Below are positions 1 through 45,334 of a stretch of 45,334 nucleotides of DNA, in pieces (positions within the stretch are counted from its first letter, which is position 1; every line of letters begins with the position of its first letter). This stretch comes from Bacteroidales bacterium (GTDB taxonomy: Bacteria > Bacteroidota > Bacteroidia > Bacteroidales > JAADJA01). The DNA lies in NCBI GenBank assembly GCA_016933115.1, contig JAFGBL010000066.1:1-45334 (forward strand). Reading direction: 5' to 3'. The position numbers and the translations under genes are program-made. The notes beneath the pieces are model-generated. The model was not told where the DNA came from. It worked only from the letters and a program-made list of their open reading frames with translations, and made no database searches.

Positions 1-55
1 CTACAAAATGTCAGAAGACACAGGAAATAGAGATATTGATCGTCAGTGAGTTGAA

Positions 56-153
56 ATGTTGGACTAAAGCCCTCGCTTATAGATGCAGCAACTAACCCCG
101 GCATGAATGCCGGGGTTATGAAGGCCTGATAAGACGGGGCTTTAGCCCAACAT
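56..153. repeat. REP-like nested palindromic element (outer imperfect arms about 24 nt, inner perfect 12-bp hairpin)
   Basis: Outer arms atgttggactaaagccctcgctta (56-79) and taagacggggctttagcccaacat (130-153) are imperfect inverted repeats. Inner taaccccggcat-ga-atgccggggtta (93-118) is a perfect hairpin. Intergenic. Confidence 0.8.
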
Positions 154-207
154 CTGAATTTTTTACCGGAAACTAATGTTTATATATCTTAAATTTGACC
201 GGAATAA

Positions 208-1635
208 ATGATTATCAAAATGAAATTCTTCCAGTCATTTGAAAAATTCATGCGAAAGCTGTTTCCATCCACTTTTACCATTGCTATTTTCCTTACCATA
301 ATTACATTTATCCTGGCACTCATCTTAACTGAACCAGTCAATCTTGAAACTTCCTCAAAACCTGTTCACCGGGAGATTTCGTTTGATCCGCTGTCAAATT
401 CGGATATACATATATTTCAGATCACCGCCTTTTGGTATAATGGATTATGGAATACGGCTTTGCTGGCATTTGCGGTTCAAATGATGCTGATCCTGGTGCT
501 GGGATATGTATTGGCTTCAACCAAACCCTTCCAGTTGTTGATCGAAAAAGTGCTCGTTTTCTGCAATTCAACTCCGAAATCGGTATTTCTTGTGACCCTG
601 CTAACCTTGCTTGTCAGTTTTTTTAACTGGGGCCTGGGATTGATATTCGGAGCAATTTTTGCCAAAAAGGTCGGAGAATACGCCTGCAAACAGAAAACCC
701 CCTTAAATTATCCCTTGATCGTTGCAGCAGGATATTCCGGTCTGATGGTGTGGCATGGTGGCATCTCCGGATCAGCACCACTAAAAGCAGCTGAATCTGG
801 CCATTTTATGGCATTGGTTGGGCAGAATCTGCCACCTGTTGATTTCAGCCAAACCATCTTTTCACTCATGAATATTGTCATTGCTGCTGTTTTATTGGTT
901 GTGCTTCCTTTGGCTTTATATTTATTGGGTAAAAAAAATCCGGGAATTTCTATCCCAATATTCAGTAGTTCCTCTGAAATCGGATCGAACGGGAAAAGTG
1001 AAGAAATTTCAGGTGCTGAGAGAATAGATCATTTTAAATGGTCAGGAATCGTTTTAGGCTCCGTATTTATTTTAATTGCTACTCTAAAAGGTGCGGAAAC
1101 CGGCAATCTTTCAGTGATCGACCCCAATTATCTCAATTTTTTACTGCTTGGGCTGGGATTGATTTTGAGCGGCAGTATTGCCCGGTTCCTGAAACTGGTA
1201 AAAAATGCCATGGGTGCTGCAGCCGGCATTCTGATCCAGTTTCCGCTTTATTTTGGCATCATGGGGATTATGAAATACAGCGGGCTGGTGGAGATTTTTT
1301 CGGATTTCCTGATGAATATTTCCAACGAAACCACATTTCCTCTGTACACTTTCCTGAGCGCGGGATTGATAAATATTTTCGTCCCCAGCGGTGGCGGTCA
1401 GTGGGCAGTGCAGGGCCCCATTATCGTGGAAGCGGCACAAAACCTGAATATTCCATTGGGTAAAGCCATCATGGCACTGGCATACGGCGATCAGATCACC
1501 AACATGCTGCAACCCTTCTGGGCGTTGCCATTGTTAGGGATTACAGGATTGAAAGCAAAGGATATTATTCCTTATACCCTTTTTTTGATGACGATTGGCA
1601 CTATAATTTTTGTTACTGGATTATTGCTTTTCTGA
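208..1635 (+). CDS. Short-chain fatty acid transporter, AtoE family
   Basis: 475-aa multi-spanning membrane protein; motifs NWGLGLIFGAIFAK, GYSGLMVWHGGISGSAPL and FVPSGGGQWAVQGPI are typical of the AtoE/TIGR00366 family. Confidence 0.85.
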   Translation: MIIKMKFFQSFEKFMRKLFPSTFTIAIFLTIITFILALILTEPVNLETSSKPVHREISFDPLSNSDIHIFQITAFWYNGLWNTALLAFAVQMMLILVLGYVLASTKPFQLLIEKVLVFCNSTPKSVFLVTLLTLLVSFFNWGLGLIFGAIFAKKVGEYACKQKTPLNYPLIVAAGYSGLMVWHGGISGSAPLKAAESGHFMALVGQNLPPVDFSQTIFSLMNIVIAAVLLVVLPLALYLLGKKNPGISIPIFSSSSEIGSNGKSEEISGAERIDHFKWSGIVLGSVFILIATLKGAETGNLSVIDPNYLNFLLLGLGLILSGSIARFLKLVKNAMGAAAGILIQFPLYFGIMGIMKYSGLVEIFSDFLMNISNETTFPLYTFLSAGLINIFVPSGGGQWAVQGPIIVEAAQNLNIPLGKAIMALAYGDQITNMLQPFWALPLLGITGLKAKDIIPYTLFLMTIGTIIFVTGLLLF

Positions 1636-1652
1636 ATAATTTTAACAACAAA

Positions 1653-3206
1653 TTACTCTTCAAACATATCAAATTTTATCCCCTGAGCAAGGGGCAAATC
1701 CGTGCCAAAATTAATCGTATTTGTTTGCCTGCGCATATAAGCCTTCCAGGCATCCGAACCCGATTCACGTCCGCCGCCGGTATCCTTCTCCCCGCCAAAG
1801 GCGCCACCGATTTCAGCGCCATTTGTTGCAATATTCACATTGGCGATACCACAATCCGAACCTTCATGCGATAGAAATCGCTCGGTTTCATGGATATTCC
1901 TTGAGAAAATGGATGATGACAAACCCTGGGGAACGCCATTGTGCATTTCAATGGCTTCTTCAATGGTTTTGTATTTCATCAAATAAAGGATGGGCGCAAA
2001 AGTTTCTTCCTGAACAATGTGAAAATGGTTTTCTGCCTCGGCTATACAGGGAACTACGTAAGTTCCTCCTTCGTATCCATCGCCTTCCAGCACATGCCCT
2101 CCGTAAATGATTTTTCCGCCCTCTTTCACCACCTGTTCCTGTGCGTATTTGAAAGCCTCCACTGCCGATTTATCAACCAGGGGGCCCACCACATTCTTCT
2201 CATCCAGCGGATGGCCGATTTTCACCTGCTTATAGGCTGCCACCAGTTTGTCCCTGAAAATATCGTACATACACTCATGGATTAAAATCCTGCGGGTGGT
2301 GGTACATCTCTGCCCGGCAGTGGCAATGGCGCCAAACAGGCTGGCCCGCAAAGCCATATTTTTGTTTCCGTATTGTGAAACGATGATGGCATTATTTCCG
2401 CCCAATTCGAGAATTGTTTTTCCGAGCCTCTCTCCTACCAGTTTAGCCACCCTCCTGCCAACAGCCACAGAACCGGTAACTGAAATAAGCGGAACCCGTT
2501 TGTCCTTCAGAAAATCATCTCCCACATATTTTGAACTGGCCACTACCAGATTGATCACTCCTTCAGGAATATTATTTCTTTTGAGAACATCAGCCATAAT
2601 ATTATGAACTGCAACTGCACAAAGCGGGGTTTTGGACGAAGGTTTCCAGATGACCACGTCGCCGGCTATCAAGGCGATCATAGCATTCCAGGCCCATACA
2701 GCTACCGGGAAATTAAAAGAGGTGATCACACCAACCACACCCAGGGGATGATACTGTTCGTACATGCGATGCTTTTCCCGTTCCGAATGCATGGTAAAGC
2801 CATACAACTGTCGCGACTGTCCTACCGCAAAATCAGCAATATCGATCATCTCCTGCACCTCGCCAAGCCCTTCCTGGTAAACTTTTCCCATTTCATAACT
2901 CACCAATTTACCCAACGACTCTTTATATTTTCTTAGCTCCTCTCCCATTTGCCTGACAATTTCCCCTCTTTTAGGAGCCGGCACCATCCGCCAGTATTTG
3001 AAAGTTTCCTGCGCTTTTGCCATGATCTTTTCATAATCATCCCAATTTGCCTGCTTCACTTTTCCGATCAATTTACCATCGGCAGGAGAATAGGACTCCA
3101 GGATTTCACCACTGGTTTCAAACCATTCGGCACCCGTAGATGCACCATTATTGACTTCCTTTAATCCCAAATCTGACAGCATTTTGCTGATTCCAAAATT
3201 TTCCAT
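1653..3206 (-). CDS. Aldehyde dehydrogenase family protein (alpha-aminoadipic semialdehyde dehydrogenase/AmaB-like)
   Basis: 517 aa; ALDH motifs FNFPVAVWAWNAMIAL, KPSSKTPL, SVTGSVAVGR, LELGGNNAI and GQRCTTTRR; C-terminal GGEKDTGGGRESGSDAWK resembles the ALDH7 group. Confidence 0.88.
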   Translation of the reverse strand: MENFGISKMLSDLGLKEVNNGASTGAEWFETSGEILESYSPADGKLIGKVKQANWDDYEKIMAKAQETFKYWRMVPAPKRGEIVRQMGEELRKYKESLGKLVSYEMGKVYQEGLGEVQEMIDIADFAVGQSRQLYGFTMHSEREKHRMYEQYHPLGVVGVITSFNFPVAVWAWNAMIALIAGDVVIWKPSSKTPLCAVAVHNIMADVLKRNNIPEGVINLVVASSKYVGDDFLKDKRVPLISVTGSVAVGRRVAKLVGERLGKTILELGGNNAIIVSQYGNKNMALRASLFGAIATAGQRCTTTRRILIHECMYDIFRDKLVAAYKQVKIGHPLDEKNVVGPLVDKSAVEAFKYAQEQVVKEGGKIIYGGHVLEGDGYEGGTYVVPCIAEAENHFHIVQEETFAPILYLMKYKTIEEAIEMHNGVPQGLSSSIFSRNIHETERFLSHEGSDCGIANVNIATNGAEIGGAFGGEKDTGGGRESGSDAWKAYMRRQTNTINFGTDLPLAQGIKFDMFEE

Positions 3207-3288
3207 TACTTGAATTTAATTTTATATAGTTGATTAATAATGTTATCAAAACAACAACTTTTAATAAGGTTTGTTTGATACGAATTTT

Positions 3289-4323
3289 TTAATTTTCGAG
3301 AAAAAATAAGGTTATCCAATTAGCTAAATAGGAAAGGAATTCATTAAAAGTAGTCAGGTAATCATTGCGGTTCCAAATATTAACTTTTGTTTGTATGGAA
3401 GAATCAGCAAAGTAAACAACTCCCACATCCATATTGTCTCCTAAAACTTTTCGGTAAGTCACCCATGTCCGTCGGCTATGGATTCCGGAGGTCACAACAT
3501 TGATGTTATCCACATTTTTTAATGAACTGGAATTTTTAAACGCCAAGGCAGCTTCCCTCGTTTTATTTCGAATTTCATGATTAAATCTGATTATACAAAT
3601 TCTAGCGCGATCAATGCCCAATTTAACAAGATAATCAGCTACCTCATCAGCCAGCGAAATATATCCGGTTGTTTTGCAGTTTTGTTCCCTCGTAATTTCA
3701 ACACTGGCAGTTCTGGGAAAAATCACAAAATCATCAACTCTTACCGCACCGATATTCAGGTTGCGGTCAGCCTCTTCTGTCCCGAGGTCATTGTTAAAGC
3801 GGATTGCGATTGAATTAAATTTTTCAATTGGAAGAATGTACTGAAAGATGTATTCCTGTTCATTTTCCGTCGTAAAGTTCCCGCCAATAATATGGCCTTC
3901 AACTACAACATTAAAGTGGGCAAATTCACCCCCAGCCTGCTGACCTTTGGCTTCAATAGATACATGAAGGGTATCGCCTTTCCGATAAGATGGCTTATCA
4001 GGCAATTGAATAATCAGGGAAGAGTTGGTATATAACCAGATCCCATTCTCATCGACAAGATTGTAATCTTTTAATGCAAAAGGAAATTCAAAATCATCCG
4101 GATATTCCATTCCAACCAGAAAAAAACGGTTTTCCGGATCTGATCCGAATTCCTGAACTGCCTGTTCGATCTCAAAAGCAGAGATCCAGGATTCTAACAA
4201 AATATTATGGGTAGAGACCGGCTTTTTAAATTTCAGGAATCGCGGCAACGCCCATCCTGATAACAACAACAATAGGATGAGCGACAAAATAACCAAAACA
4301 ATAATTCGAACCGGTCTTTTCAT
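3289..4323 (-). CDS. Membrane-anchored protein with carbohydrate-binding-module-like middle region and YdcF/ElyC (DUF218)-like C-terminal region
   Basis: N-terminal TM segment; middle region resembles a beta-sandwich CBM (DTLHVSIEAKGQQAGGEFAHFNVVVEGHIIGG); C-terminal RNKTREAALAF...NVVTSGIHSRRTWVTYRKVLG resembles DUF218/YdcF. Confidence 0.55.
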   Translation of the reverse strand: MKRPVRIIVLVILSLILLLLLSGWALPRFLKFKKPVSTHNILLESWISAFEIEQAVQEFGSDPENRFFLVGMEYPDDFEFPFALKDYNLVDENGIWLYTNSSLIIQLPDKPSYRKGDTLHVSIEAKGQQAGGEFAHFNVVVEGHIIGGNFTTENEQEYIFQYILPIEKFNSIAIRFNNDLGTEEADRNLNIGAVRVDDFVIFPRTASVEITREQNCKTTGYISLADEVADYLVKLGIDRARICIIRFNHEIRNKTREAALAFKNSSSLKNVDNINVVTSGIHSRRTWVTYRKVLGDNMDVGVVYFADSSIQTKVNIWNRNDYLTTFNEFLSYLANWITLFFLEN

Positions 4324-4327
4324 CAGA

Positions 4328-4699
4328 TCAGCGTGTTAATTGAGATCTAAACTCATCGAAGGCTTTTTCTATAACATCGTCCACTTTTTCATGGAATGCA
4401 TCAAAAGCCTGAATAAGTTTCCTGCCTTCGGGTGTCAGGCTCATTTTGCCTCCTTCTTTCCCTCCCCTCTCCTTATCCAAAATGGTAAATCCCAGCATTT
4501 CTTCGATCTTTTTCAAATCGCCCCAGGTCCTTCGGTATGTTATACCCAAAGCAACAGTTGCACCTTTCAGTGAACCGTGTTCTTCAATAGCCTTTAAGAT
4601 TTGCCTTTTCCCATCGCCCAAAATTCCTTCATCTTTATCGTTAGAAAGCCATATTTTGTAGTTGAACCTGATATGCTCGGGTAATAAATTCTTTGCCAT
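4328..4699 (-). CDS. ModE-like winged-helix transcriptional regulator (DNA-binding domain only)
   Basis: 123 aa; LLxxIxxxGSLxxAxxxLGxxYRxxWxxL and GGKEGGKMSLTPEGRKL pattern of the ModE N-terminal HTH; no C-terminal Mop/molbindin domain. Confidence 0.8.
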   Translation of the reverse strand: MAKNLLPEHIRFNYKIWLSNDKDEGILGDGKRQILKAIEEHGSLKGATVALGITYRRTWGDLKKIEEMLGFTILDKERGGKEGGKMSLTPEGRKLIQAFDAFHEKVDDVIEKAFDEFRSQLTR

Positions 4700-4911
4700 G
4701 ATTAAGGTTTTTTAGCAAATTTAGTCAAACTAAGACTTACCGGAAAGAGAAAATTTATGAATTGAATCCGCTTGTCCGCATTTAAGCATTTGCATTAGGG
4801 CAAATTAATCCGGTCAGAAAGAAAAATGGATTTGAGATCCACTTTCTATAAACCCTGGCAACAATATTTCCTGTCCAAATTGCAAAAATCATTAATATTG
4901 CAGCCGATTGG

Positions 4912-4919
4912 TAAATTTG
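4912..4919 (+). promoter_or_regulatory. Putative Bacteroidota -7 box (TAAATTTG) for the wtp operon
   Basis: Exact match to TAnnTTTG, 17 nt upstream of the wtpA ATG; no clear TTTG -33 box at the expected spacing. Confidence 0.4.
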
Positions 4920-4936
4920 TGCAACTCGCTTAACAG

Positions 4937-5893
4937 ATGAATATCATAACAAATATTTTAAAATACTTACTTATCCTGTCCATTATTTTTTTATTTTCGG
5001 ATTGCATCCATACGAAAAGCAATAATACCCTCACCATTTTTCATGCCGGAAGCCTCAGCAAACCGTTTAATGAAATGAAGGATGCTTTCGAAAAAAAGCA
5101 TCCGGATGCACAAATATTACTGGAAGCTGCCGGCAGCCGCGAATGCGCCCGTAAAATTACGGAACTGGGCAAAAAATGTGATATCATGGCGTCATCAGAT
5201 TATACGGTGATCGAAGATTTGCTTATGCCCGAATTCGCAGACTGGTACATCAATTTCTCCGGAAACGAAATGTGCATCGCCTTCACCGAAAAGTCAAGGC
5301 TGAAAAATCAAATCCAGGCAAATAACTGGCCCGATATCCTGCTTAACGATTCAGTTAGTTACGGCCGTTCCAATCCCGACCTCGACCCGTGCGGATACCG
5401 CACCATCATGATTTTTGACCTGGCCGAACAATTTTATCACAAACCCGGTTTGCAGGAACAACTATTAAAAAAAAATCAGAAATATATCCGCCCGAAAGAG
5501 GTTGACCTTCTGTCGCTGCTTGAGAGCCATGCCATCGATTATATCTTCATATACCGGTCGGTGGCGGTCCAGCACGAATTGAATTTCCTGGTGCTTCCCG
5601 ATTCCCTTAACCTTGGAAATCCATCCCTCGAAGATTTTTATCAAACCTCGCGGGTAAAAATTTCGGGTAAAAATCCGGATGATAAAATTGAAAAAAAAGG
5701 TGAAGCCATGGTATATGCCTTTACTATCCCTAAAAATGCGCCAAATAAAGATATGGCAGCAGAATTTGCCCGTTTTATTCTTCAACCAAACGAAGGGCAA
5801 AAAATCATGAAGGACAACGGACAAGCCGTTTTTATTGACATCAAGGAAAATTTTAACGATAAAATACCGGAAAATTTAAAATCTGATCAATGA
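4937..5893 (+). CDS. wtpA: Tungstate/molybdate ABC transporter substrate-binding lipoprotein, WtpA-type
   Basis: FHAGSLSKPFNEM..FEKKHPDAQILLEAAGSRECARKITELGKKCDIMASSDYTVI..LMPEFADWYINF.GNEMCIAFTEKS and SNPDLDPCGYRTIMI-type motifs characteristic of WtpA; N-terminal lipoprotein-type signal. Confidence 0.88.
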   Translation: MNIITNILKYLLILSIIFLFSDCIHTKSNNTLTIFHAGSLSKPFNEMKDAFEKKHPDAQILLEAAGSRECARKITELGKKCDIMASSDYTVIEDLLMPEFADWYINFSGNEMCIAFTEKSRLKNQIQANNWPDILLNDSVSYGRSNPDLDPCGYRTIMIFDLAEQFYHKPGLQEQLLKKNQKYIRPKEVDLLSLLESHAIDYIFIYRSVAVQHELNFLVLPDSLNLGNPSLEDFYQTSRVKISGKNPDDKIEKKGEAMVYAFTIPKNAPNKDMAAEFARFILQPNEGQKIMKDNGQAVFIDIKENFNDKIPENLKSDQ

Positions 5894-5903
5894 ATTGACA
5901 AAT

Positions 5904-6992
5904 ATGAAGAGAACAAGAATTTTCACTTACCTTTTGGCCTTCATCATAATGCTTGCAGGCTGCACCCAACCGGTGAAAAATATAAAGTCCGAAGAAAAAA
6001 TGATGCAGGACCAGCCGATTACAGAAGCCGATACCGAAGACACCACCAATTATTTTTACGATAATGCCGAATCTTACTCCCTATCCTTGAACCCCATAAC
6101 CGTGGAGGGAGAAATCGAGGAATCGGGCGAAGTGGATTTCTCCAAATTCCCCCTTCATACCGTAATTGTTAAAGAAGCCCTGTTATCGGACAACGGAAAC
6201 AAATTTATCGGCGCTTACCGGTACGACGGATACTCACTCATGGATATTTTGAATCACAAAACCATTGATAAAGCCAATGCCAAAGAATTTGAGCCCATTA
6301 TCGACCTGTTTGTTGAAATTGCAAACGAACAGGGCGAAAAAGTGATCGTGAGTTGGGGGGAGATTTATTATCCCATTCACCTCCATGAAATTTTGATCGC
6401 AACCCGGGTGATGCGGATCATACCTTCCAAAACCAACGATCTCTGGCCTTTGCCAACAGAAAGCAAACTGGTGGTCGCCTCCGACCTTCTTACGGAAAGA
6501 AATATTTCAGCGCCCTCGAAGATTACTGTGAGATCCTATCCCAGGTCATTCGAAACCATCAAAGGAAAAAAACCTTTATTCTCAGAGAAAATCGATTTTA
6601 TACAAGGGGATGAGGTATTGCTGACTCTTGATAAATCACCCGATCATTTACCAATGATGAACTATGAGAGTATCTTTTACGGTCGTGGCCGGGGAATTCA
6701 CAGTGCCCAGCCTTTCCACGGGACCTTGCTAAAACAGATCCTGGAACCCTACATTGATATCACCGCTCAAAACCTGAAAGAAGGTTTTATTACAGTGAAA
6801 GCGGATGATGGCTATCGTGGCTTATTCACTGTGAGTGAGGTGATGAACCGGAACGACCAGTCGGAGGTGTTGCTGATTTACCATTCAGAAGAAGAAGATG
6901 GAGGCAGTTTCCGGCTTTACCCTGCCTGCGATTTCTTTTCCGACAGAGCCATCAAGGCCATTTCGGAGATTTATTTGGAACTACCGGAATGA
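5904..6992 (+). CDS. Lipoprotein with apparent (possibly duplicated) oxidoreductase molybdopterin-binding-like domain, in the tungstate operon
   Basis: Lipobox LAGC. VEGEIEESGEVDFSKFPLHTVIVKEAL..GAYRYDGYSLMDILN resembles the sulfite-oxidase-fold Moco-binding domain; a second related segment (GRGIHSAQPFHGTLLKQILEP) suggests duplication. Lies between wtpA and wtpB. ATG at 5904 preferred to TTG at 5895. Confidence 0.6.
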   Translation: MKRTRIFTYLLAFIIMLAGCTQPVKNIKSEEKMMQDQPITEADTEDTTNYFYDNAESYSLSLNPITVEGEIEESGEVDFSKFPLHTVIVKEALLSDNGNKFIGAYRYDGYSLMDILNHKTIDKANAKEFEPIIDLFVEIANEQGEKVIVSWGEIYYPIHLHEILIATRVMRIIPSKTNDLWPLPTESKLVVASDLLTERNISAPSKITVRSYPRSFETIKGKKPLFSEKIDFIQGDEVLLTLDKSPDHLPMMNYESIFYGRGRGIHSAQPFHGTLLKQILEPYIDITAQNLKEGFITVKADDGYRGLFTVSEVMNRNDQSEVLLIYHSEEEDGGSFRLYPACDFFSDRAIKAISEIYLELPE

Positions 6993-7786
6993 ACCATGTT
7001 CACAAAATAAAGATTTTTGATGTGCTGTTAGTGTTGGGCGGCGGCCTTGCGCTGATGTTCATAGTTGCACCGTTGTTAAGCCTGTTTTTGCAAACATCAC
7101 CCACCTCTTTTTTTGAAACGGCAAAGGATACTGAGGTGCAGTTGAGCATTGGCCGGACTTTACTTATCTCTTTTCTGGGAACCCTGGTGCTTGCAGTTTT
7201 TGCCATACCTTTGGCCTATTTGCTGGCAAGGAAAAACTTTCCCGGTAAAAAGTTGATAATTTCTTTCATTGACCTTCCCATCATCATTCCACATTCGGCT
7301 GCCGGGATTGCCCTGCTGGGATTTATTTCACGTGATACGGTTGTGGGAAAATTTGCCTCTTTTTTTGGTATTGAATTGGTTGGCAACCCTGTGGGGATTG
7401 CTATGGCTATGGCGTTTGTCAGCATTCCTTTTCTGATCAATGCAGCCCGGGACGGGTTTTTAGCAGTTCCCAGACGCTTCGAGCATGCAGCCCGGAATTT
7501 GGGAGCCTCACCTGCCCGGGTCTTTTTCACCATCAGCCTGCCACTGGCCTGGCGCAATATTTTGTCTGGACTTGTTTTGATGTTCGGAAGGGGAATGAGT
7601 GAATTCGGAGCAGTAGTGATCATCGCGTATCATCCGATGATCACGCCGGTTTTGATCTATGAGCGGTTCACCCAATTCGGGCTGAAATATGCACAGCCGG
7701 TTTCCGCTGTTTTTATTTTAATATGCCTGGCCTTTTTTATTCTTTTCAGGATGCTAACCCTCAAAACAGACAAACAAAATGCTTAG
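6989..7786 (+). CDS. wtpB: Tungstate/molybdate ABC transporter permease
   Basis: 265-aa TM protein; permease EAA-like loop EHAARNLGASPARVFFTISLPLAWRNILSGLVLMFGRGMSEFGAVVIIAY typical of ModB/WtpB; 4-nt overlap with the upstream CDS. Confidence 0.87.
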   Translation: MNHVHKIKIFDVLLVLGGGLALMFIVAPLLSLFLQTSPTSFFETAKDTEVQLSIGRTLLISFLGTLVLAVFAIPLAYLLARKNFPGKKLIISFIDLPIIIPHSAAGIALLGFISRDTVVGKFASFFGIELVGNPVGIAMAMAFVSIPFLINAARDGFLAVPRRFEHAARNLGASPARVFFTISLPLAWRNILSGLVLMFGRGMSEFGAVVIIAYHPMITPVLIYERFTQFGLKYAQPVSAVFILICLAFFILFRMLTLKTDKQNA

Positions 7787-8807
7787 CATTCGCAATCTGT
7801 CGAAAAAGTTCGGTACATTTTCATTAGAGGATATCAAGCTTGAGGTGAATACAGGCGAGTACTTTGTATTGCTGGGACCCTCCGGTGCAGGTAAATCATT
7901 GCTGTTTGAAGTGATTGCCGGAATCTATAAACCCGATGCTGGTGAGATTTTTTTAAATGGCAAAGAGATTACAAACATACCTCCTGAAAAAAGGGAAATA
8001 GGGTTGGTTTTCCAGGATAATACGCTGTTCCCACACTTTTCAGTTTTCGAAAATATTGCTTTTCCTTTAAAAACAAAAAAACTCAATCGCAACCAAATCA
8101 GGGAAAAAGTTGAAAATCTGGCTGTTGAACTCTCTATCGGTCATTTATTGGAAAGAACATTGCATTCACTTTCCGGAGGTGAAATCCAAAGGGTTACGCT
8201 TGCCCGGACGCTGGCAGGTGATCCCAAATGCCTTTTGATGGATGAACCGGTTTCGTCGCTGGATGTTCAGCTTCGTGGCGGTATCCTCGAGTTATTGAGA
8301 AAGATCAATCAACAGGGTTTGACGATCCTGCATATCACCCATCATCTGGATGAAGCTGTTTACCAGGCAAACAGGATGGCAATCATCGATAAGGGGAAGA
8401 TCATTCAGATAGGAAAACCTGAAGAAATTTATTCAAAACCGGCCTCTGAATTTGTCGTAAATTTTCTGGGGTATAAAAATGTTTATCCCTTTGAAAAAAT
8501 TTCTGAAGAAAAGATTTCAATTTTAGGGCGTCTGGAAATTAACTTTCCCCAAATCAAGGTTTCAAAAGGCTATGTTGTAATCCCGGACTATGCCATAAAT
8601 ATATTATCAAGTCTGAAAAAAAACTCAAATATTTTTCCTTGCACCATTAAGTCACAACGACATTTTCCGGAGTTTATAGAGCTTGTTATTGATTCCGGAA
8701 TTACACTTATCAAGAAAATTGAAGGAATGTCGGTAAATTTAATAACGGAAGAAAAATTATATGTTTCAATCGATGCAGGCAGTTTGATTTTCCATGATTT
8801 CCAATAA
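7779..8807 (+). CDS. wtpC: Tungstate/molybdate ABC transporter ATP-binding protein
   Basis: Walker A GPSGAGKS, signature LSGGEIQRVTLARTLA, Walker B CLLMDEPVSSLD; overlaps wtpB by 8 nt. Confidence 0.85.
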   Translation: MLSIRNLSKKFGTFSLEDIKLEVNTGEYFVLLGPSGAGKSLLFEVIAGIYKPDAGEIFLNGKEITNIPPEKREIGLVFQDNTLFPHFSVFENIAFPLKTKKLNRNQIREKVENLAVELSIGHLLERTLHSLSGGEIQRVTLARTLAGDPKCLLMDEPVSSLDVQLRGGILELLRKINQQGLTILHITHHLDEAVYQANRMAIIDKGKIIQIGKPEEIYSKPASEFVVNFLGYKNVYPFEKISEEKISILGRLEINFPQIKVSKGYVVIPDYAINILSSLKKNSNIFPCTIKSQRHFPEFIELVIDSGITLIKKIEGMSVNLITEEKLYVSIDAGSLIFHDFQ

Positions 8808-8810
8808 AAA

Positions 8811-8836
8811 AGGGATAATCCCCAAGAATTATCCCT
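8811..8836. terminator. Bidirectional rho-independent-like terminator between convergent wtpC and glyA
   Basis: aaaaaagggataatccccaagaattatccct: 9-bp stem agggataat/attatccct between convergent genes. Confidence 0.65.
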
Positions 8837-8855
8837 CCTGTTAAATTATTGTTTT

Positions 8856-10136
8856 TTAATATGCAAACATTGGGAACTCCGCCATCATTTCATTTACCTG
8901 CTTTTTGATCTTTTGGAGTAAATCTTCATTGTCGATATCGGAAATGATCTGGTCAATATAATCCACGATTACCGGCATGTGTTCTTCCTTCATTCCCCTC
9001 GTGGTTATGGCAGGTGTTCCGATCCTTAAACCGGAGGTTTGGAATGGTGAACGGCTGTCGAACGGGACCATGTTCTTGTTTACGGTAATGTCGGCCAATA
9101 CCAGGGTATTTTCAACTTTTCTACCTGTAATCTCAGGGAATTTATTTCTCAGGTCGATAAGCATCAGGTGATTATCCGTACCGTCTGAAATTACATGGTA
9201 TCCTTTATCCATAAAGGCATTGGACATCACCTCGGCATTTTTCTTCACCTGCTTTATATATTCCCTATATTCGTTGGTCAATGCTTCGCCGAAAGCCACG
9301 GCTTTGGCTGCGATCACATGCTCCAGGGGGCCGCCCTGAATACCGGGGAAAACTCCTGAATCGAAAAGAGAGGACATTTTTCTGATTTCACCCTTGGGTG
9401 TTTTTTTGCCGAATGGATTATCGAAATCCTTACCCATCATAATAATACCTCCCCGTGGCCCCCGGAGAGTCTTATGTGTTGTAGATGTAACCACATGGCA
9501 ATATTTCAGTGGGTCGTTCAGCAATCCAACAGCAATCAGTCCAGCAGGGTGGGCAATATCGGCCATCAGCCAGGCACCTATTTTATCGGCGATTTCGCGC
9601 ATGCGTTTGTAATCCCAGTCGCGGGAATATGCCGAAGCACCTGCAAGGATCAGTTTGGGTTTTTCGCGTAGGGCAACTTCCTCCATTTTGTCATAGTCGA
9701 TGGTGCCGGTTTCTTCCTTCACTTCATAGGCAATGGGATTATACAGGATTCCCGAAGAATTTACAGGAGAACCGTGTGAAAGGTGACCCCCATGCGACAA
9801 ATCGAGTCCCATGAATTTATCACCCGGTTGGAGCAGTGTTAAAAAAACAGCCATATTGGCCTGTGCTCCTGAATGGGGCTGAACATTGGCCCATTCCGCC
9901 CCGAATAATTCTTTTAAACGGTCGATGGCCAGTTGTTCGGTTTCATCCACATGCTGGCAGCCACCATAATATCTCCTTCCGGGGTATCCTTCAGCGTATT
10001 TGTTGGTCATTACCGAACCCATGGCTTCAAGGACCTGGTCGCTCACAAAATTTTCGGATGCGATCAATTCGATACCCTCCATCTGGCGTTTGGTCTCCTT
10101 TTGAAGAATTTCAAAAACTAAAGAATCTCTTTTCAT
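8856..10136 (-). CDS. glyA: Serine hydroxymethyltransferase
   Basis: [49 protein letters not shown] (PLP lysine) and [15 protein letters not shown] motifs. Confidence 0.97.
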
Positions 10137-10191
10137 GCTAAATATTTTTTATATATCTGATTTAATGCCTGTTTTTACAATGAACAAGCGG

Positions 10192-10199
10192 CAAAATTA
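10192..10199 (-). promoter_or_regulatory. Putative -7 box (TAATTTTG on the minus strand) for glyA
   Basis: CAAAATTA on the + strand is TAATTTTG on minus, matching TAnnTTTG, about 55 nt upstream of the glyA ATG. Confidence 0.35.
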
Positions 10200-10278
10200 T
10201 AAAATTATTTTAGCCGGCAGCTTTGAATAAAATATTTTTAAGAAATTCATGTTGTGCTATTACATACAGTATTTTTAA

Positions 10279-10286
10279 TATGTTTG
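10279..10286 (+). promoter_or_regulatory. Putative -7 box (TATGTTTG) immediately upstream of the M16 peptidase ATG
   Basis: Exact TAnnTTTG match ending 4 nt before the ATG at 10291. Confidence 0.4.
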
Positions 10287-10290
10287 CAAT

Positions 10291-11526
10291 ATGATAAATT
10301 TTGACAGGTTTCAACTCGATAACGGACTGAAGGTGATCGTGCACAAGGATGTCTCCACACCCATTGTTGCGGTGAATATCCTCTATGATGTGGGAGCGCG
10401 GGATGAAGATCCCGATAAAACAGGTTTTGCACACCTGTTCGAGCATCTCATGTTTGGCGGATCGGTAAATATCCCCAAATATGATACCCCTTTGGAGGAA
10501 GCGGGTGGAGAAAACAATGCGTTTACAAACAACGACATCACCAACTACTACCTGACCATTCCAAAGCAAAACCTTGAACTGGCCTTCTGGCTGGAATCGG
10601 ATCGTATGCTCGACCTTGCATTTTCGAAAAAAAGCCTGGAAGTGCAACGCCATGTTGTCATCGAGGAATTCAAACAATCGTATTTGAATCAACCTTATGG
10701 TGATGTTTGGCTGCTGCTCAGACCCCTGGCATACAGGGTTCATCCTTATCAGTGGCCTACCATTGGGAAAAAGATTGAGCATATTCAAAACGCAACTATT
10801 GAAGACGTCAGGGCATTTTACAGGAAATATTACAATCCAAACAACGCCATTTTAACGGTGTCGGGAAATGTCGACACAAAAGAGATCGAAATCCTTTCAA
10901 ACAAATGGTTCGGACCCATTCAACCCGGTGATGCCAACAACCGGAACTTACCCAAAGAACCGACGCAAACAGAAGAACGGATTTTGGAAGTCAAAAGGAA
11001 TGTACCGTTTGATTCGATTTACAAGACTTATCACATGTGCAAAAGAACGGATCATGCTTACCATGCAATTGATCTTCTATCGGATATCCTTAGCAATGGT
11101 GATTCTTCCAGGATGTACAGGAGCCTGGTCAAGGAAAAAAAATTATTCAGTGAATTCCATGCCTACATTACCGGCGACCTGGATGAAGGCCTTTTTGTAT
11201 TTACGGGCAAACTGGTAAAAGGTGTGAAAATAGCCGATGCTGATAATGCCATTAATGATGAAATTGAAAAGATCATCAGCAAGCCTATTCATGAAGAGGA
11301 ATTGAAGAAGGTGAAAAATAAAATCGAATCTTCCCTTGAATTTTCAGAGATCGGTGTTCTGAACAAAGCGATCAACCTTACTTATGCTGAATTGCTGGGT
11401 AATGCTGATTTGGTCAACCATGAGAAAGAACTATACCAGGCAGTTACCGTTGAAGAAATGTTGACAACTGCCCGCGAACTTTTCAGGAAAACAAACTGTA
11501 CAAACCTTTACTATTATGCGAATTGA
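10291..11526 (+). CDS. M16 family zinc metallopeptidase (catalytic-type subunit)
   Basis: DNGLKVIVHKD; active-site HLFEHLMF (HxxEH) and downstream E in the M16 context. Confidence 0.92.
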   Translation: MINFDRFQLDNGLKVIVHKDVSTPIVAVNILYDVGARDEDPDKTGFAHLFEHLMFGGSVNIPKYDTPLEEAGGENNAFTNNDITNYYLTIPKQNLELAFWLESDRMLDLAFSKKSLEVQRHVVIEEFKQSYLNQPYGDVWLLLRPLAYRVHPYQWPTIGKKIEHIQNATIEDVRAFYRKYYNPNNAILTVSGNVDTKEIEILSNKWFGPIQPGDANNRNLPKEPTQTEERILEVKRNVPFDSIYKTYHMCKRTDHAYHAIDLLSDILSNGDSSRMYRSLVKEKKLFSEFHAYITGDLDEGLFVFTGKLVKGVKIADADNAINDEIEKIISKPIHEEELKKVKNKIESSLEFSEIGVLNKAINLTYAELLGNADLVNHEKELYQAVTVEEMLTTARELFRKTNCTNLYYYAN

Positions 11527-12811
11527 CATGACCGGATTAAACAGGAAAATAGCACCAAAAACCGGATTTGTAGATAACATCAGTTTTATCGATCCTGAAA
11601 AAGCCGAATTAAATAATGGAATTCCGGTTTATATATTCAATTCGGAAGAGCAGGACCTGGTGAAGATCGAATTTTTATTCCGTGCGGGATCCTGGTACCA
11701 GGAAAAACCACTGGTCGCACGGATCACCAATAAAATGCTGAAGGAAGGAACAAGACATTTTACTTCGCATGAAATTGCCGAAAAAATTGACTATTATGGT
11801 GCTCACCTCAACATGTCCACCGACAAAGATATGGGATATGTCTCACTTTATACCCTAAACAAGCATTTGGAACCCACTTTGGAAATCCTGGCTGAAGTGA
11901 TCAAACATCCGGTTTTCCCTGAAAATGAATTCAACAGGATCATCCAAAACAGGAAACAAAAATTTATTGTAAGCAATGAAAAGGTGAGGTTCATAGCCAA
12001 GCGTAAATTTGATGAACTCATTTTCGGTTCACAAAATCCTTACGGTAAAACTTACGAGGTTGAGGACTTTGATAAACTCAATACAGCCGATTTAGCCGAA
12101 TTTCATCGCCTTCATTACCGGCTTTCGGATTGCAGGGTGTTGGTGTCGGGTAAGGTTATGAACCGTCACGTCGATCTGCTCAATAAATTTTTTAACGGAG
12201 AGCCAGTTGGTAATTCTGACAATCATGCTGAACCTGCTGATAATACTATTTCTTCAAACAACCGCATGTTCCATATCGTTAAAAATGATGCCCTGCAATC
12301 AGCGATCAGGATGGGTAAAGTTATGTTCAATAAAACCCACCCCGACTATACCAAACTCAAGATATTAAATACAGTTTTGGGCGGCTATTTCGGCTCGCGG
12401 CTGATGACCAACATCCGCGAAGAAAAGGGATACACTTATGGGATTGGTTCGGCATTGGTCTCACTGCATCATTCAGGATACTTTTTCATTGCTTCCGAAG
12501 TTGGAGCTGATGTTACACAGGATGCTTCCAATGAAATTTACCATGAAATCAGAAAGCTGCAGGAAGAAAAAATCCCGGAAAAGGAACTTGACCTGGTGAG
12601 GAATTACATGTTGGGCGCAATCCTGAGGAATCTCGACGGGGCATTTGCACGTTCGGATAATTTTAAGGAAATCCTCGAATATGGGTTGAATTATAGTTAT
12701 TATAAAAATTTTATTGAAGTCATTAGAAGTATTACCGCCGCTGAATTGCGCGACCTGGCTCAAAAATATCTTGACAGGGAATCATTGTACGAGCTTCGGG
12801 TTGGTAAGTGA
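11516..12811 (+). CDS. M16 family peptidase-like protein, HxxEH-lacking partner
   Basis: M16 fold with SRLMTNIREEKGYTYGIGS (R/Y motif) but no HxxEH; overlaps the upstream M16 gene. Alternative ATG at 11528. Confidence 0.88.
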   Translation: MRIDMTGLNRKIAPKTGFVDNISFIDPEKAELNNGIPVYIFNSEEQDLVKIEFLFRAGSWYQEKPLVARITNKMLKEGTRHFTSHEIAEKIDYYGAHLNMSTDKDMGYVSLYTLNKHLEPTLEILAEVIKHPVFPENEFNRIIQNRKQKFIVSNEKVRFIAKRKFDELIFGSQNPYGKTYEVEDFDKLNTADLAEFHRLHYRLSDCRVLVSGKVMNRHVDLLNKFFNGEPVGNSDNHAEPADNTISSNNRMFHIVKNDALQSAIRMGKVMFNKTHPDYTKLKILNTVLGGYFGSRLMTNIREEKGYTYGIGSALVSLHHSGYFFIASEVGADVTQDASNEIYHEIRKLQEEKIPEKELDLVRNYMLGAILRNLDGAFARSDNFKEILEYGLNYSYYKNFIEVIRSITAAELRDLAQKYLDRESLYELRVGK

Positions 12812-12869
12812 TACATGAAAAAAGGCTATTGTTCGTTATAAATATCTGGTGAGAAACTATAAACATCTC

Positions 12870-14087
12870 ATGAGAATTTCCAAAAGAAAATATCCTATGA
12901 TCAAGATTCACAATCATGGTCTGATCCTTTTGATAATATTGATGACTTTCAAACTGCAGCCTGGATTAACCCAGGTTGATGCCGGAGAGGACATCACCAT
13001 CAGTGCCGGTCTTCCTGTTAGCCTTAATGGGATATATGAAGGGCTTTTCGGGATACCGGTTTCCGCACAGGATGATTATTTTGTCGGACCTTTTCAGATC
13101 GGATTTTCATTTTCTTATTTTGAAGAAAATTTTACCTTATTTGCTATCGGACCAAATGGGTTACTTAGTTTTGAAGTTCCTGATATTATTGGATTCAGTC
13201 ATTGGGATCCGGCCACCATTCCAACACCTGAATACCCCAAAACCATCATGGGTCCTTACCAGGACCTGTTCAGCAGGCCGGTAGCAGAGCATAGCCAGTA
13301 TATTTATTACGCCACAACAGGTTCGGAGCCGAACCGCAAGTTGATCGTCGGTTGGTGTGAAGCGCCCATGTACTCATGCGAAGATGAAAAAGCAACCTTT
13401 CAAATAGTCCTGAACGAATCGGACAGCTCTATCATGAACCACATCATTGCAAAGCCGGCTTGTGAGACCAATGTTGGCAACCGTGCTACCCAGGGTTTAA
13501 ATTTTGATGATAATACGGGTATTGCCGTCGACCAGCGAAACAGTACTTCGTGGACAGCTTTTGGCGAAACATGGATCTACAGACAGGACAATTACGGTTC
13601 GTATGAGATCGAACAAATAGATTTTCAGCCTGAAGTGATCGTTCCACAGGGCAAACTCGACTGGGCATGGTATAAGGACAGCCCTGGCGGTGAATTGATC
13701 AGCAGCAGCCGGTCGACGGTGGTTCACCCGATGGAGAGCACCCGGTATTATGTTGAGATAACCTGCTGCGGTGGCGTTAAATATGTAGATGATATTTACG
13801 TTAAGGTAATTCCGGTTCCCAATGCCTTTAACCCGAATAGCCAAGTTGAAAAAAACCGCGAATTCAAATTTTTTACTGACAATACCGACCTGGTTTCAAA
13901 TTTCAGGATGTACATCTATAATCGCTGGGGACAACAGGTATTTGAAACTTTCGACATGACCGAGGGATGGAATGGTGAATCGAGCGGAAAACCGTGCAAT
14001 CCGGGCGTTTACGTGTGGATTGTTTACTTCCGGGGTCCTGACGGAGAAGAAGTTGCCAATAAAGGGACCGTGACCCTGCTGAGATAA
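12870..14087 (+). CDS. Secreted protein with gliding-motility-associated (T9SS type-B) C-terminal sorting domain
   Basis: Signal-peptide-like N-terminus; C-terminal PNAFNPNSQ..NREFKFF..FRMYIYNRWGQQVFET..MTEGWNGE..GKPCNPGVYVWIV matches the type-B CTD pattern. Start could also be 12897. Confidence 0.88.
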   Translation: MRISKRKYPMIKIHNHGLILLIILMTFKLQPGLTQVDAGEDITISAGLPVSLNGIYEGLFGIPVSAQDDYFVGPFQIGFSFSYFEENFTLFAIGPNGLLSFEVPDIIGFSHWDPATIPTPEYPKTIMGPYQDLFSRPVAEHSQYIYYATTGSEPNRKLIVGWCEAPMYSCEDEKATFQIVLNESDSSIMNHIIAKPACETNVGNRATQGLNFDDNTGIAVDQRNSTSWTAFGETWIYRQDNYGSYEIEQIDFQPEVIVPQGKLDWAWYKDSPGGELISSSRSTVVHPMESTRYYVEITCCGGVKYVDDIYVKVIPVPNAFNPNSQVEKNREFKFFTDNTDLVSNFRMYIYNRWGQQVFETFDMTEGWNGESSGKPCNPGVYVWIVYFRGPDGEEVANKGTVTLLR

Positions 14088-14092
14088 AAAAA

Positions 14093-14111
14093 GGCCTCAT
14101 TTTGTGAGGCC
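14093..14111. terminator. Bidirectional terminator hairpin
   Basis: aaaaaaaggcctcattttgtgaggcccttcattt: 7-bp stem ggcctca/tgaggcc between convergent genes. Confidence 0.6.
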
Positions 14112-14123
14112 CTTCATTTATAA

Positions 14124-14648
14124 TTATGGGGTAGATTTTGTAATTTTTAACTTGGCTTTTACCAAATCCATTATGTCATCACTTGGTTTGGCATACAAAA
14201 GCAATCCCTCCGTACTGTTAAAAATATAAGTATAACCGCTTTCTTTTGCCACATCTTCTACGGCTTTCTTAGCCATCTCAATGATCGGACTGGTGAGTTC
14301 AGCCTCCTTGCTTTGTAAATCCTGAGTTGCCTGCGTTTCAAAAGCATCCAAACGTTCCCTCAGGTCATTGATTTCTGCTTCTTTGGTTTGACGAATGATA
14401 GCGGACATTCCTTCGGCATTGGCCTGGTAATCCATGAACTTGTTCTCCAATTCGGTTTGCATGGCTGCATACTGTTCCTGAACCGATTTGTTATAATCAT
14501 CGAAAACCTTTTTTACCGAATCCAGTCCCGGCATCATGCTGTATAATTTTGCAAAATCAATATGTCCGAACTTGTTGCCACCCTGGGCGAAGCTATTTGA
14601 ACCCGAAAAAAGAAGAATAACAAATAAAATTGTGAATAATTTTTTCAT
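14124..14648 (-). CDS. OmpH/Skp family periplasmic chaperone
   Basis: Signal peptide MKKLFTILFVILLFSGSNSFAQ; GHIDFAKLYSMMPG...coiled coil...KEAELTSPIIEMAKKAVEDVAKESGYTYIFN. Start corrected from the ORF call (14687) to MKKLFT. Confidence 0.88.
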   Translation of the reverse strand: MKKLFTILFVILLFSGSNSFAQGGNKFGHIDFAKLYSMMPGLDSVKKVFDDYNKSVQEQYAAMQTELENKFMDYQANAEGMSAIIRQTKEAEINDLRERLDAFETQATQDLQSKEAELTSPIIEMAKKAVEDVAKESGYTYIFNSTEGLLLYAKPSDDIMDLVKAKLKITKSTP

Positions 14649-14684
14649 TTCTGTTTGTTGTTTATTACTTTGTAAAACGAGGCG

Positions 14685-14692
14685 CAAATGTA
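14685..14692 (-). promoter_or_regulatory. Putative -7 box (TACATTTG on minus) for the downstream OmpH gene
   Basis: CAAATGTA on the + strand; matches TAnnTTTG, about 37 nt upstream of the ATG at 14648. Confidence 0.35.
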
Positions 14693-14734
14693 TGAATTTA
14701 ATTGAAATGCCAATAAATATTTTCTCTCAGAAAA

Positions 14735-15391
14735 CTATTTTTTCTCTCCCTTTTTTACCGGCCCCGGTGATGAACTTCCGGGCCTTGTGGGCGGTTGTTG
14801 CTGATTGCGTTGTTCCTGAGGATTCTGTTCAGCCGGCTGGTAATCTTTGTGCACCCGGTCTTCTTTCCGCACGGTTCCCAGCAGGGCGCCTACATTATCC
14901 AATACATCATCGCTGATATCGAATTTTGAATTGACAAATAAAAGTGTGAGGCTGCCGGCTTTGTCAAAGACAAAAGCGTAATTTTTTTCTGTGGCAATCT
15001 CTTCGATGGCATTGTAAATCTTTTCCTGAATGGGTTTTACCAACTCTTCCCGCTTCAGGAATAAATCCCCATCAACGCCGAAACGTTGCCTTTGCAGATT
15101 CCTGGCTTCTTCCTCCATTTGATGTATCTCTTCCAATCGCTTGTTTTTCACATCTTCAGGCATCAATACGGCTTCGGCCTGGTAAGTTTTATATTTCCGA
15201 TCAATTTCCTGGTACTTTTCTTCGATTTCTTCCTGGTACGATTTGGATAACTCATCCAGTTGATTCTGTGCATCCTTATATTCGGGGATATTATCGAGAA
15301 TATATTCTGAATCGACGTAAGCATATTTCTGGCTGAAAAGCATCATGCCTGTGAACAGAAAGCAGCTTGTGATCAAGATTTTGAGTTTCAT
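14735..15391 (-). CDS. OmpH/Skp family protein with long Q/P-rich C-terminal tail
   Basis: Signal peptide; YVDSEYILDNIPEYKDAQNQLDELSK coiled-coil Skp pattern; tail QPAEQNPQEQRNQQQPPTRPGSSSPGPVKKGEKK. Confidence 0.88.
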   Translation of the reverse strand: MKLKILITSCFLFTGMMLFSQKYAYVDSEYILDNIPEYKDAQNQLDELSKSYQEEIEEKYQEIDRKYKTYQAEAVLMPEDVKNKRLEEIHQMEEEARNLQRQRFGVDGDLFLKREELVKPIQEKIYNAIEEIATEKNYAFVFDKAGSLTLLFVNSKFDISDDVLDNVGALLGTVRKEDRVHKDYQPAEQNPQEQRNQQQPPTRPGSSSPGPVKKGEKK

Positions 15392-15486
15392 TTTTACCTC
15401 TTTAAATTTATTTAAAATTAATTCGGACCTATTTAAACAAACGATACAATGGCTGATTCCTTATTTATGCCATTAAATTATTTTCA

Positions 15487-18123
15487 CTAATCAATTGACT
15501 GATTGATCGAAAAGTGGAATTGGCCTTTGTTGGCATCCGGCAAACCGGGAACATCGTTAAATCCATAACCCCAGTCGAGACCAAGAATACCGAACATGGG
15601 TAAATATACCCTAACTCCAAAACCTGCAGCTTTATAAACATTAAACGGATTAAATTCATCAAACTTCAACCAGGAATTACCCGCTTCCAGGAATGTTGCA
15701 ACGAAAATGGTGGCATTTGGATTAAGCGACAATGGATACCTGAGTTCCAGGGTATATTTATTGTAAATAGTTCCACCGGTATTTCTGCTTCTCCAGTAAT
15801 TGGGTGTAAGGGTTTCATTTCCGTATCCACGCATCCCTATAATTTCCCTTCCATCCAGGTTGTTGTATCCTGATAACCCGTCACCGCCAAGGTAGTATCT
15901 TTCAAATGGTGTAACCCCAAGACTGGAATTATAATCTCCTAAAAATCCGAATTTCGCCCTGGCCATCAACACCACTTTATTGCTTTTTTCAAGTGGCGTA
16001 AAATAAGCCGCCTGTATTCCCCATTTATGGTATTCGATCCATTTATATTTTTCATTGTCCGAAAGGTTTGAATAATCCCTATCGGAAAAAGATGAATAGG
16101 GCGGTGTGAGATCCAAAGAGACGGAAACCAGCGAACCGGATCGCGGATAGATGGGGAAGTCTATTGAATTTCTCGATAAAGTTATATTCCAGCTAAAATT
16201 ATTGTAATAACCGGTTCCTGTTCCAAAGGTGAAGATCTGGGTATAATTATCAAGGTCGTAACGCTGGAAATTGGCAGCAACATATAACTGGAAATAATCA
16301 TCGGGCCAGGTAAGTCTTTTTCCCAAACCAACAGTTATTCCATTGATGACAAACGATTGCCGGTCAGGGTCGTCTTTTTTCACACCGTTGGAATACAGGG
16401 AATGATAATAACTTACGCTTAAAGAAGTGGGTTTTTTACCACCGAGCCAGGGTTCGGTAAAACTGGCCGAATAGCTGATATATCCGCGCCCATAGGATTG
16501 AACCCTCAGGCTTAATTTCTGTCCGTCGCCGGTGGGAACCGGGTTCCAGTATTTAAAATTGGTTATATTGCGCAGTGAAAAATTATTGAATGACACACCC
16601 AGTGTTCCAATCACCCTGCCGTATCCCCAGCCTCCTGAAAGTTCAATCTGGTCGGAAGAAGTTTCTTCTACCTGGTATTCGATATCTACCGTTCCTTCAG
16701 CGGGATTGGGTTGAACATCCGGTGTAATGGTTTCGGGATTGAAATACCTCAACTGTGCAAGTTCCCTCGTAGTACGGATAATATCGGACCGGGAGAACAA
16801 CTGACCTGGCCGGGTCCTCAATTCACGGATAATGACGTGGTCGTTGGTTCTTGTATTGCCTTTTACAGAAACATTGCTGATGGTTGCCTGTTTGCCTTCA
16901 TAAATGCGTATTTCCAGATCAATGGAATCATTCTCTACCCGCACTTCTACCGGATTTGCCTGGAAAAACAGGTATCCTTCGTTCATATACAGTGAACTCA
17001 CATCATCTTCCGATTGGTTGAATGTGAGATTGGAATTCAGAAGCTCCCAGTTGTAAACATCTCCCTTTTTAATCCTCAATACCCGGGTCAGGAATTCATC
17101 GGTATATTTCGTATTACCCACCCAGGAAATATCCCCGAAATAATATCGGTCGCCTTCATAAATATTCAGATCGATCCCCACGGTTTTATCTGGATTCCTG
17201 TAAATGGAATCACTTACGATTTTAGCATCCCGGTAACCATTCGCATTATATTTGTTTATGAGGTTAACCAGGTCTTCATCATATTTATCCTTGATATACT
17301 TGGAGGATTTGAAAATCCTCAATTTGATATTCTCGTTTATATAATCGCGCGTTCCTTCCACCATATCGTCAAAACGAAAAGTTACGGCATTTTTCACCAG
17401 GCCAAAAATCAGTTTCTCCAGGTTATTAAATGGCTGTAAGGATCCTTTTTCCTTGGTTTCCTTCAGAAACTTTTTAACCTTTTGGTCATCAAATGTCTCG
17501 TTTCCATGAACATTGATCGACTGGATTTTTACCCGTTCGTTCTTTTTAATGTCGATCACCAGCCGAACATGGTTGGTTCGTAAGCTATCGGTAACCTGGT
17601 CAATTTTAATTTCGGCGTCAAGATAACCTTTGTCGTTATAATAGTTATAAATTTTATTTTGGGTTCGAATTAAAAGGTTATCGGTCACAACATCACCGCT
17701 CGACAGCTTAATTTCGTCACGGATATTGTCCGCCTCCGATTTTTTGATACCTGTAAATGTAAAGGATGACATCCGGGGCCTTTCGGCAAGGTCAATGTTG
17801 AGAAAAATGAGATTATCCTGAACACCGGTTGCCGTGATCTTTACATTTTCAAAAAGCCCCTGGTTCCAAAGATTTTTAATAGACCTGGAAATTTCTTCAC
17901 CCGGAACGCTGATAATATCACCCACCGATAAACCGGAAAGTGTTATTAAAACACTGTTGTCGAGGTATTTTACGCCGGTGACGGTAATCCCTCCGATTTC
18001 GTACTTCTTAGGATTTGTATAATCGAGTTCAAGTTCCTCACCCAGGTCAATTTGTCCTTGTGCCCGGAAAGCAAACAATCCGGTCATTAAAACTCCTATT
18101 AAAGCTATATACCTTATCTTCAT
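15487..18123 (-). CDS. bamA: Outer membrane protein assembly factor BamA
   Basis: 878 aa; multiple POTRA repeats (VTGVKYLDNSVLITLSGLSVGD, VKGNTRTNDHVIIRELRTRPGQLFSRSDI) and Omp85 barrel (YLGGDGLSGY, LRYPLSLNPNATIFVATFLEAGNSW). Confidence 0.95.
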   Translation of the reverse strand: MKIRYIALIGVLMTGLFAFRAQGQIDLGEELELDYTNPKKYEIGGITVTGVKYLDNSVLITLSGLSVGDIISVPGEEISRSIKNLWNQGLFENVKITATGVQDNLIFLNIDLAERPRMSSFTFTGIKKSEADNIRDEIKLSSGDVVTDNLLIRTQNKIYNYYNDKGYLDAEIKIDQVTDSLRTNHVRLVIDIKKNERVKIQSINVHGNETFDDQKVKKFLKETKEKGSLQPFNNLEKLIFGLVKNAVTFRFDDMVEGTRDYINENIKLRIFKSSKYIKDKYDEDLVNLINKYNANGYRDAKIVSDSIYRNPDKTVGIDLNIYEGDRYYFGDISWVGNTKYTDEFLTRVLRIKKGDVYNWELLNSNLTFNQSEDDVSSLYMNEGYLFFQANPVEVRVENDSIDLEIRIYEGKQATISNVSVKGNTRTNDHVIIRELRTRPGQLFSRSDIIRTTRELAQLRYFNPETITPDVQPNPAEGTVDIEYQVEETSSDQIELSGGWGYGRVIGTLGVSFNNFSLRNITNFKYWNPVPTGDGQKLSLRVQSYGRGYISYSASFTEPWLGGKKPTSLSVSYYHSLYSNGVKKDDPDRQSFVINGITVGLGKRLTWPDDYFQLYVAANFQRYDLDNYTQIFTFGTGTGYYNNFSWNITLSRNSIDFPIYPRSGSLVSVSLDLTPPYSSFSDRDYSNLSDNEKYKWIEYHKWGIQAAYFTPLEKSNKVVLMARAKFGFLGDYNSSLGVTPFERYYLGGDGLSGYNNLDGREIIGMRGYGNETLTPNYWRSRNTGGTIYNKYTLELRYPLSLNPNATIFVATFLEAGNSWLKFDEFNPFNVYKAAGFGVRVYLPMFGILGLDWGYGFNDVPGLPDANKGQFHFSINQSID

Positions 18124-18866
18124 CTGATAACCTGTTCACTCGTTTTACCAAATCTTCTTTCTCTTTTCTGAAAATCAACAATTGCTTCGTAAAGGTCTTC
18201 TTTCCTGAAATCGGGCCATAGCTTGGGTGTAAAATATAATTCGGAATAAGCGATTTGCCAAAGTAAATAATTGCTGATCCTGTACTCGCCGCTTGTTCTG
18301 ATCAATAATTCAGGATCAGGGAAATTGCGGGTAATAAGGTACGACTCAAACAATTTTTGGTCAATGGTATTTGGGTCCAGTTTATTTTCGTTTACAGCCA
18401 GGGCAATTTTCCGTGCAGCCTGTGTGATTTCCCACCTCGAGCTGTAGCTCAAAGCCAGGATCATCGACATTCTTTTATGATCACTGGTTTCCTTTATTGC
18501 ATCATTCAGTTCCCTGTAGGTCACATCGGGCAATGAATCCAGGTCGCCAATGGCAAGCAGTCGGATGTCATTATCATGAAGTGTTTTGGTTTCTCTATGG
18601 ATCGTTTTTACCAGAAGTTTCATTAAAGCATTGACCTCCGACTGCGGACGGTTCCAGTTTTCGGTTGAAAAGGCATATAACGTTAGAAAACGGATACCGA
18701 TTTCAGCAGCTGCTTCTGCGGTTTCACGAACCGCCTTCACGCCATGGCTGTGGCCGAAAGTTCTCAGCTTTCCACGTTGTTTTGCCCACCTGCCGTTACC
18801 GTCCATTATGATAGCAATGTGCTTGGGGAGCCGATCCAGATCTATTTTATCCTTCCAGGTGGTCAT
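18120..18866 (-). CDS. uppS: Isoprenyl transferase (undecaprenyl diphosphate synthase)
   Basis: HIAIIMDGNGRWAKQRG, LTLYAFSTENW, PELLIRTSGEYRISNYLLWQIAYSEL; 4-nt overlap with bamA. Confidence 0.96.
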   Translation of the reverse strand: MTTWKDKIDLDRLPKHIAIIMDGNGRWAKQRGKLRTFGHSHGVKAVRETAEAAAEIGIRFLTLYAFSTENWNRPQSEVNALMKLLVKTIHRETKTLHDNDIRLLAIGDLDSLPDVTYRELNDAIKETSDHKRMSMILALSYSSRWEITQAARKIALAVNENKLDPNTIDQKLFESYLITRNFPDPELLIRTSGEYRISNYLLWQIAYSELYFTPKLWPDFRKEDLYEAIVDFQKRERRFGKTSEQVIR

Positions 18867-18885
18867 TCCTTATTCCGATCATATT

Positions 18886-19701
18886 TTAATTTTCCTGGAA
18901 CTCCGAACATTTGTTCCTGTTCTTCAGATTAACACTATATGTAATTGTAAGACCGGCGAATGAATACCAGTCTTTGGTTTTCGAATTTCCTCTTTGCATA
19001 TTGGGTTCGTGATTCAGGTTAGGATCCGAAAATTGCAGGTCGTTATATTCTTCGGTTCCCGGAACCAGATTCGAAGCCGATTGATAATATGTTGTACTTA
19101 CATCATCGATATAATCGCTAAATGTTTTTCGCATACCCCACTCGAAAGAGGCTGAAATTCTTTTGGAAAAACTGTATTTAAAGCCTATACCGAATGGGAT
19201 ACTCAGGTTAAAATAGGAATACTTTGGCCTGGCCTCGTACGGAACCAATTGAGAAGGATCATCCTGCCCTTCGGTAGATTTTTCCCTCAATTCAATGTTC
19301 CCGATTTTCGGGCGGTTATAAAGCAAGGCAAACCCCGCAAACAGGTATGGCGTATAATAATCCTTTAAACTGCCGGTATAATACTGCAAAAAATTGAATT
19401 CAAAAGTTCCACCCAGTTCCCAAATGCTCGATTTGAACCTCAGTGACCTTTCTTCGAAGAATTTTGATCTTTCATCATCACCGGTAATAACCCCTTTAAA
19501 ACCATTGATCCTGATTGCCCACCTGGAATTGATGTTATATCGTGCAACAGCCCCATATGCCAGGTTCGATTCAAGAAACGGGTAATCAGGGTTTAGATCA
19601 CCCATATAGAACGAAGTTCCGAAAAAACCTCCGATGTCCAACTGTGCATTGGCGCCAAAAGATATCATTACAAGCGAAAAGATAATGAGTAATTTTTTCA
19701 T
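18886..19701 (-). CDS. DUF6089/PorG-like outer membrane beta-barrel protein
   Basis: Signal peptide MKKLLIIFSLVMISFGANAQ; LDIGGFFGTSFYMGDLNP..., KYSFSKRISASFEWGMRKTFSDYIDDVSTTY; position beside uppS-bamA typical of Bacteroidota. Start corrected to 19701. Confidence 0.8.
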   Translation of the reverse strand: MKKLLIIFSLVMISFGANAQLDIGGFFGTSFYMGDLNPDYPFLESNLAYGAVARYNINSRWAIRINGFKGVITGDDERSKFFEERSLRFKSSIWELGGTFEFNFLQYYTGSLKDYYTPYLFAGFALLYNRPKIGNIELREKSTEGQDDPSQLVPYEARPKYSYFNLSIPFGIGFKYSFSKRISASFEWGMRKTFSDYIDDVSTTYYQSASNLVPGTEEYNDLQFSDPNLNHEPNMQRGNSKTKDWYSFAGLTITYSVNLKNRNKCSEFQEN

Positions 19702-19710
19702 AAATTGAGG

Positions 19711-19718
19711 CAAAAATA
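19711..19718 (-). promoter_or_regulatory. Putative -7 box (TATTTTTG on minus) just upstream of the DUF6089 gene
   Basis: CAAAAATA on the + strand; matches TAnnTTTG, 9 nt from the ATG at 19701. Confidence 0.35.
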
Positions 19719-19759
19719 GTACATTTTTAGATTTATATCCTGTTTATGCCGACCCTCCA

Positions 19760-20638
19760 TTAATTCCTGATATCTAAACCCCATAACAATTTTTCACGAA
19801 TGGTTGTAAAATAATGTTCATCTTTTAATTGAATGAGGTTCACAAAGAAGTCCTCTCTGACAATTTTAAGCTCTGCACTTGATTCTACAGGCATTGACCT
19901 GGAATCGAGGCTCACAAAATAGTCCTTGATCCGACCTACCACTTTAATCCTGATTTCACTGCCGTCAGGGATAACGACAGGCCTTACGGTTAAATTGTGC
20001 GTGGCAATGGGGGTGATCACAAAATTCCGGCAATGCGGAAGAATGATTGGGCCTCCGTTGCTTAACGAGTAAGCCGTTGATCCGGTCGGTGTAGCAATGA
20101 TAAGGCCATCGGCCCAGTATGAATTCAAAAGCTCCCCATCCACATAGGCTTGTATCTTAATCATTGACAATGGTTCCTTTCGGTATACCGACAATTCGTT
20201 GAGTGCATAGTTTAAATTGCCGAACAATTTGTTGGGGGTATCTAACCGGAGTAAGGTTCTTCTATCAATTGTATAATTTTTTTTCATTACCTGTTCAATG
20301 GCCGATTCGATCCGATCCCTTGATACGGAAGACAAAAAGCCCATCCTGCCCAGGTTTATTCCCATGATAGGTATTCCAGAATCACGCACCAAGGTGATGG
20401 TGTCGAGTAAAGTACCATCGCCACCGATTGAAAACAAATAATCTGCATTGGATCTGATTTCGGTATGCTCCCTGAATGTCTTCGGTTCACCTGCAAATGA
20501 AATTTTATCCTTGATTTTCTGGTAAAAAGGCTCGTATACTAATAAAAAATGATTGAGTGACTGCAGTTTGTCGAAAAGGCTTTGAATAAGGTCTAAGTTT
20601 TCATCCTGAAGCGATTTACCAAAAATTGCAATATTCAT
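19760..20638 (-). CDS. nadK: NAD kinase
   Basis: FSIGGDGTLLDTI, GINLGRMGFLSS, ATPTGSTAYSLSNGGPIILP. Confidence 0.96.
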   Translation of the reverse strand: MNIAIFGKSLQDENLDLIQSLFDKLQSLNHFLLVYEPFYQKIKDKISFAGEPKTFREHTEIRSNADYLFSIGGDGTLLDTITLVRDSGIPIMGINLGRMGFLSSVSRDRIESAIEQVMKKNYTIDRRTLLRLDTPNKLFGNLNYALNELSVYRKEPLSMIKIQAYVDGELLNSYWADGLIIATPTGSTAYSLSNGGPIILPHCRNFVITPIATHNLTVRPVVIPDGSEIRIKVVGRIKDYFVSLDSRSMPVESSAELKIVREDFFVNLIQLKDEHYFTTIREKLLWGLDIRN

Positions 20639-20765
20639 GCGGACTATATTTACTACGCAACTACTGTTGTTTGTTGCGCAAGATTACAAAATAATTAACA
20701 ATTAATCAGTTATTTAACATTTATTAATAGAATCTTTACCTTGGTCACAAAATGCATAATAATTA

Positions 20766-22202
20766 CTATATAGAAGGCATAAAATGAATAAAGAACCCCG
20801 ATTCGCCCTTAATATTGAATGAATATTCGAACCGGATAACAAAATCGTAGTAACTCACAAAATCCAGTCCCAGCCCATAGCCCATCAGGTAGCGGTTCGC
20901 CAGCGGGTTTGTATCGATATCACGGTTATCGACCACATAACCCATATCCACATAAGCATTCAGATAAAAGGCATAGTAAAGCTTGCTGAATTTTTCAGTC
21001 GGGATGAAATTAAAATTAAGTACCCGGTTGGGTACAAGCTCAAACTTGAGGTTGTTTTTCCATAAGCCGTAATATTCACCATCAACCACATAATATTCAT
21101 AACCACGCACGAAGTCCCTTCCGTAACCCAATCCTTGTAAGTAAGTATAGGGCTGATGTTTCAGGGGAGCCATTTTCCCCGTCACACCTGTACCCCAGTA
21201 CCACCTGCCCTCGAGTTGAACAAATTGCCTGTAATTCGATTTGATATAAAAAGTATTTACGCTGGGTTCAAAAATGCCAAAACCCTTTTTTTCAACTTCA
21301 ATATCAAAATAATAACCGGTCATCGGGTACTGCTTGTAATCGCGGAAATCGCTCCTGAATTGGTAAAACAACGAAAAGTACTGGTTTACATTATCAGGCC
21401 CAAAATTATAATCGGGATTATAAAACAACACCGAATCGGTAACATGTTGGTTAAAATAGGCCAATTGCCAAAGGCTCAGATTGTGTATACTTTTCCTGAA
21501 ATAAGTTTCTGCTTTTGCAAAATACACCTTCTTAGGGTAATTATCTTCACTTTTGTAATAAACCTCCTTGTTGTCGATGGAATTATAGGCAATTTCATGG
21601 TTCTGGGCCCATCCTCCGGAAAATCCCAAACCCAGTGTCTGCTTCCTGTTGATGTATGGAATCTGGTAGGAAAGTTCGTATTTTTCGTCGTATCCAAACC
21701 GGGCGTAAACGACCAGCCTTTCCCTCCTGCCCCGGAAATTATTCCATGTGAGGAAAAATCCGTAATTGATCCGGCTCCAATCCTTTTTTTTGAGCCATGC
21801 ATTAAAATTACGATCGGCCAGTTCCAGGATGGGTACAGGCCAAATATACCAACGCTCGATGAACTCGAGGGTAACATCCAGGTAGCCGGGCTGTCCTTCT
21901 GCAGGAATGGAATCGTAGGTCACAAAATTGAATAGTGATGTATTGATCAGGTTTTTCCTGCTCTGCTGTAAATAATAGCCAATTTCGCTTACCGGAATGG
22001 TATCGTTTTCCTTAAACAGTATTTCACGCCTGATGATCCGCTCTTTGGTAATCTTGTTGCCGGTAAAAGTAATGTTCCTGATGATGACATCGCCGGTTTG
22101 CCGGGTTGAATCAGGCAAACTGCTCTTATTATTATTTTCAGGAGATTGTGAAAATAAAATAAAACCATCCAGCAGAAACAGCAGTACCAGCAAAAACCTC
22201 AT
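20766..22202 (-). CDS. Omp85-superfamily outer membrane protein (POTRA plus surface antigen D15-like barrel)
   Basis: POTRA-like IIRNITFTGNKITKERIIRREILFKENDTIPVSEIG; C-terminal barrel ending in hydrophobic beta-strands (VIRFEYSFNIKGESGFFIHF). Confidence 0.8.
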   Translation of the reverse strand: MRFLLVLLFLLDGFILFSQSPENNNKSSLPDSTRQTGDVIIRNITFTGNKITKERIIRREILFKENDTIPVSEIGYYLQQSRKNLINTSLFNFVTYDSIPAEGQPGYLDVTLEFIERWYIWPVPILELADRNFNAWLKKKDWSRINYGFFLTWNNFRGRRERLVVYARFGYDEKYELSYQIPYINRKQTLGLGFSGGWAQNHEIAYNSIDNKEVYYKSEDNYPKKVYFAKAETYFRKSIHNLSLWQLAYFNQHVTDSVLFYNPDYNFGPDNVNQYFSLFYQFRSDFRDYKQYPMTGYYFDIEVEKKGFGIFEPSVNTFYIKSNYRQFVQLEGRWYWGTGVTGKMAPLKHQPYTYLQGLGYGRDFVRGYEYYVVDGEYYGLWKNNLKFELVPNRVLNFNFIPTEKFSKLYYAFYLNAYVDMGYVVDNRDIDTNPLANRYLMGYGLGLDFVSYYDFVIRFEYSFNIKGESGFFIHFMPSI

Positions 22203-22203
22203 C

Positions 22204-22869
22204 CTAAATGTTCAGATAGTTCATCAATGCATTATACCGGTCGCGCAGATCGTCAAGCATTTGCAAATCCTCAGAGTAAGTTGCCTTGATGATATAATTA
22301 TACCTGTTAAACGTCTGTATAAGCGGCTGAATCTCCGTTTTATTTACTTTGAGCGTGACCTCCATTTTTGTTGAATCCTTTTCGAAAGCAACATACAAGC
22401 TCAAAATTTTGGCATCCTGCGACTCAACAATCTGAGCGATCTGAGATATTACGTAATCATTCTGATTAAGTTCCAGAACAATGATTCCGCCCGGAAGAGC
22501 CACTGCCGCATAGTCTCCAAGCCAACCCAACAACGAATCGGGGGTGATGCTGCCGAGGTAAATATTTTTTTCGCTAACCACAGGCAACACGGATATTTTA
22601 AGTTCAGCCATCACCCTTATCACCTCAAATACATGCTGGTAATCCTTTACGCTGGGGTTTTTCAGGGTGATCTTCTGGCCCCTGACCGGCTCATCCGGAT
22701 CAACCAGGTTAAAAATTTCGTCCTCCGAAAGCAGTCCGATGTATTTGTTTTGTTCCACCACCGGGATGAAATACAACTTGTTTTCATCCATATGGTACAG
22801 GTATTCCGAACCGGTATCCGCAGGTGAAAGCGGAACAACGGAAGGATTTATCAACTGTTTTGCAATCAT
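22204..22869 (-). CDS. CBS domain-containing protein (C-terminal region possibly ACT-like)
   Basis: Tandem CBS pattern KLYFIPVVEQNKYIGLLSEDEIFNLV and LKISVLPVVSEKNIYLGSITPDSLLGWLG. Confidence 0.82.
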   Translation of the reverse strand: MIAKQLINPSVVPLSPADTGSEYLYHMDENKLYFIPVVEQNKYIGLLSEDEIFNLVDPDEPVRGQKITLKNPSVKDYQHVFEVIRVMAELKISVLPVVSEKNIYLGSITPDSLLGWLGDYAAVALPGGIIVLELNQNDYVISQIAQIVESQDAKILSLYVAFEKDSTKMEVTLKVNKTEIQPLIQTFNRYNYIIKATYSEDLQMLDDLRDRYNALMNYLNI

Positions 22870-22901
22870 ATTTTTAGTAACATTTTTTTTGCGTAATTAT
22901 T

Positions 22902-23843
22902 TTAATACCGGTAATCGCTTTCCGTTTCTTTCCAGTAATCGTCTTCGAGAATGCCCAGGTAATTTTCATAACGCGAGAAACTGATCTCCCCTGTTTCAAC
23001 AGCTTTTTTTATGGCGCAGCCGGGTTCATGCACATGGGTACAATTGCTGAACCGGCACTGATGCATCAGGTTGCGCATTTCGGGGAAGCGTTCGGATATC
23101 TCTTTGCGGTTGAAATCGGTGAGGCCGAATTCCTTGATTCCCGGTGTATCGATGATATATCCACCAAACGAAAGTGGGAGCATTTCAGCAAATGTGGTTG
23201 TATGCAGGCCCTTTTGATGGTATTCGGAAATTTCACGTGTTCTCAAATAGAGGCCGGGCTGAATGGCATTGATCAGCTCTGACTTACCCACTCCCGAATG
23301 GCCTGACAACAGCGTGATCTTATCCTTTAGGATTGCTTTTACCGCTTCCAGGTTCTCCTTCTTCAAAGCCGAAACCACAACGCACTTATATCCTGCATTT
23401 TCATAAATTCCGATCATGTCCTTGAGCCGATCAAATATTTTATTGTTATAAAGATCAAGCTTATTGAAAATGATGGTAGCCGGAATGTGGTAGGCTTCGG
23501 TTGTCACCAGGAAGCGGTCGATAAAACCGGTGGAAGTGCGCGGATGGGCCAGCGTAACAACAATGGCAGCCTGATCGATATTGGCCGCCAGGATGTGGGC
23601 CACCTTTGATAATTTGGTTGCCTTGCGAACGATGTAGTTCGAACGGGGTTGGATGTCGCTGATGAGCCCGATATTCCGTTCGTCGAGTATATCAAATGTC
23701 ACCCGGTCGCCAACCGCAAGAGGGTTGGTGGTTTTGATACCTCGAATCCGGAAACTGCCTTTCAGCTTACAGTTGAAAATTTCCCCATCGGAAGTCATCA
23801 CCTTCAACCAGCTGCCTGTGGATTTGATCACTGTTCCTTCCAC
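22902..23843 (-). CDS. rsgA: Ribosome small subunit-dependent GTPase A
   Basis: Circularly permuted GTPase: FNKLDLY (G4), LLSGHSGVGKSELINAI (G1), DTPGIKEFG (G3); Zn motif CRFSNCTHVHEPGCAIKKAV. Confidence 0.95.
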   Translation of the reverse strand: MEGTVIKSTGSWLKVMTSDGEIFNCKLKGSFRIRGIKTTNPLAVGDRVTFDILDERNIGLISDIQPRSNYIVRKATKLSKVAHILAANIDQAAIVVTLAHPRTSTGFIDRFLVTTEAYHIPATIIFNKLDLYNNKIFDRLKDMIGIYENAGYKCVVVSALKKENLEAVKAILKDKITLLSGHSGVGKSELINAIQPGLYLRTREISEYHQKGLHTTTFAEMLPLSFGGYIIDTPGIKEFGLTDFNRKEISERFPEMRNLMHQCRFSNCTHVHEPGCAIKKAVETGEISFSRYENYLGILEDDYWKETESDYRY

Positions 23844-23859
23844 AATTTTAATTTTTCAT

Positions 23860-24129
23860 TCAGGGAAAATTGTAATATTTCCGGATTGGTTTTTTAATGT
23901 CCCACACACATTTCAAACCGGTTTTAAATGTAACAAAATCTCCCGGCATGATGGTGTAATTCCCTTCTGAGGTTTCTACTGTCACCTCCCCATCGATAAT
24001 GAGGCATTCCTCGTTGCCATCGTATTGCCAGTCGAATCGTGAAACCTCCTTTTCCCAGATGGGCCACGACCTGATGTCACGGGCGGCCACCTGTTCTTCG
24101 CTGAGTTTTTCAATTTTTACCTGTGCCAC
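23860..24129 (-). CDS. Cupin domain-containing protein
   Basis: 89 aa; ECLIIDGEVTVETSEGNYTIMPGDFVTFKTGLKCVWDI resembles the EutQ/ureidoglycine-hydrolase-like cupin family. Confidence 0.82.
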   Translation of the reverse strand: MAQVKIEKLSEEQVAARDIRSWPIWEKEVSRFDWQYDGNEECLIIDGEVTVETSEGNYTIMPGDFVTFKTGLKCVWDIKKPIRKYYNFP

Positions 24130-24203
24130 TTTTATTTGGTTTTTGTTTTTGTAAAAGTAGTGGTTTTTTTAGAAAGGTAGTACTGACTGAAGTTCGAAGT
24201 TAA

Positions 24204-24252
24204 GTTCTGGGTTCTGAGTTCTGAGTTCTGAGTTCTGGGTTCTGGGTTCTGG
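24204..24252. repeat. Tandem heptanucleotide repeat, (GTTCTGR)x7
   Basis: Seven contiguous 7-bp units gttctgg/gttctga read directly. Confidence 0.9.
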
Positions 24253-24271
24253 GTTTGTTCTTTCATAACAA

Positions 24272-24342
24272 TGTCATCTTGAGCCTAGCGTAAGATCTTT
24301 TGAATAGGTGCTTAGAGATGCTTCGCATAACTCAGCAAGACA
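24272..24342. repeat. Imperfect inverted-repeat intergenic element (tgtcatcttgag...ctcagcaagaca)
   Basis: tgtcatcttgagcctagcgtaag versus the reverse complement of cttcgcataactcagcaagaca; resembles a degenerate dispersed repeat. Confidence 0.55.
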
Positions 24343-24434
24343 AAGAATTATGAGGAGGTGCAGACTACTTAAGCTTGAGCCACGTTTTAAAATAAATCTT
24401 ACAATTTGGTATGAAGGCCAGGGTTCAGTCCTTT

Positions 24435-24642
24435 AAATTAGTGAGACTGTTATTTCAGAAACGATAGTGAACTGAAATAACAAAGTCGATCTCCTGCCCG
24501 CCGAAACTGTCAGTGCAGGCAGGGATCCCGATAACGCAGTGTATCGGGATCTCAGGATCAAATTCCCGCTGTTTGCCGCGATTAAAATAATATACTATTC
24601 CTAATAAATATCTCGTGGCAGAGCTACGAGGTTATTTATTTT
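24435..24642 (+). repeat. Multi-hairpin dispersed repeat, copy A
   Basis: Shares an exact 50-bp core (24440-24489) with the reverse complement of 45144-45193 and collinear homology to 24642. Contains hairpins ttatttcag/ctgaaataa, cctgcc/ggcagg, gatcccgata/tatcgggatc and ctcgtgg/ctacgag. Confidence 0.88.
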
Positions 24643-24695
24643 AAAAAGATTCAGAGCGAAAAAATCATTATTTTTAAATCCATTTTGGAATACAG

Positions 24696-25556
24696 ATGAA
24701 AAAACATCAAAATATAATTCTTTGCTTTTGGCAAATTCTGTTGCTGATAATGGTTTTTTTTGCTTATTCTTGTAGCAAAGAAGAAAGAAACCCCGGTGAC
24801 GAAGACTGGTCGTTCGTGGTGTTCGGGGATGTGCAGCAAGGATTTGGTGTTTATAGCATGTTGGCCCAAAACATTGGAAATCTCCTTCCGGCCCCTCAAT
24901 GTGCGTTTTGTTGCGGCGACATCATGCTGCGGCCAGCCAATGAGGTGGAATGGGTAAATTTCTGGAAAGTATCCGAGCCGATCACCGACAAGATGAAGCT
25001 ATATATCACCCGCGGCAATCATGAGGGCAATGACCCGGCATCCGAACGGGTTTTGAAAGAACAACTCCAGTTACCACAGGACCATTTTTATTATTCTTTT
25101 GCCAGGAGAAACGCCATGTTCATCATCCTGGATACTGAAATTGCAGGTGAAGAAAACAGTATCGGACCTGAACAATTTCAATGGCTGAACCAGGCTTTGC
25201 TGGCTGCCGGACAGGCAAGCGATGTAGATCATGTTTTCATTTTCATGCACCGTCCATTGTTCCCGCAAGGACAACACAGCGGCTCACCCCTTGCCAACAG
25301 GCTTGAATTACACGACTTGTTCCTTGAATATCCCAAGATCAGGGCTGTATTTGCCGGGCATGAACACATGTTCAACAAGTACCAACGCGATGGGATAAAT
25401 TACATCATCACAGGCGGAGGAGGAGGCGTTTTATATGACGGCTACGGTGGCAATTATCATCACTTTACTAAAGTTTCATTTTATGAAGAGTCAAATCGTA
25501 TCAATATTAAGACAATCGGCATTTTCAATGAAACGGTGGAGGACTTTGACCTTTAG
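24696..25556 (+). CDS. Metallophosphoesterase (calcineurin-like) lipoprotein
   Basis: Lipobox-like FAYSC; motifs FVVFGDVQ, CCGDIM, RGNHEG, HRPLFPQG, VFAGHEHMFNKY. Confidence 0.9.
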   Translation: MKKHQNIILCFWQILLLIMVFFAYSCSKEERNPGDEDWSFVVFGDVQQGFGVYSMLAQNIGNLLPAPQCAFCCGDIMLRPANEVEWVNFWKVSEPITDKMKLYITRGNHEGNDPASERVLKEQLQLPQDHFYYSFARRNAMFIILDTEIAGEENSIGPEQFQWLNQALLAAGQASDVDHVFIFMHRPLFPQGQHSGSPLANRLELHDLFLEYPKIRAVFAGHEHMFNKYQRDGINYIITGGGGGVLYDGYGGNYHHFTKVSFYEESNRINIKTIGIFNETVEDFDL

Positions 25557-26085
25557 CCTTATGATGGCCGTATTCCTGCTTTCAAATGTCTCAGGTTATT
25601 CACAAAACCTGTCCCTGAAAGCCGGCATCTATGATTTTACCGATAACACTGCCACCGAATTCTACACCCTGGCACCCGGCATTTTTGCGGATTATGATGT
25701 GGCCGGTTTTTCCAGGCTAAAAATCAATACCGGAATGGGGTTTGCATTCAATGCCATCAAATACAACGAACACAGGCATTTCCTGTATTTTATCCCGGTT
25801 TTCATTAGTTTGAAATACGAGTTGGTCAACCCCGAAAGTAAATTGAAACCGGTTATCGGGGCAGGATTTTCACTGGCCGGCAAAGCAGACCAAAACCAGG
25901 ATTTCGACAAGACCCATTATGCCTTCACTTATGGCTACCATGTGCTGGGCAGCCTCGACTGGCAAATGAAAGATCGATTATCCATCATTTTCGATCTGCG
26001 GTATAATTTGTTGCTTAACCCGGTGATGGAAGAAATAAACACAAGTGGCGTGGTGAGTTCGGTGGGGGTGAAATTTAAGTTATAA
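25528..26085 (+). CDS. Predicted outer-membrane beta-barrel protein
   Basis: Signal peptide MKRWRTLTFSLMMAVFLLSNVSGYSQ, alternating beta-strand pattern, terminal SSVGVKFKL. Start chosen at the signal peptide; overlaps the upstream gene by 29 nt. ATG at 25483 is an alternative. Confidence 0.6.
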   Translation: MKRWRTLTFSLMMAVFLLSNVSGYSQNLSLKAGIYDFTDNTATEFYTLAPGIFADYDVAGFSRLKINTGMGFAFNAIKYNEHRHFLYFIPVFISLKYELVNPESKLKPVIGAGFSLAGKADQNQDFDKTHYAFTYGYHVLGSLDWQMKDRLSIIFDLRYNLLLNPVMEEINTSGVVSSVGVKFKL

Positions 26086-26170
26086 ATTCTGGGGTCCGGT
26101 TTTTAAGTTTTGATAAAATAGGCTCAATCAACAGAGGTACGAGTAATCAATTTAATAATTTCCGGTATTA

Positions 26171-26770
26171 TTAATCACTTTTCTTACCCATCTCTGCGAT
26201 CACTCCCAATAACTCCTCTCTTCCCTTGCCCGTTGTTGCTGAGCTGATAATGGACAACGGCAACTCCTCCCATTCAGCCATTAATGTTTCCCGATAAGTA
26301 TCCAGATTTTCCTGTAAACGTTTATTGCTGATCTTGTCTGTTTTGGTGAAAACGAGTACAAACGGAAGTCCCTTGCTGCCAAACCAATTGATCAACTCCA
26401 GGTCGATTTGCTGGGGTGGGATGCGTGAGTCGATCAGTATAAAAGTGGTTTTCAGGTTTTCGCGGAATCCCACGTATTCAAAGATCATCTTTTCCCACTG
26501 CTCCCTTATTTTTTTCGATTTTTTAGCGAAACCGTATCCCGGAAGGTCCACCAGGTACCAGGTGTCGTTGATCAGGAAGTGGTTGATCAATTGTGTTTTG
26601 CCTGGGGTTCCTGATATTTTGGCCAGCTTTTTCCTGCCCGTAAGCATATTGATCAGGGAAGATTTACCTACATTCGACCGGCCAATGAACGCAAATTCGG
26701 GCAAATCAGGTTCGGGACATACCTTATAATCCGGACTGCTTTTGATAAAAACTGCTTTGGAAATCTCCAT
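26171..26770 (-). CDS. engB: Ribosome biogenesis GTP-binding protein YihA/YsxC (EngB)
   Basis: FIGRSNVGKSSLINML, GTPGKTQLINHFLIND, LVDLPGYGFAK, FTKTDK. Confidence 0.95.
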   Translation of the reverse strand: MEISKAVFIKSSPDYKVCPEPDLPEFAFIGRSNVGKSSLINMLTGRKKLAKISGTPGKTQLINHFLINDTWYLVDLPGYGFAKKSKKIREQWEKMIFEYVGFRENLKTTFILIDSRIPPQQIDLELINWFGSKGLPFVLVFTKTDKISNKRLQENLDTYRETLMAEWEELPLSIISSATTGKGREELLGVIAEMGKKSD

Positions 26771-26804
26771 GACATGCTATTTACCGCCGTTTTTTATTAG
26801 GCGA

Positions 26805-27746
26805 TTATTCCTTATTGTTTTCCTTTTTATAAGTTGAAATGTGCCGGTCTTTCTTATAATCGTAAATATCGGCAATGGTAACCATAATGGCCGATTCTTC
26901 CACATGACCGAAATCGTCGTTAATGGCCGTGCCAAACATGCGCATCGATCCAGAAAGGTTCATGTAGGCATTCACCAGGGGTGGAATATGCTCATTAAGC
27001 CTTCTCACCTTTTGCACCAGGATGCGGTAATCTTCATCGTAGTTGGCACCCGAAAAAATACTCTGCAGCACCTTTTCACGGGTTTGTAACTGCAACGGTT
27101 CACGCGGTGCCACCAATTCATCTTTATCGGGGAAATATTTATGCATGAAGTACAGGATCATATCCCGGGCAAATGTATCATAGCTGGGATACATGGTGAT
27201 CTTGCCGAAATAATATTTTATCTCCGGATTGTCGAGGTAAATGGCACCCAGTCCGTCCCAAAGGTTATCCAGCGAATACATTCCTTTTTTCAGGTTGATG
27301 GTGGGCTGATACATGGTTTGTACAAATGATCTTCCCAGTTCAAAGGTATCGGGCCAGAATTCCGTGATATACCTTTCAGAAAATTTAAACAGTTTGGCTG
27401 TAGGGGTGATGGGATGTCCTTCCTTGTCAAGCGGAACATCCTTACCCACAATATATCGATAACCGCCAACTATTTCCTTTTCCTCGGGGTTCCATACAAT
27501 AAGTTGTTTGAAGGGGGGATCAGCCGTGTCATAAAAATCAATATCGCAACATTTGCCGGTACCACCGCCTGCATCGCGGAAGGTTATTTCACGCAGACGA
27601 CCCAGTTCCCGCATCAGGTTGGGAGCCTGATTGTGGGTAAAAATATATATTTTGTTGCGTCCATTGTTGGTATCCCTGACGAACAACTCGTCAGTCAGTT
27701 CTTTTTCCAGCAAAACCCTGTCAACAGGTGGTATTACGGTTTCCAT
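26805..27746 (-). CDS. glsB: GNAT-family acyltransferase (hemolysin/OlsB-like; GlsB-like)
   Basis: LREITFRDAGGGTGKCCDIDFYD, FELGRSFVQTMYQP; adjacent to a PlsC-like gene as in Bacteroides glsB-glsA. Start corrected to METVIPP (27746). Confidence 0.8.
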   Translation of the reverse strand: METVIPPVDRVLLEKELTDELFVRDTNNGRNKIYIFTHNQAPNLMRELGRLREITFRDAGGGTGKCCDIDFYDTADPPFKQLIVWNPEEKEIVGGYRYIVGKDVPLDKEGHPITPTAKLFKFSERYITEFWPDTFELGRSFVQTMYQPTINLKKGMYSLDNLWDGLGAIYLDNPEIKYYFGKITMYPSYDTFARDMILYFMHKYFPDKDELVAPREPLQLQTREKVLQSIFSGANYDEDYRILVQKVRRLNEHIPPLVNAYMNLSGSMRMFGTAINDDFGHVEESAIMVTIADIYDYKKDRHISTYKKENNKE

Positions 27747-27750
27747 AAAC

Positions 27751-28620
27751 TTATTTTTGTTTGTAATCGGTTTCAGGGTCAAAGGGTTCGGTATTTCCTT
27801 TTCCCATTGAATAAACATAATATTTCAACCTTTCAGCCCATTCCTTGAAATTGTTCCTTTTATCAAAGGTTTGCCAGGAAATGGGTTTACCAAAAGTAAT
27901 ATGAATAGTCTTATTTTTTTGATTAAACATTTCATCTGCCAGGAAAAGCATTTCAATATTGGTTTTGATGCCGAGTCTTTTCCGCCAATTGGCCAGTGCG
28001 TAGAAAAAGTTTGAATTATTGCCGTCGATATGTACCGGGATCACATCCCTCTGATATTGTTTGGCCTTGGCCACAAATGTTTTTTTCCATTCCAGGTCCT
28101 CAATCTTTCCCTTTTGCTTGCGCGATACCAAACCAGCCGGGAAATAGAGCATCATCTTATCCGAATCGAAAGTTTTGTGAATGATCTCCATATTTTCAGT
28201 ATTGCTGCCGTGTTTGTTGATGGGGATGAACAGGGGTTTAAGGTTAGGCAGAAACAGCAGGATATCATTTACCGGGAAAACAATATCTTTCCAGACCTTT
28301 CCTACCACATGCATCAAAGCCACGCCATCCAGTCCGCCGAGGGGATGGTTGGAGGCAATGATATACCGTCCTTCATTTGGTACATTTTCCTCACCCGATA
28401 CCTTGACGATCGCACCAAAATCTCTAATAATAGCATGGACAAAATCCAATCCGACATAGTCTTTATTTCGAAACAAAAAATCATTGATTTCATCTTCATG
28501 GATCACCCGCCTCAAGTAGGCATAAACAAATACGGGAATCAACCGTGCCAGGGTCGGGTTTTTCTCCCGGAATACATTCTCCAGGTCAATCGTCCGTTGG
28601 GTAATTTTTAAATCTTCCAT
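27751..28620 (-). CDS. glsA: 1-acyl-glycerol-3-phosphate O-acyltransferase-family protein (GlsA-like)
   Basis: ASNHPLGGLDGVALM (variant HxxxxD motif), YFPAGLVSR, VIPVHIDGNNSNFFY. Confidence 0.8.
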   Translation of the reverse strand: MEDLKITQRTIDLENVFREKNPTLARLIPVFVYAYLRRVIHEDEINDFLFRNKDYVGLDFVHAIIRDFGAIVKVSGEENVPNEGRYIIASNHPLGGLDGVALMHVVGKVWKDIVFPVNDILLFLPNLKPLFIPINKHGSNTENMEIIHKTFDSDKMMLYFPAGLVSRKQKGKIEDLEWKKTFVAKAKQYQRDVIPVHIDGNNSNFFYALANWRKRLGIKTNIEMLFLADEMFNQKNKTIHITFGKPISWQTFDKRNNFKEWAERLKYYVYSMGKGNTEPFDPETDYKQK

Positions 28621-28910
28621 TCACAAGGTCGAGTTCAGGGCAAAAATACTGAATATTGGAATAGACTCTAAAAAATTGAAAAAGTCCTAATTCAAAATGA
28701 ACCGATAACAAAATAAATTTTCTATTTCAATATATAAATCCTTTCTGTATCCCTTGCAATTGTTAATAAAACAAATTTCCTAAATAGCGCAACAAATCCG
28801 GAAAAAGGGAGTTTATATAAGTCAGGTGGAGATAGGTGCAAAAAAGTTACTAACATTAGGATTTTTGTGGGGGAAAATTATATACTTTTATTGACTGAAA
28901 TTTTTAATCA

Positions 28911-29375
28911 ATGACAAACCTGACCTATACATATGAATGCAAGGCCGATTCCAAAGGCAGGGTGGCGCTTCCCGGCGGACTGAAAAAGGAATTGACCCCG
29001 GTGTTGAATAACGGGTTTGTCATTAAAAAGAGTGTTTTTTACAACTGCCTCGAGTTGTATCCGAAAGCCGAATGGGAAAAAGAAATGGCAGGCATCGACA
29101 ATCTCAACCGTTTCGTAAAGAAAAACGTGGATTTCATCCGCAAATTCATGGCAGGTGTGAGGCCTGTGGAAGTGGATAGCACCGGCAGGGTTAATATCCC
29201 CAATGAACTGCTGGCTTTTGCCGGAATCAAAAAGGATGTGGTGCTTACCTCTCAGATCAACAAGATTGAAATTTGGGATAAGTCGAAATACGAATCGGTA
29301 CTGAGTGATGAGGAAATCGATTTCGGCACACTGGCAGAAGAAGTAATGGGCGATAAGGATAAAACCGATGCATGA
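28911..29375 (+). CDS. mraZ: Transcriptional regulator MraZ
   Basis: Two SpoVT/AbrB-like motifs: DSKGRVALPGGLKKEL and DSTGRVNIPNELLAFAGI; first gene of the dcw cluster. Confidence 0.95.
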   Translation: MTNLTYTYECKADSKGRVALPGGLKKELTPVLNNGFVIKKSVFYNCLELYPKAEWEKEMAGIDNLNRFVKKNVDFIRKFMAGVRPVEVDSTGRVNIPNELLAFAGIKKDVVLTSQINKIEIWDKSKYESVLSDEEIDFGTLAEEVMGDKDKTDA

Positions 29376-30268
29376 TGTACCACGAACCGGTTCTTCTAAA
29401 AGAAAGCGTCGACGGCTTGAACATTAAAAAGGACGGGATTTATGTGGATGCAACATTCGGAGGAGGCGGTCATTCAGGAGCGATCCTGAAAAAATTGGAA
29501 AAAGGTTCTTTGATAGCATTTGACCAGGACAAAGATGCGCTGGCCAATAAACCGGATGACGAACGGTTGGTTCTGATCAACCAGAATTTCCGTTTCATGC
29601 GTAACTTCCTGAAGCTTTACAGGGCGGTTCCGGTGGATGGGATACTGGCCGACCTTGGGGTTTCGAGCCACCAAATCGACCAACCGGACCGGGGGTTTTC
29701 ACTACGTTTCGATGGGGATCTGGACTTGCGAATGAATCCAAAGAAAAGCCTCACGGCCAGGCAGATCGTTAACGAATATTCGGTGAGCAAACTCAAAGAA
29801 ATTTTTTTCACCTACGGCGAATTCAATAATGCAGCGAAAATAGCACACAGCATAGAGGGTGCACGGACGAAGGGAGAGATCAGGACAACTTTTCAATTGA
29901 AAGAAGCGACGGTGAATTGTGCGCCTAAAGGTTTGGAAAATAAATTTTACGCAAAATTATTCCAGGCCTTGCGCATTGAGGTAAATGATGAACTTGGAGC
30001 TTTGAAGGAATTTTTGGAACAATCGGCCGAATTAATTGCCAGCGGTGGGAGACTCGTAGTGATCTCCTATCACTCGCTAGAGGACAGGTTGGTTAAAAAT
30101 TTTATGCGTGCCGGGAATTTTGAAGGGGAAATCGGGAAGGATTTTTATGGGAACCCCATCGTGCCATTTAAAGCAATTACTAAAAAACCCATGACGGCGA
30201 GTGAAGAAGAAATCAACAGAAATAACCGGGCACGTAGCGCCCGGCTGAGAATTGCGGAAAAAATCTAA
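29372..30268 (+). CDS. rsmH: 16S rRNA (cytosine(1402)-N(4))-methyltransferase
   Basis: YVDATFGGGGHSGAIL, GILADLGVSSHQIDQPDRGFSLRFDGDLDLRM, VVISYHSLEDRLVK, NRARSARLRI. Confidence 0.96.
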   Translation: MMYHEPVLLKESVDGLNIKKDGIYVDATFGGGGHSGAILKKLEKGSLIAFDQDKDALANKPDDERLVLINQNFRFMRNFLKLYRAVPVDGILADLGVSSHQIDQPDRGFSLRFDGDLDLRMNPKKSLTARQIVNEYSVSKLKEIFFTYGEFNNAAKIAHSIEGARTKGEIRTTFQLKEATVNCAPKGLENKFYAKLFQALRIEVNDELGALKEFLEQSAELIASGGRLVVISYHSLEDRLVKNFMRAGNFEGEIGKDFYGNPIVPFKAITKKPMTASEEEINRNNRARSARLRIAEKI

Positions 30269-30621
30269 TGGAAAAAGAAAACAGCGGAAGTAACACAAAG
30301 AAAACCGGAAAGACAAACTCTTTCAGCAGTATCCTGGGGGGAGGGTTCCTTACCCGTGAAACAACGGCCAAACACCTTCCCTTCCTGCTTTTCCTGGCAT
30401 TTCTGGCAGTGATTTACATCGGAAACTCTTATTATGCTGAAAAGAACATCCGAAGGATCGAACGACTGCAACACGAATTAAAGGAATACAGGTACGAGTA
30501 CATCTTTACCCGTTCCAAACTCATGCAAAATACACGGCAATCAAAAGTTGCCGAAAAACTGAAAGACAAGGGGATCAAAGAATCAACCGTTCCACCAAAT
30601 AAAATTTATGTTGAAGAATAA
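30268..30621 (+). CDS. ftsL: FtsL-like cell division protein
   Basis: Small single-TM protein with C-terminal coiled coil (RRIERLQHELKEYRYEYIFTRSKLM) between rsmH and ftsI. Confidence 0.85.
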   Translation: MEKENSGSNTKKTGKTNSFSSILGGGFLTRETTAKHLPFLLFLAFLAVIYIGNSYYAEKNIRRIERLQHELKEYRYEYIFTRSKLMQNTRQSKVAEKLKDKGIKESTVPPNKIYVEE

Positions 30622-32738
30622 TGGCTAAAAACGTTAAATCAGACATATTGTGGAGGGTCTTCCTGGTTTACATGGGAATGTTCCTGTTTGGACTGGCAAT
30701 CATTGTCAAGATTATCTATATCCAGTTGGCCCAAGGGAGGCAACTCCTTGATAAGGCTGAAGTGCAATCGTTGGAATATTTCAATGTGGAAGCTGTCAGG
30801 GGTAATATTTGTGCAGCCGACGGCAGTCTGCTGGCCACTTCAGTACCTATTTTCGATTTGCGTATGGATGTAGCTTCACCACTGATCTCCAATGCCTATT
30901 TCCAGAATCATGTAGATGAACTGGCCCGCAAACTGGCCGGACTTTTTAAGAATAAATCATCCTGGGAATTTAAAAAAGAGCTCCTCTCAGAAAGGAAAAA
31001 AGGAAACCGCTACTTTTTACTGAAGCGCGATGTTACCTACGAACAATTGAAGCTGGTCCGCAATTTCCCCATCCTCGACAGAGGCAAATACAAAGGAGGC
31101 CTGATCATCATACCTAAAACCAAAAGGCAGAAGCCTTATGGCATGTTGGCCGAACGAACCATCGGCTATGAAAACCGGGAAGAGGATCTTTTTGTAGGCA
31201 TGGAAGGAGCCTATGCCGATTACCTGGGTGGTAAAAACGGTAAACAGCTTAGAAGAAAGATCAACAATGGCGACTGGGTGCCGGTATTTGACGAGAATGA
31301 AATAGAACCTGAGAACGGGAAAGACATCATCACCACCATTGACCTGAACCTGCAGGATGTGGCTGAATCCTCTCTTTACAATCACCTGGTGGAGCACCAG
31401 GCGGAATGGGGTTGTGCCCTCCTGATGGAAGTAGAAACCGGTGAGGTTAAAGCCATCGCTAACCTGACCCGTGATCCAAAAACCGGAACCTACAAAGAAT
31501 TATACAATTATGCTGTTGGCTGGAGCATTGAACCCGGTTCCACTTTCAAGTTACCATCCATGATTGCTTTGTTCGAGGAAGGATTGGATAACCTTGAAGA
31601 TACCATAGATATTGGAAAGGGGTATGCTGTTTATTCCGGCTTGACCATACAGGATGTACACGGCATCAGGGATGGGCGGGTTTCCATCCGGGAAGTTTTC
31701 GAAAAATCTTCAAATGCAGGGGTCTCCAGGCTTGTTTACGAAAAATTTAAAGATCATCCACAAAAATTCATTGATCAATTGTATGACATGTCTTTGAACG
31801 AAAAAACCGGTGTTGACATACCTGGAGAAGGTGAACCCTTAATCAAAAATACCAAAAACAAAAGCTGGTCAGCCGTTTCGTTGCCTTTTATGTCGATCGG
31901 TTACGAATTGAGGTTAACGCCACTTCAGATTCTTACATTTTATAATGCTGTTGCCAACGACGGCAGGATGGTGAAACCCATTTTTGTGAAAGGAATATGG
32001 GAATCGGGTAAACAGGTCGAAGAATTCAAAACAGAAGTAATCAATAAATCGATCTGTTCTGATAAATCCATCGAAAAAGCCAAAAAGCTCCTGGAAGGAG
32101 TGGTTCAGGACGGAACGGCAACCAGCCTGAAGAATTCGGTTTATAAAATTGCCGGGAAAACCGGGACGGCGCAAATTGCTGCCCAAAACCTCGGTTACGA
32201 CAAACGGAATTACAACGCTTCTTTTGTGGGTTATTTCCCGGCCAACAATCCTAAGTTCTCATGTATTGTGGTGGTGAGTAAGCCCAGCACCGGAAGGTAT
32301 TACGCCAGTTCTGTTGCAGTTCCGGTTTTCAAGGAAATTGCTGACAAAGTGTATGCAACCAACCTGGATATTCAGCAAAATCAGGAAATTGAAATGAAAG
32401 GACATCGGGTGGCTTATCCCATTTATGCAACAGGCTACCTGGAAGAACTAAGGCACATTTACGAATCACTCGATATTCCGCTTGATACTGCCAGTACGAA
32501 TGCCGAATGGGCCATTGCCCTGAAGGCTGACAGCGCCGTCAGGCTCGATGCCCGCATCATCCATGAGGGACTTGTTCCCAATGTGAAAGGGATGGGCGCC
32601 AGGGATGCGGTTTACGTGCTGGAAAATCTCGGTTTAAGTGTGAAAATAAAAGGACGTGGATTTGTGAAGGAGCAGTCGATTGAAGCGGGAACAAGGATCA
32701 AAAAAGGGATTCAGATAACTTTGGTATTAGCGGTATAG
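30621..32738 (+). CDS. ftsI: Penicillin-binding protein, FtsI-type transpeptidase with PASTA domain
   Basis: EPGSTFKLPSM (SxxK), SSNAGVS (SxN), AGKTGTAQ (KTG); C-terminal VPNVKGMGARDAVYVLENLGLSVKIKG (PASTA). Confidence 0.95.
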   Translation: MAKNVKSDILWRVFLVYMGMFLFGLAIIVKIIYIQLAQGRQLLDKAEVQSLEYFNVEAVRGNICAADGSLLATSVPIFDLRMDVASPLISNAYFQNHVDELARKLAGLFKNKSSWEFKKELLSERKKGNRYFLLKRDVTYEQLKLVRNFPILDRGKYKGGLIIIPKTKRQKPYGMLAERTIGYENREEDLFVGMEGAYADYLGGKNGKQLRRKINNGDWVPVFDENEIEPENGKDIITTIDLNLQDVAESSLYNHLVEHQAEWGCALLMEVETGEVKAIANLTRDPKTGTYKELYNYAVGWSIEPGSTFKLPSMIALFEEGLDNLEDTIDIGKGYAVYSGLTIQDVHGIRDGRVSIREVFEKSSNAGVSRLVYEKFKDHPQKFIDQLYDMSLNEKTGVDIPGEGEPLIKNTKNKSWSAVSLPFMSIGYELRLTPLQILTFYNAVANDGRMVKPIFVKGIWESGKQVEEFKTEVINKSICSDKSIEKAKKLLEGVVQDGTATSLKNSVYKIAGKTGTAQIAAQNLGYDKRNYNASFVGYFPANNPKFSCIVVVSKPSTGRYYASSVAVPVFKEIADKVYATNLDIQQNQEIEMKGHRVAYPIYATGYLEELRHIYESLDIPLDTASTNAEWAIALKADSAVRLDARIIHEGLVPNVKGMGARDAVYVLENLGLSVKIKGRGFVKEQSIEAGTRIKKGIQITLVLAV

Positions 32739-32741
32739 GAT

Positions 32742-34211
32742 TTGAAAAAACTCAGTGAAATAACGGAAGGAATAAAAATTCTTAAAACAACCGGACCACT
32801 GGATGTCAAAATCAGTGCGGTAGAGTTCGATTCGAGGCAGGTCGCCCCCGATTGCATTTTTGTTGCTGTAAAAGGTTCACAAGTCGATGGCCATATTTTC
32901 ATTGATAAAGCCATCGAAATGGGGGCTACGGTGATCGTTTGCAATACTTTGCCAAAGAATCTCAAAACAAAAATAACTTACCTGCAAGTGGAAGATACAA
33001 GCATCGTGCTTGGGAAAATGGCATCCAACTTTTTTGACAATCCTTCAGGCAGGTTGATCCTGGTTGGTGTTACAGGAACAAATGGGAAAACGACCATCGC
33101 CAACCTGTTGTATGGGCTCTTCAGAAAGCTCGGATACAAGGCTGGCGTTCTTTCCACCATTGAAAACAAAATTGAAGAGCAGGTGATAGGTGCCACACAC
33201 ACCACCCCCGACCCGGTTCAGATGAATAACCTGATGGGCAGGATGGTAGAGTCGGGCTGCACGCATTGCTTCATTGAATCAAGCTCTCATGCGATTCATC
33301 AAAACAGGATTGCAGGTTTGCACTTTGATGGGGGCATTTTTACCAACATCACCCACGACCACCTGGATTACCATAAAACCTTTGATGAATACATCAAGGC
33401 GAAAAAGAAATTTTTTGATGAACTGCCATCTGATGCCTTTGCGCTGACCAATGTTGACGACCGTAACGGTTTGGTCATGATCCAGAACACCAAAGCCCTG
33501 AAAAAAACCTACAGCCTGAAATCGATCAGCGACTTCAAAGCCCGTATCATAGAAAACCAGTTTGAGGGTCTGCAACTCAGCATCGACGGGAAAGAATTGT
33601 GGTGCAAACTTGTGGGAGAGTTCAACGCTTATAACCTGCTGGCTGTTTATGGCGCAGCTGTATTGTTGGGCGAGGATCCTGACAGGGTGCTTACCACCCT
33701 GAGTGCGCTTGAAGTGGTGGAAGGGCGGTTCGACTATTTCATTTCACCCAATAAAATTGTTGGGATTGTTGATTATGCCCACACACCCGATGCCTTGGAA
33801 AATGTGCTGAAAACGATCAATGCGATCAGGACACGGAATGAAAAACTAATCACCATTGTAGGTGCAGGTGGAGACCGCGATCCTCAAAAACGAAAGTTGA
33901 TGGGAGGTATTGCCGGCCGGATGAGTGACAAGGTGATCATTACCTCGGACAATCCAAGGTCGGAGGACCCGGATGCAATCATCGATCAAATCTACCATGG
34001 ACTGGATCCTGAGCACAAAGCCAGAGCCATTTGCATAACCCGCAGGCGCGACGCCATCAAAACAGCCAGTTTACTTGCCGAACCGGGAGATATCATTTTG
34101 CTGGCCGGCAAAGGCCATGAAAATTACCAGGAGATCAAGGGTGTAAAGTACCCATTTAATGATAAAGTTATTCTTCAGGAATTCCTGATGATTAAACCGA
34201 CTAACAACTAA
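32742..34211 (+). CDS. murE: UDP-N-acetylmuramoyl-L-alanyl-D-glutamate--2,6-diaminopimelate ligase (TTG start)
   Basis: GVTGTNGKTT, THTTPDPVQM, DNPRSEDP (meso-DAP specificity motif). Confidence 0.96.
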   Translation: MKKLSEITEGIKILKTTGPLDVKISAVEFDSRQVAPDCIFVAVKGSQVDGHIFIDKAIEMGATVIVCNTLPKNLKTKITYLQVEDTSIVLGKMASNFFDNPSGRLILVGVTGTNGKTTIANLLYGLFRKLGYKAGVLSTIENKIEEQVIGATHTTPDPVQMNNLMGRMVESGCTHCFIESSSHAIHQNRIAGLHFDGGIFTNITHDHLDYHKTFDEYIKAKKKFFDELPSDAFALTNVDDRNGLVMIQNTKALKKTYSLKSISDFKARIIENQFEGLQLSIDGKELWCKLVGEFNAYNLLAVYGAAVLLGEDPDRVLTTLSALEVVEGRFDYFISPNKIVGIVDYAHTPDALENVLKTINAIRTRNEKLITIVGAGGDRDPQKRKLMGGIAGRMSDKVIITSDNPRSEDPDAIIDQIYHGLDPEHKARAICITRRRDAIKTASLLAEPGDIILLAGKGHENYQEIKGVKYPFNDKVILQEFLMIKPTNN

Positions 34212-34214
34212 GGG

Positions 34215-35468
34215 ATGTTTTATTATTTGTTCACATATTTGGATAATGCTTTTGACCTGCCCGGTGCGGGAGTATTTCAATATATCTCTTTTCGGGCGGC
34301 AGCAGCAGTTATCACATCCCTGATCATTTCACTGCTGTTTGGTAAACGCCTCATCAATATGCTGGTAAAAAAGCAGGTGGGTGAGACGATCCGAGATCTC
34401 GGACTGGAAGGACAAAGCGAGAAGAAAGGCACACCCACCATGGGCGGTCTGATCATCCTGGGAGCCATCCTGGTCCCGACACTGTTTTTCGCCAAGCTTG
34501 ACAACATCTATATCCTGTTGATGATCTTCACAACCGTTTGGCTCGGGCTGATCGGTTTTATCGATGACTACATCAAGGTCTTCAAGAAAAACAAAAAAGG
34601 ACTTGCCGGAAAATTCAAAATTTACGGGCAGATCACACTCGGATTGGTGGTCGGTTTGACCATGTACTTCAATGAAAGCATTGTTATCCGGGAAAAAATC
34701 AGTCCCGAAAAGCTCATCCAAACCAATGAAAACGGTGAGATTGTCCGGATCACTGATCCCACGATGAAATTCTCGAAAGTAACTATAAAATCAACAAAAA
34801 CGACCATTCCGTTTTTCAAGAATAATGAAGCGGATTATTCAAGGCTGCTGGCTTTTTTGGGAGAAGGCTATAAAAAGTGGGCTTTTCTGATCTTCATTCC
34901 CATTGTCATCCTGATCATTACAGGTGTTTCCAACGGAGCCAACCTGACAGATGGAATTGACGGACTGGCGACCGGGGTATCAGCGATCATCGGTGCAACG
35001 CTTGGCATCCTGGCCTGGGTATCGGGTAATATTGTATTTGCCGATTACCTGAACATTATGTACCTGCCCGATACAGGCGAGCTGACCATATTTGTAAGTG
35101 CTTTTGTCGGTGCTTGCATCGGGTTCCTGTGGTATAACTCCTACCCTGCCCAGGTTTTTATGGGCGATACCGGTAGTTTGGCCATAGGCGGGATCATTGC
35201 CGTATTCGCCATCCTGATCCGGAAGGAATTCTTAATACCCATTTTATGTGGAATATTCGTGGTTGAGAGCCTTTCGGTAGTACTGCAGGTAAGCTATTTT
35301 AAATACACAAAAAGAAAATACGGTGCAGGCAGACGGATTTTTAAAATGTCGCCCCTGCACCACCATTTCCAGGTAATGGGTTACCCTGAACCAAAGATCG
35401 TTCAGCGCTTCCTGATCGTGGGAATCATGTTGGCAGTGTTTACGATCATAACGTTAAAACTAAGATAA
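34215..35468 (+). CDS. mraY: Phospho-N-acetylmuramoyl-pentapeptide-transferase
   Basis: [67 protein letters not shown]. Confidence 0.97.
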
Positions 35469-35474
35469 TGAACC

Positions 35475-36815
35475 TTGGCAAAGAGGCTGGTCATACTGGG
35501 AGCGGGAGAAAGCGGTGTTGGAGCTGCTTTACTGGGAAAGAAACAGGGATTTGATGTTTTTGTCTCGGATTTTGGAAACATAAAGAAAAAATATAAAGAC
35601 GTTCTTTCACAGGCTGAAATCAAATTTGAGGAAGGCGGTCACACAACCCACTTAATCCTTGATGCGGATGAGGTTATTAAAAGTCCGGGCATACCGGATG
35701 ATATTCCGATCATCAGGCAATTCAGGCAGGCGGGTATTGATGTGATTTCGGAAATTGAATTTGCCGGGCGATACACAAATGCAAAAAAAGTCTGCATCAC
35801 GGGTTCCAACGGGAAAACCACTACTGCACTGCTCACCCACCACATTTTAATCAAAGCAGGACTGAATGCTGGGTTGGGCGGAAACGTGGGTAAGAGTTTT
35901 GCATGGCTGGTGTCCGAGCATGACTTCGACTATTACGTTTTGGAGATCAGTAGTTTCCAGTTGGATGGCATGTACCGGTTCAAGGCAGATATTGCGGTAT
36001 TAATGAACATCACACCTGACCATCTGGACCGTTACGACTACGATTTTCACAAGTATACCGGGTCGAAGTTCAGGATCATCCGCAACCAAACCGAAGAAGA
36101 TGCATTTATTTTTTGTATGGATGATCCGGTGATCATGGAAAATATAGGCAAATCCCAAATCAGGAGCAGGTTGTATCCTTTCTCAATTAAAAGGACCGTG
36201 GAAAACGAAGGAGCATATTTAGACGGGAACAAAATAAACATCAATATAGAACCAAAATTTTATAAAATGACGCTTGAAAATTTAGCACTACAGGGTAAAC
36301 ACAACATTTACAATTCGATGGCTGCAAGCATTGCAGCCCGGATTTTGGACATCAGGAAGGATGTTATCAAGGAGAGCCTTTCCGATTTCAAAAATGTTGA
36401 ACACCGGCTCGAATTTGTCGCCCGGATTCATGGAATCGATCTGATCAACGATTCAAAAGCTACCAACGTAAATTCTACCTGGTATGCGCTGGAGAGCATG
36501 AACAGCCCGGTGGTTTGGATTGCGGGAGGTATTGACAAAGGGAACGACTATTCCATTTTGAAAGAGCTCGTCAGGACAAAGGTGAAAGCCATCATTTGCC
36601 TGGGGAAAGACAACAAAAAGTTGCTGAACTCTTTCAAGGGGGTTGTAAACACCATCGCTGAAACCACTTCGATGGACGAAGCGGTTTCACTGGGAATGAA
36701 TTTCGGTAAAAAGGACGATGTAATACTGTTGTCGCCGGCCTGCGCCAGTTTCGACCTGTTTGAAAATTACGAGGAAAGGGGAAAGAAATTCAAGGAAGCC
36801 GTGAGGAAATTATAA
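35475..36815 (+). CDS. murD: UDP-N-acetylmuramoylalanine--D-glutamate ligase (TTG start)
   Basis: ILGAGESGVGAALLGKKQG, CITGSNGKTTTALL, INDSKATNVNSTWYALES, LLSPACASFDLFENYEERG. Confidence 0.96.
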   Translation: MAKRLVILGAGESGVGAALLGKKQGFDVFVSDFGNIKKKYKDVLSQAEIKFEEGGHTTHLILDADEVIKSPGIPDDIPIIRQFRQAGIDVISEIEFAGRYTNAKKVCITGSNGKTTTALLTHHILIKAGLNAGLGGNVGKSFAWLVSEHDFDYYVLEISSFQLDGMYRFKADIAVLMNITPDHLDRYDYDFHKYTGSKFRIIRNQTEEDAFIFCMDDPVIMENIGKSQIRSRLYPFSIKRTVENEGAYLDGNKININIEPKFYKMTLENLALQGKHNIYNSMAASIAARILDIRKDVIKESLSDFKNVEHRLEFVARIHGIDLINDSKATNVNSTWYALESMNSPVVWIAGGIDKGNDYSILKELVRTKVKAIICLGKDNKKLLNSFKGVVNTIAETTSMDEAVSLGMNFGKKDDVILLSPACASFDLFENYEERGKKFKEAVRKL

Positions 36816-36834
36816 CCGTTTAAAATTTTAAACC

Positions 36835-37995
36835 ATGCAATACCTGCTCAGCAAAATCAAAGGGGATAAAATCATCTGGCTGGTGGTGATCATCCTGTCG
36901 GTGTTTTCCCTGCTCGCTGTTTACAGCTCCACCGGCACCCTGGCCTATAAATACCAGGGTGGGAACACCGAATACTACATGATCAAACACTTCATCATCC
37001 TGTTGCTTGGTTTATTCCTGATGTACCTGGCCCACCTGGTGAAATACACCTATTTCTCACGCATATTCCAGGTAGCTCTTTGGGTTGCAATTCCCTTGCT
37101 ACTGCTGACGCTATTTTTCGGTTTGAACCTGAATGAAGCCAGGCGTGTTTTACCATTACCATTCGGCTTGACATTTCAAACTTCCGACCTGGCTAAACTG
37201 ACCCTGATCATGTACCTAGCACGAATGCTAACCAAGCGCCAGGAAAACATCAAGGATTTCAAGTCGGCATTTTTACCCATTGTGATCCCGGTGCTGATCG
37301 TTTGTTTTTTAATATTGCCCGCCAATTTCTCGACTGCCGCCATTTTATTTTCAACCAGCCTGGTATTGATGTTCATCGGCCGGGTCAGCCTCAGGCACAT
37401 TTTTTCAATGATCGGCATTGGGGTTGTGATTATGCTGATCATGGTACTCGTTGCCAAATCTTATCCTTCCCTTCTGCCCCGTGTTGACACGTGGATCAGC
37501 CGGGTTGAAAGTTTCGGTGATAAGGATGGTGAGGACAACTACCAGGTGGAGCAGGCCAAAATCGCCATTGCCAAAGGTGGAATTTTCGGATTAATGCCCG
37601 GGAACAGCGAACAACGGAATTTTTTGCCCCACCCCTATTCCGATTTTATTTTTGCGATCATTATTGAAGAATACGGATTGATTGGAGGAATACTGATCAT
37701 ATTTCTCTACCTGATCTTACTGTTTCGAGCTGTAAAAATTGTAACCAAATGCCCCCGCAACTTTGGCGCCTTCCTGACCATCGGGGTGGCCTTCAGCCTG
37801 GTGTTCCAGGCGATGATCAACATGGCGGTGGCAGTTCATTTGCTGCCTGTTACCGGGCAAACCCTTCCTCTGGTAAGCATGGGGGGCACGTCACTCTGGT
37901 TTACCAGTATTTCCATCGGAATTATTCTGAGTGTGAGTAAAGAAATTGAAAATAATCCCGAAGATGCTATACAATTCCAACCGGTCGAAGCTTAA
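36835..37995 (+). CDS. ftsW: Peptidoglycan glycosyltransferase FtsW (SEDS)
   Basis: SEDS multi-TM; EYGLIGGILIIFLYLILLFRAVKI, PVTGQTLPLVSMGGTSLWF. Confidence 0.95.
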   Translation: MQYLLSKIKGDKIIWLVVIILSVFSLLAVYSSTGTLAYKYQGGNTEYYMIKHFIILLLGLFLMYLAHLVKYTYFSRIFQVALWVAIPLLLLTLFFGLNLNEARRVLPLPFGLTFQTSDLAKLTLIMYLARMLTKRQENIKDFKSAFLPIVIPVLIVCFLILPANFSTAAILFSTSLVLMFIGRVSLRHIFSMIGIGVVIMLIMVLVAKSYPSLLPRVDTWISRVESFGDKDGEDNYQVEQAKIAIAKGGIFGLMPGNSEQRNFLPHPYSDFIFAIIIEEYGLIGGILIIFLYLILLFRAVKIVTKCPRNFGAFLTIGVAFSLVFQAMINMAVAVHLLPVTGQTLPLVSMGGTSLWFTSISIGIILSVSKEIENNPEDAIQFQPVEA

Positions 37996-39088
37996 AGCCA
38001 TCATCAGCGGTGGTGGTACGGGAGGACACATCTTCCCGGCAATAGCCATTGCGAATACACTTAAAAAAAGGGTTCCTGAAGCCGAAATATTGTTTATCGG
38101 AGCCAGGGATAAAATGGAAATGGAAAAAGTACCTGCCGCCGGTTATCCCATTGAAGGATTATGGATCAGTGGTTTGCAGCGCAAATTGACATGGCAGAAC
38201 TTGGCTTTTCCGGTTAAAGTTATCAGTAGTTTAAATAAAGCAAAAAAAATAATTAACCGTTTTAAACCGGATGTAGTTATTGGTGTAGGCGGATTTGCAA
38301 GCGGGCCGACACTGAGGGCAGCCACCGGTGTAAAAATTCCGGCGCTTATACAGGAACAAAATTCATATCCGGGAATCACCAATAAGTTACTGGCCAAAAG
38401 GGTGGATAGGATTTGTGTTGCTTATGAGGGAATGGAGAAGTATTTCCCTGAAGAAAAAATCGTGTTGACCGGTAATCCGGTCAGGCAGGAAGTGATCGAT
38501 ATAGCAGGTAAAAAATCTGAAGCAGTAGAATTCTTTGGGTTGGATACTACACAAAAAATATTGCTTGTGATTGGTGGTAGCTTGGGCGCTTTGGCTGTTA
38601 ATAAAGGAGTTTTGGCCAATCTTGAAAATTTCAGAAAAAACAATATCCAGGTCATTTGGCAAACCGGTAAATATTTTTACCCAACTGCGACTACCGAGAC
38701 TTCAACAATGGACCTGACCGGTATTCGGATCATTGCATTCATCGATCGAATGGACTTTGCCTACGCCGCTGCCGATGTGATCATTTCAAGGGCCGGTGCA
38801 ATTGCCATCTCTGAAATTTGCGCCGTGGCTAAGCCTACCATCTTTGTTCCATTGCCAACAGCAGCCGAAGACCACCAGCGAAAAAATGCCCAGGCACTTG
38901 TCGACAAACATGCGGCCATTTTGATCCCAAACCATGAAGTTCAGGATAAGTTGCAAGAAACAGTAACGGATCTGATAAAAAATGATCAGCAACAGGTTGA
39001 ATTTATTTCGAACCTGAAAAAACTTGCTATCAAGGATGCCAGCGAACGGATCGTGGATGAAATATTGAAACTTATAAAACAGGCATAA
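37964..39088 (+). CDS. murG: UDP-N-acetylglucosamine--N-acetylmuramyl-(pentapeptide) pyrophosphoryl-undecaprenol GlcNAc transferase
   Basis: AIISGGGTGGHIFPAIAIA, GVGGFASGPTL, EQNSYPGITN, SRAGAIAISEI. ATG at 37964 gives 32-nt overlap with ftsW. Confidence 0.95.
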   Translation: MLYNSNRSKLKAIISGGGTGGHIFPAIAIANTLKKRVPEAEILFIGARDKMEMEKVPAAGYPIEGLWISGLQRKLTWQNLAFPVKVISSLNKAKKIINRFKPDVVIGVGGFASGPTLRAATGVKIPALIQEQNSYPGITNKLLAKRVDRICVAYEGMEKYFPEEKIVLTGNPVRQEVIDIAGKKSEAVEFFGLDTTQKILLVIGGSLGALAVNKGVLANLENFRKNNIQVIWQTGKYFYPTATTETSTMDLTGIRIIAFIDRMDFAYAAADVIISRAGAIAISEICAVAKPTIFVPLPTAAEDHQRKNAQALVDKHAAILIPNHEVQDKLQETVTDLIKNDQQQVEFISNLKKLAIKDASERIVDEILKLIKQA

Positions 39089-40462
39089 GTGATCGACCTT
39101 AAAAACATAAAAAATATCTATTTCCTGGGCATTGGCGGCATCGGGATGAGTGCCCTGGCAAGGTATTTCAAATTGCTTGGAAAGATAGTTTCCGGCTATG
39201 ATCGCACACAAACCGAACTTACGGATCAGTTGCAGGCAGAAGGAATCGAGATTCACTTTGAAGACAATTTAAACTTAATCCCTGAAAATATTGAGCTGGT
39301 AATTGTCACCCCGGCCATTCCAAAATCACTGAAAGAACTTCAATTCTTAAGGGAGAAAGAAATTCCTGTTCTAAAAAGGGCTGAGGCATTGGGCTGGATC
39401 ACAGACAGAAAAAAAACGATAGCGGTCTCCGGCACGCATGGAAAAACTAGTGTTTCAGCAATGATCGCCCATATTCTTCATCATTCAAAGCTGGGTTGTC
39501 ATGCATTCCTGGGTGGGATCGCAAAAAACTACAACAGCAATTTGATACTGTCGAAAAAAACCGAATGGGTTGTTGCTGAAGCCGATGAATTCGACCGCTC
39601 ATTTTTACACTTAAATCCCGATATTGAGATCATTACCTCCATGGATGCCGATCATCTTGACATCTATGGCACTTTGCAAAACCTGACGGATTCATTCAGC
39701 CAGTTTGCCGGGAAGATCAGGAAAAACGGAATATTGTTATTGAAAAAAGGCCTTCAGCTTAACCTGCCCGACTTGCGTGATTTCACATGTTACCGTTATG
39801 CTATTGATGAGGAGGCTGATTTTTATGCGACGAATATTATTTTAAAAAATGGATTTTATCAATTTGACCTGGCTATGCCCGGATCGGTCATTGAGTCCAT
39901 TGACCTGGGAATCCCCGGCTTATTGAATGTTGAAAATGCAGTTGCTGCAATTGCTGCTGCACATCTGGCAGGCGCGGGTGAAACTGAAATAAAAAGTGCA
40001 ATTTCCAAATTTACCGGCATTAAAAGGCGTTTCGATATCCGGTTCCGCAATGACGATATCGTGTACATTGACGATTATGCGCATCATCCCGAGGAGATCA
40101 GGAGGACCGTTTTATCGGTAAGGCAGATTTTTCCCGGGAAAAAAATACTGGGAGTTTTTCAACCCCACCTGTACAGCCGGACAAGAGATTTTGCTGAAGA
40201 CTTTGCCAAAAGCCTTGGCCTGCCCGATGAAGTAATTTTGCTACCCATTTATCCTGCAAGGGAGGAACCCATAACGGGTATTTCATCCCGGACAATCCTT
40301 GATTTCATGGATCAAAGCAAAAGTTACGTCAGCTCAAAAGCCGGATTATTAAAAGATTTAGAGAGTAAAATATTTGACATTCTCCTCACTATGGGTGCAG
40401 GGGATATTGACCAACTGGTGAAACCAATAGAAAAATATTTGCAACAACGCTCAAAAAATTAA
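39089..40462 (+). CDS. murC: UDP-N-acetylmuramate--L-alanine ligase (GTG start)
   Basis: FLGIGGIGMSALARYF, SGTHGKTSVSAMIAHIL, EADEFDRSFL, DDYAHHPEEIR, FQPHLYSRTRDF. Confidence 0.96.
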   Translation: MIDLKNIKNIYFLGIGGIGMSALARYFKLLGKIVSGYDRTQTELTDQLQAEGIEIHFEDNLNLIPENIELVIVTPAIPKSLKELQFLREKEIPVLKRAEALGWITDRKKTIAVSGTHGKTSVSAMIAHILHHSKLGCHAFLGGIAKNYNSNLILSKKTEWVVAEADEFDRSFLHLNPDIEIITSMDADHLDIYGTLQNLTDSFSQFAGKIRKNGILLLKKGLQLNLPDLRDFTCYRYAIDEEADFYATNIILKNGFYQFDLAMPGSVIESIDLGIPGLLNVENAVAAIAAAHLAGAGETEIKSAISKFTGIKRRFDIRFRNDDIVYIDDYAHHPEEIRRTVLSVRQIFPGKKILGVFQPHLYSRTRDFAEDFAKSLGLPDEVILLPIYPAREEPITGISSRTILDFMDQSKSYVSSKAGLLKDLESKIFDILLTMGAGDIDQLVKPIEKYLQQRSKN

Positions 40463-40466
40463 TGCT

Positions 40467-41237
40467 ATGAAACGGGTTTTAAATATTACCATCTGGATTG
40501 CCCTCATCAGCGGTATTTTTGCCCTGGTTGGGTTCATCGATGCCGAACATAAGAAGATATCCTGCAAAGACGTTGACATTCTCATCGATTACCAAAACGG
40601 GGATCCCCTTGTCTTTAAACATGAAGTTGAGCTTGTTTTGAACAAACAGTTCGACACACTTGTAGGACGTAAATTTAACGATATCGACCTACCCCGCCTG
40701 GAAAACCGGCTGAGAGATATCCCTGCCGTAGAAAAAGCGGACATTTATACGACGATTACCGGCAGCTTGAAAGTGAGGATAAAACAACGGACTCCAATCC
40801 TGAAATTGATCGACCGGAAAAATGAAAATTACTACGTTGATAAATTTGGAAAACTTTTTAAAACGGCTCCCGGGGCATCTAACAGGGTGATTGTTGTAAA
40901 CGGTTATATCGACAAACCTGAACCTGACACCTCTAAAACAGCCGTGAATAAAGAGGTTGAGCTTATCGCACAGATTTTGGAAATGGTAAATTTTATCCGT
41001 AATGACGATTTTTTAAACGCGCAGATCGAGCAAATTTACGTTACCCGGAATAGAGAATTTGAACTTGTACCAAAAGTTGGACGGCAATTAATTATTTTTG
41101 GAGGCATAAATGATATGGAAAAGAAATTCGAAAAACTGCTTGTTTTTTACCGTCAGGGAATCAATAAAAAAGGATGGGATCAATATAAAACCATCAATCT
41201 GAAATATGAGAACCAGGTAGTTTGCTCGAAGAATTAA
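40467..41237 (+). CDS. ftsQ: Cell division protein FtsQ/DivIB-like
   Basis: N-terminal TM, POTRA-like region (PRLENRLRDIPAVEKADIYTTITGSLKVRIKQRTPILKLI), located between murC and ftsA. Confidence 0.88.
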   Translation: MKRVLNITIWIALISGIFALVGFIDAEHKKISCKDVDILIDYQNGDPLVFKHEVELVLNKQFDTLVGRKFNDIDLPRLENRLRDIPAVEKADIYTTITGSLKVRIKQRTPILKLIDRKNENYYVDKFGKLFKTAPGASNRVIVVNGYIDKPEPDTSKTAVNKEVELIAQILEMVNFIRNDDFLNAQIEQIYVTRNREFELVPKVGRQLIIFGGINDMEKKFEKLLVFYRQGINKKGWDQYKTINLKYENQVVCSKN

Positions 41238-41252
41238 TATAATTGAATCATA

Positions 41253-42551
41253 ATGAAAGCTTCAGAAATCATCGTTGGCCTCGATATCGGAACCACTAAA
41301 ATCGCTGCTATCGTCGGGCGCAGAAATGAATTGGGGAAAATTGAAATTCTGGGTCATGGCAAAACCGAATCGATCGGTGTTAAAAGGGGTGTTGTCTCCA
41401 ATATCGAAAATACGGTCAATTCCATCCGCACAGCCATTGAAGAGGCTTCGCAGAAAGCAGGTGTGAACATCAAATACGTCAATGTAGGCATTGCAGGGCA
41501 GCACATCAAAAGTATCCAGCACAGGGGCGGCATCATCCGCGAAAATTATGATAACGAAATCAGCAAGTCGGATGTAGAAACACTGCTCAACAACATGTAT
41601 AACCTCAATATGAGCCCCGGGGAAGAGATCATCGATGTGATCGCGCAGGAATATATTGTGGATGACGAACAGGGGATCAAACAACCTGTGGGTATGCTCG
41701 GCAACAGCCTCGAAGCCAATTTTCATATCATCATCGGCCAGACAACGGCAGCCAAAAACATTTTCAAATGTGTAACCAAAGCCGACCTGGAAGTGGTGGA
41801 CCTGATACTGGAACCAATAGCTTCGGCAGAAGCTGTCCTGAGTGAGGAAGAAAAAGAAGCCGGTGTAGTGTTGGTAGACATCGGAGGCGGCACAACCGAT
41901 ATGGCCATTTTTCAGGATGGTATCATACGCCACACGGCTGTTATTCCATTCGGCGGTGATGTAATTACCGAAGATGTGAAGGAAGGTTGTACCATCATCC
42001 GCAAACATGCCGAAGAACTGAAAGTAAAATTCGGTTCTGCACTGGCCAGTGAAAACAGGTCAGATGAAATCGTTGCGATCCCGGGCTTACGCGGCCGGCC
42101 ACCCAAGGAGATCAGCCTGAAAAACCTCGCCAGCATTATCCAGGCCCGGATGGAAGAGATCGTCGAACACGTATATTATGAAATTAAAAATTCGGGATAT
42201 GAAAAGAAACTGATCGCCGGAATCGTGCTTACCGGAGGTGGTGCGTTGCTTAAACATATAACCCAATTGACCGAGTTTATTACTGGAATGGACACTCGGA
42301 TCGGCTATCCCAACGAACACCTGTCGAACGATGTGAGTGAAGAACTTGCAAGCCCTATGTATGCTACCGGTATTGGCCTGGTGATCGAAGGGATGAAGAG
42401 GTATTATCAAGAGACTGAAAAAGAAACATCCTTTAAGGAGGAGAAAATTGATGAGGAGGAAGAAGAAAGCCATGAAGCAGAGGAAAAAACACCCAGATCA
42501 ATGAACTTCCTGAAAAAAATCCAGGATTTCTTTGAAAAGGATGACATTTAA
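41253..42551 (+). CDS. ftsA: Cell division protein FtsA
   Basis: VGLDIGTTKIAAIVG, VVLVDIGGGTTDMAIF, GIVLTGGGALLKHI; basic/amphipathic C-terminus NFLKKIQDFFEKDDI. Confidence 0.95.
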   Translation: MKASEIIVGLDIGTTKIAAIVGRRNELGKIEILGHGKTESIGVKRGVVSNIENTVNSIRTAIEEASQKAGVNIKYVNVGIAGQHIKSIQHRGGIIRENYDNEISKSDVETLLNNMYNLNMSPGEEIIDVIAQEYIVDDEQGIKQPVGMLGNSLEANFHIIIGQTTAAKNIFKCVTKADLEVVDLILEPIASAEAVLSEEEKEAGVVLVDIGGGTTDMAIFQDGIIRHTAVIPFGGDVITEDVKEGCTIIRKHAEELKVKFGSALASENRSDEIVAIPGLRGRPPKEISLKNLASIIQARMEEIVEHVYYEIKNSGYEKKLIAGIVLTGGGALLKHITQLTEFITGMDTRIGYPNEHLSNDVSEELASPMYATGIGLVIEGMKRYYQETEKETSFKEEKIDEEEEESHEAEEKTPRSMNFLKKIQDFFEKDDI

Positions 42552-42760
42552 AAATTAAAATTCCCTCATATACGCTAATATTTACAAAACTTTTTTTGTT
42601 GGACATTCAAATCAATTGAAATTGATCCATACATATTTGTGCCAAATTGTAATTTTTTTCAAATGAAAGCGGGTTAATTAATTAACATTGATTTTGTTGA
42701 AAAAAATTAAAGACGGCCAAAGTGAGAGCAACTATAAATTTTACTTTTAAAACAAAAAAC

Positions 42761-44314
42761 ATGGAACCTATGCTAAAATTCGATTTGCCTAAAAACCAGT
42801 CATCTATCATCAAAGTGATCGGAGTCGGAGGAGGTGGTAATAATGCCGTATCCCATATGTTTCAGCAAGGAATTGCGGGTGTAGATTTTATTATTTGCAA
42901 CACCGATGCGCAGGCCATGGAAGCCAGTCCGGTTCCCACCAAAATACAATTGGGTTCCAGGGGCCTGGGTGCCGGCTCTATTCCAGCAGTCGGGAAAGAG
43001 GCTGCCATTGAAAACATTGAAGACATCAAACAAATCCTCGATAAAAATACCAAAATGCTTTTCATCACCGCCGGAATGGGCGGTGGTACCGGAACAGGAG
43101 GAGCTCCCGTTATTGCTGAAACAGCCAAAGAACTGGGAATCCTTACCGTGGGTATCGTTACCCTTCCTTTCTCCTTCGAAGGCAGGAAAAGGAGAATGCA
43201 GGCCGATGCAGGCCTTGAAGAATTGAGAAAGCATGTCGACACCCTGTTAATCATCTCTAATGACAAACTTCGCGAAGTTCACGGCGACCTGAAATTATCC
43301 GAAGCGTTCCGGAAAGCGGACAATATTTTAACCGTTGCTGCAAAAGGGATTGCAGAAATCATCACCGTTACAGGTTATATCAACGTGGATTTTGAAGATG
43401 TTAAAACCGTGATGAAAGACAGCGGTACTGCCATTATGGGCTCGGCTATTGCAGAGGGTGAAAACAGGGCCATCACTGCAGTTGAACAAGCGCTGGCGTC
43501 TCCATTGCTTAACGACAACCAGATCAAGGGCGCTGACAATATTTTATTGTACATTGCTTCGGGTGAAGAGGAAATCACCATGGACGAAGTAATGGAAATT
43601 ACTGATTTCATTCAGAACGAAGCGGGCCAGAATGCAGAAATTATCTGGGGAAACGGTAAAGATTCGAACTTGGGAAATAAAATCAGCATTACCCTGGTTG
43701 CCACCGGCTTTAAAACGGATGAAAATACCGGCATTTACAGGGCGCAAAAGAGGATTGTTCATCCGTTGACATCGGGCCCGAAAGAAGAACCAAAAAGCAC
43801 CACCACTTCCAGGATCAAAGGGCCGATCACTGAAATAACCCTGCTCCCGCTGGCGGATCAGGAAAATAAGCCGACGACAGAAACAGCCAAAGTTACAAAC
43901 GAGAATAAGGTAACCGAGCAAAAGCAAATTTCAGAAATCACGCTGAAAAAAGATATTGAGACTAAACCGGAATTCAAAAATCCGGAGGTGGAAAAGTATG
44001 AATTTAATTTTCAGTCAACAAGGATAGTTAAAGAAAAAGACAGAAGCATTCCATATGAAATTGAACGGGAAGAAATAGAAAAAAAATCAAAGGAGCGGAT
44101 CCAAAAGCTAAAGGATTTGAGTATTAAGATCCGTACCCCGTCCGAAATCGAGGAAATGGAGAACACGCCGGCCTACATCCGCAGGAATGTTGAACTGAAT
44201 GAGGTCAGGCACTCATCAGATACTGAAATTTCAAGATTTACCCTGTCGGAAGGAAGGGACAAAAAACCGGAAATCAACACCAACAATTCCTTTCTCCACG
44301 ACAACGTGGATTGA
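42761..44314 (+). CDS. ftsZ: Cell division protein FtsZ
   Basis: IGVGGGGNNAVSHM, FITAGMGGGTGTGGAPVIAE, TLPFSFEGRKR; C-terminal TPAYIRRNVEL. ATG at 42761 preferred over GTG at 42722. Confidence 0.96.
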   Translation: MEPMLKFDLPKNQSSIIKVIGVGGGGNNAVSHMFQQGIAGVDFIICNTDAQAMEASPVPTKIQLGSRGLGAGSIPAVGKEAAIENIEDIKQILDKNTKMLFITAGMGGGTGTGGAPVIAETAKELGILTVGIVTLPFSFEGRKRRMQADAGLEELRKHVDTLLIISNDKLREVHGDLKLSEAFRKADNILTVAAKGIAEIITVTGYINVDFEDVKTVMKDSGTAIMGSAIAEGENRAITAVEQALASPLLNDNQIKGADNILLYIASGEEEITMDEVMEITDFIQNEAGQNAEIIWGNGKDSNLGNKISITLVATGFKTDENTGIYRAQKRIVHPLTSGPKEEPKSTTTSRIKGPITEITLLPLADQENKPTTETAKVTNENKVTEQKQISEITLKKDIETKPEFKNPEVEKYEFNFQSTRIVKEKDRSIPYEIEREEIEKKSKERIQKLKDLSIKIRTPSEIEEMENTPAYIRRNVELNEVRHSSDTEISRFTLSEGRDKKPEINTNNSFLHDNVD

Positions 44315-44388
44315 TGATTATCCGATCCTGAGCAATTGATTTGATCCTTTTTAATTAATTTTGATGTTGATTTATCATTCAACAACAA

Positions 44389-44847
44389 ATGGTTATGAAC
44401 CTCGAAAAAACAATCAACGACGACATCAAGGCCGCCATGCTAAGCAAGGACAAAAGGAAGCTCGAAGCCCTGCGGGCAGTGAAATCGGCAATTCTTTTGG
44501 CAAAGACGGAGAAGGGTTCGGAAGGAAATATTGGTGACGATACCGGGATAAAGATACTTCAAAAACTTGTTAAGCAAAGAAAGGAATCGGCTGAGATTTA
44601 TCAGGCTCAGGGAAGAAATGACCTTGCCGAAGAAGAGCGTTTCCAGTTATCGGTCATCGAAAAGTACCTACCAGCGCAAATGAACGAAGCGGATGTCCGC
44701 AAAATCATCCAAGAAATCATTTCAGCAACAGGTGCTGCTTCCATCAAAGATATGGGCAAAGTGATGGGAGCCGCCACCAAACAACTTGCGGGAAAAGCCG
44801 ATAATAAACTCATATCGGGAATTGTAAAGGAATTGCTTGGGCAGTGA
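44389..44847 (+). CDS. GatB/YqeY domain-containing protein
   Basis: DDIKAAMLSKDKRKLEALRAVKSAI, QRKESAEIYQAQGRNDLAEEE, MGKVMGAATKQLAGKADNKLIS. The ORF track starts at the upstream ATG; ATG at 44395 is possible. Confidence 0.92.
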   Translation: MVMNLEKTINDDIKAAMLSKDKRKLEALRAVKSAILLAKTEKGSEGNIGDDTGIKILQKLVKQRKESAEIYQAQGRNDLAEEERFQLSVIEKYLPAQMNEADVRKIIQEIISATGAASIKDMGKVMGAATKQLAGKADNKLISGIVKELLGQ

Positions 44848-45020
44848 GGTAGATCCTATAATTACTTATTTGCTGCTGTCCCCAATTGACCTTTAAAAAA
44901 AAGTTCAAGGATGGTAGAGATTTTGCCGGGGGAGGTTGGGGAAAAAGGATATCACCGGCTTTCAATTCAAGGTGATGACCGGGATTGAAAAACACCTTGC
45001 CATTTCTGCTGATCGCCGGT

Positions 45021-45199
45021 AAAATAAATATCCTCGCGGCAGAGCCAAGAGGTATTTAAAAGGAATGGATTATTACCCTAATCGCTGCAAGCAGCGGGGA
45101 ATATGACCCCGAGATCCCGGTACATTGCGATATCGGGATCAGTTCGACTTTGTTATTTCAGTTCACTATCGTTTCTGAAATAACAGTCTCACTGATTTA
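45021..45199 (-). repeat. Multi-hairpin dispersed repeat, copy B (inverted relative to copy A)
   Basis: Reverse complement collinear with 24435-24642; exact 50-bp identity 45144-45193; hairpins cctcgcggc/gccaagagg, cgctgc-aa-gcagcg, gatcccggta/tatcgggatc and ttatttcag/ctgaaataa. Confidence 0.88.
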
Positions 45200-45334
45200 C
45201 CTGGTATTTGTAAAACTCACACTCCAAAATTGTTTTCCCGATTACAGTTACGAGACCTTTGCAAGATAAAATACTTATGAACAGTTTATGGTTAGAAGGT
45301 TTGATAAGTTTTTCATGTAAGAATCGAGAGAAAA

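Follow-up and report, generated by a model that had tools for sequence, protein, structure and literature searches.

Entry of tungsten and molybdenum into bacteria has so far been described as import of the free oxyanions through ABC importers, and the known accounts of how tungstate and molybdate are taken up name no other kind of system (PMC5517513; PMC11980592). The known WtpABC-type transporters comprise A, B and C components only (PMC5517513). The nearest analogue in layout to the system treated here is the B12 uptake machinery of Bacteroides (BtuB-BtuG-BtuH-BtuFCD), in which a TonB receptor, accessory lipoproteins and an ABC importer serve one scarce nutrient (PMC6143338; PMC8941943), although its proteins and its cargo are unrelated. 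Tub of Eubacterium limosum is likewise an accessory protein for tungsten use, but it is set apart from the protein studied here by its description, which gives it a role in storage and not in uptake (PMC11980592). With regard to fold, the relevant enzymes are those of the SUOX family (sulfite oxidase/dehydrogenase, MsrP/YedY; PF00174), in which the metal is ligated by a Cys (PMC9370002).

This article examines a lipoprotein (LP) encoded in a wtp operon of a Bacteroidales bacterium, taking as starting point a stretch of 45,334 nucleotides of its DNA (contig JAFGBL010000066.1, hereafter the window). The operon resembles the known transporters in carrying wtpA, wtpB and wtpC in order, but differs from them in that the A and B genes flank one for a fourth, envelope protein, and in that relatives add a TonB receptor and further lipoproteins. 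Neither an uptake system containing LP nor TonB-mediated entry of tungsten or molybdenum was found described in the literature searched. The reading preferred here, which we regard as probable by a narrow measure, is that LP assists tungsten/molybdenum uptake from within the periplasm without acting as an enzyme, handing a metal species to WtpABC.

Organization of the locus

LP is encoded on the forward strand at positions 5904-6992 (362 aa; ATG start, TGA stop), with an in-frame TTG at 5895 as a possible alternative start, and is present as a single copy in the window's genome. Its signal peptide and lipobox (MKRTRIFTYLLAFIIMLAGC; 5904-5963, +) end in LAG|C20, and the residues TQPVKN follow directly after the Cys. 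Upstream, across a gap of 10 nt, lies wtpA (4937-5893, +), whose product, a tungstate/molybdate-binding protein, scores 311 bits with TIGR03730, above the cut-off of 243. Downstream, the genes for the permease WtpB (6989-7786, +) and the ATPase WtpC (7779-8807, +) have NF040839 and NF040840, respectively, as best matches, both below the cut-off. LP and wtpB overlap by 4 nt (ATGA, 6989-6992). The initial annotation of this region had called a lipoprotein gene between wtpA and wtpB and an ATGA overlap with the latter; the open reading frame, the lipobox LAGC and the curated models for the neighbours bear out the former, and the sequence itself the latter. LP gave no significant match against Pfam, NCBIfam or the sequences of the PDB, the sole Pfam hit being DUF6694 (E 0.005), which is under the cut-off and covers the signal region.

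Divergent from the operon, a gene at 4328-4699 (-) encodes a ModE-type N-terminal DNA-binding domain (TIGR00637, 73 bits, below the cut-off of 98.5) and is likely the operon regulator. The protein is composed of the DNA-binding domain alone, without a metal-sensing domain. In an operator search of the upstream regions of the window and of one further locus (L020), no common palindrome stood out. Four nucleotides from the ModE-domain gene lies another gene (3289-4323, -), coding for a protein with a single-pass N-terminus, a CBM60 domain and then a weak DUF218 match; the same gene pair adjoins the operon in a second genome (G010, locus L011).

Predicted fold and conserved residues

An AlphaFold model of LP, built from 77 homologues (pLDDT 89.8, pTM 0.84), gave four Foldseek matches at E <= 0.001, all of them SUOX proteins: 2c9x and 2blf (sulfite dehydrogenase), and 1xdy_B and 1xdy_G (YedY). 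Their E values range from 5e-5 to 1e-3 with probability 1.00 and low TM-scores (0.27-0.37), and values near 1e-4 are not decisive alone, because the model of the operon's other lipoprotein matched unrelated beta-rich proteins and sulfite dehydrogenase at 1e-3 to 1e-5. The two halves of LP were also compared by hhalign with four family alignments of PF00174 proteins from other Bacteroidota, with 40 column shuffles as the null. Against the mixed SUOX alignment each half beat 40 of 40 shuffles; for the subsets, the N-terminal half exceeded all shuffles with the MsrP-like set and the C-terminal half with the sulfite-oxidase-like set, and the comparisons with the remaining SUOX subsets were not significant.

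Model secondary structure, hhalign and motif counts place the N-terminal SUOX-like half at 6036-6536 (+; residues 45-211) and the C-terminal one at 6570-6989 (+; residues 223-362). The two modelled halves share the order strand-strand-strand-helix-strand-strand-helix-strand-strand-strand, the C-terminal half having one more strand and one more helix. The motif D-[LF]-x-[ST]-[DE]-R is found in both, at 194-199 (D194-L-x-T-E-R199) and at 343-348 (D343-F-F-S-D-R348, in the half that also contains FYGRGRGIHS), and an invariant Glu stands at matching places (153 and 312). The half-to-half profile score was not significant, 10 of 150 shuffles being as good, and the alignment extended over 102 columns as against 49 in the longest null alignment. 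The initial annotation had suggested one or two SUOX-like domains; the model, Foldseek and the profile comparisons support the duplicated form, and we consider it quite probable that LP, as a predicted and not a solved structure, is a tandemly duplicated SUOX-like fold.

While LP is like the SUOX enzymes in fold, by model and profiles, it differs from them in its two tandem domains, the lack of a fixed Cys, a PF00174 score below threshold and a lipoprotein signal. No Cys column is invariant in the 77 homologues, the commonest being residue 342 (Cys in 48 of 77), and the only fixed Cys of the mature protein is the lipidated one. The doubt voiced in the initial annotation about a Moco-ligating Cys was thus well founded, and Moco is not expected to be held the way SUOX enzymes hold it. 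None of the 77 members passed the PF00174 cut-off, weak contact being seen in seven (best E 0.015), and one weak match taken in full reached 12.6 bits, the cut-off being 24; PF00174 searches of LP-carrying genomes did not pick LP up either.

That LP is a true sulfite-oxidase-family molybdo- or tungstoenzyme, made within an uptake operon by happenstance, would agree with the Foldseek matches to sulfite dehydrogenase and YedY and with the Moco-synthesis genes close by. We nevertheless hold this to be very improbable in view of the absence of a fixed Cys, the failure of every member to reach the PF00174 cut-off and the Sec signal of a lipoprotein, whereas periplasmic Moco enzymes usually carry a twin-arginine signal. 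An origin of LP as a paralogue of a local SUOX enzyme was ruled out, since PF00174 searches of the window's genome and of 60 relatives found no member of that family. In the genomes of one Bacteroidota family (f60; G069, G091, G095, G130, G165 and others), short proteins (about 185-270 aa) with weak PF00174 matches are unlike the usual SUOX enzymes.

The invariant or near-invariant polar residues of LP are K90, E91, W151, E153, R199, H266, R305, E312, R316, D318, D343 and R348. Their number would suit an enzyme that acts on an imported chelate to free the tungstate or molybdate in it and whose catalytic site is formed by the acidic residues and arginines of the twin motifs, and the TonB receptor gene linked to LP (see below) suggests an imported cargo larger than a bare oxyanion. 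Such an activity appears unlikely, as LP has neither the metal-ligand Cys nor a recognised catalytic motif, and a binding site would fit the residue conservation equally well. A binding accessory, which the initial annotation had put before an enzyme, is the likelier reading here, with LP as a presumed ligand binder.

Gene neighborhood

A pattern scan of named genomes yielded 249 homologous stretches, and 80 loci among them were retained. LP-bearing genomes are mostly Bacteroidota metagenome assemblies. One bears a Fibrobacterota title (L090), and LP there is again downstream of a TonB receptor plug protein; a few bear titles of other phyla (Alphaproteobacteria L077, Aminicenantes L073, Chlorobiota L042), of which L077 at least may be misbinned, since it is nearly identical to a Bacteroidales sequence. 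The neighbors in the 80 loci include WtpC (41), WtpB (40), WtpA (35), a TonB receptor (29) and a second lipoprotein (25), as well as MoeA (16), MOSC/MoCF (15), the ModE domain (14), MoaA (14) and MoaC (12), with identities confirmed by Pfam on L014, L016, L018 and L077. The longest operons (L054, L076, L077, L085, L093) have the order ModE-wtpA-lipoprotein-secreted protein-TonB receptor-LP-wtpB-wtpC-moeA-moaA-moaC, with a type IX sorting domain on the secreted protein.

Genes for wtp components are found at 42 of 79 LP loci, and either these or a TonB receptor gene at 50 of 79; LP directly adjoins one or the other in 49 of the 79 and the receptor in 29. The order of LP and the wtp genes varies, which indicates that the association is conserved and the position is not. 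The initial annotation had taken LP for a fixed part of the ABC operon: the linkage stands, but strict fixity does not, as 29 of 79 loci have neither a wtp nor a TonB-receptor gene in view. An isolated insertion is ruled out by the recurrence of LP with kindred neighbors in many species, and chance is excluded because the homologues that recur beside the same neighbors are at 30-63% identity. This recurrence beside uptake genes, often together with an outer-membrane receptor, probably reflects an aid in catching scarce metal.

The Moco genes within the operon bear on the possibility that LP binds the whole pyranopterin cofactor (tungstopterin/molybdopterin), perhaps one pterin per SUOX-like domain, in a system that scavenges the cofactor or strips its metal. 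SUOX-type folds are pterin-binding folds, and tandem halves with matched invariant motifs would suit a two-pterin ligand. We think this improbable, since moeA, moaA and moaC in the operons imply that the cell makes its own cofactor, and the cofactor is unstable outside proteins.

Two further gene types occur in these loci. An alginate-export-type outer-membrane porin (PF13372) is encoded within the wtp/LP operon at L022 (5518-6759), L026, L027 and L067, without a TonB receptor in view at L022 and L027 and together with one at L026 and L067; it is possibly an alternative outer-membrane door. Two small genes, conserved in two distant loci, lie between the ModE gene and the lipoprotein/TonB receptor genes (L043, 742-1482 and 1424-1999; L018, 6298-7570), one product beginning MRILIGIDDTDNLDSRGTGFRSR and the other being a membrane protein.

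Co-occurrence with WtpA and tungsten enzymes

Among 295 genomes of the order, LP was found in 56, one of which (G389) is known by a 35-column fragment only. WtpA is present in 54 of these 56 genomes versus 42 of the 239 without LP (Fisher p 6e-30, a value that is descriptive only, since kin species are not independent), in line with the link to wtp foreseen by the initial annotation. Of the 32 genomes checked in which no wtp gene directly adjoins LP at its locus, 28 have wtpA elsewhere.

In a set of 60 related genomes, LP is present in 10. The tungsten aldehyde:ferredoxin oxidoreductase family (AOR) is represented in all 10 of these and in all 19 genomes with WtpA, and none of the 32 AOR-less genomes contains WtpA or LP. 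The 15 genomes with PF00384 proteins, a family that covers non-molybdenum proteins too, and without AOR have neither WtpA nor LP. AOR genes are also located within four LP loci (L045, L047, L077, L097; domain checked on L077). Together, this pattern and these genes point to tungsten more than to molybdenum.

The window's genome, which is 88% complete and in which 17 of 115 candidates were scored, gave no TonB receptor of the subfamily linked to LP. In a genome of the same genus (G005), LP-wtpBC occupies one site, and wtpA lies near such a receptor about 50 kb off on the same contig. The absence of the receptor in the window's species and its separation from LP-wtpBC in G005 suggest that LP is retained alongside WtpABC when the receptor is lacking or has been lost.

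A group of 17 LPs (L044, L051, L056, L072, L074, L081 and 11 more) sits among sugar-acid genes and not metal genes, the neighbors being KDPG aldolase-like and GntP-like (by eye) and DUF4147/MOFRL kinase and ABM (by Pfam). In the tree, these LPs group as a single clade (100/99) that is nested within the metal-context members and adjacent to two LPs that adjoin a TonB receptor, and for 15 of the 17 the genome encodes WtpA elsewhere. The simplest interpretation is that LP moved once and kept its function; the clade may also have acquired an altered one.

These distributions also bear on whether LP, without binding any small ligand, could serve the receptor or WtpBC structurally or in assembly, as a scaffold or docking lipoprotein. 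Translational coupling to wtpB at this locus, through the ATGA overlap, and the receptor directly next to LP at 29 of 79 loci would fit such a role. It seems an unlikely one, given that LP is accompanied by no such receptor among the candidates scored in the window's genome, that a whole LP clade lies away from wtp and that the conserved residues would resemble ligand sites and not surface patches.

Cellular location

In Bacteroidota, the Cys of surface lipoproteins is followed by K-(D/E)2-like signals (PMC5080379). At least two acidic residues at positions +2 to +6 are present in 3 of 46 LPs (those with a recognised lipobox only) versus 19 of 27 for the operon's other lipoprotein; WtpA is like LP as to the residues after the lipid Cys, and certain LPs (e.g., L077) have a signal peptide and no lipobox. 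The LP of the window has no acidic export signal (TQPVKN), and LP is therefore most likely periplasm-facing. From the surface or periplasmic placement given in the initial annotation, the former is thus rejected and the latter is likelier.

The operon's other lipoprotein (L077, 5716-6618, +; cluster of 35) usually lies just upstream of the TonB receptor gene and carries the acidic export signal. The L077 protein has a beta-sandwich model and no Pfam match, and fold comparison gave no specific match. It is a candidate surface metal-complex binder; BtuG has a surface-export signal and LP does not; by location, this other lipoprotein is the BtuG-like one.

Proposed role in metal uptake

In the preferred reading of LP as a non-catalytic periplasmic accessory, the TonB receptor and the surface-type lipoprotein of the longest operons would carry tungsten/molybdenum species through the outer membrane. 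LP, facing the periplasm, would bind these species (free oxyanion, chelate or pterin complex) and pass them to WtpA, and WtpBC would import them. In the window's species, whose genome gave no such LP-linked receptor, LP would act with WtpABC alone. As cargo of the TonB receptor, a chelate or pterin complex would account for the energised route better than a bare oxyanion. A more specific proposal, which we put forward as tentative and rather doubtful, is that Bacteroidota possess a dedicated TonB-dependent outer-membrane route for tungsten, as a metallophore complex or pterin cofactor, and that LP receives it in the periplasm, having arisen from a SUOX enzyme domain through duplication and loss of the metal ligand to become a binder of the cofactor or chelate.

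If true, the operon of TonB receptor, lipoproteins and WtpABC would amount to energised, selective capture of the metal at the outer membrane, and in LP the fold of an enzyme would have come to serve as a carrier. The gene set named here makes the competition of Gram-negative tungsten users for a very scarce metal directly testable.
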